Shown piece by piece: positions 1 to 64,000 of a stretch of DNA of 64,000 bases. Under the pieces are notes generated by a model. It saw nothing but the letters and a program-made list of their open reading frames with translations. It did not search any database and was not told the origin of the DNA. The translations under genes and the position numbers were made by a program. This stretch comes from Bacteroides fragilis (GTDB lineage: Bacteria; Bacteroidota; Bacteroidia; Bacteroidales; DTGW01): positions 62,001 to 126,000 of the forward strand of contig CAMDBI010000005.1 in NCBI GenBank assembly GCA_945889005.1, written 5' to 3'. Position 1 is the stretch's first letter; each line of letters starts with the position of its first letter.

Positions 1-2055
1 GTATACGAAACTACGGGAGCAGATGGTTCTGCCATTTTTAACAATTCATTGCCTTGTGTTGTTAATATTTCGGTCGAAGGTTACAAAATTGTATTTGATA
101 CCTTGCGAACCATCGAAACGATTTTTTATCTTAGTCCGAACTTTTACAAATTTGGCGAAGTAGTGGTTACCGGTCAAGCAAAGCCTGTGGCTATCGATCA
201 ATCGATATACAATATCAAACTCATTGGTCGCGACGAAGTGCAGAGTCGACCAGCAAGCAATCTTGCCGAATTGCTTACTTCAGAAACAAATATAAACATT
301 AATCAAAATGGAGCATTGGGTAGTTCATTGAGCTTACAAGGTTTATCGGGCGATATGGTCAAAATATTAATAGATGGCGTGCCGCTTGTTGGTCGCGAAA
401 ATCGTAATGTCGATCTGTCAAAAATAAATATTCAAAACGTTGATCACATTGAGATTGTCGAAGGTCCCATGTCTGTTGTATATGGTACCGACGCTTTGGC
501 AGGAACCATCAATATTATAACCCGCGAGCAATTGTCGCACGAGGCGAATTGCTCTGCAAATGTATATAGTGAACTAAATCGCAATTACAATATCGATTTG
601 TCGGGTGGTTGGCAAAATGGGAAGCACATCATTTCTTCTGACATTGCCCGTCATTTTTTTGAAGGTTATAGAGCCGACAATCAACAAAGAAAGTTTATGT
701 GGTATCCACATCTCGACTATACTGGATCTATTAAATACATTTATAAAAAAGAAAAATCGTATTTTAAAATTCAAAGCAATCTATTAAATCAAGAAATGCG
801 TAATCCTGGCGAAAATCCTATATATGACCCTTTTGTAAAGGACGATCGCTATATTACTAAAAGAATTGTTAATACAACGGAATGGCGAAAAACATTTTCC
901 GAAAAGTTCAATTTGCAAACTATTGCATCGTATCAGCACTATTCGCGCAATTCGGAAATTTGGTCTAATAACCTTGTTGAATTAAATACCAAACTGATCG
1001 AAAGTAGCCAAACATTGTTCGATGTTGTTACATTGCGAAGTGTGGTTGAAAACCAGCTAAATAATAATGTTTTTATACAATCGGGTGTCGATTATGCAAA
1101 CGAGACTGCAAATGGTGAGCGTATAGGTGGTTATAAAGAAATGTACGACGTTGCAGCATTTCTCAATACCAAGTATTCGAGTAATACAGTGTTTGAAATA
1201 CAGCCTGGTGTGAGATTAAGCATGAATAGTAAATACAAATCGCCGGTAATTTACTCGGTTAGCCTCAAATATGCTCCCGAATTGCCTTTTAATGCACGTT
1301 TCTCAATTGCTCGTGGTTATCGTTCGCCGACCCTTAAGGAGCTATACCTCGAATTTAAAGATGGGTCGCACAATATAACAGGAAACGACTCGCTAAAGCC
1401 TGAATATTCGTACAATTACAATCTGTCGGGAGGTTGGACCCCAAATGTGATGGGAAATATAAGCATTCGAATAAGGAACAGTTATTTTTTCAATACTATT
1501 CAAAATAAAATCGATTACTTGTATTCGAGCGAACGTCCTACCGATGCCAAACTTATTAATATTAAGTCAGATAATTTCAAAACATTGGGGCAGAATATTA
1601 ATGCTGAGTTTAGTTTTTACAACAAAATAACTCTTGGTGGAGGATGGGCATTGTTGGGTCAAAGCAAACCATTGTCGGTCAACAAAATTAGTTTTAGTCA
1701 CAATCTTACCGGATCGCTGATTTACCGTACTTTAAACAGAAATGTATCGTTGTCGTTGCTATATAAATATAATGGCCCGTATATTCGATATTTCTCAAAG
1801 GTCGAAAACAATGCAACTTATATCACTGAAGGACGAGTCGATCGATTTCATAACCTCGATTTGGTTGTTAATCGGAGTTATTTGAACCGAAGCATAGAAA
1901 TTAAAGCAGGTGTGAAAAATATATTCGACAATGTTAGTGTTTTGTCGACTGGTCAAAACGATCCTCATGGTAGTGGAGGCGAAGGTGCTATTGTCGGTTG
2001 GGGGAGAACTGTTTTTTTAAGTATGCAATACAATCTGGGCAAAAATATTGAATAA
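1..2055 (+). CDS. TonB-dependent outer-membrane receptor, 5' end outside the window
   Basis: The reading frame is open from base 1, so the TTG at 49 is not the true start and the gene begins upstream; 684 codons are visible. The first ~45 codons look like the end of a carboxypeptidase-regulatory-like beta domain. Codons ~52-175 are the plug domain (GEVVVTGQ, then ILIDGVPL and VEGPMSVVYGTDALAGTINI). The rest is a beta-barrel rich in alternating aromatic strands, ending in a strand with terminal NLGKNIE. It should import a large ligand across the outer membrane using TonB energy. The stop overlaps the next start by one base, so it is co-transcribed with a HmuY-like lipoprotein, which suggests heme as ligand (inference). 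Confidence 0.93.
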   Translation, partial: VYETTGADGSAIFNNSLPCVVNISVEGYKIVFDTLRTIETIFYLSPNFYKFGEVVVTGQAKPVAIDQSIYNIKLIGRDEVQSRPASNLAELLTSETNININQNGALGSSLSLQGLSGDMVKILIDGVPLVGRENRNVDLSKINIQNVDHIEIVEGPMSVVYGTDALAGTINIITREQLSHEANCSANVYSELNRNYNIDLSGGWQNGKHIISSDIARHFFEGYRADNQQRKFMWYPHLDYTGSIKYIYKKEKSYFKIQSNLLNQEMRNPGENPIYDPFVKDDRYITKRIVNTTEWRKTFSEKFNLQTIASYQHYSRNSEIWSNNLVELNTKLIESSQTLFDVVTLRSVVENQLNNNVFIQSGVDYANETANGERIGGYKEMYDVAAFLNTKYSSNTVFEIQPGVRLSMNSKYKSPVIYSVSLKYAPELPFNARFSIARGYRSPTLKELYLEFKDGSHNITGNDSLKPEYSYNYNLSGGWTPNVMGNISIRIRNSYFFNTIQNKIDYLYSSERPTDAKLINIKSDNFKTLGQNINAEFSFYNKITLGGGWALLGQSKPLSVNKISFSHNLTGSLIYRTLNRNVSLSLLYKYNGPYIRYFSKVENNATYITEGRVDRFHNLDLVVNRSYLNRSIEIKAGVKNIFDNVSVLSTGQNDPHGSGGEGAIVGWGRTVFLSMQYNLGKNIE

Positions 2056-3008
2056 TGAAACATGCTTTTTCCCTTATATTATTAGTATTTATTATTAGCG
2101 GTTGTTTCGATGAAGATAAGCGTATAGAAACATTGCCTTTCAATGGTCGTATCGAAAAATCTATTTATACCCATCATTTATTTTACAATCTCGACTCGGC
2201 AAAGGTAGTTGCTAGCTTTACTATTGATACGTTCGATTTGGCCTTCGATTGCGAACCAAATGGATGGAGAATATTTGTGAATTCTGGAAAAAAATTAGTT
2301 TCCGCAAGAACTGGTTTGACCAATATTTCTGAGCTTACAGATCGACCCTCAAATACAATATTTGGTTTTGATTCACCAGCCATTCACGACTCTACGCACA
2401 TTGGCTTTTGGCCATCGACACCAAATGAAGTATTTGTTATTGGTCGTATTGAAGACGGAACGATAAGGCTAAAATACAAATTTCAGATGTTACAGCTTGA
2501 TGAACATTATTATAAATTTGCATTTGCCTCATTTAATGGGGTTGAAACAGTTGACACTGCGATTGTCTATAAAAATAATTTGAAAAGAAGAGTTCTTTTT
2601 TCATTTAGTAATCCTGAAAAAGAGTTAGATATTGAACCCAATAAACAAACTTGGGATTTACTTTTTTCTTCTTACCTCGATTCGTTGCCTTACAACAATA
2701 TAAAATTAGAATATGAAGTAAGGGGGATATTGATCAATAAGGGCGTAGAAGTATCGGTCGATTCAACTCGAGATTACAATGAGATTAATAAAGAACTTAT
2801 TTATACATTCAATTTTAGCAAAAAACAAGATGCCATTGGCTGGGACTGGAAATATTACAGTATAAGCGAAGGAACATATACCATTCTATCGTATCGTACT
2901 TATATCGTTAAAAGTATGACAGGTAAATTTTTTAAGATAAAATTTGTAGGATTTAAAAATCAGCATTTAGATTATGGCTATCCAAAGTTTATTTTGGAAC
3001 AGCTGTAG
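2055..3008 (+). CDS. HmuY-like heme-binding lipoprotein
   Basis: 317 residues. The N-terminus is a lipoprotein signal with lipobox ISGC (Cys17). The body has the repeated HmuY-family pattern: FDLAFDCEPNGWRIFVNSGK near 57-76 and WDLLFSSY near 203-210. HmuY proteins are surface hemophores that hand heme to a TonB receptor of the HmuR type, and the gene follows such a receptor with a one-base overlap (TAATG). Product is probably anchored in the outer membrane. The family assignment rests on the WDL/F and NSGK motifs and context; heme ligands cannot be named from sequence alone. Confidence 0.75.
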   Translation: MKHAFSLILLVFIISGCFDEDKRIETLPFNGRIEKSIYTHHLFYNLDSAKVVASFTIDTFDLAFDCEPNGWRIFVNSGKKLVSARTGLTNISELTDRPSNTIFGFDSPAIHDSTHIGFWPSTPNEVFVIGRIEDGTIRLKYKFQMLQLDEHYYKFAFASFNGVETVDTAIVYKNNLKRRVLFSFSNPEKELDIEPNKQTWDLLFSSYLDSLPYNNIKLEYEVRGILINKGVEVSVDSTRDYNEINKELIYTFNFSKKQDAIGWDWKYYSISEGTYTILSYRTYIVKSMTGKFFKIKFVGFKNQHLDYGYPKFILEQL

Positions 3009-3055
3009 TGATGAAAATATTGTAATTTTGATAATATAAAAAAATTGATTTTATT

Positions 3056-3436
3056 ATGAAACTAATCTCAGTTATTGCATCAGGTGTAGTTACACTCGCT
3101 TTAATCGCTTATTCTATAGGTGTTATCAGTGAAATTCGAAAAAAGATAATTAGCAAAAGTGTTCTTTATTTTATTACTTTGGGTTTAATCCTCGATATTG
3201 CCGGTACCATTATGATGATTATTGGTTCAAGCAAAGGACCAATTTCTTTACATGGGCTTATTGGCTATTCGTCGCTTTCGCTAATGCTTATTGATACTTT
3301 GATGATGTGGAAATTGTATAATCGTTTAGGTTTTAACTCGCAAGTTCCTTCTAAGTTACATGTTTATACTGTGTTTGCGTATAGTTGGTGGGTTGCTGCC
3401 TATATAACAGGTGGTTTGTTGGTGGCTTTGAGATAA
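3056..3436 (+). CDS. HsmA-like small integral membrane protein
   Basis: 126 residues with four predicted hydrophobic segments (about 5-24, 38-58, 69-88, 104-124) and no signal peptidase site. It resembles the HsmA family, named for the heme-sensing membrane protein HsmA of Clostridioides difficile, which binds heme. Histidines at the start of helix 3 (LHGLIGY) and in KLHVY before helix 4 are plausible heme ligands (inference). It lies 47 bp after a HmuY-like gene, which fits a heme-handling role. A TAATTTTG at 3023-3030 matches the Bacteroidota -7 box, so it may also have its own promoter. Confidence 0.6.
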   Translation: MKLISVIASGVVTLALIAYSIGVISEIRKKIISKSVLYFITLGLILDIAGTIMMIIGSSKGPISLHGLIGYSSLSLMLIDTLMMWKLYNRLGFNSQVPSKLHVYTVFAYSWWVAAYITGGLLVALR

Positions 3437-3440
3437 CTTT

Positions 3441-3482
3441 AATGACTAATTACAAATGACTGATTACTAATGACTAATTATA
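3441..3482 (+). repeat. Heptameric periodic repeat, AATGACT/AATTACA words
   Basis: Six consecutive 7-base words: AATGACT, AATTACA, AATGACT, GATTACT, AATGACT, AATTATA. It starts 5 bp after the stop codon of the HsmA-like gene. The same words recur at 51087-51152 and, inverted, at 52406-52440. No T-tract follows, so it is not a standard intrinsic terminator. Confidence 0.8.
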
Positions 3483-3554
3483 AAAAATAGTATACGTTTT
3501 TGTAATGAGCATTTTATGGTTTTTCGATTCAATAACAAATAAAATCCTTTTAGC

Positions 3555-4277
3555 ATGAAAGCAATGATATTTGCAGCTGGAATGGGTACACGTTTGCAGC
3601 CCCTTACAGCAAACAAACCCAAAGCCCTTGTTGAAGTTGGGGGTACACCCATGCTCGAAATTGTTATTAGAAAGCTTATTCTGCAGGGATTCAACGAACT
3701 CATTATTAATGTTCACCATTTTGCCGAGCAGGTAGTCGATTTTCTCAATAAAAACAACAACTTTGGTGTATCTATAACTGTTTCTGATGAGACAGACTTA
3801 TTGCTCGATACAGGTGGAGGGCTCAAGAAGGCTGCCTGGTTTTTCGACGATGGAAAACCTTTCTTAGTTCACAATGTAGATGTGCTGAGCAATATTGATC
3901 TTCAGTTTTTGCTACATTACCACGTCTGCCAACCCGAGGCATTGGCAACGCTTGCTGTGAAAGACCGCTTTACTTCGCGTTCATTGCTCATTAGCGACGA
4001 AGGCTATTTGACCGGTTGGCGAAACAACAAAACAGGCGAAACAAAAATATCTCGACCAAACCAATCGCCTATACCAATCGCCTTTCATGGTATTCAGATA
4101 ATATCGCCTGCAATGTTGCCTTTAATTGATGAACAAGGTGTTTTTTCGCTTACCAATGTCTATCTTAGGTTGGCTCAGCATTATTTAATAAACACATACC
4201 GCAACGACAACGATATTTGGATGGATTTAGGTAGTATCGAGAACCTGAAGAAAGCCGAATTGTATTTGAAAATGTGA
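3555..4277 (+). CDS. Sugar-1-phosphate nucleotidyltransferase
   Basis: 240 residues of the GT-A-like nucleotidyltransferase fold. The signature GMGTRLQPLTANKPKALVEV (residues 9-28) binds the NTP phosphates, and HNVDVLSN (~112-119) supplies the metal-binding Asp; DLGSIENLKKAE closes the fold. Length matches the short MurU/HddC-like group, which makes NDP-sugars for cell-wall recycling or surface glycans. The window also has anmK (45.1 kb), the kinase upstream of a MurU-type recycling step in some bacteria, but substrate cannot be decided from sequence. It has a convergent phosphatase neighbour and a periodic repeat covering its stop codon. Confidence 0.85.
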   Translation: MKAMIFAAGMGTRLQPLTANKPKALVEVGGTPMLEIVIRKLILQGFNELIINVHHFAEQVVDFLNKNNNFGVSITVSDETDLLLDTGGGLKKAAWFFDDGKPFLVHNVDVLSNIDLQFLLHYHVCQPEALATLAVKDRFTSRSLLISDEGYLTGWRNNKTGETKISRPNQSPIPIAFHGIQIISPAMLPLIDEQGVFSLTNVYLRLAQHYLINTYRNDNDIWMDLGSIENLKKAELYLKM

Positions 4278-4337
4278 AGATGTGCAAATTTGAAAATGAA
4301 ATATCATTTCCACATTTTCAAATTTGTCATTTTCAAA
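4268..4337. repeat. Octameric periodic fold-back repeat (GAAAATGT words)
   Basis: 8-base words GAAAATGT, GAAGATGT, GCAAATTT, GAAAATGA run from 4268, then inverted words follow. CAAATTTGAAAATG (4285-4298) and CATTTTCAAATTTG (4313-4326) form a perfect 14-bp inverted repeat around a 14-base loop. The stop codon of the nucleotidyltransferase (4275-4277) lies inside the repeat. It separates two convergent genes, so it may end transcription or shield 3' ends (inference). Confidence 0.8.
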
Positions 4338-5522
4338 TTATAAATATTTTATCTCCACCACTTTCAAAAATTTCTCTTCGAGCAAACGAGCAATACGCCT
4401 TATAACTGTTCGGCGTATTTCCAATTCGACAGGCAGGTTCGGATCTTGATGTGCCACGTTTATTCGGGTGCCAATTAGAAAGCTTATTTGATCGCTATCG
4501 AGCAAATTTCGGGCAATAAGGTCGGCTGGACCCTTGCCCAATTGAATATTACTATTGTAATTCTGTAGTATTCTGTTTACTTTGCTCAAAGTCAGTATTC
4601 CTTCGGTATACAGGTCGATGCTTTCGATAAAAGAAATTGGTGGCAGTTCAGGATCGTCAATGTCTTTACCTTCTTCAATAGCCAGATTAAGCTCTCGGGC
4701 AAGAATATCGCCCGTAGTACCTCCACAGACTATTTTGGTGCCCGCAAATTCGTTTATTAAATTGGCAAATTCTTTATCTTTTTCTTCTTCAAATGGCGGG
4801 CCACTCACCAACAGCAATTTTCGAGGTTCACGAAAATAAATAACACAGCAACTTATATCGTCTTTTGCTTTAAATACGTCGTTTTTGTATGCTTCGTTTA
4901 TGACTTTTGTTGCCAGCTTATTTGCGGCAATATTGGGTTCTTTGTTAATAAGGTTTTGAATATATTGTTTGGCGCCATTTACACCCCAGCCCATGGTTAA
5001 AACATTTGATCCCAAGCCCGATTGCGAAACCCCATCGGTAAAGAAAATAATTCGATCTTCTTTTTTGGGATAAATGCTACAACTTTTTATTTCTTTGCTT
5101 TGCGATTTCTTTGAGTTTATCATCAGGCAGGTCCACTCGGGTTCAAGTATTTTTTTACCTCTAACGATGATACACTGAGGATTGTCGTACTCGAGAATGT
5201 GAGTTTGACCGTTGAGTTCAATGTCTATAACGGTAAAAGTAGCGTATCCTGTTTTTCGTTCGCTGCATTCGGGCAATGTATTGATAATGATTTCGGCAGT
5301 TCGGTTTTTCTCTTTGTGTTCGATGGTAAAATTCAATGCAAAGGTAGCTGTAAGTGTGCCCAGAATATTGGCTTTTACACCATGTCCCATGCCATCTGAA
5401 AGCACAGCAATGATTCGTCCTTCTTCTTTTATTTTTTTGCTCAGAAAAACATCGCCACAAATCCTTTCGTTGTGACAAAATATTTGTTGACACCCGACAT
5501 CGATATGAAATTGATCTTCCAT
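4338..5522 (-). CDS. SpoIIE/PP2C-type serine/threonine phosphatase linked to a sensory hydrogenase
   Basis: 394 residues. Residues ~1-235 are a SpoIIE/PP2C phosphatase domain with metal-binding Asp residues in CGDVFLSKK, SDGMGHGVKA, FFTDGVSQSGLGS and KDDISCCVIYF. Residues ~240-394 form an extension (GPPFEEEKDKEF, KIVCGGTTGD, then a basic tail) that I cannot assign to a known domain. Its start directly abuts the stop of the sensory [FeFe] hydrogenase (TAAATG), so the two are translationally coupled. Group C [FeFe] hydrogenases linked to PP2C phosphatases are known; the expected job is to convert an H2 or redox signal into dephosphorylation of an unknown target. Confidence 0.85.
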   Translation of the reverse strand: MEDQFHIDVGCQQIFCHNERICGDVFLSKKIKEEGRIIAVLSDGMGHGVKANILGTLTATFALNFTIEHKEKNRTAEIIINTLPECSERKTGYATFTVIDIELNGQTHILEYDNPQCIIVRGKKILEPEWTCLMINSKKSQSKEIKSCSIYPKKEDRIIFFTDGVSQSGLGSNVLTMGWGVNGAKQYIQNLINKEPNIAANKLATKVINEAYKNDVFKAKDDISCCVIYFREPRKLLLVSGPPFEEEKDKEFANLINEFAGTKIVCGGTTGDILARELNLAIEEGKDIDDPELPPISFIESIDLYTEGILTLSKVNRILQNYNSNIQLGKGPADLIARNLLDSDQISFLIGTRINVAHQDPNLPVELEIRRTVIRRIARLLEEKFLKVVEIKYL

Positions 5523-7385
5523 TTATTTCTCTGTTCTTTTTTTGAACGACTCCATAATCGAATTGAGCATTCGTTCGGTTTCAGAGGCACCTTCGCCTAG
5601 CAAAAAGCCAATTTGCTGAACCATTTCCAAGTTTTTGTCAATCACTTCGCTTACTCTGGTTACGACTTCTTCCGAACGTACTTCGGGGGTATACATATCG
5701 CGAATAACAGCCCCAGCTATTTTCCCTGTTTTTATAGGAAAAACCGAAACATTCAACAGGTTTTGGTCTATATGAATGTCCTTATTTTGTATTTCTTCGT
5801 TCGACTCTAGTACGTATGTAACTAAGTTGTAAAATGTATAAGGGAAAAGGGTTTTAATATCGGCGCCTACCAAACCGGGTATTACTTCATTAATTTCTTT
5901 AACTTCGTCGCCCAACATGCTTATAAAGCTGTCGTTTGCCAATATCACCTTTAGATCTTTGTTTATAATTACCAGACCTGCCGGTAGTTTTTTGAGCATG
6001 GTGTTGGTCATATCCGATGCTTCGCGCGACGCCTCATGTTCCTTATGAGCTTTTTTCTCCGACTCCTTAAGAGCGACCTGCATTTGCGCCAATTTTTCAT
6101 TGGTTTGTTTGAGCGATTTTATGTACTTATTTTGCGATTGCATCGAAAATGTATTGCAAAGCTGAGGAATCGATAAACCTTGCGCTACAGCTATAGCATG
6201 TTCGCGGCACGACGAAAAACCACACGATCCGCAACCCGTTTCTTCTTCGTCTTTGGCTTCTTTGCCCATCGATTGAAGTATTCCCGATATCTCTTCTTCT
6301 TCAGGATGGTGCATTCGTTGGTCGTCGTTTTTAAATGTACATGAAAAATCGAGTTCTGTATATTGTTGGCGTTGTAAATCCCATTTTTGTATGTCGAAAC
6401 TTTTTGTGCGTTTATTGGCATATTTTGTTACAAGACTTCTCCTAATAAGTTTTTTCCCATTTTTACTAGTGCCAGGACCCATCATACACCCTTCGCAATA
6501 AAATAAATTGAAATGTGCGTTTATGTTTTCTATTGATGTTTCGAATTCGCGTAAAGCATTCATCGTGTTTACTTTTCCTTCAGCAGTGAGGATGCTTCCC
6601 TCTAATATTTTTTCATTTAAGTCGGCAACTTGTAAAATACCATTACTAATCGGAAATATTGATCCCATGTAACCTACGGGTTCGTCAAAGTCCGAATACT
6701 CTACCATTCCTTCGTTTATATCTTTTTCGTCGAACAAAAGCCTCAATTCTTCAAATGTCAGAACTTCATCGATCTTTTTTAAACCATCATATTTTAAAAT
6801 TTCATTCTTAGCAGCAATACAAGGACTAATTTCAACTATTTTGACATCGTTGCCAAGTTGACTTCTAATTGCAAGTGCAGTTGCTATTCGGGGCGAAACA
6901 ATGGGAGCAAGGTTAGGTATTAACTCGGGATAAAATTTTTCAATGTAAAAAACAACAACAGGGCAATTGGAGGTAATATAATATTTACCCTTAAAATGTT
7001 CGATTAGGTTTTTATATTGTTTGGCAACCAAATCGACACCAAATGAAATCTCGAAGACCCCTTGAAATCCAAGTAGTCGAATCATTTGAACAAACTTCCT
7101 GTAATCGCTTATGTCGCTAAACTCACCTGCTATACTGGGGTCACAAATTGCTACAACTTTTTCGTCGCTGGATATCAATTTGCTAACTCGTTCTTTGGCA
7201 GAACTGTATTTAATGGCATTGTACGAACATGAAATTGTGCAATTGCCACAACCGATGCATCTTTCGTTAACAAATTGAGGCATTTGTTGGCTCGACGATA
7301 TTTTCAATGCCTTAACCGGACAGGTTCTGACACATGCATAACACATGGTACACAACAAGGAGTCGATTTCTATGAGTGGTTTCAA
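5523..7385 (-). CDS. Sensory (group C-like) [FeFe] hydrogenase with PAS domain
   Basis: 620 residues. Residues 12-60 hold two [4Fe-4S] ferredoxin motifs (CTMCYACVRTCP, CIGCGNCTISC). The H-cluster domain follows with TSNCP (138-142), SPCIAAKNE (~187) and CEGCMMGPG (~298), keeping the four ligand cysteines. An extra Fe-S domain is at ~385-415 (CGSCGFSSC). A coiled coil (~420-455) leads to a PAS domain (~460-575). Catalytic [FeFe] hydrogenases have TSCCP; here the first Cys, the proton-transfer residue, is Asn, as expected for a low-activity sensor. It is divergent from hydCBA, which it likely helps regulate through the phosphatase downstream. Confidence 0.9.
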   Translation of the reverse strand: MKPLIEIDSLLCTMCYACVRTCPVKALKISSSQQMPQFVNERCIGCGNCTISCSYNAIKYSSAKERVSKLISSDEKVVAICDPSIAGEFSDISDYRKFVQMIRLLGFQGVFEISFGVDLVAKQYKNLIEHFKGKYYITSNCPVVVFYIEKFYPELIPNLAPIVSPRIATALAIRSQLGNDVKIVEISPCIAAKNEILKYDGLKKIDEVLTFEELRLLFDEKDINEGMVEYSDFDEPVGYMGSIFPISNGILQVADLNEKILEGSILTAEGKVNTMNALREFETSIENINAHFNLFYCEGCMMGPGTSKNGKKLIRRSLVTKYANKRTKSFDIQKWDLQRQQYTELDFSCTFKNDDQRMHHPEEEEISGILQSMGKEAKDEEETGCGSCGFSSCREHAIAVAQGLSIPQLCNTFSMQSQNKYIKSLKQTNEKLAQMQVALKESEKKAHKEHEASREASDMTNTMLKKLPAGLVIINKDLKVILANDSFISMLGDEVKEINEVIPGLVGADIKTLFPYTFYNLVTYVLESNEEIQNKDIHIDQNLLNVSVFPIKTGKIAGAVIRDMYTPEVRSEEVVTRVSEVIDKNLEMVQQIGFLLGEGASETERMLNSIMESFKKRTEK

Positions 7386-7516
7386 ATTAATTGCTTATTT
7401 ATAACAAATCCAAATTATTTTTATTAATTGCTTTAACAAAACAAATTTGATAGTTTTATGTCCGATTTTACAAGTAAAGTAAAATAAAAAAATGATACTG
7501 CACAAATTTCTTGATC
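7386..7516. promoter_or_regulatory. Divergent control region between sensory hydrogenase and hydCBA
   Basis: 131 bp of AT-rich DNA separate the divergent hydrogenase operons and must hold both promoters. I see no perfect TAnnTTTG box on either strand. A loose inverted element at 7421-7439 (TTATTAA, five bases, TTAACAA) resembles a Rex operator of the form TTGTTAA-N4-TTAACAA, but has one base too many in the spacer and one mismatch. Weak evidence only. Confidence 0.35.
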
Positions 7517-7978
7517 ATGTTGGTTGAATTAAATTCATTACTCGAAAAATATAATTATGGCAGAGAAAACCTGATATCAATTCTTCAGGATGTTCAGGAA
7601 AACTATGGTTACATTCCAGCCGAAGCGGTTAAGGAAATTAGCCATAAACTTAACCTGCCTTCGAGCAAGATATTTGGAATGGCTACTTTTTACAACCAAT
7701 TTAGATTTTCTCCCAAGGGAAAATATCATATTAAATTGTGCTATGGAACTGCCTGTCATTTGGTGGGAGCATCAACTTTTCTTAAAGAAATAGAGCGATT
7801 ACTTAAAATAAAAGATGGACAAACAACAACTGACAATTTGTTTAGTCTCGAGGTGAAATCCTGTATTGGAAGTTGTGGTCAAGCTCCAGTAATTGCCATT
7901 AACGAAGAGTTTTACCCAAAAGTAACTATTGAACAGTTGCATGAGATCATTAGTAATATCAGCATCTTAAACGAATAG
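7517..7978 (+). CDS. hydC: Bifurcating [FeFe] hydrogenase subunit HydC (NuoE-like)
   Basis: 153 residues from the ATG at 7517; a TTG two codons upstream is possible. It is a thioredoxin-like [2Fe-2S] protein of the NuoE/HydC family: helical N-terminus (IPAEAVKEISHKLNLP), then cluster cysteines in CYGTACHLVG (~79-84) and CIGSCGQAPV (~116-120). In electron-bifurcating HydABC enzymes this subunit relays electrons next to the FMN subunit. Only two bases separate its stop from the next start, so hydCBA is one transcript. Product is cytoplasmic. Confidence 0.95.
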   Translation: MLVELNSLLEKYNYGRENLISILQDVQENYGYIPAEAVKEISHKLNLPSSKIFGMATFYNQFRFSPKGKYHIKLCYGTACHLVGASTFLKEIERLLKIKDGQTTTDNLFSLEVKSCIGSCGQAPVIAINEEFYPKVTIEQLHEIISNISILNE

Positions 7979-7980
7979 CA

Positions 7981-9912
7981 TTGAACGAGACAGCAAATAT
8001 AGTCCAACATCTTTTGTTTCAAAATCCGGTTCAGCCAAGCAAGAAGCTAGAGCAAATGTTGTTATTGCTTCGTCGCGAAAAAATCAATATTCCCATAATA
8101 TCTATTGGGGCAGGTACTTGTGGTATAACTGCCGGGGCTAATAAAATTGAAAGTATTATTAAAAACTACCTTGAAGAACGGCAAATAGTTGCACAAATTG
8201 TAAAGGTGGGTTGTATTGGTATGTGTTCGTTCGAGCCTATAGTCGATGTTCATATACCGGGTAAAAGTCGAATATTCTTTAAGAATGTCGATGTCGACAA
8301 TGCAGGAATTTTAATGGACGATGTGTTTAATGGAATAATTCCAGAAACTAATGTAATTGGACAAATTGTTGATAATACTCATCAAAAATGGCATGGAGTA
8401 ACAAGTTTCGATAAATTACCTTTTTTTGCTTTGCAGCATAGAGTAGTGCTAAAAAATTGCGGTATTATCAATCCCGGTGATATAAATGAATATTTGGCAC
8501 ATGGAGGTTATCTGGCCTTTTCCAAATCTATTCAGAATTATTCGCCTTCGCAAATTTGCGATATAGTTGAAGAAAGTAAACTTCGAGGTCGATCGGGTGC
8601 CGGATATCTAACAGCTGCAAAATGGAAAACTGCTGCTGCTCAGAACAGTTATAAGAAATATATAATATGCAATGCCGAGGAGAGCGATCCCGGAGCATTT
8701 ATGGATAGAACTATTGTAGAGGGCGATCCCCATAGGCTTATCGAAGGCATTGCAATTGGAGCCTATGCCATAGGTGCATCTTCCGCTTACATTTATATTA
8801 GAAGTGAATATAGAGTGGGTATTCGTTCGCTCGAAGTGGCTATAGACCAAGCCAAGGCAGCAGGTTTGCTTGGCGAGAATATTTTGAACAGCAACTTTAA
8901 ACTGGAAATTATTATTAAACAATGTCCTGGAGCCTTTGTTTGTGGCGAAGAAACTGCACTTATCAATACAATCGAAGGAGAACGAGGCATGCCCGAAACC
9001 AAACCTCCTTATCCGGCAACCGATGGCTTGTTTGGCTACCCAACTGTAATCAATAATGTCGAAACCCTCGCCAATGTTGCTTCCATTGTGCAAAATGGTC
9101 CTCAATGGTTTGCCAGTATGGGAACCGAAAAAAGTAAAGGCACAAAAATATTTGCTTTGTCCGGAAAATCGAAAATTGTCGGTTTGGTTGAGGTTAAAAT
9201 GGGAACAAGCTTTCGCGAAATTATTTTCAATATTGCCGGAGGAATCAATAACGATCGAGCCTTTAAGGCAATTATATTGGGTGGACCTGTCGGTTTTCTT
9301 ATTCCGGAAAAAGATCTAGATACACCCATAGATTTCGAAAACCTCGAAGCCAAGAAATATGGTATGGGCTCGGGAGGAATGGTTATACTCGATGATGAAG
9401 TCTGTATTGTCGATACATTGAACTATTTTTCGCGATTCATGGAATTTCAAAGTTGTGGAAAATGTATCCCTTGTCGCGAAGGTACCAAAAGAATGTACGA
9501 AATTATACGATCGATTACACGTAAACCCAATTTGGCATTGGGACAATCGGCACTTACACGTTTCAAAGGAATTATCCAACTCGATACCCTAGCCGATGTT
9601 ATGAAACTTACATCACTCTGCGGTCTTGGGCAGTCGGCTCCCAATCCATATCTTAGCTCTATAGAAAATTTTAAAGAAGAATTTGAAGAACATATTTTCG
9701 AGCACCGATGCAGGGCTGGAGTGTGCAACGAACTCCGAACTTTCTCTATACATGTCGATATTTGTACCGGATGCGGTCTATGTGCCAAAAAATGCCCCTC
9801 GAATGCAATTGTTGGGTCAAAACGAATGCCCCATTTTATTGTTGAAGAAAAATGTACCGGGTGTGGCGAATGCTTCGAAATTTGTAAATTTAACGCCGTA
9901 ATAGTAAGCTGA
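7981..9912 (+). CDS. hydB: Bifurcating [FeFe] hydrogenase subunit HydB (NuoF-like, FMN/NADH-binding)
   Basis: 643 residues from a TTG start two bases after hydC; an ATG 25 codons in is an alternative. Order: thioredoxin-like [2Fe-2S] domain (GTCGITAGA, CIGMC, ~38-90); NADH/FMN-binding NuoF core (LRGRSGAGYLTAAKW ~200, GAFVCGEETALINTIEGERG ~316); SLBB region; NuoF [4Fe-4S] motif CGKCIPCREGT (~493); C-terminal 2x[4Fe-4S] ferredoxin (CTGCGLCAKKCP, CTGCGECFEIC, ~594-640). This is the full HydB architecture, the flavin subunit where NAD(H), ferredoxin and H2 electrons are bifurcated. The stop overlaps the hydA start (TGATG). Confidence 0.95.
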   Translation: MNETANIVQHLLFQNPVQPSKKLEQMLLLLRREKINIPIISIGAGTCGITAGANKIESIIKNYLEERQIVAQIVKVGCIGMCSFEPIVDVHIPGKSRIFFKNVDVDNAGILMDDVFNGIIPETNVIGQIVDNTHQKWHGVTSFDKLPFFALQHRVVLKNCGIINPGDINEYLAHGGYLAFSKSIQNYSPSQICDIVEESKLRGRSGAGYLTAAKWKTAAAQNSYKKYIICNAEESDPGAFMDRTIVEGDPHRLIEGIAIGAYAIGASSAYIYIRSEYRVGIRSLEVAIDQAKAAGLLGENILNSNFKLEIIIKQCPGAFVCGEETALINTIEGERGMPETKPPYPATDGLFGYPTVINNVETLANVASIVQNGPQWFASMGTEKSKGTKIFALSGKSKIVGLVEVKMGTSFREIIFNIAGGINNDRAFKAIILGGPVGFLIPEKDLDTPIDFENLEAKKYGMGSGGMVILDDEVCIVDTLNYFSRFMEFQSCGKCIPCREGTKRMYEIIRSITRKPNLALGQSALTRFKGIIQLDTLADVMKLTSLCGLGQSAPNPYLSSIENFKEEFEEHIFEHRCRAGVCNELRTFSIHVDICTGCGLCAKKCPSNAIVGSKRMPHFIVEEKCTGCGECFEICKFNAVIVS

Positions 9913-11636
9913 TGGATTTTACTATAGAAATAAACAATCAGCAAGTAACAGCTTCGAAAGGCGAAACCATACTTGAAGTGCTCAATCGAATTGGTATTGA
10001 AGTGCCTACGTTATGCAGTATGAAGAACTATGCGCCTACTGGTGCTTGTCGAATGTGTGTAGTTGAAGTCGAGGGTCGAAAAAATCTAATTCCTTCATGT
10101 TCGTTCAAGGTCGAAGAGTGGATGAAAATTAAAACACATTCGCCTAAAGTTGTAAAAGCTAGAAAAACAATAGTTGAACTTTTGCTTGCCGATCATCCCG
10201 ACGATTGTTTGTATTGTGAGCGTAATGGCAGTTGCGAATTACAAGACCTTGCAGAAGCCCTTCATATAAGAGAACGAAATCTTACGGGTCGCAAATCGCA
10301 TTTGCCTACAGATAAATCGAGCCTAAGCATAGTCAAAGAGCCTAAAAAATGTATTCTTTGTAGGCGTTGTGTTCGCGTATGCGACGAGATTGTTGGAGTT
10401 TCAACATTCGAACGATCTTATAGAGGTATCAATTCGGCTATAGAGACTGCTATGCACTTGCCACTTTCGAGCTCTAACTGTATCAATTGCGGGCAATGTA
10501 CTCTGGTTTGCCCTACAGCAGCGCTTACCGAAAAAATAAATTTTGCAGAAATATCGCCTTTTATTCATGGCTCTGAAAAACAAGTCATAGCCCTGTTTTC
10601 GCCTACCATACCTATCACCATTGCCGAGGAATTCAATATTCCTCTCAATAAAGATTTAAATGGTATTGTAATAGCGATACTTCGCAAAATAGGCTTTAAC
10701 AAAGTGTTCGATACCTCATTTGGCGCCGATTTGGTCGTTATGGAACAAACTTGGGAATTGCTCGATCGAATAAAGAACAATGGAAAATTTCCAATGTTTA
10801 CAAGTTGTTGCCCTGCTTGGGTCAAGTATGCCGAACAGTATTACCCGTCGTTACTGCCCAATTTGACAAGCACCAAGTCGCCTCAGCAAATAATGGGTGC
10901 AATCATAAAAACCATTTATGCTCAAAGCGAACAATTAAAGGCAGAAAATATACATACCGTTGCTATAATGCCATGTACTGCCAAGAAATACGAAGCTATG
11001 CGTCCGGAAATGACGCAAAAAGGCATTACAGAGGTCGATACTGTAATTACAACCCGCGAATTGATAAGGCTTATTAAAATGTATGGCATCAATGTGCTGT
11101 CTATTGAACCTGAGCAACCCGATAGCTTTTTCTCGGGAAAGGGGTCTGCAGGCAAATTGGTAGGTGTGTCGGGAGGAGCAGCCGAAGCAGCCGCCCGAAC
11201 GATTTATGCTGCTATTACCGGAAAGGAGCTTTCTCAATCAAATTTGATTGAAATTAGAGGCTTTCAGGGAATCAAAGAAACTTCACTCAATCTAGACGGA
11301 AAGCAATTAGGAATAGCTGTAATTAATGGTATGGCAAATGCTCGAATTTTGCTCGACGAAATTATTCAAGGTCGCGACGATATACATTTTGTCGAAGTAA
11401 TGGCTTGTCCTGGTGGATGTATTAATGGCGGCGGACAGCCTATTAATAGAGGCTCAAAAAGTCTCGATATTAAAAAAGATTCGATTTACGAAATAGACAG
11501 CAACGAAAGTATTAAGTCGGCACATTTGAATCCGCTAATAAAAAATATTTACGAAAAATATCTTGTTTCACCATACAATCCTGCAAATTTTTCGATACTT
11601 CATACACACTACAACAAGTTAGATACCATGTTTTGA
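9912..11636 (+). CDS. hydA: Bifurcating [FeFe] hydrogenase catalytic subunit HydA
   Basis: 574 residues. N-terminal plant-type [2Fe-2S] domain (CSMKNYAPTGACRMC, ~34-48), a His/Cys-ligated cluster motif (HPDDCLYCERNGSC, ~94-107), two [4Fe-4S] motifs (CILCRRCVRVC, CINCGQCTLVCP), then the H-cluster domain: TSCCPAW (~296), MPCTAKKYE (~353), and MACPGGCINGGG (~496). Unlike the sensory paralogue at 5.5-7.4 kb, the proton-transfer Cys is kept. It makes or oxidises H2 with ferredoxin and NAD(H) as partners together with HydB and HydC. Maturases HydE, HydF and HydG are not in this window. Confidence 0.96.
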   Translation: MDFTIEINNQQVTASKGETILEVLNRIGIEVPTLCSMKNYAPTGACRMCVVEVEGRKNLIPSCSFKVEEWMKIKTHSPKVVKARKTIVELLLADHPDDCLYCERNGSCELQDLAEALHIRERNLTGRKSHLPTDKSSLSIVKEPKKCILCRRCVRVCDEIVGVSTFERSYRGINSAIETAMHLPLSSSNCINCGQCTLVCPTAALTEKINFAEISPFIHGSEKQVIALFSPTIPITIAEEFNIPLNKDLNGIVIAILRKIGFNKVFDTSFGADLVVMEQTWELLDRIKNNGKFPMFTSCCPAWVKYAEQYYPSLLPNLTSTKSPQQIMGAIIKTIYAQSEQLKAENIHTVAIMPCTAKKYEAMRPEMTQKGITEVDTVITTRELIRLIKMYGINVLSIEPEQPDSFFSGKGSAGKLVGVSGGAAEAAARTIYAAITGKELSQSNLIEIRGFQGIKETSLNLDGKQLGIAVINGMANARILLDEIIQGRDDIHFVEVMACPGGCINGGGQPINRGSKSLDIKKDSIYEIDSNESIKSAHLNPLIKNIYEKYLVSPYNPANFSILHTHYNKLDTMF

Positions 11637-11637
11637 T

Positions 11638-12027
11638 ATGAGTAAAAAAACGATATTACTGGCTGGCTCCGACAAAAAAAAAATGAGCATTTTTAAATCG
11701 TACTTCGAAAAAATGACTTATAAAATCATTATATCATTTTCTCAAAAAGAAACTGAAAGCATTATTGCAAGCCATAAACCCGATTTAGCCATATTTGATT
11801 TAATTATGGAAAACGAAGACAGTGGTTTTATATTAGCATATAAATTCAAAAAATTGTACCCCGATGTGCCTGTAATCATTCAATCGTCGTCTTCAAAATA
11901 TAAAAATATCACATTCTCATTAGATACTGTAGAAGAACGAAAATGGATAAAAGCAGATGCAATTATCGAAAAAACAACTTCGCCCGATCAGCTTCAAAAA
12001 GAGATTTTTAAATTGTTGAAACTGTAA
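11638..12027 (+). CDS. Stand-alone response-regulator receiver domain
   Basis: 129 residues, just one receiver domain with no output domain. The phospho-acceptor is probably Asp54 (IFDLIM); the conserved Lys is in EKTTSP near the end and the switch Ser lies in a run of serines (QSSSSK). The acidic patch near the N-terminus is reduced to a single Asp (GSDKKK), so metal binding may be atypical. It starts two bases after the hydA stop, so it is part of the hydrogenase operon. No histidine kinase lies nearby; it may work with the sensory hydrogenase/phosphatase pair (inference). Confidence 0.8.
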   Translation: MSKKTILLAGSDKKKMSIFKSYFEKMTYKIIISFSQKETESIIASHKPDLAIFDLIMENEDSGFILAYKFKKLYPDVPVIIQSSSSKYKNITFSLDTVEERKWIKADAIIEKTTSPDQLQKEIFKLLKL

Positions 12028-12122
12028 ATTCTTTTTTATATTATTTTACAAACTACTTTTTTGTATATTGAATATTGTTTAAAATATATATTTATAATAT
12101 GTTAGCAATACAAGGTGAGTGA

Positions 12123-12153
12123 TTTGATTTTACTAATAGATTCTTTATTTTTG
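12123..12153 (+). promoter_or_regulatory. Bacteroidota-type promoter for rex
   Basis: TTTG at 12123-12126, a 19-base spacer, and TATTTTTG at 12146-12153 match the Bacteroidota -33/-7 consensus (TTTG, TAnnTTTG). Transcription should start near 12160, giving a ~70-base leader before rex. Confidence 0.7.
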
Positions 12154-12229
12154 CATAATACTAAAAAAAAGACTAGGTTTGAACAAATCAATAATATATA
12201 AAAATTATAATTTACACTTGCTCCCTTAA

Positions 12230-12862
12230 ATGGCCGAAAAAGAGAAATTACCGGAAAAAACAGTCGAACGCTTAAGCGAATATCGTCGTTCGATGCTCAA
12301 TTGCCTTGCTCAGGGAAAAACACATATTTTTTCTCACGATTTGGCTCTTTTGCACAACATAACAGCAGTTCAGGTTCGTCGCGATGTAATGTTTATGGGT
12401 TACACCAGCTCACAACGTAAAGGTTACGACATTAAAGAAATGATAGAGGTTATTGGTCGGGTGTTGGATTCGGAAAGTGGTCTTAATGTTGCTATTGTTG
12501 GTATGGGTAATTTGGGTAAAGCTATTACTGCATATTTTACAGGCAAACGATCAAAACTTAACATTGTAGCAGGTTTCGATATCGATCCGGACAAAACTAA
12601 TATGACCATTTCTGGTGTTAAGTGTTATCCACTTAGTTCTTTAAACGATATTATTAAAAAGAAAAATATTTCTATAGGCATTATTACAGTTCCTCCGACT
12701 TTTGCCCCCGACATTGCAAAGCTTCTTGTAAACTTCGGAATAAAAGGAATTTTAAACTTTACGTCAATTCCATTAAATGTCCCAGAATCGGTCTTTCTTG
12801 AAAATTACGACATGATTACTTCATTAGAAAAAGTAGCCTATTTTGTCAAAGAAAAGAAATAA
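12230..12862 (+). CDS. rex: Redox-sensing transcriptional repressor Rex
   Basis: 210 residues. The N-terminal winged helix (~1-80; the Rex motif QVRRDVMFMG is visible) binds operators. The C-terminal Rossmann domain has GMGNLG (~92-97), and FDID (~116-119) for NADH/NAD+ sensing. Rex represses fermentation and hydrogenase genes when NADH is low and lets go when NADH is high. Its position after hydCBA and the receiver supports control of the hydrogenase operon by the NADH pool. It has its own promoter at 12123-12153. Confidence 0.95.
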   Translation: MAEKEKLPEKTVERLSEYRRSMLNCLAQGKTHIFSHDLALLHNITAVQVRRDVMFMGYTSSQRKGYDIKEMIEVIGRVLDSESGLNVAIVGMGNLGKAITAYFTGKRSKLNIVAGFDIDPDKTNMTISGVKCYPLSSLNDIIKKKNISIGIITVPPTFAPDIAKLLVNFGIKGILNFTSIPLNVPESVFLENYDMITSLEKVAYFVKEKK

Positions 12863-13005
12863 CAATTTTTCTATTCTTTCATTTGGCGAACTTCGAACAA
12901 TTAATTAACTTTATAATTGAACTTTGAAACATAATAATAGGTATTCTAAACATATCAGAATTTGATTTGTTTTAGTAATGATATATAGTTAATTACAAGT
13001 GCTTA

Positions 13006-13521
13006 ATGTCCGATTCAAACACATATCTGAAGCTTTTAGGTAATATTAAGGTACTGTCTGATTATTTCTTTCATTTAGATAGATCCGTTGGACGTTTTGT
13101 TGAAAATGGTCAAAATATTTATTCTGGATCAAAAGAAGCTGCATTGATGCTTAAAATTATTCCACTGTCGGAACCCGATCAATTTCAGTCAATTATTGTC
13201 GATGCAAACACGAAATTTCTTGAACTTATAGAACTTTCTTCAGATCAGGTATTAAATCAGCCTATTTCAAATATTGATTCTATAAAAGGAATCAAGTTTT
13301 TCGATTGGAACAATATAACTCGAGATATAAGCCATGGTAAAGGGCATGCAATATTCGATTTTTTTACTCCACAATTGGGTAAATGGCTTAAATTTACAAC
13401 TATTACACCCGAAAAAGGGATGTTAATTGTCCTTATTTCAGATATTTCAGATACAAAGAATTCTTTGACACCTCATTATGTAAAAGTGCAAAGTGAATCG
13501 TTAAAGCAAATCGTTGAATAA
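13006..13521 (+). CDS. Single PAS-domain protein of unknown partner
   Basis: 171 residues, soluble, no membrane segment or catalytic domain. The middle (~50-150) has a PAS-like pattern (IIVDANTKFLELIELSSDQV, then a beta-rich end LIVLISDISDTKN). The N-terminus is a short helical stretch. PAS domains sense ligands or redox state, but without an output domain this protein must act on another. It sits between rex and a metal ATPase, starting 143 bp after rex and ending 14 bp before the ATPase. PAS identity is moderately supported by the pattern; function is unknown. Confidence 0.55.
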   Translation: MSDSNTYLKLLGNIKVLSDYFFHLDRSVGRFVENGQNIYSGSKEAALMLKIIPLSEPDQFQSIIVDANTKFLELIELSSDQVLNQPISNIDSIKGIKFFDWNNITRDISHGKGHAIFDFFTPQLGKWLKFTTITPEKGMLIVLISDISDTKNSLTPHYVKVQSESLKQIVE

Positions 13522-13535
13522 ATAGACTATATAAA

Positions 13536-15722
13536 TTGGAAAAATATTTATATCATGTTGAAGGCATGTCGTGTGCTTCGTGTGCAGGTAATGTTGAGAA
13601 AATGCTCAAAAAAGCTCAAGGAGTAACAAATGCCTCGGTCAATTTGGCTTCAGCTTCGGTTACTGTCGAGTCTGTTTCAAAAATTAGAATTTCAATACTT
13701 CAGCAAGAACTTTCAAAAAGTAAGTTTCGTATTTTCGATAATGCCGCAGAGCATTTGTCGGTCGACAATAAATCAAAACAAATGTTTGGGAATGTAATCT
13801 GGTCAATGGTTTTCAGCATTCCGGTTTTTGTACTGTCAATGTTTTTTCATCACCAACAATGGACTAACTATGTAATGTTTGTATTGTCGTTGCCAGTAAT
13901 TTTTTATTTTGGCCGTCGTTTTTTTATAGATGCTTATAAAGAAGCCCGAAATTTTTCTACTAATATGGATACATTGGTAGCTTTGGGTTCTGGCACCGCA
14001 TTTTTTACAAGTAGTATTAGTATTTTTTTTCCAAATGTATTTTCTAATAACGGTATAGAACCCTTTAACTATTTAGAATCTGCGGTATTAATTATTTCAT
14101 TTATTTTGTTGGGCAAATTGATGGAAGAAAGGGCAAAATCACGCACCCTCAATTCAATAAAGAAATTAATTGGATTACAGGCCAAGTCGGCTCAAATTAT
14201 TAGAGACGATAAAGAAATTGAAATGCCTATTTCTCAAATTGTAGAAAATGATATTGTTATAGTTAAGCCTGGTGAGAAAATTCCTGTCGATGGTGTAGTT
14301 GTCGATGGAGAAACTTTGGTAAACGAAAGTATGCTTACCGGTGAAGCTACGCTTTGTCATAAAGAGAAAGGAAGTATTGTAAATTCTGGTACCATCAATA
14401 CCAATGGTTTTATAAAAGTTTCTACATTTAAAGTGGGTTCAGAAACGCTACTTGGCAAAATGATTAGTTTTGTTCAACAGGCACAAGGAACCAAAGCCAA
14501 TGCTCAACAACTGGCCGACAAAATTGCATCAGTATTTGTTCCGATAGTTCTAGCTGTTTCACTAATGACATTTATTATTTGGGCTTTTTTGGTCAACAAT
14601 CCAAATATTACCATAGCAATTGTTAATGCAACTACAGTGCTTGTTATTGCTTGTCCATGTGCATTGGGCTTAGCAACTCCTACGGCTGTAATGGTTGCAG
14701 TTGGTCGAGCTTCAGAAATGGGTATTCTTGTTAAAAATGTTAGAAGTTTCGAAAAAGCTAATAACATCGATGTGCTTTGTCTCGACAAAACAGGCACTAT
14801 TACCGATGGCGAAATTTCAATAGTCAATTGGTACAATTTGCCAACTATAATTGAAGATAAAGATTTAACTGTAGTTCTAAGTGCCGAAAAACGAGCATTT
14901 CATCCGCTGGGAGCAGCAATGGTTCATTACTTAGAATCGTTAAAAATTGAATCTGCCGAATTGTCAAGTTTTCAATATTTGCAAGGGAAAGGAATTGTTT
15001 GTGAATTCGGAACACAGACATATAAAATTGGAAATGAAGCCCTTGTGGGTAGTTTCTATGCTATTCTTTCTCAAAAAGAACAATGTATTGTAGATGAGGC
15101 TAAAGATAATGGTTATAGTATATTGTATATTACTCGCGACAATAAATTAATTTCGATAATTTCGGCTACAGATTCACTCAAAGCAGGTATTCATAGCTTG
15201 GTAAAGCACATTAGCGATAAAGGAGTCGATATTCATTTGTTATCGGGCGACAATTACGAATCTGTAAGCAAAACAGCAATTCAAGCCGGAATATCAAATT
15301 ATAAGTCGCAAATGACTCCGTTCGAAAAAGCACATTATATTCAAGAGATTCAAAATTCTGGCAAAAAAGTTGCAATGGTTGGCGATGGAATAAACGATGC
15401 TCCGGCTCTTTCGCAAGCCGACATTAGTATTGCCATGCACAATGGTTCCGATATTGCTCTCGAAACTGCCGATATGACTTTGTTGAGAGGCGATTTGTTT
15501 AAAATTAATTCGGCTTTAAACTTATCGACTTATACCAATAAAATAATTTATCAAAACCTTTTTTGGGCATTTTTTTATAATGTAGTAAGTATTCCAATTG
15601 CTGCAGGTGCGTTATATTATTCTTTTGGTATAATGCTTAATCCTATGATTGCTGCATCTGCCATGGCTTTTAGTTCGGTGTCGGTTGTATTGAATAGCTT
15701 GAGATTGAGAGCCTTTAAATAG
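13536..15722 (+). CDS. copA: Copper-type P1B ATPase (CopA-like)
   Basis: 728 residues from a TTG start. An N-terminal HMA domain has the metal site GMSCASC (9-15). Transmembrane helices surround the actuator loop (MLTGEATL) and the ion path CPCALGLATP (~373). The P-domain has DKTGT (~415), the N-domain HPLG (~455), and the hinge GDGINDAP (~615). The last helix carries AMAFSSVSVVLNSLRL, the Met/Ser pattern of Cu+-exporting P1B-1 pumps. It should expel Cu+ across the inner membrane at ATP cost. The actuator motif is followed by LCHKE, so a Cys occupies the place usually held by a Pro/Val. Confidence 0.92.
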   Translation: MEKYLYHVEGMSCASCAGNVEKMLKKAQGVTNASVNLASASVTVESVSKIRISILQQELSKSKFRIFDNAAEHLSVDNKSKQMFGNVIWSMVFSIPVFVLSMFFHHQQWTNYVMFVLSLPVIFYFGRRFFIDAYKEARNFSTNMDTLVALGSGTAFFTSSISIFFPNVFSNNGIEPFNYLESAVLIISFILLGKLMEERAKSRTLNSIKKLIGLQAKSAQIIRDDKEIEMPISQIVENDIVIVKPGEKIPVDGVVVDGETLVNESMLTGEATLCHKEKGSIVNSGTINTNGFIKVSTFKVGSETLLGKMISFVQQAQGTKANAQQLADKIASVFVPIVLAVSLMTFIIWAFLVNNPNITIAIVNATTVLVIACPCALGLATPTAVMVAVGRASEMGILVKNVRSFEKANNIDVLCLDKTGTITDGEISIVNWYNLPTIIEDKDLTVVLSAEKRAFHPLGAAMVHYLESLKIESAELSSFQYLQGKGIVCEFGTQTYKIGNEALVGSFYAILSQKEQCIVDEAKDNGYSILYITRDNKLISIISATDSLKAGIHSLVKHISDKGVDIHLLSGDNYESVSKTAIQAGISNYKSQMTPFEKAHYIQEIQNSGKKVAMVGDGINDAPALSQADISIAMHNGSDIALETADMTLLRGDLFKINSALNLSTYTNKIIYQNLFWAFFYNVVSIPIAAGALYYSFGIMLNPMIAASAMAFSSVSVVLNSLRLRAFK

Positions 15723-15768
15723 GGCTTATTGCTATAAGAAAACAGTTCGATCTGTTCTTCAATAATCT

Positions 15769-16185
15769 CTATTCGCCAATAATCTTCACCAATACTCTTT
15801 TTCTGCGTTTCCCGTCGTATTCGCCATAGAATATTTGTTCCCAAGGACCAAAATCTAGTTTACCTTCGGTAATAGCTACAACTACTTCGCGACCCATTAT
15901 TTGGCGCTTAAGGTGAGCATCGCCATTGTCTTCGAATCCATTGTGTTTGTATTGCGAATGGGGCTTTTCGGGTGCCAGTTTCTCGAGCCAGACTTCAAAA
16001 TCGTTGTGCAATCCGCTTTCGTCGTCGTTTACAAAAACACTAGCAGTAATGTGCATGGCATTAACCAAACATAGCCCTTCTTTTATATTGCTTTCGCGAA
16101 GGCATTGATCTACGTGATTTGTAATATTTATATATTGTCGGCGATTGGGTATGTCGAACCAAAGTTCTTTGCGGTAGCTTTTCAT
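15769..16185 (-). CDS. YjbQ-family protein (UPF0047)
   Basis: 138 residues, the full family length. Conserved histidines are in [15 protein letters not shown] (~43-57) and [13 protein letters not shown] (~87-99), the usual metal or ligand-binding positions of YjbQ. Some family members have weak thiamine phosphate synthase activity, but the cellular role is not settled. The product is soluble and cytoplasmic. It lies 66 bp downstream of another minus-strand gene, separated by an intrinsic terminator, and is convergent with the copper ATPase gene. Confidence 0.88.
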
Positions 16186-16201
16186 TTCGAATTTATTTAA
16201 T

Positions 16202-16231
16202 AAAAAAAGCCTATGTATAACACAGGCTTTT
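16202..16231 (-). terminator. Intrinsic terminator
   Basis: On the minus strand the hairpin GCCTgTGT-loop-ACAtAGGC (one mismatch) is followed by seven T residues (A-tract 16202-16208 on the plus strand). It sits just after the stop of the secreted protein gene at 16252-16692. Confidence 0.75.
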
Positions 16232-16251
16232 CGAATACAAAATATCGAATT

Positions 16252-16692
16252 TTAATTTTCTTTTAAACCAAACATAATGGCAACGCACCCACTAATTAGT
16301 TCTTCGTTGGTTTTGCCCGATGGGTGAACTTTTACAATTATTTTTAACTGCTGACTTGCTTCTAATTTGAAGTCCCATGTACGAGCAAAATTGCGGTCTT
16401 TATTGTTATAAAGAACATTTTTATCTCCGTCTAATACTTTAAACTCTACATTGGGCAGTGCATCTGAACCACAAACCGCTATTCGATAGTCGGTATTGCT
16501 ATAAAATGTTTTATACAGTTCAGCTTCTTCTCCTTCAGATAAGACTGCGGCATTATAATTGCCATCGTGCAAAAAAGGTTCGAGTTCTACAAGACAAATC
16601 TTTTTTGCAAATCCTTTGCATTGTGCATTAACTGTAATATTCGTAATAATAATCAACGAAAAGATGAGTAAAATATAAAATATCTTTTTCAT
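16252..16692 (-). CDS. Secreted protein of unknown function
   Basis: 146 residues with a clear signal peptide ending in ITVNAQ (~24). The mature part has four cysteines (near CKGFAKKIC, AVCGSD, SGCVA), and reads as a small beta-sandwich (ARTWDFKLEASQQLKIIVKV). I do not recognise the family. It lies 11 bp downstream of a lipoprotein gene on the same strand, so the two are probably co-transcribed and may work together in the periplasm or on the surface. The intrinsic terminator at 16202-16231 ends this unit. Confidence 0.6.
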   Translation of the reverse strand: MKKIFYILLIFSLIIITNITVNAQCKGFAKKICLVELEPFLHDGNYNAAVLSEGEEAELYKTFYSNTDYRIAVCGSDALPNVEFKVLDGDKNVLYNNKDRNFARTWDFKLEASQQLKIIVKVHPSGKTNEELISGCVAIMFGLKEN

Positions 16693-16703
16693 ACTATATT
16701 ATA

Positions 16704-17618
16704 TTATAATGTAAAGTTGTTTCTAATGGTTTTCACTTTGTTTGTTAAGTCTACAAAATCTTTGGGATCAACTTTCATTTCCGATTTCGATTTCAATGTA
16801 GTAACATTGGTTTTTGGGTCGGTAATAGCTTCAATTTTTCCCGGTTTTATTTCGAGTTTGTTATACACGTTTTTTAAATCTTCAATTATAACTATTAAAG
16901 ATGCTACATCACTATTATCCTTGTTTTCTTCAAGTAATTTTAAAACGATGTCGATCGATAATTTTTGTTCTACAATACGTTCAACCAATTTATTGTTGTT
17001 AATATTTGTAGGATTAACCATTTGTGTCGATATATATAATCCTTCGACCCAACCGCCAACCAGCACAATAGCAGCAATTGCTTGACGATCGTTTTCTTTA
17101 AGGAATGAACTTGATGACATGAATGTTTCAGAAATAATATCCATAATTATATCTCGGTTATTGATATTATCTTCGAGGCGTTTAATTGTATTTTGATCTA
17201 TTGCATCGAGAATGCCTAAGCCATCAGCCATTTTCTTTGAGGCTTGCATATAATTTATAGTTGTTTGTGTTTGGTCAAACAAACTTGCAAAGCTTAAATC
17301 TGTTGTGTAGATACCTAAGTTTAAAGCCATTGATTTGTTGGTTGTGTAACTAGAAGTATTTGAAGTTGGGTTTAACAATTTTTCGTTATATGAAACCCCA
17401 GCAGATTTAAGTAATAGAGCTGTTTCGAGTGGAGATGGAAGTGAATAAAATATTTTTTTTGCCTGAGTAACATCGTTTAAAATGTCCTGATCAACTTCTA
17501 CTTGAATTTCATTTTGATTAACTTGCTGTTTTTGGCCCCCATTGCAAGATGAGAAAAGTATAATAGTAAAGCTAACCATTATGGAACAATTCTTCAGTAA
17601 AAATAATTTTCTACACAT
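16704..17618 (-). CDS. Predicted lipoprotein of unknown function
   Basis: 304 residues. The N-terminus carries a hydrophobic segment with lipobox FSSC (Cys25), so the mature protein should be a lipoprotein beginning CNGGQKQQ. The body is largely helical (for example KLSIDIVLKLLEENKDNSD and IIEDLKNVYNKLEIK) with no motif I recognise. A second Met at residue 14 is an alternative start but would leave a very short, poorly charged signal, so the longer start is preferred. It is probably in one transcript with the small secreted protein 11 bp downstream. Confidence 0.6.
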   Translation of the reverse strand: MCRKLFLLKNCSIMVSFTIILFSSCNGGQKQQVNQNEIQVEVDQDILNDVTQAKKIFYSLPSPLETALLLKSAGVSYNEKLLNPTSNTSSYTTNKSMALNLGIYTTDLSFASLFDQTQTTINYMQASKKMADGLGILDAIDQNTIKRLEDNINNRDIIMDIISETFMSSSSFLKENDRQAIAAIVLVGGWVEGLYISTQMVNPTNINNNKLVERIVEQKLSIDIVLKLLEENKDNSDVASLIVIIEDLKNVYNKLEIKPGKIEAITDPKTNVTTLKSKSEMKVDPKDFVDLTNKVKTIRNNFTL

Positions 17619-17768
17619 AACTATTTATTTTTTAAAACTTATAATAAGTTAATGAACGATTTATCTTTAGTAAAAATAGGATATATTTTACAAATATACA
17701 ATATATTGATTGATAGCAATGCTTGTTTAATACATTTTATATTTTTTTTTATTTAAAAAAATGAAATT

Positions 17769-18650
17769 TTAAAATGCAATACCATCTATTAATAGTTTTT
17801 CATATTCTTTCGATAGATGAGTTGTCCAACCTATTAAGTAACTGGTAAGTGGACCTATCTCTAGTTTATAAATATTTTTGGCATATGGGTCTTGCATTGC
17901 ATCGTTGGGTAGCAACTTGTTTGCATATTCAATTTTCGAATCGCTTTTTCGATAAACACTTTTAAAAAGTGGTGCAGCTCCAAACAAGCCTAGAATATTG
18001 TGAGATATTTCAGAGGGATACTTGTAACTAACAATGGCAAACTCTACATCGTCGGTCGAGAAGGTGTTGACTGCAACCGAAATATCGACTCTGTAGTAAT
18101 TGTTAACCATAAAAACTAATGCTACACTTTCTACATTGTATTCGTCGCGCAAATAGGCAATTAAACGTTCTTTGGTTCGGAGGGTTTTCACTTCCGGAAT
18201 ACCATCTTTGGGGTTAAGGTTAAATGTGGTGCCTACCTTTTTGGCAATATCATCGGCCCAATCGTTTAGGGCAATCATTCCCTTTTTTACCGATGGTTCG
18301 TATACCGTATTTTTAACAGACCCATTGGGAAGGTTTTTTGTAACCGTAGCATATGGCTTACCAATATAATAATTGGTTTTTAGTGTAAGTTGAATATGAT
18401 TTTTGTTGGCTTGTTCCGAAATCCATTTAGCTGCAATTGATATGGAATCGAGAGTCGAACGAATGTCAAAATCTGTCCAAGGCGATGTTTCTTTTGTGTC
18501 TATAAATATAAAGTATAGAAGTACATCGCCTTTTAGTTCTTTACATACATTTTTATACATTGCCTTTTTAAAATCGACATGCTTTAATATAGGAGACGCT
18601 GTTAATAAAAAAATAGAGCAAAATATGATGAATCGTAAGAAAAATTTCAT
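17769..18650 (-). CDS. Secreted metalloprotease-like protein lacking the catalytic residues
   Basis: 293 residues with an N-terminal hydrophobic signal (~1-20). Residues 216-225 read SHNILGLFGA. In related zincin-like secreted proteins of Bacteroidota this place is typically an HExxH site followed by LFGA, then a short NDxM stretch and an IGW end. Here the later parts are kept (LPNDAMQDPY ~243-252, LTSYLIGW near the end), but the catalytic Glu is Asn218 and the second zinc His is Gly221. That suggests a pseudoprotease fold, perhaps binding rather than cutting. The match to the zincin pattern is my own reading, not a search result. Confidence 0.6.
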   Translation of the reverse strand: MKFFLRFIIFCSIFLLTASPILKHVDFKKAMYKNVCKELKGDVLLYFIFIDTKETSPWTDFDIRSTLDSISIAAKWISEQANKNHIQLTLKTNYYIGKPYATVTKNLPNGSVKNTVYEPSVKKGMIALNDWADDIAKKVGTTFNLNPKDGIPEVKTLRTKERLIAYLRDEYNVESVALVFMVNNYYRVDISVAVNTFSTDDVEFAIVSYKYPSEISHNILGLFGAAPLFKSVYRKSDSKIEYANKLLPNDAMQDPYAKNIYKLEIGPLTSYLIGWTTHLSKEYEKLLIDGIAF

Positions 18651-18751
18651 GTATTAAGGTGGTTTAAAATTCAGTTTACTACAAATATATAAATTAAGTT
18701 TAATTTCTAAATACTTGTTGCGCTTATTAATGTTCAAATATTCAAAAAAAA

Positions 18752-19402
18752 CTATTTATTTTCCAAGAAAAACTTACATACCGATGAAAGTCCACACTCG
18801 TTACACTTAGGTTTTCGGGCTGTGCAAACGTACCTGCCATGAAGTATAAGCCAATGGTGAGCCTTTGGGCGTAAATCGTTCGGAATATTATCCGATAGTT
18901 GTTTTTCGCATTCGAGCGGAGTTTTTGCTTTTTGAGTTAGACCAATACGAGCCGAAACTCTAAATACATGCGTATCGACTGCTATTACAGGTTTGTCGAA
19001 AAGTACCGATGCCAATACATTTGCAGTTTTTCGACCAATTCCAGGAATTTCTTGCAATCGATCTACGTTGTCGGGCAATTGACCATTGAAATTGTTGATT
19101 ATGCTCTGAGACATGCCTTTAAGGTTTTTGGCTTTATTATTTGGATACGAAATGTTTCGAATATGTGAAAAAATATCTTCGACAGTCGCTGTTGCTAAAG
19201 ATTCAACTGTTGGAAATGATCGAAAAAATGCTGGAGTAGTCATATTTACTCGTTTGTCGGTACACTGAGCAGATAGGATTACTGCAACAGTTAGTTCATA
19301 GGGATTTTGGTAGTGAAGCTCTGTTTCTGCAACAGGCATCGTTTTTTCAAAATAATTAATAGTAAATTTATATAAATCTTTAGTATTCAATTTTTTATGC
19401 AT
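18752..19402 (-). CDS. nth: Endonuclease III
   Basis: 216 residues, normal length. The helix-hairpin-helix with catalytic Lys is in EIPGIGRKTANVLA (~115-128), the catalytic Asp in AVDTHVFRVSARIGL (~138-152), and the C-terminal [4Fe-4S] loop is CTARKPKCNECGLSSVC (Cys-x6-Cys-x2-Cys-x5-Cys). It removes oxidised pyrimidines and cuts abasic sites in base-excision repair. It is divergent from the pheA leader region. Confidence 0.96.
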   Translation of the reverse strand: MHKKLNTKDLYKFTINYFEKTMPVAETELHYQNPYELTVAVILSAQCTDKRVNMTTPAFFRSFPTVESLATATVEDIFSHIRNISYPNNKAKNLKGMSQSIINNFNGQLPDNVDRLQEIPGIGRKTANVLASVLFDKPVIAVDTHVFRVSARIGLTQKAKTPLECEKQLSDNIPNDLRPKAHHWLILHGRYVCTARKPKCNECGLSSVCKFFLENK

Positions 19403-19439
19403 TAATTTAGAGTAGTTACAAATAAAATTAATAAAAGCT

Positions 19440-19471
19440 ATTGTTTTTTAAATTACCATTTTGTAAGTTTG
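19440..19471 (+). promoter_or_regulatory. Promoter of the pheA leader
   Basis: TTG at 19441-19443, a 20-base spacer, and TAAGTTTG at 19464-19471, a perfect TAnnTTTG -7 box. Transcription should start near 19478, 15-16 bases before the leader peptide ATG at 19494. Confidence 0.7.
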
Positions 19472-19493
19472 CAAACGTAAACAAAAAAACAAT

Positions 19494-19568
19494 ATGTCTG
19501 TTTTAGCTTCTTTAGTTGGATATTTTTATTTCTACTTTTTTTTTGCAACTCAAAAAAGCAGGGACTGA
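19494..19568 (+). CDS. pheL: Phe/Tyr-rich leader peptide of the pheA operon
   Basis: A 24-codon frame starting ATG TCT GTT and ending GAC TGA. Residues 10-17 are YFYFYFFF: eight consecutive aromatic codons, five Phe and three Tyr. It lies between a Bacteroidota-type promoter and an intrinsic terminator, directly before prephenate dehydratase. This is the classical layout of a ribosome-mediated attenuator. When charged Phe/Tyr tRNA is scarce, the ribosome should stall in the aromatic run and leave the antiterminator arm at 19561-19566 free. The peptide itself is not expected to have another function. The role is inferred from layout, codons and RNA pairing. Confidence 0.85.
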   Translation: MSVLASLVGYFYFYFFFATQKSRD

Positions 19569-19632
19569 TATGATTTTGACAAAACGAAAAAATTAAAATA
19601 TAAAAAGTCCCGGTCTTAAGCCGGGATTTTTT
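19561..19632 (+). terminator. Transcription attenuator with competing antiterminator
   Basis: Terminator: TCCCGG (19608-19613), loop TCTTAAG, CCGGGA (19621-19626), then six T residues (19627-19632); flanking A/T bases lengthen the stem. Antiterminator: GGGACT (19561-19566) can pair with AGTCCC (19606-19611), which destroys the terminator stem. The GGGACT arm overlaps the last codons of the leader peptide, so a ribosome reaching the stop codon masks it and the terminator forms. Confidence 0.85.
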
Positions 19633-19655
19633 GTTTCACAAACTTCATATATATT

Positions 19656-20513
19656 ATGGTTACAAAGAAAACGCTTAAAAGAATTGCCATTCAAGGTGGA
19701 TATGGTGCCTTTCACGAAATAGCAGCCAAACATTTTTTCGAAAATGAAGAAATTGAAATTATACCAGCCAATACGTTTAAAGATTTATTTAAATCGCTCA
19801 AAAACAACCATGCCGATTTAGGTATTATGGCTATCGAAAATTCACTTGCTGGTAGTTTATTGCCCAATTATAGCTTGTTGCAAGACTCAAATATGAAAGT
19901 AATAGGCGAGGTTTATCTTCGTATAAAGCAGAATTTAGCAGCACTACCTGGCGAAACTATTGAATCTATTAAAGAAGTATATTCGCATCCGGTTGCTATA
20001 CTTCAGTGTCAATTGTTTTTCGACAATTACCCTCATATTACTGTTGTCGATAGCATAGATACTGCTCTTAGTGCAAAAGATATTGCCGAAAATAAAAAGA
20101 AGGGCGTGGGTGCGATTTGTTCTAAGATGGCTGCCGATAAGTATGGTCTTAATATTTTGGCCGAAAGTATTGAAACCAATAAAATGAATTATACTCGTTT
20201 TTTAATATTGTCCGATAAAATTGGGTACCACAAGGTCGATAAAAATGTAAATAAAGCGTCACTTACTTTTGCCTTGCAAGATAAAAGCGGTAGCTTATCG
20301 AAGGTATTGTCTATTCTATCGTATTACGATATTAATCTTACAAAAATTCAGTCGATGCCTTTGGTTGGGCGCGATTGGGAGTATCAATTCTTTATCGATG
20401 TTATAATTACCGACTATGTTATGTATAGACAGGCTCTAGATGCAATCCGCCCTTTTACATCGCATCTCGATATTATGGGCGAATATTCTAAAGGGAAAAC
20501 AGTTTTTGAATAA
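19656..20513 (+). CDS. pheA: Prephenate dehydratase
   Basis: 285 residues. The prephenate dehydratase domain covers ~8-185 (IQGGYGAFHEIAAKHFF; conserved Thr-Arg-Phe in NYTRFLIL). A C-terminal ACT domain (~200-275; LQDKSGSLSKVLSILSYYDI) is the usual phenylalanine-binding regulatory domain. It converts prephenate to phenylpyruvate. There is no fused chorismate mutase; that activity is on the next gene product. It heads the aromatic operon and lies 24 bp after the attenuator terminator, so it should be controlled by Phe/Tyr supply at transcription and by Phe at the protein. Confidence 0.95.
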   Translation: MVTKKTLKRIAIQGGYGAFHEIAAKHFFENEEIEIIPANTFKDLFKSLKNNHADLGIMAIENSLAGSLLPNYSLLQDSNMKVIGEVYLRIKQNLAALPGETIESIKEVYSHPVAILQCQLFFDNYPHITVVDSIDTALSAKDIAENKKKGVGAICSKMAADKYGLNILAESIETNKMNYTRFLILSDKIGYHKVDKNVNKASLTFALQDKSGSLSKVLSILSYYDINLTKIQSMPLVGRDWEYQFFIDVIITDYVMYRQALDAIRPFTSHLDIMGEYSKGKTVFE

Positions 20514-20538
20514 TAGTTTAAAAAAATTGAAAATAACA

Positions 20539-20613
20539 GTAGTCGAGTAGTCGAGTAGTTGAGTAGAAAAGGTCTACTCAACTACTCGACTACACTGCTA
20601 CACAACTACAATT
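20539..20613 (+). repeat. Octameric fold-back repeat (GTAGTCGA / CTACTCGA)
   Basis: Words GTAGTCGA, GTAGTCGA, GTAGTTGA, GTAGAAAA are followed by CTACTCAA, CTACTCGA, CTACACTG, CTACACAA, CTACAATT. Bases 20547-20567 and 20573-20593 form a perfect 21-bp inverted repeat with a 5-base loop (AAAGG). No T-tract follows, so it is not a normal terminator. It lies inside the aromatic operon between pheA and the DAHP synthase gene. Confidence 0.9.
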
Positions 20614-20619
20614 AATACG

Positions 20620-21705
20620 ATGGAACAAAAATTTGATTTACAGCCTTTTACTTTTGAAGGAGTTTCGACCAAACGTCCGTTGATAATGGCTGGGCCATGT
20701 AGTGCTGAGAGCGAAACACAGGTTTTGGATACTGCAAAAAGATTGGCCGCCAATAATGTTAAAATATTTAGAGCCGGAATTTGGAAACCTCGTACCAGGC
20801 CCGGTCAATTTGAAGGTCTTGGTACTACTGCCTTGCCTTGGATGAAAATGGTGAAGGAAGAAACAAAAATGTACACTGCTACTGAGGTTGCCAATGCTAA
20901 ACATGTTTATGAAGCATTGAAATGGGGTATTGACATTTTATGGATAGGGGCACGAACCACTGCAAATCCATTTTCTGTGCAAGAAATTGCCGATGCTCTT
21001 AGAGGTGTCGATATTGCAGTGATGGTAAAAAATCCGGTAAATCCCGATTTAGAACTTTGGATGGGTGCATTGGAACGATTATATATGTGCGGAATTACTC
21101 GTTTGGCAGCTTGTCACAGAGGATTTTCAATATTCGAAAAACAAGAATTTAGAAACGACCCTAACTGGCAAATTCCTATTGCCTTAAAAACACGTATGCC
21201 CAATATGCCTGTTATCACAGACCCAAGTCATATTTGTGGCAATCGAACAGGTTTACTTTCGGTTTCTCAAACAGCCATGGATCTTAATTTCGACGGTCTT
21301 ATTATCGAAACACATCCAGATCCCGACAAAGCATGGAGCGATGCCAAACAACAAATTACACCTGAAGCATTGAGCGAGTTGCTTTCGAAACTCGTTATTC
21401 GCGAAGCAGAAGAAAATGTTCAATCGAGCGAGCATACGTTAGAAGATTTACGTCAGAAGATCGATAAAATCGACGATTCAATTCTTGATATTTTCGAAAA
21501 ACGTATGATTGTCGCCGAGCAAATAGGTCAATACAAAAAAGATCATAATTTGTCGATATTACAATCGAAACGTTGGGAAGAAATTCTTCAAAAACGTATT
21601 GCAATGAGCGCAAAGAAAAATCTTAGTGCTGAATTTACAGATACTATTTTTAAAGCAATACATCAAGAATCAATCAATCACCAAACTAAAATAATGAACT
21701 CTTAA
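20620..21705 (+). CDS. Bifunctional DAHP synthase / chorismate mutase
   Basis: 361 residues. Residues ~1-265 are a type I-beta-like DAHP synthase (AGPCSAES, FRAGIWKPRTRPGQFEG, IGARTTANPF, DPSHICGNR). Residues ~275-355 are an AroQ chorismate mutase (LEDLRQKIDKIDDSILDIFE, followed by RWEEIL). The enzyme starts the shikimate pathway and also makes prephenate from chorismate, feeding pheA upstream and tyrA downstream. In such fusions the mutase domain often serves as the feedback sensor for prephenate. The gene follows a perfect 21-bp hairpin repeat and its stop codon touches the next repeat. Confidence 0.95.
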   Translation: MEQKFDLQPFTFEGVSTKRPLIMAGPCSAESETQVLDTAKRLAANNVKIFRAGIWKPRTRPGQFEGLGTTALPWMKMVKEETKMYTATEVANAKHVYEALKWGIDILWIGARTTANPFSVQEIADALRGVDIAVMVKNPVNPDLELWMGALERLYMCGITRLAACHRGFSIFEKQEFRNDPNWQIPIALKTRMPNMPVITDPSHICGNRTGLLSVSQTAMDLNFDGLIIETHPDPDKAWSDAKQQITPEALSELLSKLVIREAEENVQSSEHTLEDLRQKIDKIDDSILDIFEKRMIVAEQIGQYKKDHNLSILQSKRWEEILQKRIAMSAKKNLSAEFTDTIFKAIHQESINHQTKIMNS

Positions 21706-21805
21706 TTCGTGTTTAGTGCATCGTGCTTAGTGTATCGTATTTCACGAATCACGAATCACGGTTCACTGACAACGAATCACGGTTCACTGACAACGAATCA
21801 CGAAT
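21705..21805 (+). repeat. Heptameric fold-back repeat (ATTCGTG / CACGAAT)
   Basis: Words ATTCGTG, TTTAGTG, CATCGTG, CTTAGTG, TATCGTA run from 21705. After three bases, nine inverted-type heptamers follow from 21743: CACGAAT, CACGAAT, CACGGTT, CACTGAC, AACGAAT, CACGGTT, CACTGAC, AACGAAT, CACGAAT. The first word shares its first base with the stop codon of the DAHP synthase gene. The ...GTG words face CAC... words, so the transcript can fold back. Confidence 0.9.
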
Positions 21806-21809
21806 TAAA

Positions 21810-22850
21810 ATGGAACAATTTACAATTGATACAGGAGGACAAATTTCCAAAATACTTTTGGGCGAAAGCATCGAAAATTTCGTAAATTATATCCCCAAAG
21901 CTAAGAAAACTATTATTGTAACCGATGCTAATATAATTAAACACTATTCAAAGTGTTTTTCGCAATTTCCTGTTATAGAAATATCGATGGGAGAGGACAA
22001 TAAAACTCTTTCGACTGTAGATTATATAATGGAGCGACTTGTAGAACTCGAAGCCGACCGAACAACCTATATAGTTGGTATTGGTGGAGGCATAGTTTGT
22101 GATGTAACTGGTTTTGCAGCTTCTATTTATATGCGTGGTTTGCGATTTGGCTTTGTTTCTACAACACTATTATCGATGGTCGATGCCAGTGTTGGCGGGA
22201 AAAATGGTGTAAACCACCGTGGATACAAAAATATGGTGGGCACTTTTAACCAACCCGAATTTGTAATTTGCGACTATATGTTGCTACTAACCCTCGATCG
22301 ACAAGAGTATCTTGGTGGTTTTGGCGAAATAATTAAACACGCAGCCATTAAAGATGCAGCCATGTTCGATTACATGGAGCAAAATAGCAATAAGGCATTG
22401 AATTACGACTTTGAAGTTATTCATCAGCTTATTAGAGATTCGATTGTGATAAAATCGCGAGTCGTTGAACAAGATGAAAAGGAAAGTGGAGAACGCAAGA
22501 AATTGAATTTTGGACACACCTTTGCTCATTCGCTCGAAAAACATACGAATCTTTCGCATGGTCAGGCTGTAGCTGTTGGTATGGTATATGCTTCGCGTAT
22601 GTCGGCCAATATAGGACTTATTTCAAATGCCGACGCAGATAGAATAAAAAAACTGGTTACTGCTTATCAATTGCCATGCGAATCAAGCATCGATAGCAAA
22701 ACCCTATTCGATGGCATGAAAAAAGACAAAAAACGAGAAGGGGATGGAGTACATCTCATTCTTTTGCAAAAAATTGGAGAGGCAATTATCAAAAGTTTAA
22801 CATATAATCAATTGGAGGAAGCAATCGATGATTTGCACTGCACTAAGTAG
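21810..22850 (+). CDS. aroB: 3-dehydroquinate synthase
   Basis: 346 residues from the ATG at 21810. An upstream in-frame ATG at 21723 would add 29 residues encoded entirely by the periodic repeat, so it is rejected. NAD-binding motif VGIGGGIVCDVTGFAASIYM, metal/substrate region STTLLSMVDASVGGKNGVN and zinc-binding histidines in LNFGHTFAHSLE are all present. It closes DAHP into 3-dehydroquinate, step two of the shikimate pathway. Its last 23 bases overlap the start of aroD, so the two are translationally coupled. Confidence 0.95.
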   Translation: MEQFTIDTGGQISKILLGESIENFVNYIPKAKKTIIVTDANIIKHYSKCFSQFPVIEISMGEDNKTLSTVDYIMERLVELEADRTTYIVGIGGGIVCDVTGFAASIYMRGLRFGFVSTTLLSMVDASVGGKNGVNHRGYKNMVGTFNQPEFVICDYMLLLTLDRQEYLGGFGEIIKHAAIKDAAMFDYMEQNSNKALNYDFEVIHQLIRDSIVIKSRVVEQDEKESGERKKLNFGHTFAHSLEKHTNLSHGQAVAVGMVYASRMSANIGLISNADADRIKKLVTAYQLPCESSIDSKTLFDGMKKDKKREGDGVHLILLQKIGEAIIKSLTYNQLEEAIDDLHCTK

Positions 22851-23460
22851 TAAGGACTTTGAAATGACTCGAAAACTTGCATCACAATGTGAGTTGGCCG
22901 AAATACGTATCGATCTTTCTGAATTTACTAAGGAACAAGTAAAAGAGCTTTTTTCTTTTCATAAAAACCTTGTGGCAACTTGTCGACCCGGGAAATTGTC
23001 GGAACAAGAGCGTAAAGAATTGCTTTACAAAGCAATTGAAAATGGTGCAAAGTATGTCGATATAGAAATAGAAAGCGACAACGAATTTAAAAAAGAATTA
23101 ATAACTTTGGCTCGTAAGCACAAGTGTTGGGTCATAATTTCATATCATAATTTTGAACTTACCCCTACCCGTGAGGAACTTGAAAGTATTGTTTCGCAAT
23201 GTTTCATTCAAGGAGCCGATGTCGCAAAGGTTGCAACAATGATTCAAAAGCCTTCGGACAATGCCGATATTCTTTCTCTTTTTACACAAGGCAAACGAAT
23301 AGTAGCAATTGGCATGGGACAATTAGGAAAAATTACACGTGTTGCTGCACCCATGCTCGGTGCAGAGTTTACTTTTGCTGCTTCTTCCGACGGTCGGGTT
23401 ACTGCACTGGGTCAGGTAAGCGATGTTGAATTGAAAAAGTTAATAGAATTAATAAAGTAA
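22828..23460 (+). CDS. aroD: Type I 3-dehydroquinate dehydratase
   Basis: 210 residues. Type I motifs in order: AEIRIDL (~24-30), VATCRPG (~49-55), YVDIEIES (~71-78), IISYHNFELTP with the catalytic His (~105-115), ADVAKVATM with the Schiff-base Lys (~130-138), and GMGQLGKITRVAAPMLG (~160-176). It forms 3-dehydroshikimate. It is shorter than the ~250-residue enterobacterial enzyme but all catalytic parts are present. It overlaps aroB by 23 bases. An octameric repeat begins right after its stop. Confidence 0.93.
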   Translation: MICTALSSKDFEMTRKLASQCELAEIRIDLSEFTKEQVKELFSFHKNLVATCRPGKLSEQERKELLYKAIENGAKYVDIEIESDNEFKKELITLARKHKCWVIISYHNFELTPTREELESIVSQCFIQGADVAKVATMIQKPSDNADILSLFTQGKRIVAIGMGQLGKITRVAAPMLGAEFTFAASSDGRVTALGQVSDVELKKLIELIK

Positions 23461-23463
23461 TTT

Positions 23464-23495
23464 GAAAATGAGCAAATGTGCAAATTTGAAAATGG
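23464..23495 (+). repeat. Octameric periodic repeat (GAAAATGA words)
   Basis: Four 8-base words: GAAAATGA, GCAAATGT, GCAAATTT, GAAAATGG, beginning 3 bp after the aroD stop. The 19 bases at 23476-23494 are identical to 4280-4298, another gene end 19 kb away. Confidence 0.8.
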
Positions 23496-23537
23496 TATTT
23501 TTTTCAACTGCTCGTTTACTAAAAAGATTTTAATAAT

Positions 23538-24527
23538 ATGAATAGTTTTGGTAATCAATACAGAATAAGCATTTTTGGCGAATCGCATGGGCCAATAGTT
23601 GGAGTAACTATTGGAGGCTGTCCGTCTGGTTTACCGCTCAATGAAGAAGATTTTATGAGCGATTTGTTGCGCCGAAAGAGTGGTTCTAAAGGAACCACCC
23701 CCCGTCAGGAAGCTGATTTGCCAAAGATTGTGACTGGTGTATTTAATGGACATACAACGGGCGCTCCTTTAACTGTACTTTTTGAGAATACCAATACCCG
23801 TTCGGGCGACTATGCCGAGTTTAGAGATATACCTCGTCCGGGACATGCCGACTTTGTTGCATCGCAGAAGTATGGCGGATTCGAAGATTATCGTGGAGGA
23901 GGACATTTCTCTGCACGTCTTACTCTCGGTCTTGTTGCAGCTGGGGTGGTTGCCAAAAAACTTATAAACCCAATTGATATCAATGCTCAGCTTATAGAAG
24001 CAGGAGGAATTAAAGATATTGAGAAAGCTATAGACCTGGCTATTGCCGAAAACGACTCAATTGGCGGGGTTATCGAATGTCGTGCTCAAAATATGCCTAT
24101 TGGTATTGGTGAGCCTTATTTCGATTCTATCGAATCGCTATTGGCGCACATGATATTTACCATTCCTGCCACCCGAGGAATCGAATTTGGTACCGGCTTT
24201 GAAGCCGCTCGCATGAAAGGCAGCGAACACAACGATACGTTTATTGGCAAAGATGGTAAAACCAAAACAAATCATGCCGGTGGCATAAATGGTGGAATTA
24301 GTAATGGTAACGAATTGGTATTCAGAGTGGCCATTAAACCAACTTCTTCTACATCCCAAAAACAACAAACCTTAAATTTCAAATCGGGCGAAATAACCGA
24401 TTTTGTCGTTAAGGGTCGTCACGATACATGCGTGGCACTTAGAGCTCCGGTTATTGTCGAAGCTGTAACTGCTATCGTTATTGCCGATTTAATGCTGCAA
24501 AGTCAGAAAATAAAGAAAATTGTGTAA
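23538..24527 (+). CDS. aroC: Chorismate synthase
   Basis: 329 residues, about 30 shorter than common AroC (~360). N-terminal signature GESHGPIVGVTIGGCPSGLP (~13-32), RPGHAD and GGGHFSARLT in the FMN/EPSP site, ATRGIEFGTGFEAA, and the C-terminal GRHDTC and R-AP-V-EA region are all visible. It makes chorismate from EPSP using reduced FMN. The shortening appears spread over the middle and C-terminus, with no frame break. aroA, aroE and aroK are not in the window. Confidence 0.95.
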   Translation: MNSFGNQYRISIFGESHGPIVGVTIGGCPSGLPLNEEDFMSDLLRRKSGSKGTTPRQEADLPKIVTGVFNGHTTGAPLTVLFENTNTRSGDYAEFRDIPRPGHADFVASQKYGGFEDYRGGGHFSARLTLGLVAAGVVAKKLINPIDINAQLIEAGGIKDIEKAIDLAIAENDSIGGVIECRAQNMPIGIGEPYFDSIESLLAHMIFTIPATRGIEFGTGFEAARMKGSEHNDTFIGKDGKTKTNHAGGINGGISNGNELVFRVAIKPTSSTSQKQQTLNFKSGEITDFVVKGRHDTCVALRAPVIVEAVTAIVIADLMLQSQKIKKIV

Positions 24528-24643
24528 TGAACTACTTATTTATTGTAATAAGTTGAAAATATTACATTACCCTATGAAATAAATTTTATTTTAAAGCTTT
24601 GATGCGCTGAACTTCTGTATTTAGTAATAAAAAATTTTTTGAA

Positions 24644-25213
24644 ATGATTACATTACCAAAAAAATTAAGAAAGATAGAGGATGAAGAATGGCGTGAAGTG
24701 CCCAATTCGAATGGTCGATATTGGGTAAGCAACTATGGTCGAATTAAATCTTTTACGTATGATAAAATTGAGGGTGAAATAAGGAAGCAAACCCCGGTGA
24801 AAGGCTTTAATTCCATTAAATTTAATATTAACAAAAAAAAAGTTGCCTATTATACTCATAAATTGGTAGCCGAATTGTGGCTCGAAAAGCCTGAGGATGG
24901 AGCAGATCATGTCATCCACAAGGATTGGAACAAAAAAAATAATCATTACTCCAATTTGCAGTATGCTGGTAAAGAAGAAGTTGCAAAGCGTACAGCCGAA
25001 TATTTGAAAGGTGTTTATGCCAATCCGCGAAGACCCAAAAATATTTCACGGGCAAAGCTTACACCCAAGCATGTTGTTATGATTAAAAAACTATTGAACA
25101 AAAAAGTTCCCAATGTGGTAATTTCTAAGATGTTTTTAATAAGCGAGATGCAAGTTACACGAATTAAACGTGGTGAAAATTGGGGGCAAATACAAGTGGA
25201 TGAAAATGAATAA
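24644..25213 (+). CDS. HNH/NUMOD4-like putative endonuclease inside the aromatic operon
   Basis: 189 residues. Residues ~14-40 read EEWREVPNSNGRYWVSNYGR, the NUMOD4 module found in homing endonucleases. An HNH-like region follows (HKLVAELWLEKP, DHVIHKDWNKKNNHYSNLQY, ~72-106). The C-terminus (KLTPKHVVMIKKLLNK ... ISEMQVTRIKRGENWG) looks like a helix-turn-helix DNA-binding tail. All point to a DNA-binding homing-type nuclease, though the HNH core is somewhat diverged. It sits between aroC and tyrA and overlaps tyrA by 14 bases, so it is transcribed with amino acid biosynthesis genes. No intron or intein is visible around it. Confidence 0.75.
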   Translation: MITLPKKLRKIEDEEWREVPNSNGRYWVSNYGRIKSFTYDKIEGEIRKQTPVKGFNSIKFNINKKKVAYYTHKLVAELWLEKPEDGADHVIHKDWNKKNNHYSNLQYAGKEEVAKRTAEYLKGVYANPRRPKNISRAKLTPKHVVMIKKLLNKKVPNVVISKMFLISEMQVTRIKRGENWGQIQVDENE

Positions 25214-25991
25214 TATAAAAAAAGTTTTATTAGTCGGAGCAGGTAATATGGGAGCCTGGTTGGTCGAAGAGTTTTGTCTCGACTACGAAGTGGCCGTGTT
25301 TGATCGTGATCTGAAGCGAATGAAATACCTGTTTAAAGCGCATCGTTTTTCAAATCTAGAAGAAATAAAAGACTTTGCTCCCGATCTGATGATCAATGCT
25401 GTAAGTCTTCAGTATACATACGAAGCATTTGACATGGTAATGCCATATTTGCCTCAAAATTGCATTGTCTCAGATATTGCGAGTGTAAAAAACGATTTGC
25501 CCGAATTTTATAAAAAAACAAAACGAAGGTTTGTTTCAACGCACCCGATGTTTGGACCAACATTTGCCAATTTGAAGGATCTAAGCAGTCATAATGCCAT
25601 TATTATTAAAGAAGGTGATGAAGAGGGGCAAAAGTTTTTTAGAAATTTCTATAAAAATTTAAACTTAAAACTATTTGAATACTCGTTTCGCGAGCACGAT
25701 AAAGTAATAGCATATTCATTGTCAATACCTTTTACTTCGTCACTAATTTTTGCTTCGTGCATGAAAAAAATAGATGCTCCTGGAACAACTTTCAAAAAAC
25801 ACATGTCTATTGCTCAGGGACTCTTGTCCGAAAACTATTACCTATTATCTGAAGTGATGCTCAATCAATATACTCTAGAACAAATTGATAAAATTAGGAG
25901 CAAACTCGATAATTTGTCAAAAATGGTACAGGCAAAAGACACACCAGCTTTGCACAAATTCTTTAAGGAATTGAAAACAAATATTGATTAA
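25200..25991 (+). CDS. tyrA: Prephenate dehydrogenase
   Basis: 263 residues from the ATG at 25200 (another at 25206). An earlier TTG-type start within the HNH gene is less likely. The N-terminal Rossmann motif is VLLVGAGNMGAWLVEE (~8-23). TyrA-type segments follow: DIASVKNDLPEF and STHPMFGPTF (catalytic His region). The C-terminal helical domain includes IAYSLSIPFTSSLIFAS. It oxidises prephenate to 4-hydroxyphenylpyruvate for tyrosine. No ACT domain, so feedback may act elsewhere. It is the last gene of the operon. Confidence 0.9.
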   Translation: MKMNNIKKVLLVGAGNMGAWLVEEFCLDYEVAVFDRDLKRMKYLFKAHRFSNLEEIKDFAPDLMINAVSLQYTYEAFDMVMPYLPQNCIVSDIASVKNDLPEFYKKTKRRFVSTHPMFGPTFANLKDLSSHNAIIIKEGDEEGQKFFRNFYKNLNLKLFEYSFREHDKVIAYSLSIPFTSSLIFASCMKKIDAPGTTFKKHMSIAQGLLSENYYLLSEVMLNQYTLEQIDKIRSKLDNLSKMVQAKDTPALHKFFKELKTNID

Positions 25992-26036
25992 TAAAAATAT
26001 AGTAAGTATATTCAAAAAATTAACCAACAATTTATA

Positions 26037-26067
26037 TTGATTTTAAACATCTTTTGACATATCTTTG
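26037..26067 (+). promoter_or_regulatory. Promoter of rpoD
   Basis: TTG at 26037-26039, 20-base spacer, and TATCTTTG at 26060-26067, a perfect TAnnTTTG box. Start of transcription near 26074, leaving a ~75-base leader. Confidence 0.75.
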
Positions 26068-26149
26068 CTCTTTAGTTTACATACTTTATATTTTACTTTA
26101 GATACTTCCGATCGTACATTCTTTGGGAGTTTCGTCACACGTCAAAACG

Positions 26150-27010
26150 ATGAGACAGCTTAAAATTACAAAATCTATTACGAATCGCGAAAGCGCATCG
26201 CTTGATAAATATCTTCAGGAAATTGGTCGCGAAGATTTGATTACAGTTGAGGAAGAAGTTGAATTGGCTCAGCGAATTAGAAAAGGCGATCATGAAGCTC
26301 TCGAGAAACTTACTAGAGCCAACTTGCGTTTTGTGGTTTCGGTTGCAAAACAATACCAGAATCAAGGATTAAGTCTTCCCGATTTAATCAACGAAGGAAA
26401 CTTAGGACTTATCAAAGCTGCCGAAAAATTTGACGAAACACGCGGATTTAAATTTATTTCTTATGCTGTATGGTGGATCCGACAATCGATTTTGCAAGCC
26501 TTGGCCGAGCAATCGCGTATTGTTCGTTTGCCCCTCAATCAGGTTGGTTCGCTCAACAAAATAAACAAGGCGTTTTCTAAACTAGAACAAGCCAACGAAC
26601 GCACCCCAACTCCCGATGAGCTTTCAGATACTTTAGAAATACCGAAGGAAAAGATTCAAGATACGTTGCGTATTTCGGGTAGGCATATTTCGGTTGATGC
26701 TCCGTTTATCGATGGCGAAGACAATAACCTGCTCGATGTAATGGTCAACAACGACTCGCCCAATGCCGACCGACAGCTTATTAAAGAATCGTTGAGTAAA
26801 GAAATAGACAGAGCTCTTTCTACGCTTACCGAACGCGAACGTGAAATAGTTCGTTCGTTTTTTGGAATCGACTCGCACGAAATGACCTTGGAAGAAATAG
26901 GCGATAAATTTGGTCTTACTCGTGAGCGTGTGCGTCAAATCAAAGAAAAAGCCATTCGTCGTTTACGTAATACCAATAGAAGTAAATTGCTTAAAACGTA
27001 TTTGGGATAG
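26150..27010 (+). CDS. rpoD: Primary sigma factor RpoD (Bacteroidota type)
   Basis: 286 residues from the ATG at 26150 ([15 protein letters not shown], the usual start in this phylum); the in-frame TTG at 26123 is rejected. Region 1.2 is at ~15-45, region 2 with the core-binding and melting motif [15 protein letters not shown] at ~103-117, region 3 at ~140-200, and region 4 helix-turn-helix [20 protein letters not shown] at ~245-264. The long N-terminal region 1.1 of proteobacterial RpoD is absent, as normal for Bacteroidota. It directs RNA polymerase to TTTG/TAnnTTTG promoters like the ones seen here. Confidence 0.97.
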
Positions 27011-27121
27011 GCGATAAGTTTCTAATTTAGTCAAACATCTGTTTTGTTACTTTTCGGATTGTGAGCTACTTGAGTTTGGGTTTTCGCATTTAGGATTAAG
27101 TAATTTTTTTGCACAAAAATA

Positions 27122-27637
27122 TTACTTATAAAAAAGTGCCATTGCAGATATTCGACAAGCAATTTTGTTTTTCAAATACTCTGGGCTTATAACTTTTAAG
27201 TGTTCACCAAAACCTAATAATTCACGTTCGAGTTCGAAGTTTGGTATTACCTGAATAAAAAATAATGAGCCGTTTTCTGTATGTTCAATAAATTTTTGAG
27301 AACTGTGAAAGGGTTTTGTAAAAACATATAGAGCATTCTCTTTTGACACCCAAAATACTACATGTTCAACAGGCTTGTCAAATCTTGTAACACCTATAAT
27401 GTCTTTAAAGTATAGGCTTGGTTCAAAAAATGAGTTTTCTATAAAAGTATTTTTTTCATTAATCTTGATTTTTAAAATGCGGTCGAGAGGCATGGGTGAA
27501 ATCGTTTCCGAATTATTTCTTTTACCAAAAGCAAACCATCGGTTTCTGTATTCTTTTAGTAAATAAGGTGATAAATGTTTGACAATAGGTTTTGTCTGTG
27601 TAAAAGATTGATATACTATTTTTAATTGCTGTTTAGT
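27122..27637 (-). pseudogene. WYL-domain regulator remnant lacking its N-terminal HTH
   Basis: The minus-strand frame is open from 27637 to 27122 (~171 codons). It reads IVYQSF, then PYLLKEYRNRWFAFGKR and PLDRILKIKI, the WYL ligand-binding core, followed by the C-terminal extension (FELERELLGFGEHLKVISPEYL). A full regulator would have ~130 more residues with a DNA-binding domain in front, but an in-frame TAA lies at 27638-27640. The first ATG (27493) cuts the WYL core. It therefore looks like a 5'-truncated pseudogene rather than a 123-residue protein. Confidence 0.7.
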
Positions 27638-27642
27638 TTAGA

Positions 27643-27843
27643 AGAAGAAATATATATTGAAATAATTGAAAAAATGCCTCGTTATGAAGAGCCATATTTT
27701 AATTTATTATCTATTTATATTGAAACAGATGAAAATGATAAATTCGAATTTTATTATCAAAATTAAAAACAAACTCACTTCCACACGATTGGATACCCGA
27801 CTATATTGACGATATACGTTCCGTTCAAAAAGAGTTCGAAGGT
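27643..27843 (+). other. Possible decayed coding remnants
   Basis: The plus strand shows two protein-like stretches in different frames: one reading EEPYFNLLSIYIETDENDKF before a stop near 27775, and one reading LPHDWIPDYIDDIRSVQKEF at ~27778-27840. They may be pieces of one frameshifted gene, with the A-rich run near 27765-27773 as a likely slip site. I cannot assign a family, so this is only a hint of a lost gene. Confidence 0.3.
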
Positions 27844-28023
27844 TTAATTCAGCAAGTCATGCAAACTACTTTCCTTGTAGAATGTACGCTTTCCGATTTT
27901 TGAGAATGTAATTTTGCCAGCTTGACGGAGTTTCCAAAGTGTAGTGGTACGATATCCAGTTAATTCTTGCATTTGCGATTCCGATAGCCAGCCCTGAATT
28001 GTTAAATTGTTTTCTGTTTTCAT
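27844..28023 (-). CDS. Small helix-turn-helix DNA-binding protein
   Basis: 59 residues, minus strand. The body, with SESQMQELTGYRTTTLWKLR and GKITFSKIGKRTFYKESS, is typical of the MerR/excisionase-like HTH family (HTH_17, as in AlpA or phage and mobile-element excisionases). A TATATTTG box lies 27 bases upstream of the ATG (28050-28057 on the opposite strand), supporting expression. Near the WYL, IS110 and tRNA remnants it probably derives from a mobile element, as an excision or regulatory factor. No integrase accompanies it. Confidence 0.7.
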   Translation of the reverse strand: MKTENNLTIQGWLSESQMQELTGYRTTTLWKLRQAGKITFSKIGKRTFYKESSLHDLLN

Positions 28024-28154
28024 AATTTTTTGATTTTTTATTATGAAAGCAAATATATGTTAATGATTATAAATGATATATGACAGGTTCTTTGCAAAGA
28101 AATGCGAAAAAGCAGTCATGTTAGATGTTCAAACTATGTTCAAACCGATAGAAA

Positions 28155-28184
28155 ATAAAAAAGGGTTTGAATTGCTTCAAACCC
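28155..28184 (-). terminator. Intrinsic terminator after tRNA-Met
   Basis: On the minus strand GGGTTTGAA, loop GCAA, TTCAAACCC, then a T-run (A-tract 28157-28162 on plus). A perfect 9-bp stem located 15 bases after the tRNA 3' end. Confidence 0.85.
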
Positions 28185-28198
28185 TTGTGTTTTCTATG

Positions 28199-28272
28199 TA
28201 GCGCGGGGCGGGAATGATCCGCCGACCTCATGATTATGAATCATGCGCTCTAACCAACTGAGCTACCGCGCC
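28199..28272 (-). tRNA. tRNA-Met (CAT anticodon)
   Basis: 74 bases fold into a cloverleaf on the minus strand: acceptor GGCGCGG with CCGCGCT (first pair G-U), D arm GCTC-AGTTGGTTA-GAGC, anticodon arm CATGA-TTCATAA-TCATG with CAT, variable AGGTC, T stem GGCGG/CCGCC. CCA is not encoded. The T loop reads ATCATTC instead of the usual TTCrAnY, so positions 54 and 58 are A and T. An elongator Met tRNA is most likely; a lysidine-modified Ile tRNA cannot be excluded from the anticodon alone. Confidence 0.9.
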
Positions 28273-28631
28273 ATCTTGTTTTAATTGCGATTTTGTGTTC
28301 GAATATAATGTAAATAGAAGTGCTGAACTTCAATTTGCTTATTGTCAATTACAATCAATCGTAATTAAAATTTTGAGGTTGCAAATATAAACTACTTTTT
28401 TTATTTATTATAATTTAAGCCGTGCTCTTGGAGTTTTTTTTGTGTTTTTTTAAAAATTTACTGAATTGTCGAGAGTTAATAGTATTGCAATATTTTTTAA
28501 AATGTTTTGGCTTTGGTTAAAAGCATCAAGAGGCCTTAGGTCAAATGAAACCTACATGATCGACTACGTTCGCCAATGAGCATGAAAAGTGAGGTATCTT
28601 TGCACTAGTATTCATATTAAACAACAATACT
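28273..28631. other. 359-bp AT-rich stretch between tRNA-Met and IS110 fragment
   Basis: No gene is visible. A TATATTTG on the minus strand (28382-28389 on plus) may be the -7 box of the tRNA, giving a ~105-base 5' leader. A TATCTTTG at 28595-28602 on the plus strand lies 30 bases before the IS110 fragment and probably belongs to the old insertion sequence. The rest holds nothing I can identify. Confidence 0.5.
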
Positions 28632-28898
28632 ATGGCACAAGAAGTTCACTTTGAGCAAGTCGTGGCCAAGGGTTGCGGACTTGACGTACACAAGGAAACT
28701 GTTGTAGCAACAGTTTTCGGGACAGCAATTCAAACAGAAACACGAACGTTTTTGACAGAATTGAGAGACTGGTTTGATGAGAAAAAGAAAGAAGGACAAA
28801 TCAAATACTACCAAAATAGATTGCAAAAACAATATATGTTTATATTCAATTACTTAACAAGGGCAGCTTACTGTCAATTTTCAAATGAAAATTGCTGA
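28632..28898 (+). pseudogene. IS110-family transposase, N-terminal fragment
   Basis: 88 codons. Residues ~10-38 (VVAKGCGLDVHKETVVATVF) are the start of the IS110 DEDD transposase, with the first catalytic Asp in GLDVHK. After ETRTFLTELRDWFDEKK the similarity ends and the frame runs into unrelated DNA. A full IS110 transposase has 300-400 residues, so about 85% is missing, including the other acidic residues and the C-terminal serine domain. It cannot transpose; a likely relic of a deletion event. Confidence 0.85.
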
Positions 28899-29064
28899 TA
28901 GAACTTGTTTGTTTGCCAGATATCAAGATATTACTACCGATTTAAGAGGTCAGTTAAATGAATCTGTCACAACGATAAATGTGGGTTCGTTAAAGGTTGG
29001 CATTTATAATTTTCAATTATCAAATAAAGATGGGGTAGTTGGCAGGAAATTTATTAAAAAATAA
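28858..29064 (+). pseudogene. T9SS C-terminal sorting domain remnant
   Basis: The plus frame is open from 28858 to the TAA at 29062. It ends with NVGSLKVGIYNFQLSNKDGV and a terminal GRKFIKK, the typical end of a T9SS type A sorting domain (LxxGIY ... KfiK). Only ~68 codons remain and nothing in front encodes a secreted protein, so this is a 3' fragment joined to the IS110 remnant. A start at 28885 would give a 59-residue peptide without a signal sequence, which is unlikely to be functional. Confidence 0.7.
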
Positions 29065-29216
29065 GAGGTTTAGATCTTTTGGCTGTCTGACCGTTAGATG
29101 TTAATTGAAACAATTACAATCTAAATAGTACACAAATTTATAATATGCACTTTTTATTTTGTAATGATATTTACATTAAAAACTCTATTTTTGCTTCAGA
29201 ACATTAATTTTTCAGT

Positions 29217-30908
29217 GTGAAAAAGCTTTATTTTCTAGTTTTAAAAGAGTTTGTAGGTCCTTTGTTAATGACATTTCTTATTGTTGAGTTTCTGCTCATT
29301 ATGCAATTTTTGTGGCGATACATCGACGATTTGGCAGGTAAGGGATTGAGTGTTGGTGTTTTTCTAGAACTTATGTTTTATGCTGCTGCCAGCATTGTAC
29401 CTTTGGCTTTGCCGCTTTCAATACTTTTGGCTTCACTTATGACTTTTGGCAATATGGGCGAAAATTATGAGTTGACAGCAATCAAATCGGCTGGTATTTC
29501 GCTGATGAGAGTTATGAGACCACTTATCTATATCATTTCTTTGATTTCAATTTTTGCTTTTTTTTATTCAAATATTTCCATGCCTTTTTTCAACATGAAA
29601 ATGCGGACATTGCTATACGATATTAATGGTAAGCGTCCCGAAATAATGATAAAAGAAGGAATTTTTTATAATGGAATAGACAATTATAGCATAAAAGCAG
29701 GGAAAAAGAATTCTAAAACCGGAATGTTGTACAATCTTATTATTTACAATCATACTCCGAATAGCAATTCGTCTAATGTAACGGTTGCCGATTCGGGCAA
29801 TATGACAATTACAGCAGACAAATCGAAGCTTATAGTAGTTTTGTACAATGGCTATAATTATAGCGATATAAAGAGTTTTGGCAATAGAGATGGTAATACC
29901 TATCCATTTCGTCGCGACAATTTTAAAAAGCAAACATTCAATATTGAGCTTACAGGCTACAATTTGCAACGCACCGATGAGTCGCTCTATAAAAATCATT
30001 ATCAAATGATGAATATGAGGCAATTGAATGTTTCAATTGATTCTTTTAGAATCGATTGCAATGTCGATGAGAGAAATTTTTCGAAGGTTCTTATTGGCGA
30101 ATCTTATCCAAAAGAAATGCCGATGAAGAATTTTAGAAGGAATTTGGAGTTTAAAGATAGTATTAAACTGTCTTTTCTTTTAGCCAAAGACTCGACTGTT
30201 GCTGTAACTTTTAATGTTGAGGAAAAAATAAATTTTATTCAATGGGGTGAACCGTCTGTAAAAAATGAAACTCGACCAATACCTTTAAAGCCAATTCTTG
30301 TTTCAGATAGTATTTCGAAAATCGATTCAATTAATCAAATAAATAATCTTAAATTAAACAATGAATTTCGGATTTGGAGTGCATGGGATTCAATAAAGCT
30401 ACGCGATAAAAGAGTTAAAATTCATCAGGTTATAGAGACCGTCAGATCTGCAAAAAATATTGTTAGCACAGAAGCATCTATAAGATATTCGAAAGTGAGA
30501 AGAATGCACAAGCACGAAATAGAATTGCACAAAAAGTTTACCTTGTCGGTTGCTTGTTTGGTATTTTTTTTCTTAGGAGCGCCACTTGGTGCTATTATTA
30601 GAAAGGGCGGTTTGGGAATGCCTTTGGTTATTTCAGTTTTGTTTTTTATTTTCTATTATATCATTTCTCTTACGGGCGAAAAAATGGTTCGTGAGTCTGT
30701 TTTTACCCCTTTTGCTGGTATGTGGTTGGCGTCTTATATTTTGTTGCCGATAGGTATATTTATTACTTACAAAGCTACACACGATTCGTCGCTCATGAAT
30801 ATGGAGCATTATGTTAAGTGGTACAATAAAACAATAAAAAAGAGCTTTAATTATATTAAAAATAAGCTTCAGCCTGTAGCCAATGAAAATACTGATATTA
30901 ACCAATAA
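29217..30908 (+). CDS. LptF/LptG-type permease (YjgP/YjgQ family)
   Basis: 563 residues from a GTG start. Three N-terminal membrane helices (~10-35, 50-78, 98-122), a long extracytoplasmic domain (~130-440), and three C-terminal helices (~445-530) match LptF/LptG, the transmembrane part of the ABC exporter that extracts LPS from the inner membrane. Bacteroidota versions have longer periplasmic domains, as here. A TATTTTTG -7 box is at 29186-29193. It overlaps the next glycosyltransferase gene by 26 bases, so the operon links LPS transport with glycan synthesis. Confidence 0.9.
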   Translation: MKKLYFLVLKEFVGPLLMTFLIVEFLLIMQFLWRYIDDLAGKGLSVGVFLELMFYAAASIVPLALPLSILLASLMTFGNMGENYELTAIKSAGISLMRVMRPLIYIISLISIFAFFYSNISMPFFNMKMRTLLYDINGKRPEIMIKEGIFYNGIDNYSIKAGKKNSKTGMLYNLIIYNHTPNSNSSNVTVADSGNMTITADKSKLIVVLYNGYNYSDIKSFGNRDGNTYPFRRDNFKKQTFNIELTGYNLQRTDESLYKNHYQMMNMRQLNVSIDSFRIDCNVDERNFSKVLIGESYPKEMPMKNFRRNLEFKDSIKLSFLLAKDSTVAVTFNVEEKINFIQWGEPSVKNETRPIPLKPILVSDSISKIDSINQINNLKLNNEFRIWSAWDSIKLRDKRVKIHQVIETVRSAKNIVSTEASIRYSKVRRMHKHEIELHKKFTLSVACLVFFFLGAPLGAIIRKGGLGMPLVISVLFFIFYYIISLTGEKMVRESVFTPFAGMWLASYILLPIGIFITYKATHDSSLMNMEHYVKWYNKTIKKSFNYIKNKLQPVANENTDINQ

Positions 30909-32079
30909 ACCCCCTTACCCATCCAAAGATGGAGGCGCAATTGCTACAGCCGGTCTAGCTGCTGGATTGGCCGATGCAGGGAATCATGTTCATATTTTGG
31001 CTATTAATACACCTAAACATTTTTCTGAAACGTATTCAAATCAGTTTAACATTACGGTCGAATATGTATTTGTCGACACTCGTATAAATATCTATCAAGC
31101 CATTTACAATTTGTTTTTTTCGAAAGAACCCTACAATGCAATAAGATTTTATCATTCCAATTATGCCGAAAAGCTAATTGGGATTATTAAAACCAACGAT
31201 TTTGATATTATTCAAATTGAAGGTCCGTATATGTTTTATTATTTAGATATTATTCGGAATAACACCAGTGTTCCAGTTAGTTACAGAGCTCATAATATTG
31301 AACACGAAATTTGGCAAAGACTTCAAAAGGGAGAAGGAAATCTTTTAAAAAGGTTTTATTTTAATACATTATTCAAAAGAATTAAAAGATTTGAACAGGG
31401 CATAATAAATAAATATGATTTATTAGTACCAATTGCCGATCGCGACCATTCGATTTTAACTCAGATGGGCAATACAAAACCTGCATTGGTATCTCCGGCC
31501 GGTATTAACGAAGATATCTTAAAATATAAATCGGACCTAAACACGGTCAATGGTTTGTTTTATATCGGAGCCTTAGATTGGAAGCCCAATACAGAAGGGT
31601 TGAAATGGTTTGTTGATCGTGTATGGCCTGTATTGTCTGAGAAATATTCAAATGTTAGTTTTACAATTGCCGGAAGAAATGCTCCAAAAGAGTTTGTTTC
31701 ATTTTTAAAACGAAAAAATGTAAATTTTCTAGGCGAAATCGACGATGCTTATGCATTTATTGCAAAAGAAGCCATTCAGTTAGTTCCTCTTTTTTCGGGA
31801 AGCGGTATGCGAATAAAAATAATTGAAGGTATGGCTCTTGGCAAGGCTATTGTTTCAACTTCGATAGGTGCCGAAGGAATTGCTGCCACCCACAATCGCG
31901 ATATACTTATTGCGAATAATCAAAATGAATTTATAGAAAGTATTAGTCGGCTGATCAATAATAAGCTGTTTTACAACGAAATATCAAAATCGGCTCAAAA
32001 TTTTGCAACTAATATTTATTCAAACACTCGAATAGGGCTATCTTTATCGTCGTTCTACCACAAATACAGAAAGGTATGA
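30883..32079 (+). CDS. Glycosyltransferase family 4-like
   Basis: 398 residues with GT-B fold. The N-terminal half starts ILILTNKPPYPSKDGGAIAT (glycine-rich acceptor loop). The C-terminal half has FYIGALDWKPNTEG, the donor site PLFSGSGMRIKIIEGMALGK (~305-324), and AEGI. It should transfer a sugar from an NDP donor to a surface polysaccharide or LPS intermediate at the inner face of the membrane. It overlaps the neighbouring genes on both sides (26 and 4 bases). Confidence 0.88.
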   Translation: MKILILTNKPPYPSKDGGAIATAGLAAGLADAGNHVHILAINTPKHFSETYSNQFNITVEYVFVDTRINIYQAIYNLFFSKEPYNAIRFYHSNYAEKLIGIIKTNDFDIIQIEGPYMFYYLDIIRNNTSVPVSYRAHNIEHEIWQRLQKGEGNLLKRFYFNTLFKRIKRFEQGIINKYDLLVPIADRDHSILTQMGNTKPALVSPAGINEDILKYKSDLNTVNGLFYIGALDWKPNTEGLKWFVDRVWPVLSEKYSNVSFTIAGRNAPKEFVSFLKRKNVNFLGEIDDAYAFIAKEAIQLVPLFSGSGMRIKIIEGMALGKAIVSTSIGAEGIAATHNRDILIANNQNEFIESISRLINNKLFYNEISKSAQNFATNIYSNTRIGLSLSSFYHKYRKV

Positions 32080-33233
32080 TAATTTTATTTTGGGCAGTGT
32101 TTGGTATTGTTTTTTATGCCTATTTAGGGTACTTAATTGTAATGTTTTTACTTTCAAAGCTTCACTTTCAAGAGCTTGAATCTGACTACACTATTGAACC
32201 TTCGGTGAGTCTTGTGGTTGCATCGTATAACGAAGAAGATATAATACCTGAGAAGCTCAAAAACACTCAAGCGCTCGATTATCCGTCAGAGAAAATTGAG
32301 CAAATATGGGTTACAGATGGAACTACAGATAGAAGTAATTCAATTCTTTCGAATGTTTCAGGTTTAAAACTACTATATGAACCGCAAAGGAAAGGAAAAA
32401 TTGGGGCATTGAATCGCGCTGTGCCCTATGCTTCAAACGATATATTGGTGTTTTCCGATGCAAATTCAATGCTATCGGTCAATGCTTTAAAAGAAATAAT
32501 AAAGCCATTTTCAAATAAAAAAGTTGGGTGTGTTGCCGGTTCAAAACAAATATCTAGCCTCGATACCGACAATCCATCCATTAGCGAAGGCGTTTATTGG
32601 AAATATGAAGCATTAATCAAGAAATTTGAATCAGCAACTGGCTCAACCATTGGAGCTGCCGGTGAGTTGTTTGCAATTAGACGCGAGCTTTTCGAACCTG
32701 TTGAGCCCGATACTATTCTCGACGATTTTGTTATAGCTTCGCGCATTGCTTTAGGAGGATTTATGGTAAAATACGCTCCTGAAGCTCTTGCTGTTGAAAC
32801 TCAAAGCGCCAATATATCAGAAGAAATGAAGAGAAAAATTCGCATTTCTGCCGGAGGTTTTCAAACCATGTTTCGAATTGTCGGTCTGCACAATATTTTT
32901 AAAAGGCCTGGACTTGTTTTGAAGTTTTGGTCACACAAAGTATTGAGATGGTTAATTGTGCCTTTTTCATTAATTGTGCTATTTTTATTGAACATTTTGA
33001 TTGTTCTAAATAAGCCTGAAGTTAGTTATGCTTATAGTATTATATTGTGGCTTCAAATACTCTTATATTTAATTGCTTCTTTGGGTATTTTATTAAAAGG
33101 AAAGAAAAAAATCCCTGGCTGGTTTTTCTTCCCTTATTATTTTGTGGTAATAAACTATTGTCAAATAGCAGGATTCATAAAATACCTTCGAAAACAACAA
33201 AGTGTCAATTGGGAAAAGGCAAAAAGATCATAA
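32076..33233 (+). CDS. Membrane glycosyltransferase family 2
   Basis: 385 residues. An N-terminal helix (~2-25), then a GT-A domain (VSLVVASYNEEDIIPEKL, metal site FSDANS ~127, DDFVIASR as the acidic motif ~215), then three C-terminal helices (~288-365). This is the layout of processive or lipid-linked GT2 enzymes. The expected substrate is an exopolysaccharide or LPS sugar. It overlaps the GT4 gene by 4 bases, suggesting both act on one glycan. Confidence 0.88.
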   Translation: MIILFWAVFGIVFYAYLGYLIVMFLLSKLHFQELESDYTIEPSVSLVVASYNEEDIIPEKLKNTQALDYPSEKIEQIWVTDGTTDRSNSILSNVSGLKLLYEPQRKGKIGALNRAVPYASNDILVFSDANSMLSVNALKEIIKPFSNKKVGCVAGSKQISSLDTDNPSISEGVYWKYEALIKKFESATGSTIGAAGELFAIRRELFEPVEPDTILDDFVIASRIALGGFMVKYAPEALAVETQSANISEEMKRKIRISAGGFQTMFRIVGLHNIFKRPGLVLKFWSHKVLRWLIVPFSLIVLFLLNILIVLNKPEVSYAYSIILWLQILLYLIASLGILLKGKKKIPGWFFFPYYFVVINYCQIAGFIKYLRKQQSVNWEKAKRS

Positions 33234-33290
33234 ATCGTAGAAAAACATTAAATTTGTACCTCAATATAATTGTCTTGAAAGCGATTTTAA

Positions 33291-33358
33291 CGCTAAGTCA
33301 CAAAAATGCTAAGATTTCTTAATTGATTTATAGTTCTTTGCGACTTCGTGTTTTTGCA
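33291..33358 (+). repeat. Octameric fold-back repeat (CGCTAAGT / TCTTTGCG)
   Basis: Forward words CGCTAAGT, CACAAAAA, TGCTAAGA (33291-33314), then inverted words TCTTTGCG, ACTTCGTG, TTTTTGCA (33335-33358). The arms are complementary at 15 of 24 positions, so the hairpin is imperfect. It sits between the GT2 gene and ribBA. Confidence 0.6.
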
Positions 33359-33415
33359 TTCTAATAAGCTTTATTTCTTTTGAGGCAATATCAATTATTC
33401 AAATTGTTATAAAAA

Positions 33416-34651
33416 ATGTTTGATCAAACCGAAATAAAGCTACATACAGTAGTCGAAGCCATTGAGGCTATAAAACAAGGGCAAGTTGTAATAGTTGTCG
33501 ACGATGAAGACCGCGAAAACGAAGGTGATTTTATTTGTTCGGCCGAACTTATTACACCCGAAATAGTCAATTTTATGGCAACACATGGTAGAGGACTTAT
33601 ATGTGTTCCTCTTCCCGAGGATCGTTGCGATAAGCTCGAGCTAAATCTTATGGTAACCAATACCAATGCCGCTTTTAAAACAGCTTTTACTGTATCTGTC
33701 GATTTACTGGGGAGTGGATGCACTACTGGTATTTCTGTACTCGACCGAGCTAAAACTATAGCTGCTTTGGTCGACGAAAAAACTACACCCGAAGAACTGG
33801 GTCGTCCGGGGCATATTTTCCCGCTTCGAGCCAAAAGTAAAGGTGTGTTGCGTCGCCCGGGGCATACCGAAGCTGCTGTCGATTTAAGTTTATTGGCAGG
33901 CTTAAAACCTGCCGGGGTTTTGGTCGAAATATTAAACGAAGATGGAACAATGGCTCGTTTACCCGAGCTAGTGAAAATTGCCAAAAAGTTCAATCTTAAA
34001 ATAATTTCAATTAAAGACCTTATAGCATATCGTCTCAATTACGAAAGTCTTGTTATTATGGGTGTAACGGTTTCAATGCCTACTAGGTTTGGCAACTTTG
34101 AATTAACACCGTTTATTCAAAAATCTAATGGGTTTGAACACATTGCCATTACAAAAGGCAGTTGGAATAAAGAAGATGCTGTATTAACAAGGGTGCACTC
34201 ATCGTGCATAACTGGCGATATATTTGGTTCGTTTCGTTGCGATTGTGGAGAACAGTTGGAAAATGCTCTTAGGGCTATTGAAAAAGAAGGCAAGGGTGTG
34301 CTTGTATATCTCAATCAAGAAGGAAGAGGAATAGGCTTGTTCAATAAAATTAAAGCATATAAACTACAAGAGCTTGGTCGCGATACAGTAGAGGCAAATC
34401 TCGATTTGGGTTTTGCCGACGACGAACGCGACTATGGGGTAGGAGCTTGCATATTGCGCGAAATAGGCCTGGGGAAAATTCGATTAATGACCAATAACCC
34501 CAAAAAACGAATTGGATTAGAAGGTTATGGTCTTCATGTTGTTGAGAATATTCCTATTGAATCGGTCCCCAACAGCCACAATCATTTTTATCTCGAAACA
34601 AAGAAAGAGAAGATGGGTCATTTCTTAAATCTAGCCACCTATAAAAAATAG
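33416..34651 (+). CDS. ribBA: DHBP synthase / GTP cyclohydrolase II
   Basis: 411 residues. N-terminal RibB (~1-205; [25 protein letters not shown]) and C-terminal RibA (~210-405; zinc cysteines in [19 protein letters not shown], then [20 protein letters not shown]). Both activities start riboflavin synthesis from ribulose 5-phosphate and GTP. No FMN riboswitch is visible in the 182 bp upstream. The gene is four bases before fmt. Bifunctional RibBA is usual in this phylum. Confidence 0.96.
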
Positions 34652-34655
34652 TTGT

Positions 34656-35615
34656 ATGCGAATTGTTTATATGGGTACCCCCGATTTTGCAGTTGCTCCA
34701 ATGGCTGCGCTTATACAGGCCGGGTTTAACATTGTAGCAGTAATTACGGTACCCGACAAACCAGCAGGACGAGGGCAGCAATTACAACAATCTGCTGTGA
34801 AACAATATGCGCTTTCAAAAGATATTCCGGTTCTTCAACCAGAGAAGCTACGCGACGATAACTTCATAAATCAACTTCAATCTTTTAATGCCGATTTACA
34901 AGTGGTTGTTGCGTTTAGAATGTTGCCCGAAGTAGTTTGGGCAATGCCCAAATATGGCACACTCAATCTGCATGCATCGCTTTTGCCTCAATACCGAGGT
35001 GCTGCACCCATCAATTGGGCTATTATCAATGGCGAGAAGGAAACAGGCGTTACTACATTCTTTATTGAACATGAAATAGATACCGGAAATATTATTTTTC
35101 AACAATCGGTACCCATCGAACCATTCGAAAATGCAGGAACCTTGCACGACAAATTAATGGAAACAGGTGCCGAATTGATTGTGAAAACTGTTAGAGCCAT
35201 TGCAGCAAACAATTATCCTAAGATTCCTCAGAGTCAACTTCCGCAAGCTCATCAAATATTGATGCCTGCTCCGAAAATTTTTAAAGAACACTGCCGTATC
35301 GATTGGAATAAGCCGTGTTTCGATATTGTAAATTTTATTAATGGATTGAGTCCATACCCGACTGCCTGGACCGAATTGATCGATAACAAAGGCTCTGTTC
35401 TGTCTTTGAAATTGTTTGAGGCCTCATTCGAGAGTGCCACTTCCAATAAATTTAAAGTAGGGGAGGTTTATTCCGATGGAAAAACATTTTTGAAAGTTGC
35501 AGCTTCAAATGGGCTTGTTTCAATAAAGCAATTGCAACTTCAGGGCAAGAAAAAATTATTAATTGAAGAATTTTTAAGAGGGATTCATAATATTGAGCAT
35601 TTTAGCATTAAATAG
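34656..35615 (+). CDS. fmt: Methionyl-tRNA formyltransferase
   Basis: 319 residues, normal length. Formyl transfer motif HASLLPQYRGAAPINWAIING (~106-126) with the catalytic His and the downstream Asp in HEIDTGNI. The C-terminal OB-like domain begins near residue 205 (NKPCFDIVNFINGLSPYPTA). It formylates initiator Met-tRNA. It starts 4 bp after ribBA, so they are co-transcribed. Confidence 0.96.
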   Translation: MRIVYMGTPDFAVAPMAALIQAGFNIVAVITVPDKPAGRGQQLQQSAVKQYALSKDIPVLQPEKLRDDNFINQLQSFNADLQVVVAFRMLPEVVWAMPKYGTLNLHASLLPQYRGAAPINWAIINGEKETGVTTFFIEHEIDTGNIIFQQSVPIEPFENAGTLHDKLMETGAELIVKTVRAIAANNYPKIPQSQLPQAHQILMPAPKIFKEHCRIDWNKPCFDIVNFINGLSPYPTAWTELIDNKGSVLSLKLFEASFESATSNKFKVGEVYSDGKTFLKVAASNGLVSIKQLQLQGKKKLLIEEFLRGIHNIEHFSIK

Positions 35616-35953
35616 ACGTTTGATATTTTTTTTTCGAAAGAGTATTATTAAACAAAATAAATACATAGTTTTGCAGACAGAAATCAATACATATTTCAAG
35701 ATGGACGATGGCCCCGAAACATTAAGTGATTTATTAAACTGCTAAACCTGGGGTTTCTGTAATATGTGCCTTAGATTTAGCTCAAACAAGGCACTAGATG
35801 AAAACAATTATTTTAAAGTATTTATTAAGTTTTATTTTATCAAAAAAGCATTTATTCTGTAGCTTGTTACAAAAAGCTGTATTCCGAAGTTGTTGAAATT
35901 TTCGTCATTTGTAATTAAAATGCTTATTAACAACTTGAATAGAATAAAAAAGA
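35616..35953 (+). other. 338-bp stretch without a recognised gene
   Basis: It holds a TAGTTTTG box (35666-35673), a 14-codon frame from 35701 (MDDGPETLSDLLNC), and a 7-bp hairpin GTGCCTT/AAGGCAC (35766-35794) without a T-tract. The promoter-like box could drive corA or a small RNA. Nothing here is firm enough to call a gene. Confidence 0.4.
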
Positions 35954-36883
35954 ATGCTTACAATTTGGAAAAATAAAGGACAATTTCAAAAAATAGATAA
36001 GTTTGAACGCAACTGTTGGATCAATGTAACCAGTCCAACACCCGACGAAATTGATTGTTTGGTAGAGGATTATCGTGTTCCCGATTATTACATAAACGAT
36101 ATTCTCGACGTCGACGAACGTTCGCGTATGGACGTAGAAGGGCGTTGGCTGATGATTATTGTTCGTGTGCCAATTTTTCGAAACGACAATAGTTTGCCAT
36201 TTATTACTGTTCCATTGGGCGTACTTATTTCGCCACATTCAATTATTACACTTTGTGTATACGAAAACGAAATTATTCGTGATTTTGTAAACCCTCTAAA
36301 AAACAAGAACCTAAGCATCGACAATAAATCGACTTTTGTGCTTGAATTGTTTCTGCGCTCTTCGAATCAATATCTTAAGTATCTGAAAGAGATAAATATT
36401 CGTATTTCAAATATCGAACAGGAACTCGAAAAATCGACTAAAAATAAAGAGATTCAAAACCTCTTGAAAATGGAAAAATGTTTGTTGTTCTTTATTACCT
36501 CGCTAAAGTCAAACGAAATATTACTTTCCAAATTACAGCGGTCGCGTTTTGCCCGGGTAGAAGAGTTTGACGAAGACCTCTTGGCCGATGTGTTTACCGA
36601 AACCAAACAGGCTATTGAAATGTCGCAAATATATAGCGAAATTCAAGGTGGGCTTATGGATACATTTGCTTCTATTGTTTCAAACAATCTAAACGTAGTG
36701 ATGAAACAACTTACCTCGGTAACTATTGTGCTTATGGTTCCAACATTGATTTCGAGTTTCTTTGGGATGAATCTTACCAATCATTTCGAAAACTCCAGTA
36801 TGGCATTTGCTATTGTTGCAATAATATCGTTTCTGTTATCGGTTATTATTGTAGTAATATTCCGAAGAAGAAATTGGTTCTAA
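35954..36883 (+). CDS. corA: CorA-family magnesium/divalent cation transporter
   Basis: 309 residues. A large cytoplasmic N-terminal domain with long helices (~130-240), then two C-terminal membrane helices (~253-275, 285-303). The signature GMN is in SSFFGMNLTNHF (~273-284). CorA pentamers let Mg2+ (or Co2+, Ni2+) flow into the cell. Its last 4 bases overlap the end of the convergent GH2-like gene. Confidence 0.93.
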   Translation: MLTIWKNKGQFQKIDKFERNCWINVTSPTPDEIDCLVEDYRVPDYYINDILDVDERSRMDVEGRWLMIIVRVPIFRNDNSLPFITVPLGVLISPHSIITLCVYENEIIRDFVNPLKNKNLSIDNKSTFVLELFLRSSNQYLKYLKEINIRISNIEQELEKSTKNKEIQNLLKMEKCLLFFITSLKSNEILLSKLQRSRFARVEEFDEDLLADVFTETKQAIEMSQIYSEIQGGLMDTFASIVSNNLNVVMKQLTSVTIVLMVPTLISSFFGMNLTNHFENSSMAFAIVAIISFLLSVIIVVIFRRRNWF

Positions 36884-39828
36884 TTGTTTTGTCCATATAT
36901 GATATAATTCATAAGAATTCTTTTTGCAACTACCGACGATGGAGTATCCGATAGAATGGCTGCATTTAGATCGAGAGTAGAGAGAATGATATGACCTTTG
37001 CCTACGTTTATAATACTTACAGCCGAATATACTTCTTGCTTGTGATCGGCAGTTACGCCAACTATACATTCGTCGTTGGCAAGTCTCAATCCAAATCGTT
37101 CGCGATTGTCGTACTGAGCAAGTGATTGGTATTCCCAATTAAACGAGGTATTCATAGGTAATCCGTCGAATAAGTCGTGTTCCCGAACAAAATAATTGCC
37201 GCCAAACGAAGATTTTCCAATATTCATTCGTCCTTTGTAGTCGGCTATTTCTTTTTTCGAAAGGTATTCGGCCCACACATCGGCTCCTTTAACTACAATC
37301 AACGTATTTCCTTGCATAACCCAATCTATAATTGGGTCTTTTTGAGTATCGATTGCAAAACCAGGTTGTATACAAGGTCCTACAATTAAGCACTTTTCAA
37401 CTGGTATACCTTTTTGGTATTCTTTTATATTAAATTTTCCGGTTTTGTCCAATAATTTTTGAATCGTACCCGTTGTATCCCAAACAGCAATTGTTTGTGA
37501 CGATTCATAGTAGCTAAGATCTACGCAATAAATTTCGTCGTAGCCCGATGTAACTATCATGCTGCCTGTCAATAATTGTGCAGATACTTTTACTGTGCCA
37601 GATTTTTCGGGTTTTATAGCTATGTCTCTTACTAAAAGTTCACCAAAGGTATTACCTCCGCTTATTTTAATTTCGTAGGTTTTTTCCCAAAAGGTTCCAT
37701 AACTATCTTCTGCTTTAACATACAGACTATGTGATCCTTTCAGATCGCGTTCGTTAATTATATACACATCGACCATTGTACTACTGCCGTTTTCAAGTAC
37801 TTTGTTTCTAACTTTTACTGGTAAATAAAGCGGTTGATTGTAATATGCCAATGCAGAGGCATAAGCTTTTGGATTTCTGAAAATATCTACAATGCCCCAA
37901 TGATTTCCTACTTTTGAATCTTCCCATCCATTTATTACATAGCCATCGCCAGTATTCCCAATTCTGAAGTTTTCGATGGTGCGACCCTGGTAATAAAATG
38001 CCACTTTTGACATGTTAGTTGTAAAACTTTCCATGCTGGTAAATGCTTTTCGAAACCCTTTTTCGGTTAGAAATTTTTCAAATGCCTCACCTTGTTTTAG
38101 AAATGCTTCACCATCCCAACCCAAATTGCCTTCTGAGTTAAATTGGTCTTTTAGTAAGTGATGGCGAGGCGGAATTCCAATGCCTCCTTCTTCGCCAAGA
38201 AAAACAATCTCTTTGGGATTGTTGATATGTCGGTATATATTATCGGGCCCAATGTAGCAATTGTCGTTGTATGAACCGGGTCCTTCGGCATGGTGTTGGT
38301 CCCACCATCCAAAATCGTACATTTTCTGATCGTATGGAAGCATGTGTGTTTTGAATGGAGCGGCTGTTGTTGGGTTTGTTCCATTATAAAAATCTTTACT
38401 GATGCTTGTCGATGTAAATGTTTTGATGCGTGTTTCGTCGAGTTTGTGGGCATTAGCAAGATCAATCAATTCGTTGTCAAAAGGATTTCGATCTGCTCCA
38501 CTAGTCATATTGTATATAATTAATGAAGGGTGATTGCGATCTCTTTTGATCATTCGTAAATATTTTTCGCTGTTAAATGCTTTCGAAAAACTGTCAGTTC
38601 CGGCTTTGTAGCCTCCAGGCTCTTCGTAATAGAGCAAACCTAACTCATCGGCATAGTTCAATACTATTGTTTGTCCGATAGATTGCTGAAAGCTAAGCAT
38701 ATTGAGACCAATACTTTTTGCTGTTTGAATTTGTTTTTTAGCCAATTCGTCGGTTGGATAAATGCCATTTATTGGCCACGAACCCCTTGTAATTGAAGAT
38801 CGTAGAACAATTCTTTGTTTATTGAGAAAAAACATTTTATCGCCAGCTACATCTTTTACTTCAAACCAACGTAGTCCAAATCGTTTGAAAAGTATATGTT
38901 TGCTACCATCGACACCTTGCCATTCTGCTTTTAATTGATATAGATTTGGTTCTTGCAAGGTCCATGTTTTTCCAGATTTAATCGAAATATTTGCTTTTAT
39001 CGTAAAACCTGGTTTCTGATTTGAAACATCGATAACTTGTTTTAGTACTGCATTGTCGGGTGTTTGAGCTTCGGAAATGGTATATAAAATCTTGCCATTT
39101 AGAGGTTTTTCATCGATCGATTCAATATTGGTTTCAATTTCAACAGACGTAATAGACGGTTTGTTTTTTATAAAAATATCTGAAATGTACGATTGGTCGG
39201 TACAAGATAATGTAACCATACCGGTTATTCCGCCAAAACCAAGGCTTGGAGGTATGGTATATTTACCCCAAGAAAAGGGTTCGAAGTTGTTTAAGTTGAA
39301 ATTTCCATTAGGATCTGTAATGCGGACGGCCAAAGTGTTGTTTTTCCCAATTTCGGCAATATTGGAAATGTCTACATTAAAAGGAGTGCCTGTAATGAGG
39401 TCGTAACCGGCTAGTTTTTGATTTACATATATTTCTGCTCGTAATCTACAACTTTCGAAATTAATTACAATGCGTTTTCCTTTCCAATCGGCCGGAATCC
39501 GGAATGTAGTCCAAAACCACGAAACTCCAACATAATTGCTAGATATGCCGTGTGTGTTTCCATTGTTTCCCCAAAAATGTTCTTCTACGGTTGCTGGTAT
39601 TGAAATATTCTTGCCTCGTCCGTCGTCTAGGCCTTCCCAATTACATGTAGGAGGGTTGGTTGGTATTATTCTCAGATCTGCTGGAGGTAAGAAGAGTTGG
39701 TCGTTTTGCCAGGTAGCTTTTTCGTCGAGCCATAATTTCCATTGGCTATTCGACAGGTTAATAATATTTTGAGACTGAACGAACGTGTAAGTTAAAAGTA
39801 TTAGAACTAATGTAAGGTTTCTTTTCAT
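36880..39828 (-). CDS. Secreted glycoside hydrolase family 2-like protein
   Basis: 982 residues from the ATG at 39828; an earlier ATG would add 9 residues before a normal signal peptide (ends VQSQ). Order: jelly-roll sugar-binding domain (~30-210), immunoglobulin-like domain (~210-325), TIM-barrel (~325-620), then beta domains and a GATase-like C-terminal part (~780-980). The nucleophile region FLGEEGGIGI (~540-549) is present. The usual Asn-Glu acid/base dyad after the RNHPSLIIYN strand is not seen; the sequence there is YNMTSGADRNP (~437). It may be inactive or use another residue. Substrate unknown; exported to the periplasm or beyond. Confidence 0.8.
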   Translation of the reverse strand: MKRNLTLVLILLTYTFVQSQNIINLSNSQWKLWLDEKATWQNDQLFLPPADLRIIPTNPPTCNWEGLDDGRGKNISIPATVEEHFWGNNGNTHGISSNYVGVSWFWTTFRIPADWKGKRIVINFESCRLRAEIYVNQKLAGYDLITGTPFNVDISNIAEIGKNNTLAVRITDPNGNFNLNNFEPFSWGKYTIPPSLGFGGITGMVTLSCTDQSYISDIFIKNKPSITSVEIETNIESIDEKPLNGKILYTISEAQTPDNAVLKQVIDVSNQKPGFTIKANISIKSGKTWTLQEPNLYQLKAEWQGVDGSKHILFKRFGLRWFEVKDVAGDKMFFLNKQRIVLRSSITRGSWPINGIYPTDELAKKQIQTAKSIGLNMLSFQQSIGQTIVLNYADELGLLYYEEPGGYKAGTDSFSKAFNSEKYLRMIKRDRNHPSLIIYNMTSGADRNPFDNELIDLANAHKLDETRIKTFTSTSISKDFYNGTNPTTAAPFKTHMLPYDQKMYDFGWWDQHHAEGPGSYNDNCYIGPDNIYRHINNPKEIVFLGEEGGIGIPPRHHLLKDQFNSEGNLGWDGEAFLKQGEAFEKFLTEKGFRKAFTSMESFTTNMSKVAFYYQGRTIENFRIGNTGDGYVINGWEDSKVGNHWGIVDIFRNPKAYASALAYYNQPLYLPVKVRNKVLENGSSTMVDVYIINERDLKGSHSLYVKAEDSYGTFWEKTYEIKISGGNTFGELLVRDIAIKPEKSGTVKVSAQLLTGSMIVTSGYDEIYCVDLSYYESSQTIAVWDTTGTIQKLLDKTGKFNIKEYQKGIPVEKCLIVGPCIQPGFAIDTQKDPIIDWVMQGNTLIVVKGADVWAEYLSKKEIADYKGRMNIGKSSFGGNYFVREHDLFDGLPMNTSFNWEYQSLAQYDNRERFGLRLANDECIVGVTADHKQEVYSAVSIINVGKGHIILSTLDLNAAILSDTPSSVVAKRILMNYIIYGQNN

Positions 39829-39958
39829 TTTGAAATAGCTAATAAAACAGTACAATTACTATAAATGTAACATAAAAATAATATAAATATCTGAAAAAAA
39901 ACAAATTAATGTGTGTTTTTGTGTAAATTAAAGTTGTGAGTATTTTTTTGTAATCAAC

Positions 39959-39990
39959 AAAAAAGCCGATCGTTAGTGATCGGCTTTTTT
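39959..39990 (-). terminator. Bidirectional intrinsic terminator
   Basis: GCCGATC (39965-39971), loop, GATCGGC (39978-39984), flanked by A6 and T6, works on both strands. It follows the rny stop on the minus strand and lies upstream of the GH2 gene. Confidence 0.88.
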
Positions 39991-40007
39991 AATATATTAG
40001 ATATTAA

Positions 40008-41576
40008 TTATTTGGCGTAGCTTACAGCTCTAGTTTCCCTGATTACAGTAATTTTTACTTGACCAGGATAAGTCATTTCGTCCTGAATCTTTTTTGCAAT
40101 ATCGAACGAAAGTTTTTCGGCATCGCTGTCGGTAACTTTTTCGCTACCAACAATTACACGTAGTTCGCGACCAGCTTGGATAGCATAGGTTTTTGTTACA
40201 CCTTGATACGACAATGCCAATGCCTCAAGATCTTTCAATCGTTTAATGTATGCTTCAACAATTTCGCGACGAGCACCTGGGCGAGCTCCCGAAATTGCAT
40301 CGCAAATTTGAACGATAGGAGCAATAAGCGTTGTCATTTCTATTTCGTCGTGGTGCGAACCTATGGCGTTGCAAATGTCAGGCTTTTCTTTATATTTCTC
40401 GGCCAGCTTCATACCATGAATAGCATGTGGCAATTCTGGTTCATCGTCGGGAACCTTACCAATATCGTGCAAAAGACCGGCACGTTTTGCAATTTTGGGA
40501 TTGAGACCAAGCTCCGAAGCCATAATGGCACAAAGGTTTGCAACTTCGCGCGAGTGTTGAAGTAAATTTTGCCCGTACGACGAACGGTATTTCATTTTGC
40601 CTATCAAACGGATAAGTTCAGGGTGAAGCCCATGAATACCCATATCGATGGTGGTACGTTTGCCAATTTCTACAAGTTCTTCTTCAACTTGTTTTTTAGT
40701 TTTTTCAACTACTTCCTCGATACGAGCTGGGTGTATACGTCCGTCGGTAACTAGTTGGTGAAGAGCCAATCGGGCTATTTCGCGGCGTACAGGGTCAAAT
40801 GCCGAAAGAATAACTGCATCGGGCGTATCGTCGACAATAATTTCGACACCAGTAGCAGCTTCGAGAGCACGTATATTGCGACCTTCGCGACCAATAATTC
40901 GTCCTTTCATCTCGTCGCCTTCGATGTGGAAGGTTGTAACAGAATTTTCGATAGCAGCTTCGGTAGCTACCCTTTGCATGGTATTAATTACTATGCGTTT
41001 GGCTTCCTTGTTGGCGGTCATTTTGGCTTCTTCAATTATGTCGTTGATGTTCGACATGGCTTGAGTTTTAGCCTCATCTTTCATTGCTTCTATGAGTTGA
41101 AGCTTTGCTTCTTCGGCCGAATAGCCCGAAATAATTTCGAGTTTTTCGACTTGGATTTTATGGCTTCGATCCATTTCTTCATGTTTCTTTTCAAGAATCG
41201 TTTTTTGCGAATTGAGACTTTCACGTACATTGTCAATTTCTTTTTTGGCACGGTCGGTTTCGTCAATTTTCTGCGTGAGCTGCATTTCGCGTTGTTTGAT
41301 ACGGTTTTCTGCCTGAAGCATCTTGTTGTTGCGTTCGTTTATTACCCGTTCGTGTTCTGTTTTAAGCTGAAGGAAGCGCTCTTTGGCTTGTATTTCCTTT
41401 TCTTTTTTAAATACTTCTCCTTGTGTTTCTGCATCTTTTATAATGTTTTCCTTTCTTTTTCGAAGGATAACATTAAAAGCATAATACCCGCCAATACCTC
41501 CAATAACGATTACAATCAAATTGGAAATAATGACAGACAGAAGTGAAACTGCTGTTAATGTAAATAATATTGTCAT
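40008..41576 (-). CDS. rny: Ribonuclease Y
   Basis: 522 residues. N-terminal membrane helix (~5-35), a long charged coiled coil (~40-200), KH domain ([20 protein letters not shown], ~226-245), and HD phosphohydrolase domain ([14 protein letters not shown], ~366-379). RNase Y is a membrane-bound endonuclease that starts mRNA decay. It stands downstream of zapA and the 6S RNA on the same strand, a conserved neighbourhood in Bacteroidota. Confidence 0.96.
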
Positions 41577-41612
41577 TTTTAAATAAAAATTAATAAAGTA
41601 TTAAAATAAAAA

Positions 41613-41811
41613 ACCCGCATGTGTTCTTCAAAAAATGGATTGGAAACTCCAAGTTAATATGAATAGGGTTGCCGCTCTAATTCAGGTTTCCACTGTCACG
41701 ATAAATCGTGGTACCGTTTGGAGGCGGGGTTGTGGCCTGCCTTGGTAGAGTCGAGTCATTCCCTAATGGTTTAAATGTTGAGTTTCACGCCATTTGAAGA
41801 ACAATGCGGGT
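41613..41811 (-). ncRNA. ssrS: 6S RNA (6S-Flavo-like)
   Basis: ~199 bases between zapA and rny with no frame. The ends pair: ACCCGCATGTGTTCTTCAAA (41613-41632) against TTTGAAGAACAATGCGGGT (41793-41811), one long closing stem with a small bulge. Inside are further helices and open regions, the shape expected of 6S RNA, which mimics an open promoter and binds RNA polymerase holoenzyme. 6S downstream of zapA is a known arrangement in several phyla. Strand is inferred from zapA and rny. Confidence 0.8.
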
Positions 41812-41840
41812 ATATTGTTTATATGTTAAAGAACCTAAAT

Positions 41841-42134
41841 TTACTGCGCTTTTTCTAAATATTCGCTCAATTCTTGATTTATAATACGCAACTCGTCTAT
41901 AAAAGTTTGATCGTTTGTTTGGTTTTCGGTTTCTATTATTTTGATGGCAAACTGTAAGGCTGCCATAGCCAAAAAGTCCTGAGTGTCTTTGTCGGTATAT
42001 CGTTGCTTGTATTGCGATACACGTTCATTGATCATTTTAGAAGCTTTTCGAATTACCTCCTCTTCGTTTCTTTCGATTTTCAAAGGGTAGTATCGATCGA
42101 CCAAATTTACTTTTATAGAAAGTTTTTCTTCCAT
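41841..42134 (-). CDS. zapA: Cell division protein ZapA
   Basis: 97 residues. The ZapA pattern is visible: IKVNLVDRYYPLKIERNEEEVIRKASKMINERV at the N-terminus (read as strands then helix), then DFLAMAALQFAIKIIE and a C-terminal coiled coil. ZapA binds FtsZ and bundles its filaments. It is followed by the 6S RNA and preceded by a small coiled-coil gene, probably in one transcript. Confidence 0.9.
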   Translation of the reverse strand: MEEKLSIKVNLVDRYYPLKIERNEEEVIRKASKMINERVSQYKQRYTDKDTQDFLAMAALQFAIKIIETENQTNDQTFIDELRIINQELSEYLEKAQ

Positions 42135-42147
42135 TTAATTGAATCAA

Positions 42148-42438
42148 CTATCTGTTTAAAAGGGCAATGCATTTGTCTATTTCCCGCACTATGGTATTTA
42201 CTTTTAGTTTTGCCGAATGTGCATCTTCGGTATTTGTAACCAAAGAGCGTGCAACTTTCAAAGTATTGTATTTGATTTCTAATTGAGAAAATGAATCTTC
42301 TTTAATTTTCAGATGTTTATGCAAATCGGCAACCTCGGTTCGAAGTTGGTTCGAATTGTTTCTTTCATCTTCTAGCATTGATTTTAATGTAGCAATGTTG
42401 GTTTTTAAAGCTTCAATCAAGTTTTCTTTATTTTCCAT
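42148..42438 (-). CDS. Small coiled-coil protein upstream of zapA
   Basis: 96 residues, almost entirely helical with heptad leucines (LIEALKTNIATLKSMLEDE, LRTEVADLHKHLKIKEDSF). No enzyme motif and no membrane segment. It ends 13 bp before the zapA start on the same strand. A structural role beside ZapA in division, as with the coiled-coil ZapB, is a reasonable guess, but sequence similarity to ZapB is not claimed. Confidence 0.65.
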   Translation of the reverse strand: MENKENLIEALKTNIATLKSMLEDERNNSNQLRTEVADLHKHLKIKEDSFSQLEIKYNTLKVARSLVTNTEDAHSAKLKVNTIVREIDKCIALLNR

Positions 42439-42563
42439 GAATTAAAAATCGAAATACATTACAAAGATAATACACCATTAAAAATATTAATATAATGTTG
42501 CGTCTTTTTGTTGGCTTAAACGAAAATATATTTTTTATATTTGAATTTTTTCAACTTATCGAT

Positions 42564-44282
42564 ATGTTCTGTAGCCTAATTAAGAAGTTTGTTATATTAT
42601 TTTTTTTGTGGGAGGGAGACTTGGTTGCCAACAATAGTTTATACTATTATAGTTCTCCAATTAAAGATGCGTATAATTTGTCGGGGACTTTTGCTGAACT
42701 TAGACTCAATCATTTTCATACAGGCATTGATTATGGAACACGTGGAATTGAAAAGTTGCCTGTATTAGCCGTAGCCGATGGTTTTGTTTCGAGGGTAAAA
42801 ATTGAGGCAGGTGGATACGGTAAGGCAATATATATAGAACACCCGAACGGAACATCAAGTGTATATGCCCATCTATATGGGTTTAGAGACACTGCACTTC
42901 ATAATTATATTAAAAATCAACAATATTTGCAAAAGTCGTTTGCTGTCGATTTGTTTCCCGAGGCTAATAAGTTTATAGTTAGAAAAGACGACATTATTGC
43001 ATATTCTGGAAATTCGGGTACATCTTCAGCTCCTCACTTGCATTTCGAAATTAGAGAGACCAAAACCCAAAACCCGCTTAATGTGATGCAAAAAATTCCT
43101 GGGTTAAGTGACTCTTTTTCTCCAGTTTTTAAAAAATTGTATGTATATAATGAAGATAGTTTTGAGTTTGGAATTTCTCGTAAGAAAATATACAATATTA
43201 AAAGCTTAAATAGTAGCGAATTCGAAATAACTGAAATTATTCATGTTCCATCAACACTTAGTTTTGGTATATTGGTGGTTGATCAGATTTCGAAAAATGC
43301 TTATAATGGCGGCTTGAGTAAGATCACTGTAAAAATGGATACACTCATTTATTTTCAACAATCTATAGAACAGTTGTCGTACAACGAAAGTCGATATATA
43401 AATGCTCATATCGACTATGAGGAGTTACTTACAAAATCTAATGAAGTTCACCGACAATTAATATTGCCCAATAACAAACTGAGGTTTTACAACAGCGCCA
43501 ATGGCGGAATAATTAAACTGAATGACTCGAATTTACATCGGATAACTTATGTAGTTGAAGATTTTTTTGGAAACAAATCTACCTTGAAATTCAAAATTAA
43601 ATGCAATACGTTTGATAACAAAATCTTAGATATGTATATATACGATAGCAATTATTTTAAATGGAATATAAAGAATACAATAAATACTGACACCTATTCA
43701 ATAAATATCTCAGCTGGAACCCTTTTTAATAATATCTTGTTTAAGTGCGATACTGTGAAGCACTGTATTGAGGGCTTGTACTCGCCTGTTTATTTATTGC
43801 AACCCGAGTTTACGGCTTTTCTGAAACCATTTCAATTTTCTATAAAACCAAACAGGGAAGTTCTCGATTCGTTGAAGGAAAAACTTCTACTGGTGTATGT
43901 TGATATAGAAAAAAATAAAATTGCTGCCATTGGAGGGAAATTTGAAAACAATAAAGTAGAGTCTAATTTGAGGAATTTTGGATATTATTCATTAGTAATA
44001 GATACAACTGCTCCAGAAGTAAAACCTTTGTTTAATCCCGAAAAATTAAGTAAAATTAATAATATACGGTTTAAAATAAGTGATAATCTTTCGGGAATTG
44101 CCTCATACGAAGTGAAAATTGATGGGGAGTGGGCTCTTTTCGAGTATGATCTTAAAAAAAATGAAATTTTTTATGTTTTCGATAATTCTAAAATTATTCC
44201 AAACAAAGAACATATTATAGAAATAAAAGTGGTAGATATGAAACAAAATATAACTTTTTTGAAATTTAATTTTTTTCGTTAA
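42564..44282 (+). CDS. M23-family metallopeptidase with long C-terminal region
   Basis: 572 residues from the ATG at 42564 (MFCSLIKKFVILFF, a signal-like start); an upstream ATG adds 23 hydrophobic residues. The LytM/M23 domain holds zinc ligands in HFHTGIDYG (~50-58) and APHLHFEIRE (~155-164). The remaining ~400 residues are beta-rich with no known enzyme motif, ending in Ig-like strands (FKISDNLSGIASYEVKIDGE). It probably cuts or binds peptidoglycan peptides in the periplasm. The Zn-binding residues are intact, so it should be active. Confidence 0.88.
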   Translation: MFCSLIKKFVILFFLWEGDLVANNSLYYYSSPIKDAYNLSGTFAELRLNHFHTGIDYGTRGIEKLPVLAVADGFVSRVKIEAGGYGKAIYIEHPNGTSSVYAHLYGFRDTALHNYIKNQQYLQKSFAVDLFPEANKFIVRKDDIIAYSGNSGTSSAPHLHFEIRETKTQNPLNVMQKIPGLSDSFSPVFKKLYVYNEDSFEFGISRKKIYNIKSLNSSEFEITEIIHVPSTLSFGILVVDQISKNAYNGGLSKITVKMDTLIYFQQSIEQLSYNESRYINAHIDYEELLTKSNEVHRQLILPNNKLRFYNSANGGIIKLNDSNLHRITYVVEDFFGNKSTLKFKIKCNTFDNKILDMYIYDSNYFKWNIKNTINTDTYSINISAGTLFNNILFKCDTVKHCIEGLYSPVYLLQPEFTAFLKPFQFSIKPNREVLDSLKEKLLLVYVDIEKNKIAAIGGKFENNKVESNLRNFGYYSLVIDTTAPEVKPLFNPEKLSKINNIRFKISDNLSGIASYEVKIDGEWALFEYDLKKNEIFYVFDNSKIIPNKEHIIEIKVVDMKQNITFLKFNFFR

Positions 44283-44343
44283 TTAATCTTTAATGTTTTT
44301 TAGTATTTTTATATTTTGAAATTAAACAAATAACTTATTGAAA

Positions 44344-45024
44344 ATGAGAATTAAATACTTGTTGTTTTGCTGTATCGTAGTTGTGGCAAATATTCTTCAA
44401 CTTTCAGCACAGAAATTTGCAAATGGACAATTTACACTTTTTTCTTTTACATACGAAATAGAAGAGTCTGTTACAGATCTTTTAGTGTCGACAGCCTCCC
44501 AGATTACATTAAATGCTGCAGATGATAAAGCTAAGGTAAATGGTATGATGGTGCAAACCATGTGGAGTATGATTTGTAAAAAGATGCAAGATACATTTAA
44601 AACCTACATTTTGCCTGCCAATAGTTTTAACGATAAAGTAAAATACGATGAATTTGGTTTTCCCGATATTTCTATTCAAAAGGCTATAAAACTATCCGAT
44701 ACAAAATATTACTTTAAAATGCTAATGACAATTGAAAGCGAAGTGTATGACAATAATGGTGTTAAGTATTTGAAAGATGAATTTGTTCCTAAGGTTTCAT
44801 TAGTATTTGAGATTTACGACAAGCATGGATATATTCCGATTAGAACTGCCGATGGTTTTGGGACAGCACTAAAACCAGTAGTAGTCACAAATGATTACAT
44901 TGCAGGTATGAATTTTGCTAAAAATAAAATTACAACTCAAAAAATTGAAGAAACGCTTTGGTCATTGTTCAACCGTGCTGCAACAGAAGTGGTTTTAGAA
45001 CTTAAGCAGAATAAAAAAAAGTAA
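44344..45024 (+). CDS. Secreted protein of unknown function
   Basis: 226 residues from the ATG at 44344 (a TTG two codons earlier is less likely). A signal peptide ends at LQLSAQ (~22). The mature part mixes helices (VTDLLVSTASQITLNAADDK) and strands (YYFKMLMTIESEVYD). I do not recognise the family. It lies 30 bp before anmK and 61 bp after an M23 peptidase on the same strand, so a cell-envelope role is possible (context only). Confidence 0.6.
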   Translation: MRIKYLLFCCIVVVANILQLSAQKFANGQFTLFSFTYEIEESVTDLLVSTASQITLNAADDKAKVNGMMVQTMWSMICKKMQDTFKTYILPANSFNDKVKYDEFGFPDISIQKAIKLSDTKYYFKMLMTIESEVYDNNGVKYLKDEFVPKVSLVFEIYDKHGYIPIRTADGFGTALKPVVVTNDYIAGMNFAKNKITTQKIEETLWSLFNRAATEVVLELKQNKKK

Positions 45025-45054
45025 TGATGTTCTTATAAACTACTAAATCTAATT

Positions 45055-46110
45055 ATGAAAAAGTTTTGTGTTGTAGGAATAATGTCCGGAACGTCGCTCG
45101 ATGGACTTGATATAGCCTATTGCGAGTTTTGGAAAGCTCAGGATTGTTGGCAATACAAAATTGTTAATGCCGAAACGAATCATTATACTCAAGAAATCTT
45201 AGATAAGATTAGCAATGCTCATGTTCTGACCGGTATTGAACTAATAAAGCTCGATTATGAATATGGATCATATATTGGTAAGAGTGTCAAATCCTTCATT
45301 CAGAAATACAAATTAAAGGTTGATTTTATTTCGTCGCATGGTCATACCGTTTTTCACAATCCGACAGAAAGGTTTACCTTGCAAATAGGCAATGGAGCCT
45401 TTATTACAGCTGAAACAGGTTTGCAATCTATTAGTAATTTCAGATTGCTTGATGTAGCTCTTAATGGACAAGGGGCACCATTGGTTCCAAGCGGCGAGAT
45501 TCATCTGTTTTCGCAATACGACTATTGTTTGAATTTAGGTGGATTTGCCAATATTTCATATACGCACTATAAGAAAAGGATAGCATACGATATTTGTCCT
45601 GTCAATTATGTTATCAATCATTATTCCAGAAAGTTAGGATTCGATTACGATAAAGATGGTGGATTGGCTTCAAAAGGTATTGTCAATAAACCCCTACTTG
45701 AAAAGCTAAACAAACTTGAATACTATCAACTTGCGTATCCAAAATCGTTGGGGCGCGAATGGGTTGAAAAGTACGTATTTTCAATGTTGGAAGATACAAA
45801 ACTCTCGGTTGAAGATAAATTGAGAACATTCTATGAGCATATAGTCCGTCAGTTGTCTATTTGCTTTACCGGGAGCGATAAAAAGGTTTTGGTAACAGGA
45901 GGTGGAGCCCATAATGCCTTTTTAATAACTTTACTAAAGAAAAAAGTTTCGCATAGAATTATAATACCGGAACCAGAGCTTGTCGATTATAAAGAAGCGA
46001 TGATTTTTGCTTTTTTGGGACTATTGCACCAAAGAGGAGAAAAAAATTGCTTGGCAAGTGTTACTGGAGCTAAACACGACAATATGGGAGGAGTTTCTTT
46101 TGTAATATAA
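45055..46110 (+). CDS. anmK: Anhydro-N-acetylmuramic acid kinase
   Basis: 351 residues. ATPase-fold motifs: GIMSGTSLDGLDIAYCEFW at the N-terminus, ISSHGHTVFHNP (~95-106), LNLGGFANISY (~158-168), and VTGGGAHNAFL (~280-290). AnmK turns 1,6-anhydroMurNAc into MurNAc 6-phosphate during peptidoglycan recycling. The upstream M23 peptidase fits a cell-wall context. Confidence 0.95.
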   Translation: MKKFCVVGIMSGTSLDGLDIAYCEFWKAQDCWQYKIVNAETNHYTQEILDKISNAHVLTGIELIKLDYEYGSYIGKSVKSFIQKYKLKVDFISSHGHTVFHNPTERFTLQIGNGAFITAETGLQSISNFRLLDVALNGQGAPLVPSGEIHLFSQYDYCLNLGGFANISYTHYKKRIAYDICPVNYVINHYSRKLGFDYDKDGGLASKGIVNKPLLEKLNKLEYYQLAYPKSLGREWVEKYVFSMLEDTKLSVEDKLRTFYEHIVRQLSICFTGSDKKVLVTGGGAHNAFLITLLKKKVSHRIIIPEPELVDYKEAMIFAFLGLLHQRGEKNCLASVTGAKHDNMGGVSFVI

Positions 46111-46152
46111 AAAAAACTTGTATATTTATTGTGCAGATAAAATACATGAAAT

Positions 46153-46608
46153 ATGAAACTAAACTTTTTCGGAATAGATAACCTCAATTTTGTTGAATTT
46201 AATACAACCGGAAGTAATACAGAATATCAGAAATTAAGCCCTGAGTCGCGGTTTCTGAGTAGCGAAGTCTTTAATTTATTTGCTTTATGTTTCGAAAAAA
46301 GCGACGATTTGTACGAATACTTTGGTCCTTCAAAATTTAACGCTCGTAATATTGTTATACTTCAGAATGAATTAAAAACCCATCTTGGAAAACTGGAGCA
46401 GATCAATACCTGCGATTTTTTTGTGAAATTTATAAATAATACCTTTCTTGGTCAAGGTTATTTAAATCAAATTCAACGTAAAAATGTCGATTGGACAGAC
46501 GATTGGCAACTATATTTGTCGAAAATTATTGAAGTTAATAAAACGATCATTCAGATTATTGATAAGTGCATAGACGACGAGCGTACCTTGTGGGTAATAG
46601 GTTATTAA
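46153..46608 (+). CDS. Small soluble protein of unknown function
   Basis: 151 residues, no signal peptide, acidic and helical in the C-terminal half (QLYLSKIIEVNKTIIQIIDK). No motif I recognise. It begins 42 bp after anmK, on the same strand, and ends convergent with mqnC. The start ATG follows a short AT-rich leader. It could be co-transcribed with anmK, but there is no hint of its job. Confidence 0.6.
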   Translation: MKLNFFGIDNLNFVEFNTTGSNTEYQKLSPESRFLSSEVFNLFALCFEKSDDLYEYFGPSKFNARNIVILQNELKTHLGKLEQINTCDFFVKFINNTFLGQGYLNQIQRKNVDWTDDWQLYLSKIIEVNKTIIQIIDKCIDDERTLWVIGY

Positions 46609-46612
46609 ATTT

Positions 46613-47698
46613 TTAAAGTTTTTTATATTTCTGATTTCGTTGCTTTGGAATAAAACCAGCCTCTGAAATAGCTTTCTGAATACCTTCTACATCAAATTGA
46701 TAGTTGGCGCCTGCAGCAGAAACCACATTTTCCTCAATCATAATAGAGCCAAAATCGTTGGCACCAGCGTGTAATGCCAATTGACCAATTTGTTTGCCTA
46801 CAGTTAGCCACGATGCTTGAATATTGACAATGTTGGGTAATAAAATGCGGCTAATGGCAACAACTCTAAGATAATCTAAGTGGCTTGTATTGTTTTCAAT
46901 ATTATATTTTGTTTGAAGTGTAGTGCCTTCGTCTTGAAAAGGCCAAGAAATAAATGCAATGAAACCAATAGCATCTTTAGGTTTTGCTTGCTGTACTTCG
47001 CGAATACGGATAATATGCTCAATACGTTCCTCGGGCTTTTCGGCATGTCCGTACATCATTGTTGCCGAAGTAATCAGACCTAATTGATGAGCATCACGCA
47101 TTACATCGAGCCATTGGTCGGTTTTGCACTTGCCGGGCGATACAATCTGGCGAACACGGTCGACCAATATTTCGGCTCCCGCACCCGGTAAGCTGTCGAG
47201 ACCACTTTCGATAAGAGATTGCAATACCTGCTTGTATGTCAAATTCTCCATTTTCGAAATATGCACTATTTCGGCAGGTCCTAGAGCATGTAATTTCAAA
47301 TCGGGATACAATGATTTAAGATCTGAAAAAAGTTTTTTGTAAAAATCGAGCCCCAGTTTTGGATGCATACCTCCCTGTAATAGCAATTGCTTACCACCCA
47401 AAGCATAGAGTTGATCTATTTTTTGTTTGTATTGTTCAATGCTTGTTATATATGCATCGGTCGATTGTTGGGTGCGATAAAAATTGCAAAACTTACAACA
47501 CGATTGGCATACATTGGTAATATTGACATTGCGATCGATCAGCCAGGTGACATCGTTGCCCGGAACCAATTTTTGACGTATTTGGTTGGCTGCAAACATT
47601 AAACCGGCTAAGGGTGCCTGTAGATATAGTTCCAATCCTTCTTCCTTACTTAGAAATTCGAGATTAATGGCTTTTTGAAGTAAATAATCAATATTCAT
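46613..47698 (-). CDS. mqnC: Dehypoxanthine futalosine cyclase (radical SAM)
   Basis: 361 residues. Radical SAM motif in NVCQSCCKFCNFYR (Cys-x3-Cys-x2-Cys, with an extra Cys between), then LLLQGGMHPKLGLDFY, DSLPGAGAEILVDRVR and SWPFQDEGT, typical of MqnC. It closes the ring of dehypoxanthine futalosine in the futalosine route to menaquinone. The organism therefore probably makes menaquinone for anaerobic respiration. The other mqn genes are outside the window. Confidence 0.92.
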   Translation of the reverse strand: MNIDYLLQKAINLEFLSKEEGLELYLQAPLAGLMFAANQIRQKLVPGNDVTWLIDRNVNITNVCQSCCKFCNFYRTQQSTDAYITSIEQYKQKIDQLYALGGKQLLLQGGMHPKLGLDFYKKLFSDLKSLYPDLKLHALGPAEIVHISKMENLTYKQVLQSLIESGLDSLPGAGAEILVDRVRQIVSPGKCKTDQWLDVMRDAHQLGLITSATMMYGHAEKPEERIEHIIRIREVQQAKPKDAIGFIAFISWPFQDEGTTLQTKYNIENNTSHLDYLRVVAISRILLPNIVNIQASWLTVGKQIGQLALHAGANDFGSIMIEENVVSAAGANYQFDVEGIQKAISEAGFIPKQRNQKYKKL

Positions 47699-47801
47699 AT
47701 AGATGTTCGATTGACTGGCAAATGTAAAATATATTCATTCCAAATAAAACTATTAAGCGCTATTTTGTATTTTTGTGCAATAATGAAAAAGGAGAAAGAT
47801 T

Positions 47802-49247
47802 ATGGATATTAGAATAGAAAAGAAAGCAAGCATTGTTTTTGAAAATAATGTATTGATTATTAGTGCTAAAAACAATATTAAAAACGAATATGGACTTTCG
47901 GAAAAAGAATACAATTATGTAATTGAAAAAATTGAAAAAGGCGATAGTTTAGTAGTTGTAAACCAATACGATCGTTTGTTTTTTCAAGTTGTAATAGACG
48001 ATAAAAAATCTTTGCACTTGCAATTGGAAGATATTAGAAAACAGGGCAGTAAGGTTCAAAATCGTTTGTCTGATTACAAGATTGATACATTGGATATTGT
48101 TGACACTGCAATTCAGGCGAATTGCTTGATGGCATTGCTCGAAGGTATAGTTTTAGGAGCATATCGATTTGCAAAATATTTTAAGAAAGCAGACGAAAAG
48201 ATTTGCAAACTAAAGCATATAAATGTAATTAGTGATCAAGTTCAAGAAGTTGAATTGACGCGATTGCACCATGTAATGAGTGCCGTTTATTATGTGCGCA
48301 ATATGATAAATGAGCCTGTAAATGTGTTGAATGCCGAAGCACTTGCCGACGAGATATTGAATATTGGCACCGAAGCTGGTTGCGAAGTTGAGGTTTTTAA
48401 TAAAACAAAAATTGAAGCTTTGAAAATGGGCGGGTTGTTGGCTGTAAACAAGGGGTCTGTCGATCTTCCAACATTTACAGTGGTAGAGTGGAAGCCTGCC
48501 AATGCTATTAATTCTAAACCATACGTGCTTGTTGGAAAGGGCGTAGTGTACGATACCGGAGGTTTGAGCCTCAAACCTACCGGCGATAGTATGGATTATA
48601 TGAAATCGGACATGAGCGGCGCTGCAATTGCTGCTGGAGTGATTTATGCCATTGCAAAAAACAAACTGCCAATTTATGTTATTGGTCTGATGCCAGCTAC
48701 CGACAATCGACCTTCGGGCAATGCTTATGCACCGGGCGATGTAATTCACATGATGGATGGCACAACAGTGGAAATGCTCAATGCCGATGCCGAGGGGCGA
48801 ATGATACTTGCCGATGCTCTTACTTATGCAAAACGTTACGATCCGGAGTTGGTAATAAATTTGGCTACTTTGACAGGGTCGGCTTCTATTGCAATTGGAA
48901 ATTATGCTCTTGTGGCAATGGGTAATGCTTCGGCCGAAGTAAAATCGGATCTTCAGAAAAGTGCCGAGCTTACATTTGAGCGTATTGCTGAGTTTCCGTT
49001 TTGGGACGATTACGCACAAGAGATAAAATCAGATATTGCAGATATCAAAAATATTGGAGGGAAAAGTGCAGGTGCAATTACAGCCGGAAAATTTTTAGAA
49101 CACTTTACATCGTACCCTTTTATGCACTTCGATATTGCCGGAGTTGCTTTTAGTAAAAAGAACGATAGTTATCGTGGTAAGGGTGGTACTGCATTTGGAT
49201 TGCGATTGTTGTACCATTTCTTTGAACAAAAGTGTATTGCTAAATAA
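47802..49247 (+). CDS. pepA: Leucyl aminopeptidase (M17)
   Basis: 481 residues. The M17 metal site is intact: VGKGVVYDTGGLSLKP (Lys and Asp, ~246-261), YMKSDMSGA, and LNADAEGRMILADAL (~325-339, usual NTDAEGR with Ala for Thr). It removes N-terminal residues from peptides in the cytoplasm. A TATTTTTG -7 box is at 47767-47774. A GGAG 10 bases before the ATG resembles a Shine-Dalgarno site, unusual for this phylum. It directly abuts the next gene (no spacer). Confidence 0.94.
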   Translation: MDIRIEKKASIVFENNVLIISAKNNIKNEYGLSEKEYNYVIEKIEKGDSLVVVNQYDRLFFQVVIDDKKSLHLQLEDIRKQGSKVQNRLSDYKIDTLDIVDTAIQANCLMALLEGIVLGAYRFAKYFKKADEKICKLKHINVISDQVQEVELTRLHHVMSAVYYVRNMINEPVNVLNAEALADEILNIGTEAGCEVEVFNKTKIEALKMGGLLAVNKGSVDLPTFTVVEWKPANAINSKPYVLVGKGVVYDTGGLSLKPTGDSMDYMKSDMSGAAIAAGVIYAIAKNKLPIYVIGLMPATDNRPSGNAYAPGDVIHMMDGTTVEMLNADAEGRMILADALTYAKRYDPELVINLATLTGSASIAIGNYALVAMGNASAEVKSDLQKSAELTFERIAEFPFWDDYAQEIKSDIADIKNIGGKSAGAITAGKFLEHFTSYPFMHFDIAGVAFSKKNDSYRGKGGTAFGLRLLYHFFEQKCIAK

Positions 49248-49886
49248 ATGTGTCGTTCTATAATTATTATTAGCTTTTTCTTTATTAGTATTAATCTGTA
49301 TGCCAAATGGACATTCGAACTTCATGGGGGTACGGTTTGGACTACCCCATCGCCATTAACAATACGGCAATCGGGATTTCCCGATATAAAGTTGTGGGCA
49401 AAATGGTACGCCGAGCCTTTTGTTAAGCCAGTGTATTGGGATTGGAGGCTTGCTCGTTGGAAAAATGGTAAGTCTTGGGAGTTTGAAGCCATTCATCATA
49501 AAATGTATTTGGCAAACAAAACACCCGAGATTCATAATTTTTCTATTAGTCATGGTTATAATATATTAACGATTAACAGAGGATTTGAGAAAAATAAGTT
49601 TGTAATTAGACCAGGTTTAGGAGTAGTTCTAGCCCATCCTGAATCGAAAATTAGAGGAATGGATCTTTACAACAATCAAAAAGATTATGAAGGTTATTAT
49701 TTGACCGGACCTGTTGCTATTTTTTCTGTTGCACGTCCTGTAAATATTTCAAAGAGATTCTTTTTTAATCCCGAAGCAAAAACTACTTTTGGATATTCAA
49801 GAGTAAAAGTTGCTCGTGGAAATGCTGATGTTTATAGCTGGGCTTTTCATTTGATTGCAGGTTTTGGGTATAATATTGTTAAATAG
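49248..49886 (+). CDS. Predicted outer-membrane beta-barrel protein
   Basis: 212 residues with signal peptide (IIIISFFFISINLYAK, ~20). The mature part alternates charged and aromatic residues (WTFELHGGTVW, FVIRPGLGVVLAHPES, FFFNPEAKTTFGYSRVKVA) and ends with an aromatic strand, the look of a small outer-membrane barrel. No family is recognised. It starts at the base after the pepA stop. Its stop codon TAG is the first three bases of the heptameric repeat that follows. Confidence 0.65.
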   Translation: MCRSIIIISFFFISINLYAKWTFELHGGTVWTTPSPLTIRQSGFPDIKLWAKWYAEPFVKPVYWDWRLARWKNGKSWEFEAIHHKMYLANKTPEIHNFSISHGYNILTINRGFEKNKFVIRPGLGVVLAHPESKIRGMDLYNNQKDYEGYYLTGPVAIFSVARPVNISKRFFFNPEAKTTFGYSRVKVARGNADVYSWAFHLIAGFGYNIVK

Positions 49887-49925
49887 ATAATAGATAATAG
49901 ATAATAGATAATAGACAATAGATAT
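49884..49925 (+). repeat. Heptameric repeat TAGATAA
   Basis: Four TAGATAA units, then TAGACAA and TAGATAT, six words of 7 bases. The first three bases are the stop codon of the upstream gene. Each unit contains TAG and TAA. Confidence 0.9.
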
Positions 49926-49998
49926 AAGAAAAATTAATAATGAACAATGGCAATATTGTCTTTAAGCATTATTTAAATTACATAACACTAAAGAGTTA

Positions 49999-51087
49999 AT
50001 GAGAAATACGAAAATTAGGGTTGGAATAACCCATGGTGATATAAATGGAATTAGTTACGAAGTTATACTGAACACCCTTCTCGAACCACATATTACAGAT
50101 ACTTGTACTCCAATTATTTATGGCTCGGCCAAAGCATGTGCATACCATCGAAAAGCACTAAATATAAACAATATAACGATTAACGCAATTAGAAATGCAG
50201 ATGAAGTGCATTATAAGAAAATTAACCTTATAAATTGTGTCGACGAAAATGTGAAGGTTGAATTAGGTAAATCGACACCTATTGCTGGGGAAGCATCGTA
50301 TATTGCTCTCGATTGTGCTGTAAAGGATTTAAAAGCAGGGAAAATTGATGTGTTGGTTACAGCGCCTATCAATAAGTCGAATATTCAAAGCGAGAGCTTC
50401 AAGTTTAAAGGTCATACAGACTTTTTGCAATACCATTTTGGCAATAATGGCGAAGTACTTATGCTTATGGCAAGCGATAAGCTTAGGGTTGGGGTAGTTA
50501 CCGATCATATTCCATTGAAAGATGTTGTTACAGCTGTTACTACTCAAAAGATAATTTCAAAATTAAAAGTTTTGAATCGTTCGTTGATAGAGGATTTTGG
50601 TGTCAGAAAACCTCGAATTGCTGTATTGGGGATCAATCCACATGCAGGCGACAATGGCGTAATTGGCAATGAAGACGAAACAGTTATTGCACCAGCTTTG
50701 AAACAAGCCCGCGACAATGGCGTGATGGCATTTGGTCCTTACCCTGCCGATGGTTTCTTTGGCTCAGGAAATTTTAAAAGCTACGATGCTGTTCTTGCCA
50801 TGTATCACGACCAAGGCTTAACACCTTTTAAATGTTTGGTGATGGATCAAGGGGTTAATTATACTGCCGGATTGCCTATTATACGCACCTCTCCAGCACA
50901 TGGCACGGCATACGAAATAGCCGGAAAAGGAGAAGCTGATTGTGCATCGTTTAGAAATGCACTATTTATGGCTTGCGATATATTTAATAATAGGACGAAT
51001 TATAAGCAGCTTGTTTCTAATCAATTAAAACCTACTGCCATAAATGCGAATGCTCCCGATCAAGGAATTGAGGATATTACAGAATAA
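49999..51087 (+). CDS. pdxA: 4-hydroxythreonine-4-phosphate dehydrogenase
   Basis: 362 residues. PdxA motifs: GITHGDINGISYEVIL (~8-23), VTAPINKSNIQSESFKFKGHTDFL (histidine metal ligand), GINPHAGDNG (~213-222), MYHDQGLTPFK (~272-282) and IIRTSPAHGTAYEIAGKG. It oxidises 4-phosphohydroxy-threonine in the DXP-dependent pyridoxal phosphate pathway. Its stop codon overlaps the start of a heptameric repeat by one base. The partner pdxJ is not in the window. Confidence 0.95.
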   Translation: MRNTKIRVGITHGDINGISYEVILNTLLEPHITDTCTPIIYGSAKACAYHRKALNINNITINAIRNADEVHYKKINLINCVDENVKVELGKSTPIAGEASYIALDCAVKDLKAGKIDVLVTAPINKSNIQSESFKFKGHTDFLQYHFGNNGEVLMLMASDKLRVGVVTDHIPLKDVVTAVTTQKIISKLKVLNRSLIEDFGVRKPRIAVLGINPHAGDNGVIGNEDETVIAPALKQARDNGVMAFGPYPADGFFGSGNFKSYDAVLAMYHDQGLTPFKCLVMDQGVNYTAGLPIIRTSPAHGTAYEIAGKGEADCASFRNALFMACDIFNNRTNYKQLVSNQLKPTAINANAPDQGIEDITE

Positions 51088-51152
51088 ATGACTAATTACA
51101 AATGACTAATTACTAATTGAAAAAACTATTTTACATTAGTCATTAGTAATTA
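51087..51152. repeat. Heptameric fold-back repeat between pdxA and ubiX
   Basis: Words AATGACT, AATTACA, AATGACT, AATTACT run from 51087. Inverted words AGTCATT and AGTAATT lie at 51138-51151. TAATTACAAATGACTAAT (51093-51110) pairs with ATTAGTCATTAGTAATTA (51135-51152) at 17 of 18 positions. Both convergent genes end in it: the pdxA stop overlaps by one base and the ubiX stop codon is at 51150-51152. Confidence 0.88.
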
Positions 51153-51713
51153 CTTATTGTTTTCTCCCCATTTGAATGCATCAGTTTCGAAGTCTGAGAT
51201 GCTCAAAATGCGAGATACAACAGTCATTGCAGCTTGTTCAATATCTAAAGGTCTTGAATAGAACGATGGCGAAGCAGGCAAAATAATACCTCCGGCTTCA
51301 GTTATCGTTTTCATATTGTTAATATGGATAAGACTCAAGGGGGTTTCGCGCGTAACCAGTACTAATCGTCTGCGTTCTTTAAGCATTACATCGGCAGCTC
51401 GACCTATTAATTCGTCAGATACGCCTGATGCAATACGACCCAAAGTGCCCATTGAGCAAGGACAAACAATCATAGTATCGAAGTTGGAAGAACCCGAGGC
51501 AAAGGGAGCGAAAAAATCGTGAGTGGCATATTGATGATATTCAATTCCTTGCAAGCTGCCTGAGCCTAATTCGAATTGCCAAACCTCTTTTCCTTTTTCT
51601 GAAAAAACAACCGCAACTTCAGTATTGAGTTTTGACAATGCCTTTAGTAGCAATTGAGCATAAATAGAGCCACTGGCACCTGTAATTGCGACTACAACTT
51701 TCCTTTTACTCAT
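51150..51713 (-). CDS. ubiX: Flavin prenyltransferase UbiX
   Basis: 187 residues, standard length. FMN/dimethylallyl-phosphate binding motifs: VVAITGASGSIYAQLLLKAL (~5-24), VCPCSMGTLGRIASGVSDEL (~83-102), RRRLVLVTRETPLSLIH (~115-131). It makes prenyl-FMN for a UbiD-type decarboxylase. The ubiD partner is not in the window; in this phylum it can serve menaquinone or aromatic acid metabolism. The stop codon is part of a heptameric repeat. Confidence 0.94.
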   Translation of the reverse strand: MSKRKVVVAITGASGSIYAQLLLKALSKLNTEVAVVFSEKGKEVWQFELGSGSLQGIEYHQYATHDFFAPFASGSSNFDTMIVCPCSMGTLGRIASGVSDELIGRAADVMLKERRRLVLVTRETPLSLIHINNMKTITEAGGIILPASPSFYSRPLDIEQAAMTVVSRILSISDFETDAFKWGENNK

Positions 51714-51721
51714 TTATTGTA

Positions 51722-52387
51722 TTATTTAATATAGTAGTATATTCCAAAACAAAGTTGTTTGTTGTATTGTCCGTAATAATGAAAATATTTATCGGTATAG
51801 GTATTGGTTCTAATCGTAACCAACGAATTTGAAAAACGAATGTTTAGTGCAAGTTTTGGTTTAAAAAAGTAATATGCACCCAGAATAAATGGAATGTCGT
51901 ATTTTTTAAAAGGATTGGCAATAAACAGATCGCCATCGATGTTCTGTTTGGCCTTCAAGAGTATGGCAGGAGCAAAACCGAGTTCAGCTTCCAGTTTTTT
52001 GTAAACTTTGTATCTACATAGTAAAGCTAACTCGGCATATTGCAAACGAACATCGTACAGATCCATTTCGTTAGAGTTGGTAATTTTGGTCGCACCTTTT
52101 TGGTTGTATTTTATTTCAATTTGTGCAGTAAATTTTTTGTTTATTGTTCGGGTAGTGAAAACACCAAGTTGCAAACCAAGTTTGTGGTATCCGCCAAAAC
52201 GATCGCCATCGATTTGTGAACCTGTAAAACCGGCAATAGCACCACCTCCAAAGGTTTGGGCATATGTCGAAATTGAAAAAAACAATATAAAAATGTACAA
52301 ATGAAAAATGTGAAAATGTCGAATGTGCAAATGTGCAAATGTCTCAAACATTTCTATTAATAGTTTTCTTTTTTTTAATTTCCACAT
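51722..52387 (-). CDS. Outer-membrane beta-barrel protein with repeat-encoded signal region
   Basis: 221 residues if started at 52387; a start at 52351 (MFETF) is also possible. Signal peptide ends at STYAQ (~44). The mature part is a small barrel of PorT-like appearance (LGLQLGVFTTRTINKKFTAQ, FKPKLALNIRFSNSLVTIRTN). Unusually, the n-region just before the hydrophobic core reads AHLHIRHFHIFHLYIF, encoded by the octameric periodic repeat at 52296-52343. So the repeat has become coding, or has overwritten the old signal peptide. The core FILFFSIS is normal. Confidence 0.7.
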   Translation of the reverse strand: MWKLKKRKLLIEMFETFAHLHIRHFHIFHLYIFILFFSISTYAQTFGGGAIAGFTGSQIDGDRFGGYHKLGLQLGVFTTRTINKKFTAQIEIKYNQKGATKITNSNEMDLYDVRLQYAELALLCRYKVYKKLEAELGFAPAILLKAKQNIDGDLFIANPFKKYDIPFILGAYYFFKPKLALNIRFSNSLVTIRTNTYTDKYFHYYGQYNKQLCFGIYYYIK

Positions 52388-52440
52388 TTCCTCATTTTCA
52401 AATTTGACATTAGTAATTAGTCATTTGTCATTAGTAATTG
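52296..52440. repeat. Octameric and heptameric repeats around a gene start and a gene end
   Basis: 52296-52343: six octamers TACAAATG, AAAAATGT, GAAAATGT, CGAATGTG, CAAATGTG, CAAATGTC. 52382-52405: inverted octamers CCACATTT, CCTCATTT, TCAAATTT. Directly adjoining, 52406-52440: five heptamers GACATTA, GTAATTA, GTCATTT, GTCATTA, GTAATTG. They encode part of the barrel protein's signal region, and the last residues and stop codon of the sirtuin. Confidence 0.88.
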
Positions 52441-53109
52441 TTTTAACTTTTCGACACCAGTTGAAGCTACTTCCTGAATAAAAGTAAATTCTCTGTCGAT
52501 TTGAACAGTTAGAGGGTTTGGGTCGATTAGATAAATGGGACATTTGCGAGGAGCATAGTTTAAAAGACCTGCAGCTGGATAAACATTGAGCGAGGTACCA
52601 ATTACCACCAAAATATCGGCTTTGGCAACTATTTCAATGGCATCGTTTATAGCAGGAACCGCTTCGCCAAACCAAACAATATGTGGACGCAATTGACCAC
52701 CCTTGGGGCATTTGTCGCCAATGTTTATTTCTTTAAAACCAATGTCCTTGATATGAGTTTCGTCTGTGGTGCTGCGCACCTTGGTTAGTTCGCCATGTAA
52801 ATGAAGTATATTCTTACTACCACCTTTTTCGTGAAGATTGTCGACATTTTGAGTTATAATAGTTACTTTGAATGTTTTTTCCAATTCTGCCAATCCGGTA
52901 TGTGCGGCATTGGGTTTAACTGTTTTAAGTTGTGCGCGGCGTTCGTTGTAAAAACGAAGTACCAGTTCTTTGTTTTTGAGCCATCCGTCGTAACTTGCTA
53001 CATCCATCACATCGTATTCTTCCCACAATCCTCCGGCATCGCGAAAGGTTTTTATACCACTTTCTGCACTAATTCCGGCTCCCGAAAGTACAACTAGATG
53101 TTTTTTCAT
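52417..53109 (-). CDS. cobB: Sirtuin deacylase (CobB-like)
   Basis: 230 residues. NAD-binding motif GAGISAESGI (10-19), TQNVDNLHEKGG, catalytic His in LHLHGEL (~105), and GTSLNVYPAAGLLNY. Tyr54 and Arg57 (FYNERRAQ) match the class III sirtuin pair that binds succinyl-lysine, so desuccinylase activity is likely. The four zinc cysteines of many sirtuins are not present; only one Cys remains (CPKGGQLRPHIVWFGE). The last residues LLMTND and the stop are encoded by the heptameric repeat. Confidence 0.93.
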   Translation of the reverse strand: MKKHLVVLSGAGISAESGIKTFRDAGGLWEEYDVMDVASYDGWLKNKELVLRFYNERRAQLKTVKPNAAHTGLAELEKTFKVTIITQNVDNLHEKGGSKNILHLHGELTKVRSTTDETHIKDIGFKEINIGDKCPKGGQLRPHIVWFGEAVPAINDAIEIVAKADILVVIGTSLNVYPAAGLLNYAPRKCPIYLIDPNPLTVQIDREFTFIQEVASTGVEKLKQLLMTND

Positions 53110-53176
53110 GTTTTTTTATGGTAAAGATAAAAAATGTAAGATGTAAAAAAGAGCATGAGCTCAAAAAAAGAACAAA

Positions 53177-53878
53177 TTATTCGGTCAAATCTATAATGTC
53201 GAAGTCTCTAATTTCCAGATAGTTTTCGTAATAGTGCTCTGTGTTGATCATAACACCTCCCAGTAAAAAAACTTTATTTCCAGTAAAAAAGTGTTTGTTT
53301 TCGATTACAAAGCTATGCAACAGGCATTTGGTGGTGTTGGCGATAATATTTACTGCTTCAATTACAGGTTCGGTCGAAGAAAAGATACGTTCTTTCTGTC
53401 CGTTGAGCATGAGTTCTAATGTTTGGGTCTGAATAATTTTAAAACTCTTTGTAGTCCAGTCGAATTCATGATCTCGTTTCATAAGATCGAGAACTGTATT
53501 GAGCGCCCCGCATGAATAAGTAGGAGTTGTTTGATTTTCGCGTTTGATAGACCCTATAGTTCCATCGCGTGAAATGCCCACGTGCGATGCATAAAAAATA
53601 AACCCGGCTCCTCCGTCGGGGATGTGGCTGCCATAAGCTTGAATTCCTGTAACGCCTGAGAATGGAAGCCCACCCAGTCCGCCCAAGTTGAAACCATTGC
53701 GAAATGTGTTGTTGAAATTAGTGGCAATGTAGTTGAGCTCGTCGGCGCATACACACGATGCATATAAGATTTTGTCGACCGGGAAGCCATATTCTTCGGT
53801 CATTATTTTCAAATACTTAATCGTAACTTCGTTCCAGGTTTCGGCTGCCGGAAAATGTTTTTTGATGGATTGATTCAT
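53177..53878 (-). CDS. LCIB-type (theta) carbonic anhydrase homologue
   Basis: 233 residues. The pattern CVCADELNYIA (~42-52), NLGGLGGLPFSGVTGIQAYG (~64-83), SHIPDGGAGFIFYASHVGIS (~84-103) and YSCGAL (~121-126) fits the LCIB/LCIC family, a beta-carbonic-anhydrase-like fold first known from algal CO2 concentration. Cys44, His99 and Cys123 are the likely zinc ligands, with Asp46 close by. The Arg of the canonical CxDxR motif is Leu48 here, so activity is uncertain. Family assignment is from memory of these motifs. It is soluble, with no signal peptide. Neighbours give no functional hint. Confidence 0.7.
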   Translation of the reverse strand: MNQSIKKHFPAAETWNEVTIKYLKIMTEEYGFPVDKILYASCVCADELNYIATNFNNTFRNGFNLGGLGGLPFSGVTGIQAYGSHIPDGGAGFIFYASHVGISRDGTIGSIKRENQTTPTYSCGALNTVLDLMKRDHEFDWTTKSFKIIQTQTLELMLNGQKERIFSSTEPVIEAVNIIANTTKCLLHSFVIENKHFFTGNKVFLLGGVMINTEHYYENYLEIRDFDIIDLTE

Positions 53879-53960
53879 TATTTAAAATTCAATAAATCAT
53901 AAACTAATAGATTTAACAGTAAAAAGGGTAAAAAGTTCAAATTAGCAAAATTCAATGAAT

Positions 53961-53993
53961 CATTTGCATATTTTCACATTTGAAATTTGCAAA
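53961..53993 (-). repeat. Octameric periodic repeat abutting queF
   Basis: Approximate 8-base words on plus: CATTTGCA, TATTTTCA, CATTTGA, AATTTGCA, the inverted form of the GCAAATNN words at 4268 and 23464. It ends directly at the stop codon of queF (53994-53996). Confidence 0.6.
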
Positions 53994-54365
53994 TTATTTC
54001 CTTTCAGCTACAACCGACAATTGCAAACCTCCCCGAATGTTTTGTTTCAATGTAACCTTGCACCAAAGCGGTTTTGCAGCGTCAAATATGTCGTTGGCTA
54101 TTGTATGTGCAAGTGTTTCGGCAAATATGGCTTCTTCCCTGAACGACCAAAGATACAGTTTCAAACTTTTGCTTTCGATACAAAGCTTGTCGGGCTGAAA
54201 TTCGATGCTTATTTCGTTGAAATCGGGCTGATGAGTTACAGGGCAAAAGCTTGTGAGTTCGTCGCTTTCAAATTTTACCATGCTCACGTTTGCTGGTGCT
54301 GCAAAGGTGTCGAGCTGTTTCGATGGCTCGTTTATTTTTTTTCCAAGAAAATTAAATTCATTCAT
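53994..54365 (-). CDS. queF: 7-cyano-7-deazaguanine (preQ0) reductase QueF
   Basis: 123 residues, a short unimodular QueF. Catalytic Cys41 in TSFCPVTHQPDF and the substrate-binding ESKSLKLYLWSFREE (~64-78) are present. It reduces preQ0 to preQ1 with NADPH for queuosine synthesis. It is the last gene of the queC-queE-queD-queF cluster, separated from queD by an 84-base heptameric repeat. Confidence 0.93.
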   Translation of the reverse strand: MNEFNFLGKKINEPSKQLDTFAAPANVSMVKFESDELTSFCPVTHQPDFNEISIEFQPDKLCIESKSLKLYLWSFREEAIFAETLAHTIANDIFDAAKPLWCKVTLKQNIRGGLQLSVVAERK

Positions 54366-54386
54366 AAAAATCGTTTTTCGTATTTC

Positions 54387-54470
54387 GTGGAACGTGAACC
54401 GTGAACCGTGGACAGTGGACCGTGAACCGTGGACAGTGAACCGTGGACAGTGAACCGTGGACAGTGGCTA
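54387..54470. repeat. Twelve-unit heptameric repeat GTGAACC/GTGGACA
   Basis: Twelve 7-base words in exact register: GTGGAAC, GTGAACC, GTGAACC, GTGGACA, GTGGACC, GTGAACC, GTGGACA, GTGAACC, GTGGACA, GTGAACC, GTGGACA, GTGGCTA. All share GTG at positions 1-3. It lies between queD and queF, 22 bp upstream of the queF start on the minus strand. The words AACCGTG and GTCAGTG of the aroB repeat (21705-21805, read on minus) are related. Confidence 0.92.
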
Positions 54471-54498
54471 TTTATTGGTAAACTGGTACATTGGTATA

Positions 54499-54915
54499 TT
54501 AAACAAATAGTTTTACGCTCGATGTGCAGGTTTCGCTAATTTCGATACAACATACCCGAGCTCTTTGCGAATCGAACAATTCACGAGCCTTTTCTGCAAT
54601 GATTTCGGCTATATGTTCGGAAGTAGGGCTTTTCTTTGTTACAAACAAGCGTTGACTCGATTGGCGAATGTAGTCGCACATGGGGTCTTGTTCCCAAAGT
54701 ATCGATGTGTGGTCGAGATTGTCGTCGATCCAGTTTTTGAGGGCTTTGGTTTCGGCAAAATCAATTACCATGTCGCGATCGTCGAGCTCCTGTGCCTCGA
54801 TGTACAAAATAACTTCCCACGAATGCCCATGGTTGTTGGTACACTTGCCGGTGTAGTTTTTTACAAGCCTATGAGCAGCTTCGAAGGTCAATTTTTTACT
54901 TATTTGGTATGTCAT
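54499..54915 (-). CDS. queD: 6-carboxytetrahydropterin synthase QueD
   Basis: 138 residues. Zinc histidines His15 (FEAAHRL), His29 and His31 (NNHGHSW), and catalytic Cys25 (GKCTNNHGH). It converts dihydroneopterin triphosphate into 6-carboxytetrahydropterin, second step to preQ0. The start is one base after the queE stop region, so the cluster is tightly coupled. Confidence 0.94.
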   Translation of the reverse strand: MTYQISKKLTFEAAHRLVKNYTGKCTNNHGHSWEVILYIEAQELDDRDMVIDFAETKALKNWIDDNLDHTSILWEQDPMCDYIRQSSQRLFVTKKSPTSEHIAEIIAEKARELFDSQRARVCCIEISETCTSSVKLFV

Positions 54916-54916
54916 A

Positions 54917-55633
54917 TTATTTTTGTCGTTTGTCGCCCCACAAAATTACATGTAATCGGGGTGAAAAATGGTATTCTCGGGCAATTATTTCATCAACCAG
55001 CATCGGTTTTACTTGCGATTCTATGGTGTTTCCTTCCAATCCGATGTAAATTTTATTTTTATCTATATTAATTTGATCGCAGATGGCTTCAATTTCTGTA
55101 AGATCGTTTGGGTCTTTAATAATAAACTTGAAAATTGCAAAATCTTTGTCGGACCAAAATTTTAGAGCATCAAAATCTATCTCCTGTTTTGAATGTTTGA
55201 GTTTAGGAGAAACTACCCAGTTGAAGTTCTTGACAATATTAAGATCCATAGCTTCACGTTCAATATTGGTGCCATCGAGTAAACGAGTCGAAAACTTTTC
55301 GGTCGGAATTATAGAGCCATTGGTCTCTACATGATATTTGATTCTTGGATTGACCGCCAATAGATCGAGGCGGTATAATGTAGGTTCTCCGCCGGTAAAA
55401 ATTACATGACGAACGTTGTAGGATTCAATATTTTCGATAAGTTCCGATTGGGTATATTGCAGGTATTCGCCCGAATGAGCTGTCCATGTATATTTTGTAT
55501 CGCACCATGTACAGCGAAGGTTGCATAGCTGAAATCGAACAAACAATGCGTTTATCCCCGAAAAATTGCCTTCGCCCTGTATGGATTGGAAAATCTCAGA
55601 TACTTGAAATTGCTTTTGATTGTTTAATATCAT
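54917..55633 (-). CDS. queE: 7-carboxy-7-deazaguanine synthase QueE
   Basis: 238 residues. N-terminal SIQGEGNFSGINALFVRFQ, then radical SAM Cys motif CNLRCTWCDTKY (Cys-x3-Cys-x2-Cys), then VIFTGGEPTLYR. It rearranges 6-carboxytetrahydropterin into the 7-deazaguanine ring. It overlaps queC by one base. Confidence 0.95.
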   Translation of the reverse strand: MILNNQKQFQVSEIFQSIQGEGNFSGINALFVRFQLCNLRCTWCDTKYTWTAHSGEYLQYTQSELIENIESYNVRHVIFTGGEPTLYRLDLLAVNPRIKYHVETNGSIIPTEKFSTRLLDGTNIEREAMDLNIVKNFNWVVSPKLKHSKQEIDFDALKFWSDKDFAIFKFIIKDPNDLTEIEAICDQINIDKNKIYIGLEGNTIESQVKPMLVDEIIAREYHFSPRLHVILWGDKRQK

Positions 55634-56325
55634 TAGCCTTTGTAGTATTTCTCGACAAATTGTTGGTAGCCATTTTCACGTAGTTTACAAGCCGGACAAA
55701 CGCCGCAGCCACGTCCCCATTCGTTCATCGATTCGTAGCCATTGTAACAAGAGAGAGTCATTGAGTTAAGCTCTTTCAATTTGCCGTATTTATAAGCCAT
55801 TTCAAAGGTCTGGGCTTTGTCTTTCCACATAAGTGGGGTGTGTATAGTTACTGGTTTGTCGAGCCCCAGCGAAAGTTCGACAGATTTGGCTTTTATGTAT
55901 GCATCGCGACAATCGGGGTAGCCCGAATAATCGGTTTCGCAGGTTCCGGTTATGATGTCGATGTGTGGCTCTCCATTTTTAAATGCATGATTTGAAATAA
56001 TGGTAAGAAAAAGCCCATTTCTATTGGGAACAAAGCTAGCTGGAAGGTGTGTTGCTTCGCCATGATGGGTGTTGTGGTCGCCATTTTGAAGCAATGTGCT
56101 GTTGGCTGTATTTTTTAAGAAATCGCCAATGTCGTATATTTGATGGCTTATGTCGAAATGACTTGCAATTGATTGGGCATATTGTAACTCAATTTTATGA
56201 CTTTGACCATACAAAATGCTTACTGCTTCAACTTCGATAAAATTTTCGAGTCCCCAAAGAAGACAAACGAAAGAGTCTTGTCCGCCCGATAGTAATAAAT
56301 ATGCTTTTTGATTTTTTATGTTCAT
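55633..56325 (-). CDS. queC: 7-cyano-7-deazaguanine synthase QueC
   Basis: 230 residues. PP-loop ATPase motif LLLSGGQDSFVCLLWGL (~11-27), PASFVPNRNGLFL (~94-106), and C-terminal zinc site CYNGY ... GCGVCPACKLRENGY. It makes preQ0 from CDG with ATP and ammonia. No preQ1 riboswitch is visible in the short gap to the upstream gene (8 bp). Confidence 0.95.
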   Translation of the reverse strand: MNIKNQKAYLLLSGGQDSFVCLLWGLENFIEVEAVSILYGQSHKIELQYAQSIASHFDISHQIYDIGDFLKNTANSTLLQNGDHNTHHGEATHLPASFVPNRNGLFLTIISNHAFKNGEPHIDIITGTCETDYSGYPDCRDAYIKAKSVELSLGLDKPVTIHTPLMWKDKAQTFEMAYKYGKLKELNSMTLSCYNGYESMNEWGRGCGVCPACKLRENGYQQFVEKYYKG

Positions 56326-56333
56326 TAAAGATG

Positions 56334-57104
56334 TTACTTTTTAACGGGTTTGGGCTTTGGTTCCGATGCGTAAGCAATGCCTTCGATGTCGTAACCGGGC
56401 ACTTCGCCATAGCCTCCTTTCGATTGTCGGCTGGTAATTAAAACCATTACTGCACCCATTGTTGCTGCTTTCTTTTGCAAACGTATGGTGGCACTCTGTT
56501 TGGCATCTTTCATGCTTCGTTGATTAGATGAGGCACTGGCTTTAATTTTGTCGATTTCAAAAAAACCTTCAACTTCTGCCGGATTGTCTGTTACATATAT
56601 TGCTTCCCACGAGGTTTGGCTTACTACCTGAAAAACAGGCTTGTTAAATACTTCGACTTTGCCGGTTTTATATAAAATTTTTTCAATGTCTTTACGGCGC
56701 AATTGTTGTGGTTTCCCATCGAGTAGGGTGAAATTTACTTCGTTGGCCCCAATTCTGACTGTCAATACAGGGATTTTTTTACCGCCCATTTTTATAATTG
56801 TATCGTATGGTGTTGGTTTCTCAACTTCTGTTACAGTAGTTACAGGTAGAGTAGAGGTAACAACCTCTGGTGTTGATGGCTGTGGTGAAGTGGGAGTTGG
56901 TGCACTTTTTTTCTCTCTGTTTGTAGGGCTTGGTGTTGTTGGTTTGGGGGTGTTAGTTTTCTTCTTGGGTGTTGTAGTTGTTGGTACTTGATTAGATTTC
57001 TTGGTAGCTTCCTTTATTTCAATAGCTTTAGGCTGCTGAGCTATTAGAACAGATAATTGAACAATACAAAAGGAAAACAACATAATGAATAAAAAATTCC
57101 TCAT
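56334..57104 (-). CDS. Secreted protein with Thr/Pro-rich linker
   Basis: 256 residues. Signal peptide to LIAQQ (~23). Residues ~38-95 are a low-complexity linker of Thr, Pro, Ser and Lys (TPKKKTNTPKPTTPSPTN). The C-terminal part (~100-250) has beta-like segments (KIPVLTVRIGANEVNFTLLD, KVEVFNKPVFQVVS) and GYDIEGIAYASEPK. I do not recognise a family. It lies 8 bp upstream of queC on the same strand, so it may be co-transcribed with the queuosine genes, though a shared function is doubtful. Confidence 0.65.
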   Translation of the reverse strand: MRNFLFIMLFSFCIVQLSVLIAQQPKAIEIKEATKKSNQVPTTTTPKKKTNTPKPTTPSPTNREKKSAPTPTSPQPSTPEVVTSTLPVTTVTEVEKPTPYDTIIKMGGKKIPVLTVRIGANEVNFTLLDGKPQQLRRKDIEKILYKTGKVEVFNKPVFQVVSQTSWEAIYVTDNPAEVEGFFEIDKIKASASSNQRSMKDAKQSATIRLQKKAATMGAVMVLITSRQSKGGYGEVPGYDIEGIAYASEPKPKPVKK

Positions 57105-57254
57105 AGATTTATTGCTTTTTTACAATTTTCACAACTATCAAATAATTTGAATTCAATACAACAATGCTTTTGAAAATGCAAATTTAAAAAATCTTCATCA
57201 ACAATACCTTTATTTTTTGTTAAAATGCCTGTATATTTGAATCCTTAAATTTGA

Positions 57255-58013
57255 ATGTTTATGTTTATTGGAAAGTTGTTTTATTCGATTTATCTTTATG
57301 GTATAGTTGTTTTCTTTTGGCTAGTTAATATGCCTATTTTTTTTCTTTTATGGTTAATATCAAGGCCTTTTGACCATCGAAACAAATTTACTCATTATAT
57401 CACAGCTATTTGGGGCCGAATGCATTTTTTATTTTTGTTTAATGTGAAAGTAAATCTTATCGATAAGCAAAAACTTATTAAAAAAGAAGCTTGTATTTAT
57501 TTAACCAATCACAATTCTTATTTCGATATTGCAGCCGTATTCTGTATATACTCTGACCTTTTATGGGTATCTAAAAAAGAAAATTTTCAGACACCTATAT
57601 TAGGATGGGTTATGCGTATGAACCGTTATATAGTGATTGACCGCAAAGATCCAAAACGTCTTCAGAAAATGATGGACGATTGCCGCGATGCTTTAAATAC
57701 AGGAGAACACATCATTATTTTTCCCGAAGGAACACGTTCAAAAACCGGAAAGCTCAATTCATTCAAAGATGGCGCATTTTTGGTAGCACTCGACAATAAA
57801 GTGCCCATTGTGCCCATTGTAATGGAAGGTACACAGCATGTGCTTCCGAAAAAGGGTTTTTTGATGAGTCCCAAAAGATTCGATATTTCAATAAAGGTCA
57901 TGGATCCAATACCTTATGAACAGTTTGGTACGAATGATCCGAAAATTTTGAAAGATCAATTGTTTCAAGTTATGAGTAAAGAATTAGAGATGTTGAGGTC
58001 AGGAAAAAAATAA
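57255..58013 (+). CDS. plsC: 1-acylglycerol-3-phosphate acyltransferase
   Basis: 252 residues. Two N-terminal hydrophobic segments, then the acyltransferase motifs: NHNSYFD (HX4D, ~87-93), FPEGTRSKTGKLNSFKDGAF (~160-179) and VPIVMEGTQ. It adds the second acyl chain to lysophosphatidic acid in the membrane. A TATATTTG box at 57232-57239 lies only 16 bases before the ATG, giving a nearly leaderless transcript. Confidence 0.93.
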   Translation: MFMFIGKLFYSIYLYGIVVFFWLVNMPIFFLLWLISRPFDHRNKFTHYITAIWGRMHFLFLFNVKVNLIDKQKLIKKEACIYLTNHNSYFDIAAVFCIYSDLLWVSKKENFQTPILGWVMRMNRYIVIDRKDPKRLQKMMDDCRDALNTGEHIIIFPEGTRSKTGKLNSFKDGAFLVALDNKVPIVPIVMEGTQHVLPKKGFLMSPKRFDISIKVMDPIPYEQFGTNDPKILKDQLFQVMSKELEMLRSGKK

Positions 58014-58023
58014 ATTTAATAAC

Positions 58024-58800
58024 ATGTTTTTCAATAGCAATTATCGCATGCTACGTAGCATGAAATACGAATCGGATCAGCAGGGCATTATGAAGCGCTA
58101 TATCAACGAAAGCGATGGTTGGAAGGCTCATATCGAAAACTCTCGAAACACGATTATAAAATATGCCGAAAATAAAGGTCGTAAAAACTGTGCCATACTG
58201 GGAAGTGGCTGGTTGCTCGATGTTCCTATTGAATTTCTTTCTCAAAATTTCGAAAAAGTATATTTGTTCGACATATTACATCCCAACCAAATTAAACACA
58301 AGGCCAAGCAACTTAAAAATGTAGTATGTGTCAATTTAGATGTAACGGGCGATGTTGTGCACGAATGTTTTAACGCAATACAATATTTTAAAAGTGTAAA
58401 AAAGGCATACCCGCTTGAAAATATCGAAATTAAAGGTTTTACTTACCACGTCGAATTCGATTATATAGTATCGGTCAATATTTTGAACCAACTCGATATT
58501 TTGATGATCGATTACCTGAAACCTTATAATATATATAGCGATGAAGAATTAAGCAAGTTTAGGTGTCGCATTCAGCAACAACATTTCGACTCGTTGCCGA
58601 TAGGAAAATCGTGCTTAATTACCGACATAGAAGAACATGTTTTGTCGTTCGACAATAAGCCAGAAGATATTAAAAATCTAATTTTTATAGAGTTGCCAAC
58701 CGATAAGTTGAAAGATTCGTGGGACTGGAACTTCGACTCACATCAGAACTATATTCCCGGCAAAAACGTGGTTTTCAAGGTGCAAGCATACGAATTGTAA
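58024..58800 (+). CDS. Rossmann-fold protein, possible SAM-dependent methyltransferase
   Basis: 258 residues, no signal peptide. The centre has NCAILGSGWLLDVPIEFL (glycine-rich loop, ~58-75), KVYLFDILHP (acidic strand end, ~81-90) and VVCVNLDVTGD, which fits a class I methyltransferase nucleotide site. No substrate motif is recognised. It starts 10 bp after plsC, so the two are probably co-transcribed and it may act in lipid metabolism (context only). Confidence 0.55.
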   Translation: MFFNSNYRMLRSMKYESDQQGIMKRYINESDGWKAHIENSRNTIIKYAENKGRKNCAILGSGWLLDVPIEFLSQNFEKVYLFDILHPNQIKHKAKQLKNVVCVNLDVTGDVVHECFNAIQYFKSVKKAYPLENIEIKGFTYHVEFDYIVSVNILNQLDILMIDYLKPYNIYSDEELSKFRCRIQQQHFDSLPIGKSCLITDIEEHVLSFDNKPEDIKNLIFIELPTDKLKDSWDWNFDSHQNYIPGKNVVFKVQAYEL

Positions 58801-58842
58801 ATATTCTTTAATTATTCTTATTTTTGTAAAAATATTGAATAC

Positions 58843-59046
58843 ATGAAGTCATCTGTAAAAACTAATGTCGATAAAAGCTGGGCATTGCCTGGTGATTCAA
58901 TTTCTCAGGAAGAATTTCAAAGAAAAATTCAAGAAATTGAAAAAGGTTCGTTCTACACAATTGATGAAGCGAAGAAAAAATTAGCATCATGGAGAGACTC
59001 AAAAAACTTCCTGTTAAGTTATCAGACGAGTTTATCAATGAAATAG
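58843..59046 (+). CDS. Putative antitoxin of a type II toxin-antitoxin pair
   Basis: 67 residues. The middle (SQEEFQRKIQEIEKGSFYTI and DEAKKKLASW) is typical of small antitoxins that have a helical C-terminus to bind a RelE/ParE toxin. The C-terminal part overlaps the start of the toxin frame by 58 bases. Likely DNA-binding and toxin-neutralising, but its toxin is broken (see next). Confidence 0.6.
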   Translation: MKSSVKTNVDKSWALPGDSISQEEFQRKIQEIEKGSFYTIDEAKKKLASWRDSKNFLLSYQTSLSMK

Positions 59047-59324
59047 ATGTAATTTTTAAATATGGCATTGAAACATTTGGAATAAGACAAGCCGAAATAT
59101 AAGAAAATGAAATATGGCAACTTGTTGAAAGCTTATCGCACAATTATTTTCTTTTTTCCGAATGTAGACACCTATCTACTAAATTAAAAATTTACCGTTG
59201 GATTATTTTGGATGCTCACCTGATTATTTATCGTATCACTGAGGATGAAGTTCAAGTATTAAATATAATAAACTCGCGTCGAAGTATTACTAAAATAAAA
59301 GCATTGCGAAAAATTCGATTTTAA
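58989..59324 (+). pseudogene. RelE/ParE-like toxin with in-frame stop
   Basis: 111 codons from the ATG at 58989 to TAA at 59322. Codons 1-37 read LPVKLSDEFINEIDVIF and FGIRQAEI; codon 38 is TAA (59100-59102), then the same frame continues ENEIWQLVESL, RWIILDAHLIIYRI and VLNIINSRRS, the usual end of this toxin family. A single base (TAT to TAA) would explain the stop. The toxin is therefore probably inactive, leaving an orphan antitoxin. Confidence 0.72.
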
Positions 59325-59372
59325 AAAAGTATTACTTCTACTTCGACTCACAATCAAATATGAAATAAAAAT

Positions 59373-60149
59373 ATGAACACTATAGAACAAAAAAAAGTAG
59401 CATTCGAACGACTACTAAACATCATGGACGAATTGCGCGAGAAATGTCCTTGGGACAAGGTTCAAACATTCGAAAGCATTCGAAACCTTACTATTGAAGA
59501 AGTTTATGAACTTGGCGATGCTATTTTGGAGCGAAACTATACCGATGTAAAAAAAGAACTTGGCGATATTTTTTTACACATCGTATTTTATTCAAAAATG
59601 GCTTCAGAAGAAAAACTATTCGATGTTGCCGATGTGCTCAATGCAATCTGCGAAAAGCTTATATTTAGGCATCCTCACGTATTTGGCACCGAAATAGTTG
59701 CCAACGAAACCGAAGTGTTGAGAAACTGGGAAGAGCTCAAGATCAAAGAAGGCAACAAAACTGTATTGGGAGGTGTGCCCAAATCGCTTCCGGCACTTGT
59801 AAAAGCCAATCGTATTCAGGAAAAAGTGCGTGCCATTGGTTTCGATTGGGAAGAGCGTTCGCAAGTGTGGGACAAGGTACGCGAAGAGATGGAAGAACTG
59901 CGTGTTGAGATTGAACGTGCCGATCAGGACAAGATCGAAGCCGAGTTTGGCGATTTGCTTTTCTCGGTTGTAAATGCAGCAAGGCTTCACGGCGTCGATC
60001 CAGAGACTGCTCTCGAACGCACCAACAAAAAATTTATGAAACGATTCAACTACCTCGAAAAAGAAACCCTTCACAAAGGCCTTAAATTGAAAGAAATGAC
60101 TTTGACTGAGATGGATGTGATTTGGAAGGATGCTAAGAAATTGGATTAA
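59373..60149 (+). CDS. mazG: Nucleoside triphosphate pyrophosphohydrolase MazG
   Basis: 258 residues. First MazG domain: CPWDKVQTFESI, EEVYELGDAI and KKELGDIFLHIVFY (~20-75); second domain with WEERSQVWDKVREEMEELRVEI and EFGDLLFSVVNAARLHGVDP (~160-215). It hydrolyses non-canonical NTPs to NMP and PPi, cleaning the pool. Both EExxE/ExxD metal motifs are intact. Confidence 0.94.
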   Translation: MNTIEQKKVAFERLLNIMDELREKCPWDKVQTFESIRNLTIEEVYELGDAILERNYTDVKKELGDIFLHIVFYSKMASEEKLFDVADVLNAICEKLIFRHPHVFGTEIVANETEVLRNWEELKIKEGNKTVLGGVPKSLPALVKANRIQEKVRAIGFDWEERSQVWDKVREEMEELRVEIERADQDKIEAEFGDLLFSVVNAARLHGVDPETALERTNKKFMKRFNYLEKETLHKGLKLKEMTLTEMDVIWKDAKKLD

Positions 60150-60224
60150 AAAAGCGAAGAATATATTTCACTAACGATTTATTAATAAAAATATATGGGG
60201 ATTTAACATACTTAGTGAGTGTGA

Positions 60225-60527
60225 TTATTTTTCCGAAATTCTGTTTTTTATATCCATTCGTTCGTGAAGTATCCTTATTATTTCAATGATATTATTCTCA
60301 TTTTCTCGATAAAAAACAATATGTTTTCCAACATGATAGCCCTTTAGATCGTTATTGATACTCGTATAAAGTTTGCCAATATGTGGTTTTCTTGCAATAT
60401 CATTAAAACTATCAACTAATAATAGGTAATACCTTTCTGCTTGATTTTCTGACCAATAATCTAATGTGTATTTCCAAATTATTGCTAAATCATCAACAGC
60501 TTTATTCGTCAAGAAATATTTAGCCAT
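60225..60527 (-). CDS. parE: ParE-family toxin
   Basis: 100 residues. ParE/RelE pattern: N-terminal KAVDDLAIIWKYTLDYWSEN, then AERYYLLLVDSFNDIARKPH, GKLY and a C-terminal YHVGKHIVFYRENENNIIEI. ParE toxins poison DNA gyrase. It overlaps the antitoxin gene by 8 bases. Unlike the pair at 58.8 kb, it has no stop within the frame. Confidence 0.88.
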   Translation of the reverse strand: MAKYFLTNKAVDDLAIIWKYTLDYWSENQAERYYLLLVDSFNDIARKPHIGKLYTSINNDLKGYHVGKHIVFYRENENNIIEIIRILHERMDIKNRISEK

Positions 60528-60765
60528 TTCTTTTTGATTTCAACATAATTAAGTACTTGTCTGAGTCGAAGTCTTTTGAAATACCACTTTCAATACCCTC
60601 ATTAATAGCATTTTTTAGTGCAAGTACCTTATTTTCTTCTTCTTCTAAAAGCCTTAAACCAGCACGAATAACCTCACTTGTATTATTATATCGTCCGGCG
60701 ATTACTCTACCTTGGACAAATTTGTCAAAATATGTTCCTAAGGATATTGATGTATTTCTATTCAT
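60520..60765 (-). CDS. parD: ParD-family antitoxin
   Basis: 81 residues. Ribbon-helix-helix start (TSISLGTYFDKFVQGRVIAG), the ParD motif RYNNTSEVIRAGLRLLEEEE (~26-45), and an acidic helical C-terminus that wraps the toxin. It precedes parE on the minus strand with an 8-base overlap, the usual operon order, and should autoregulate. Confidence 0.88.
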   Translation of the reverse strand: MNRNTSISLGTYFDKFVQGRVIAGRYNNTSEVIRAGLRLLEEEENKVLALKNAINEGIESGISKDFDSDKYLIMLKSKRNG

Positions 60766-60778
60766 AAAATTTAACTTT

Positions 60779-61098
60779 CATCAAAAGTACCAAATTTTGG
60801 TATATTGAACAAGTCTTGATTGCTGTTTTTTGGAAATCTCTTACAACAAAGAAGATGCAAATGAATTTGAGGATATAGTCGCTCTTCACCCAAGTCTATA
60901 GAATCATTCAAAACAACTTGCCTTATTTGCCACCACTTCTATAAAATAGCATCTTCTTAGGTTTACTAACAAAAAACCATAGCACTGTTGATAAGTTATT
61001 AGTAAATATCTAGTTTGCCCCCCCCCCTATAGTCAAAAATTTGTATATATTTTAGCACCTGTTAAAAAATAAAAATTAATCTTTAAAAATCTTAAATT
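60779..61098 (+). other. 320-bp gap with a poly-C tract upstream of a surface-protein gene
   Basis: No gene is visible. The notable item is ten consecutive C residues at 61018-61027, preceded by TTTG (61014-61017, a -33-like box) and followed by AT-rich DNA with TATATATTTT at 61044-61053 and the ATG at 61099. Long C-tracts are rare in such AT-rich DNA and can change length. Fixed spacing to a -7 element could not be established. Confidence 0.6.
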
Positions 61099-62478
61099 AT
61101 GAGAACAAAAAACTTTTTTCTTTTTTTCTTATTTATTTCTTTTTTTATTTCGCTTCATGCCCAAATTAAAGTAAATAATCAAGACAATAACTTTTGTTGG
61201 GAAATATATAATCCAAGTGGTTACAAATGGGCTATAACCACAGGAAATCCAGATAATTGGGGGCATGTAAATTCTTTAGATTTTTCAAATAATGGATCGA
61301 CATATACAATGCAACTTTTTCGTGACAATACCATAGGTTTGCATGGAAGAACTATGATAAATTTTGGGGGTATGTTAAACCATAGTAAATATGGATTTTG
61401 TGGTGAAGCTAGAAACTATGATTTTGATCCGGGCAGAAGAGATTTAAAAGGCATGATTATTGAAAATTCATACGGTGAAGGAAGTGGTTTTTATTGCGAT
61501 GATGAGTATGCTGTAATTTGGAGTCCGGGAGACCAAAATTTTCTTCTTAAAGTTATCGACGAAGACGGTATGCAATTAAGATGGTATATCGATGGTGCTG
61601 GTTACGACTATCATTATAGCGATCAAAGAGCAAAAAATAACATCAATAAATTGAATTCAAATTTGTCGAAATTGAAAACGATCAATGGTGTAAGCTTTAA
61701 TTATTTATCGGATTCAATAAACTCAGAAAGAATTAAAAATGCAAATGTAAATTCTAATTCTAAAGCCAATATAGTATCAAATGCTATTTCAACTTCAGAT
61801 ACAACAACTTTTTTAACTGAAAATAACTTTCCGATAATAAACGATTCTATTACAAAAAGAAATATTAAAAAAGATAGTCACAAGTTTAAACCTGAGCTTA
61901 ATAAATACTACGGATTTTTAGCCCAAGAACTTGAAAAGACATTTCCAGAATTGGTTCAGACAGAATCAAATACGGGTGATAAATACGTTAATTATACAGG
62001 GATGATTCCTGTTCTTGCGGAAGCCATAAAAGAACTTGACGTTAAAACTGACAATATTGATAAACTAAAAGCGACAAACGACAGTTTGTTGAAAATAATA
62101 GACAAGCAAACTAAAACTTTGACCAACCACGAAAAACGATTGGCTATTCTCGAAGGCTGCGTAAAATGCACTGGCAAACAAAAAAGTGCTGAGTCTCCCG
62201 ATATATCAGTAGAAACTGTCAATAGCCTTGAACAAAACAGCCCCAACCCCTTCTATAAACAAACAAGCATTATCTACACCATAGCCAAAGAAGTAAAAAA
62301 AGCCACCATATACGTTTACGACATGCAGGGCAAGCAGAAAAAGAGCTACCCAATAGCTACCCGCGGACAAGGTTCGCTTATCATTAAGAGTTTCGAATAC
62401 CAAGCCGGTATGTATATGTACGCGCTAGTGACCGATGGAAACGAAGTGGATACTAAGAAAATGATTTTGACAGAATAA
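61099..62478 (+). CDS. Secreted T9SS cargo with S74-like (tail-spike chaperone) domain
   Basis: 459 residues. Signal peptide to SLHAQ (~22). A beta-rich head (~25-170), then the S74 intramolecular chaperone pattern DQRAKNNINKL (~175-185) and YYGFLAQELEKTFPELVQTE (~271-290), with coiled coil (~305-350). The end is a T9SS type A sorting domain (SLEQNSPNPFYKQTSIIYTI, then GMYMYALVTDG, ~375-459). It should be exported by T9SS and attached to the surface. The last ~270 bases are clearly more GC-rich than the AT-rich first part, as if the sorting domain had been acquired separately. Confidence 0.85.
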   Translation: MRTKNFFLFFLFISFFISLHAQIKVNNQDNNFCWEIYNPSGYKWAITTGNPDNWGHVNSLDFSNNGSTYTMQLFRDNTIGLHGRTMINFGGMLNHSKYGFCGEARNYDFDPGRRDLKGMIIENSYGEGSGFYCDDEYAVIWSPGDQNFLLKVIDEDGMQLRWYIDGAGYDYHYSDQRAKNNINKLNSNLSKLKTINGVSFNYLSDSINSERIKNANVNSNSKANIVSNAISTSDTTTFLTENNFPIINDSITKRNIKKDSHKFKPELNKYYGFLAQELEKTFPELVQTESNTGDKYVNYTGMIPVLAEAIKELDVKTDNIDKLKATNDSLLKIIDKQTKTLTNHEKRLAILEGCVKCTGKQKSAESPDISVETVNSLEQNSPNPFYKQTSIIYTIAKEVKKATIYVYDMQGKQKKSYPIATRGQGSLIIKSFEYQAGMYMYALVTDGNEVDTKKMILTE

Positions 62479-62547
62479 ATTAAAACTAAGTTATTCACCT
62501 GTTTGTATTCAACTAAATACCTGAATATATACAAAATATGAAATGAA

Positions 62548-63966
62548 ATGAAAAAAATAACATTAATCTTATTATTATTTTTTACTACTATTTATTTAAA
62601 ATCAGAAGAAGTAAATATAGATATGGCTAAAAAAGTTGCTCAAAATGCCTTTTTTGTTATGTCCGAAAAAAGTAGAACTCAAAAATCGTTCAAAGAAGAT
62701 TCAATATCTGAAAAATTAATATATACTACAAATAATAAAAAAACATTATACATTTTCAACTTTATAAATGGTGGTTATATTATTTTGCCTATTGACGATA
62801 GATTCAAAACAGTAATAGCGTATAGTCAAAAAGGTCATTTCGATACTGCCAAAAATTCTCCTGGTTTAAATTTAATTATAAAATCATACTCAAATCAGAT
62901 TGCTTATGATTCAATAAATACAAATTTTAAAAACAGTGATTGGACTAGATTTGAAGGAAATGCAAATTTTATAAGTTACAGTACAGCTAGTTCTGTAAGT
63001 CCGTTAATTAAAACTTATTGGGATCAATCTTTTAATAATTTTTGTCCAATAGATAATTCTTCAAATTATAATAATAGATGCGTAGCAGGATGTGTTCCAT
63101 TAGCAATGGGTCAGGTAATGAATTATTATAAATATCCATTATTTGGAAGCGGTAATCATAGTTATACACATCCAATATATGGACCTCTTTATGCAGATTT
63201 CAAGAAAGAGGTTAATATTAATGGTTTACCAGCATATGAACAACTTGTTGATTGGAATTCTGTATGTTATAAATTTCCTTGTTCATATGCTGCCAAAAGT
63301 AGTACTGAAATATCAAAATTGTTATATTATTGTGGTGTATCTGTTGAGGCCGACTATGGACCTAAAGCTACTTCAGCATCTCCATATTGTGCTGTAAATG
63401 CACTTGTACAATATTTTAGATATGATAGGTTTGCTTCTGTTATTTTTAGTAATGATTATTCATATGAAGATTGGATTTCAATTTTAAAAAATGAATTATT
63501 ATTAAACAGACCTATTATATATACAGGGAACGATAATTACAGCGGTCACACGTTTATTGTCGATGGTTTTAAAGATAACAACTTATTTCACATAAATTGG
63601 GGATGGGGTGGCGATGAAGATGGTTACTTTACTTTAGGTGATCTAACACCTGGTAGTTATATTTTTAATTATGGTCAATATGCAATAATAAATTTAAAAC
63701 CTAGTGTTGATGCTAATATTATTTTACCACAAGAAAATAGTAATTCCTTTTTTCAGTTTTATTCTACAAATGGGACTATAACATCTACAGACATTATTCA
63801 AAATAATAGTAACAAAAAAGTTATTTATTCAGCTAAAAATGGGGTTACTTTAAATGCAGGTTTTCAGGCTAGTGGACCATTCGAGGTAAATTTATTAGGA
63901 AGTTCTAATTCAAATGGAATCTTTGATTGTTATTATGGACTCCCTGCTTCAAAAAGTAAAACCTAA
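62548..63966 (+). CDS. C10-family cysteine peptidase (streptopain-like)
   Basis: 472 residues. Signal peptide (~18), a Spi-like propeptide (~20-110; YIFNFINGGYIILPIDDRFK), then the C10 peptidase: catalytic Cys ~181 in CVAGCVPLAMGQVMNYY, His ~333 in SGHTFIVDGF, and NWGWGGDEDGYF with the conserved Trp. A C-terminal beta repeat (NSNKKVIYSAKNGVTLNAGF, ~425-445) looks like the '3-coathanger stack' domain. It is a secreted protease activated by propeptide removal. All catalytic residues are intact. Complete within the window. Confidence 0.88.
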   Translation: MKKITLILLLFFTTIYLKSEEVNIDMAKKVAQNAFFVMSEKSRTQKSFKEDSISEKLIYTTNNKKTLYIFNFINGGYIILPIDDRFKTVIAYSQKGHFDTAKNSPGLNLIIKSYSNQIAYDSINTNFKNSDWTRFEGNANFISYSTASSVSPLIKTYWDQSFNNFCPIDNSSNYNNRCVAGCVPLAMGQVMNYYKYPLFGSGNHSYTHPIYGPLYADFKKEVNINGLPAYEQLVDWNSVCYKFPCSYAAKSSTEISKLLYYCGVSVEADYGPKATSASPYCAVNALVQYFRYDRFASVIFSNDYSYEDWISILKNELLLNRPIIYTGNDNYSGHTFIVDGFKDNNLFHINWGWGGDEDGYFTLGDLTPGSYIFNYGQYAIINLKPSVDANIILPQENSNSFFQFYSTNGTITSTDIIQNNSNKKVIYSAKNGVTLNAGFQASGPFEVNLLGSSNSNGIFDCYYGLPASKSKT

Positions 63967-64000
63967 ATTGAGCGATTAAAATATAAGTGGAGGCTTTTTG

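Follow-up and report, generated by a model that had tools for sequence, protein, structure and literature searches.

A probable phosphatase-linked [FeFe] hydrogenase sensor with asparagine at a variable proton-path position

A sensory hydrogenase homologue divergent from hydCBA

The 64,000-nucleotide stretch of DNA analysed here (the window) carries a gene for a sensory [FeFe] hydrogenase homologue, HydS, and a SpoIIE/PP2C-type phosphatase gene on one strand, and hydCBA, a response regulator gene and rex on the other (Table 1). HydS is a probable phosphatase-linked sensor of the HydDB C3 type and is encoded divergently from hydCBA.

Table 1 Genes and residues of the hydrogenase locus (window coordinates)
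Feature	Position	Strand	Basis
SpoIIE/PP2C-type phosphatase	4338..5522	-	SpoIIE match, E 8.9e-11; motifs CGD, SDGMGHG, TDGVSQSG, DD
HydS, sensory [FeFe] hydrogenase homologue	5523..7385	-	open ORF, TTG start, 620 aa
HydS H-cluster cubane ligands	6486..6965 (C141 6965-6963, C189 6821-6819, C297 6497-6495, C300 6488-6486)	-	alignment; positions from ORF
Asn140 (AAT), site of CpI C299	6966..6968 (read 6968-6966)	-	alignment to CpI and within family
HydC (NuoE-like)	7511..7978	+	profile matches
HydB (NuoF-like)	7981..9912	+	profile matches
HydA, A3-like bifurcating-type subunit	9912..11636	+	profile matches, alignment
Single-domain response regulator, phospho-Asp54 kept	11638..12027	+	Pfam, alignment
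Rex redox repressor	12230..12862	+	profile matches

The N-terminal part of HydS contains two [4Fe-4S] ferredoxin motifs, which are followed by the H-domain (Pfam Fe_hyd_lg_C, residues 75–304, E 3.6e-39) and a C-terminal FeS motif, Cx2Cx4Cx16C, formed by C385, C388, C393 and C410. This is the domain make-up implied by the original prediction, with the PAS domain falling just under the Pfam cut-offs (PAS_8, 20.9 bits against 21.8; PAS_9, 20.5 bits against 27). The PAS_8 cut-off is exceeded in four (L102, L119, L122 and L132) of 10 relatives scanned. Pfam detected no kinase domain in HydS, and the HisKA and HATPase C-terminus of group C1, which was found in proteins from L013 and L054, is absent. 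All four cubane cysteines of the H-cluster are retained and thus supply the L1, L2 and L3 cysteines of group C3 (C141, C189, C297 and C300). Because these ligands and Lys193 are kept and HydG is present in the genome (HydE and HydF lay outside the search), HydS probably still carries an H-cluster.

The start codon of the downstream phosphatase gene directly follows the hydS stop codon, which places beside HydS the Ser/Thr phosphatase that is a criterion of group C3. HydS is probably translated together with the PP2C and probably controls it. The aspartates of the PP2C motifs CGD, DG and DD are present in all 91 aligned rows, among which the window protein may count twice. The C-terminal portion of roughly 160 residues (approximately 230–394) has no Pfam match; across the same 91 rows it bears near-invariant GPP, G[AG]TT and TEG motifs. 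Fold prediction of the phosphatase reached a mean pLDDT of 33.9 with a single sequence and 57.2 with eight sequences, and much of the C-terminal part remained below 50. A genome-wide survey of SpoIIE and STAS matches did not find the target of the phosphatase: among 20 SpoIIE-type matches in 3.26 Mb only the PP2C itself lies within the window, and of four STAS matches, three of them above cut-off, none does.

The L1 motif of HydS (residues 138–142) reads TSNCP and that of the window HydA reads TSCCP, as originally stated, with the cysteine being residue 299 of HydA. Asn140 is accompanied by replacements at every other position of the canonical proton path: relative to CpI, E279 is Q123, E282 is N126, R286 is H130, C299 is N140 and S319 is A160. 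Thus, HydS retains none of the C299/E279/S319/E282/R286 set of fast group A enzymes. The positions of CpI M353 and M497 are occupied by Ser187 and Phe295, respectively.

The accompanying claim that group C sensors mostly lack the cysteine agrees with one report, in which Cys occupies the site in 17% of sensory sequences, Ala in about 43%, and Pro and Ser in about 10% each; Asn may be in the remainder (PMC10055695). The sensors TmHydS and TamHydS are likewise described as being without the canonical proton path (PMC8163306, PMC10407848). Asn is a variant within an already known, variable position. When the equivalent C298 site of CaHydA was saturated, Asp was reported as the sole active replacement, and C298N was a negative clone at a detection limit of 14% of wild type (PMC3485046). 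Given the general lack of Cys in group C sensors and the negative C298N clone, low turnover of the window HydS is a fair inference by analogy, and this part of the idea that Asn slows turnover is supported. The part that makes Asn the cause is not supported, because the whole path is changed. Moreover, the A131C variant of TmHydS was reported to reduce H2 oxidation by 40% and H2 evolution by 20% (PMC10055695), and so an N140C substitution in HydS probably would not restore turnover.

Cofactor ligands across the sensor family

Relatives were collected from an order sample of 295 genomes (130 with a HydS match at E ≤ 1e-60, the window's own included), a phylum sample of 395 genomes (30 matching at E ≤ 1e-30, again including its own) and nine loci from named Bacteroidales/Bacteroidetes metagenome assemblies. 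Sequences were taken from part of the order-search matches, namely the loci returned and 99 further stretches. After 30 duplicates and one 165-residue fragment had been dropped, the alignment held 173 distinct HydS proteins of at least 330 residues, of which 100 end in PAS, 71 end in a kinase and two are unassigned; a partial row (L140) was left out of the HydS tree only. Four of the PAS-ending rows (L042, L043, L044 and L059) come from outside the class. For HydS of L079, L133 and L142, which have one in-frame stop inside the search match, the open frame alone was used. The PAS and kinase labels were assigned by BLAST of the C-terminus, with a Pfam check on 14 proteins.

Gene order backs these labels. 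Of the 100 PAS-ending HydS, 90 have a PP2C gene next downstream, against none of the 71 kinase-ending HydS, and a response regulator gene follows 66 of the 71 kinase-ending proteins and none of the PAS-ending ones; two PAS-ending and five kinase-ending rows have fewer than 300 bases of downstream room. In L119, L129, L132, L134 and L135, the phosphatase-linked HydS gene is arranged back to back with rex, not with hydCBA.

At least one of the four cubane cysteines is missing in 26 of the 100 PAS-ending HydS and in none of the 71 kinase-ending HydS. Most often C499 alone is replaced (19 proteins; Asn in 12, Asp in four and His in three). HydS of L114 has lost two ligands, that of L099 has lost three, and five proteins (L102, L111, L119, L122 and L132) have lost all four. 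The ligands of the other FeS clusters are kept: the four C-terminal cysteines in 99 or 100 of the 100 proteins, and the eight N-terminal cysteines in 99, with the exception of C15 (83 of 100, with Ser in 15). On a quick tree with some long branches, no fewer than nine switches between the intact and the lost state are required, and two for the loss of three or more ligands. In the smallest well-supported clade containing the window HydS (13 rows), some members have all four ligands and others have none. The Fe_hyd_lg_C model still matches all 10 ligand-losing proteins scanned.

These losses lend weight to an alternative in which phosphatase-linked HydS is turning into a pseudo-hydrogenase that is blind to H2 and reads the redox state of ferredoxin through its other FeS clusters, with Asn140 being an early step of decay. 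PP2C follows 25 of the 26 ligand-losing HydS, and the remaining one lacks room downstream. Whole-gene dN/dS was computable for only three of the 11 ligand-losing pairs tested because dS was saturated in the other eight; the values of 0.03 (L067/L070, dS 1.1), 0.04 (L102/L111, dS 3.4) and 0.11 (L099/L102, dS 3.0) suggest selection to keep these genes, although two of these values come with a dS near 3. However, the window HydS and 74 of the 100 proteins keep all four ligands, and the residues that replace C499 (Asn, Asp or His) might themselves serve as cubane ligands. We regard H2 blindness as unlikely. With its four ligands in place, the window HydS may, like TmHydS, have a different route for H2 turnover.

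The three proteins with a natural His at C499 (L108, L110 and L112) are related phosphatase-linked HydS. We take this position to be that of the laboratory variant C417H of CrHydA1. A review describes an effect on activity and a shift in catalytic bias when His replaces a cubane ligand cysteine (PMC11376134).

The C299 site in two sensor types and in HydA

Kinase-ending HydS of the order carry Asp at the C299 site in 42 of 45 cases (Ser in two and Asn in one), as do the kinase-type HydS of all 19 further loci. Both types occur together in 41 loci, which are not all independent because several are near relatives. There, Asp is found in 38 of the kinase-type proteins, with Ser in two and Asn in one, and the phosphatase-type partner has Asn in 26 and Asp in none. 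The residue typical of the kinase type is the sole active replacement at CaHydA C298, and the one commonest in the phosphatase type was a negative clone there.

The gene order in relatives is HydA, kinase-type HydS, response regulator. In the window, HydA is immediately followed by the response regulator gene, and the gene in between is likewise missing from L050 and L126; the phospho-Asp of the regulator is kept in all 75 aligned rows. A protein search of the window's own genome found neither a second HydS of the window kind nor a kinase-linked HydS. Together with the division between Asp and Asn in two-sensor loci, this arrangement would fit a scheme in which a fast, Asp-bearing kinase HydS and an Asn-bearing phosphatase HydS that is slow or covers another H2 range have outputs balanced by the H2 level, and in which the kinase channel is gone from the window genome except for its response regulator. 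Yet the scheme presupposes a common target of both sensors, and PP2C enzymes are normally inactive on Asp-phosphate. Furthermore, the phosphatase-type residue is not fixed, and the kinship among the two-sensor loci reduces their weight. Such a pair of balanced channels appears rather improbable to us.

The lack of fixation is evident from the alignment of group C proteins at this site, a check that had been proposed along with the original prediction. Among the 100 distinct PAS-ending HydS, Asn occurs in 60 and ten other residue types account for the rest: Cys (7), Ala (7), Lys (6), Leu (5), His (4), Ile (3), Thr (3), Val (2), Met (2) and Ser (1). The 95 in-order rows show ten residue types, and a tree of these rows built without the motif columns gives 26 changes at the site, the median H-domain position having 22. 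The site is therefore about as free as an average H-domain position, and the prevalence of Asn hints at some preference. At the E282 position, Glu or Asp is found in 60 of the 100 proteins, and so part of the proton path survives in many relatives.

These data bear directly on the proposal, made originally, that Asn is a specific adaptation that slows a hydrogenase-like site to suit H2 sensing. Its status as the commonest residue in the family and the behaviour of CaHydA, in which C298N shows no activity above the limit of 14% of wild type and Asp works, are in keeping with that proposal. However, the site drifts through ten other residue types and even carries Cys in seven proteins, the remaining path residues are changed as well, Asp occupies the site in the order's kinase-type sensors, two HydA subunits also have Asn at the C299 site and TmHydS A131C is reported to give no rise in activity. 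We consider a dedicated slowing role to be improbable, and tuning for sensing is not borne out. A role for Asn as a general mark of sensors is ruled out, because the kinase type has Asp in the order and Pro, Ala or Ser outside the class. A sequencing error or decayed gene can be dismissed even though the assembly is in 62 contigs and the named relatives are metagenome assemblies: the Asn140 codon is two base changes away from a Cys codon, the reading frame is open with its ligands intact, and Asn, whose absence from all relatives had been named as the sign of such an error, is present in 11 of 12 close relatives (Cys in the other) as well as in the majority of the family.

It is doubtful whether the window HydA can serve as the normal catalytic enzyme of the expected contrast. 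The window HydA keeps C299 (10806–10808), E282, R286, its N-terminal FeS cysteines and all four H-cluster cysteines, but has Gln in place of E279 (10746–10748) and Thr in place of S319 (10866–10868). The E279Q variant of CpI is reported to have less than 1% activity (PMC6226526), and setting a catalytic HydA against a slow sensor is therefore insecure. As a plain catalytic control, the window HydA is ruled out by these two residues and by a lineage without the full path. The protein scores 447.2 with the group A model TIGR02512 (cut-off 405.95) and 712.9 with NF040763 for NADH-dependent A6 enzymes (cut-off 765). It has the NuoE/NuoF partners and N-terminal FeS ligands of A3 bifurcating HydABC enzymes, and not the full proton path.

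This departure is shared by a whole lineage. In a tree of 97 HydA rows from which columns 275–322 were left out, the full set C299/E279/S319/E282/R286 is found in none of the 47 distinct proteins in the window half (C299 is kept in 27 and E279 in three) and in all 48 of the other half. HydA of L005 and L007 were left out of the counts as copies of other rows, and HydA of L136, which has Phe at C299 and 32% identity to the window HydA, lies outside the tree rows. The split is one clade and may be a single event; proteins of the window half retain their N-terminal FeS cysteines and all four cysteines of the H-cluster. All but one of the 47 share a stretch with a PAS-ending HydS, the exception (L189) being an additional HydA from a genome with such a stretch, and HydA from kinase-only loci holding one has the full path in 22 of 22 cases. 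The rule is not strict: among stretches with a phosphatase-linked HydS, five in the order (L115, L123, L124, L128 and L133) and three outside it (L042, L043 and L059) have no HydA other than one with C299, E279 and S319, and five more (L013, L095, L127, L161 and L165) hold one HydA of each kind. Loss of C299 in HydA is weakly associated with ligand loss in HydS (8/19 versus 6/35, Fisher p 0.058, with one HydA counted per HydS and kinship ignored). In a search of the window HydA clade for new conserved protonatable residues near the H-cluster, the gains listed, which include E6, D97, Y101 and R122, are N-terminal or hydrophobic.

Six HydA proteins (L056, L057, L115, L123, L128 and L133), 37–41% identical to the window HydA, have Ser at the H-cluster ligand C300 and keep C299.

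The genome also contains a second hydrogenase cluster on contig 16 (L053, 48000–67900), which encodes a HydA with a complete path, NuoE/NuoF homologues, HATPase, PHP and DRTGG proteins, and a 461-residue [FeFe] protein that has no PAS match and carries Phe at the C299 site (SCFCP). This second HydA (L004, contig 16) falls in the full-path half of the HydA tree, and its sequence makes it the likely ordinary hydrogenase of the genome.

Interpretation and known systems

We favour, with a probability of roughly 0.6, the reading that the window HydS is a phosphatase-linked, C3-type sensor acting with its PP2C, that Asn140 lies at a freed site and that the locus is a slow H2/redox regulatory unit. 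Asn140 would not be a dedicated switch but one of five changed path residues, at a site no longer held to fast proton transfer. The low turnover, signal route and phosphatase control in this reading are what we infer from the sequence, gene order and residue patterns described above. Because the HydA lineage opposite HydS is also without a complete canonical path, the whole locus seems to be a slow unit responsive to H2 or redox state. The H-cluster, if assembled, would react slowly with H2 or equilibrate with the ferredoxin pool, and the FeS clusters of the N-terminal and C-terminal parts would relay its electron state to the PAS domain; this domain would set the activity of the PP2C on a phosphoprotein. 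In relatives, the kinase-linked sister retains an ionisable Asp and, in all those seen, a full set of H-cluster ligands, and the phosphatase-linked protein has Asn or nearly any other residue and lacks one or more ligands in a quarter of cases. In Thermoanaerobacterium, ethanol yield is reported to have risen when the hydS homologue hfsB was deleted (PMC5707799), which supports a regulatory role for related systems.

A broader account, which we put forward tentatively and would not yet bet on, is that a duplicated [FeFe] sensor has split in this order of Bacteroidota into an Asp-bearing kinase branch that stays intact and a phosphatase branch whose H2 chemistry is being lost in steps. The proton path would have gone first, then single ligands (to Asn, Asp or His at C499) and finally all four, with the other FeS clusters and the PP2C partner being kept; hydCBA, caught between both sensors, would also have lost its full proton path. 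If this account is correct, the phosphatase-linked ‘hydrogenases’ are redox sensors of hydrogenase ancestry, and the C499N, C499D and C499H proteins are natural non-cysteine H-clusters. In the open-licence literature searched, neither group C sensors that lose ligands nor a split between Asp and Asn nor this HydA clade was found described.

The family amounts to a natural series at C299 (Cys, Asp, Asn, Lys, Leu and others) and at C499 (Cys, Asn, Asp, His or none). Since its members have similar builds and single loci offer both a kinase and a phosphatase partner, the need of catalysis for sensing is directly testable. A TSCCP motif in a HydA is by itself no evidence of a fast enzyme.

In HydDB, groups C1 to C3 are classed as putative and their roles are given as undetermined (PMC5037454). 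Group C3 as described there has HydS beside a Ser/Thr (PP2C/SpoIIE) phosphatase, as in the window, and a PAS domain, for which the window HydS scores just under the cut-offs; the family examined here differs in its drift at C299, where Asn reaches 60 of 100, and in the quarter of its members without full H-cluster ligands. Histidine-kinase-linked HydS of group C1 shares the H-domain and is the sister protein in 41 relative loci. It has a HisKA and HATPase C-terminus and a response regulator downstream, and differs in carrying Asp at C299 in nearly all of the order and intact ligands in all proteins seen.

Among characterized sensors, TmHydS of Thermotoga maritima resembles the window HydS in having an H-domain and extra FeS clusters, and has PAS, which the window HydS matches just under the cut-offs; it combines low activity with replacement of C299 and other path residues (PMC10055695). 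The window HydS shares the replacements, with Asn, Ser and Phe at C299, M353 and M497 where TmHydS has Ala, Gly and Ser. TamHydS, of group D, is similarly described as having no canonical proton path and a C-terminal FeS motif (PMC8163306, PMC10407848), a motif reported for groups C and D (PMC8163306). It has no PAS domain, where the window HydS has a match just under the cut-offs, and an alternative path through E252 and E289 has been proposed for it. The CaHydA variants C298N and C298D (PMC3485046) place at the same site the residues of phosphatase-type and kinase-type sensors, respectively; unlike HydS, they were made in the laboratory from a fast enzyme whose path is otherwise intact. Finally, A3 bifurcating HydABC enzymes share the HydC–HydB–HydA gene set and FeS ligands with the window operon, whereas the window HydA clade, with 47 distinct rows, is without the full C299/E279/S319/E282/R286 set.
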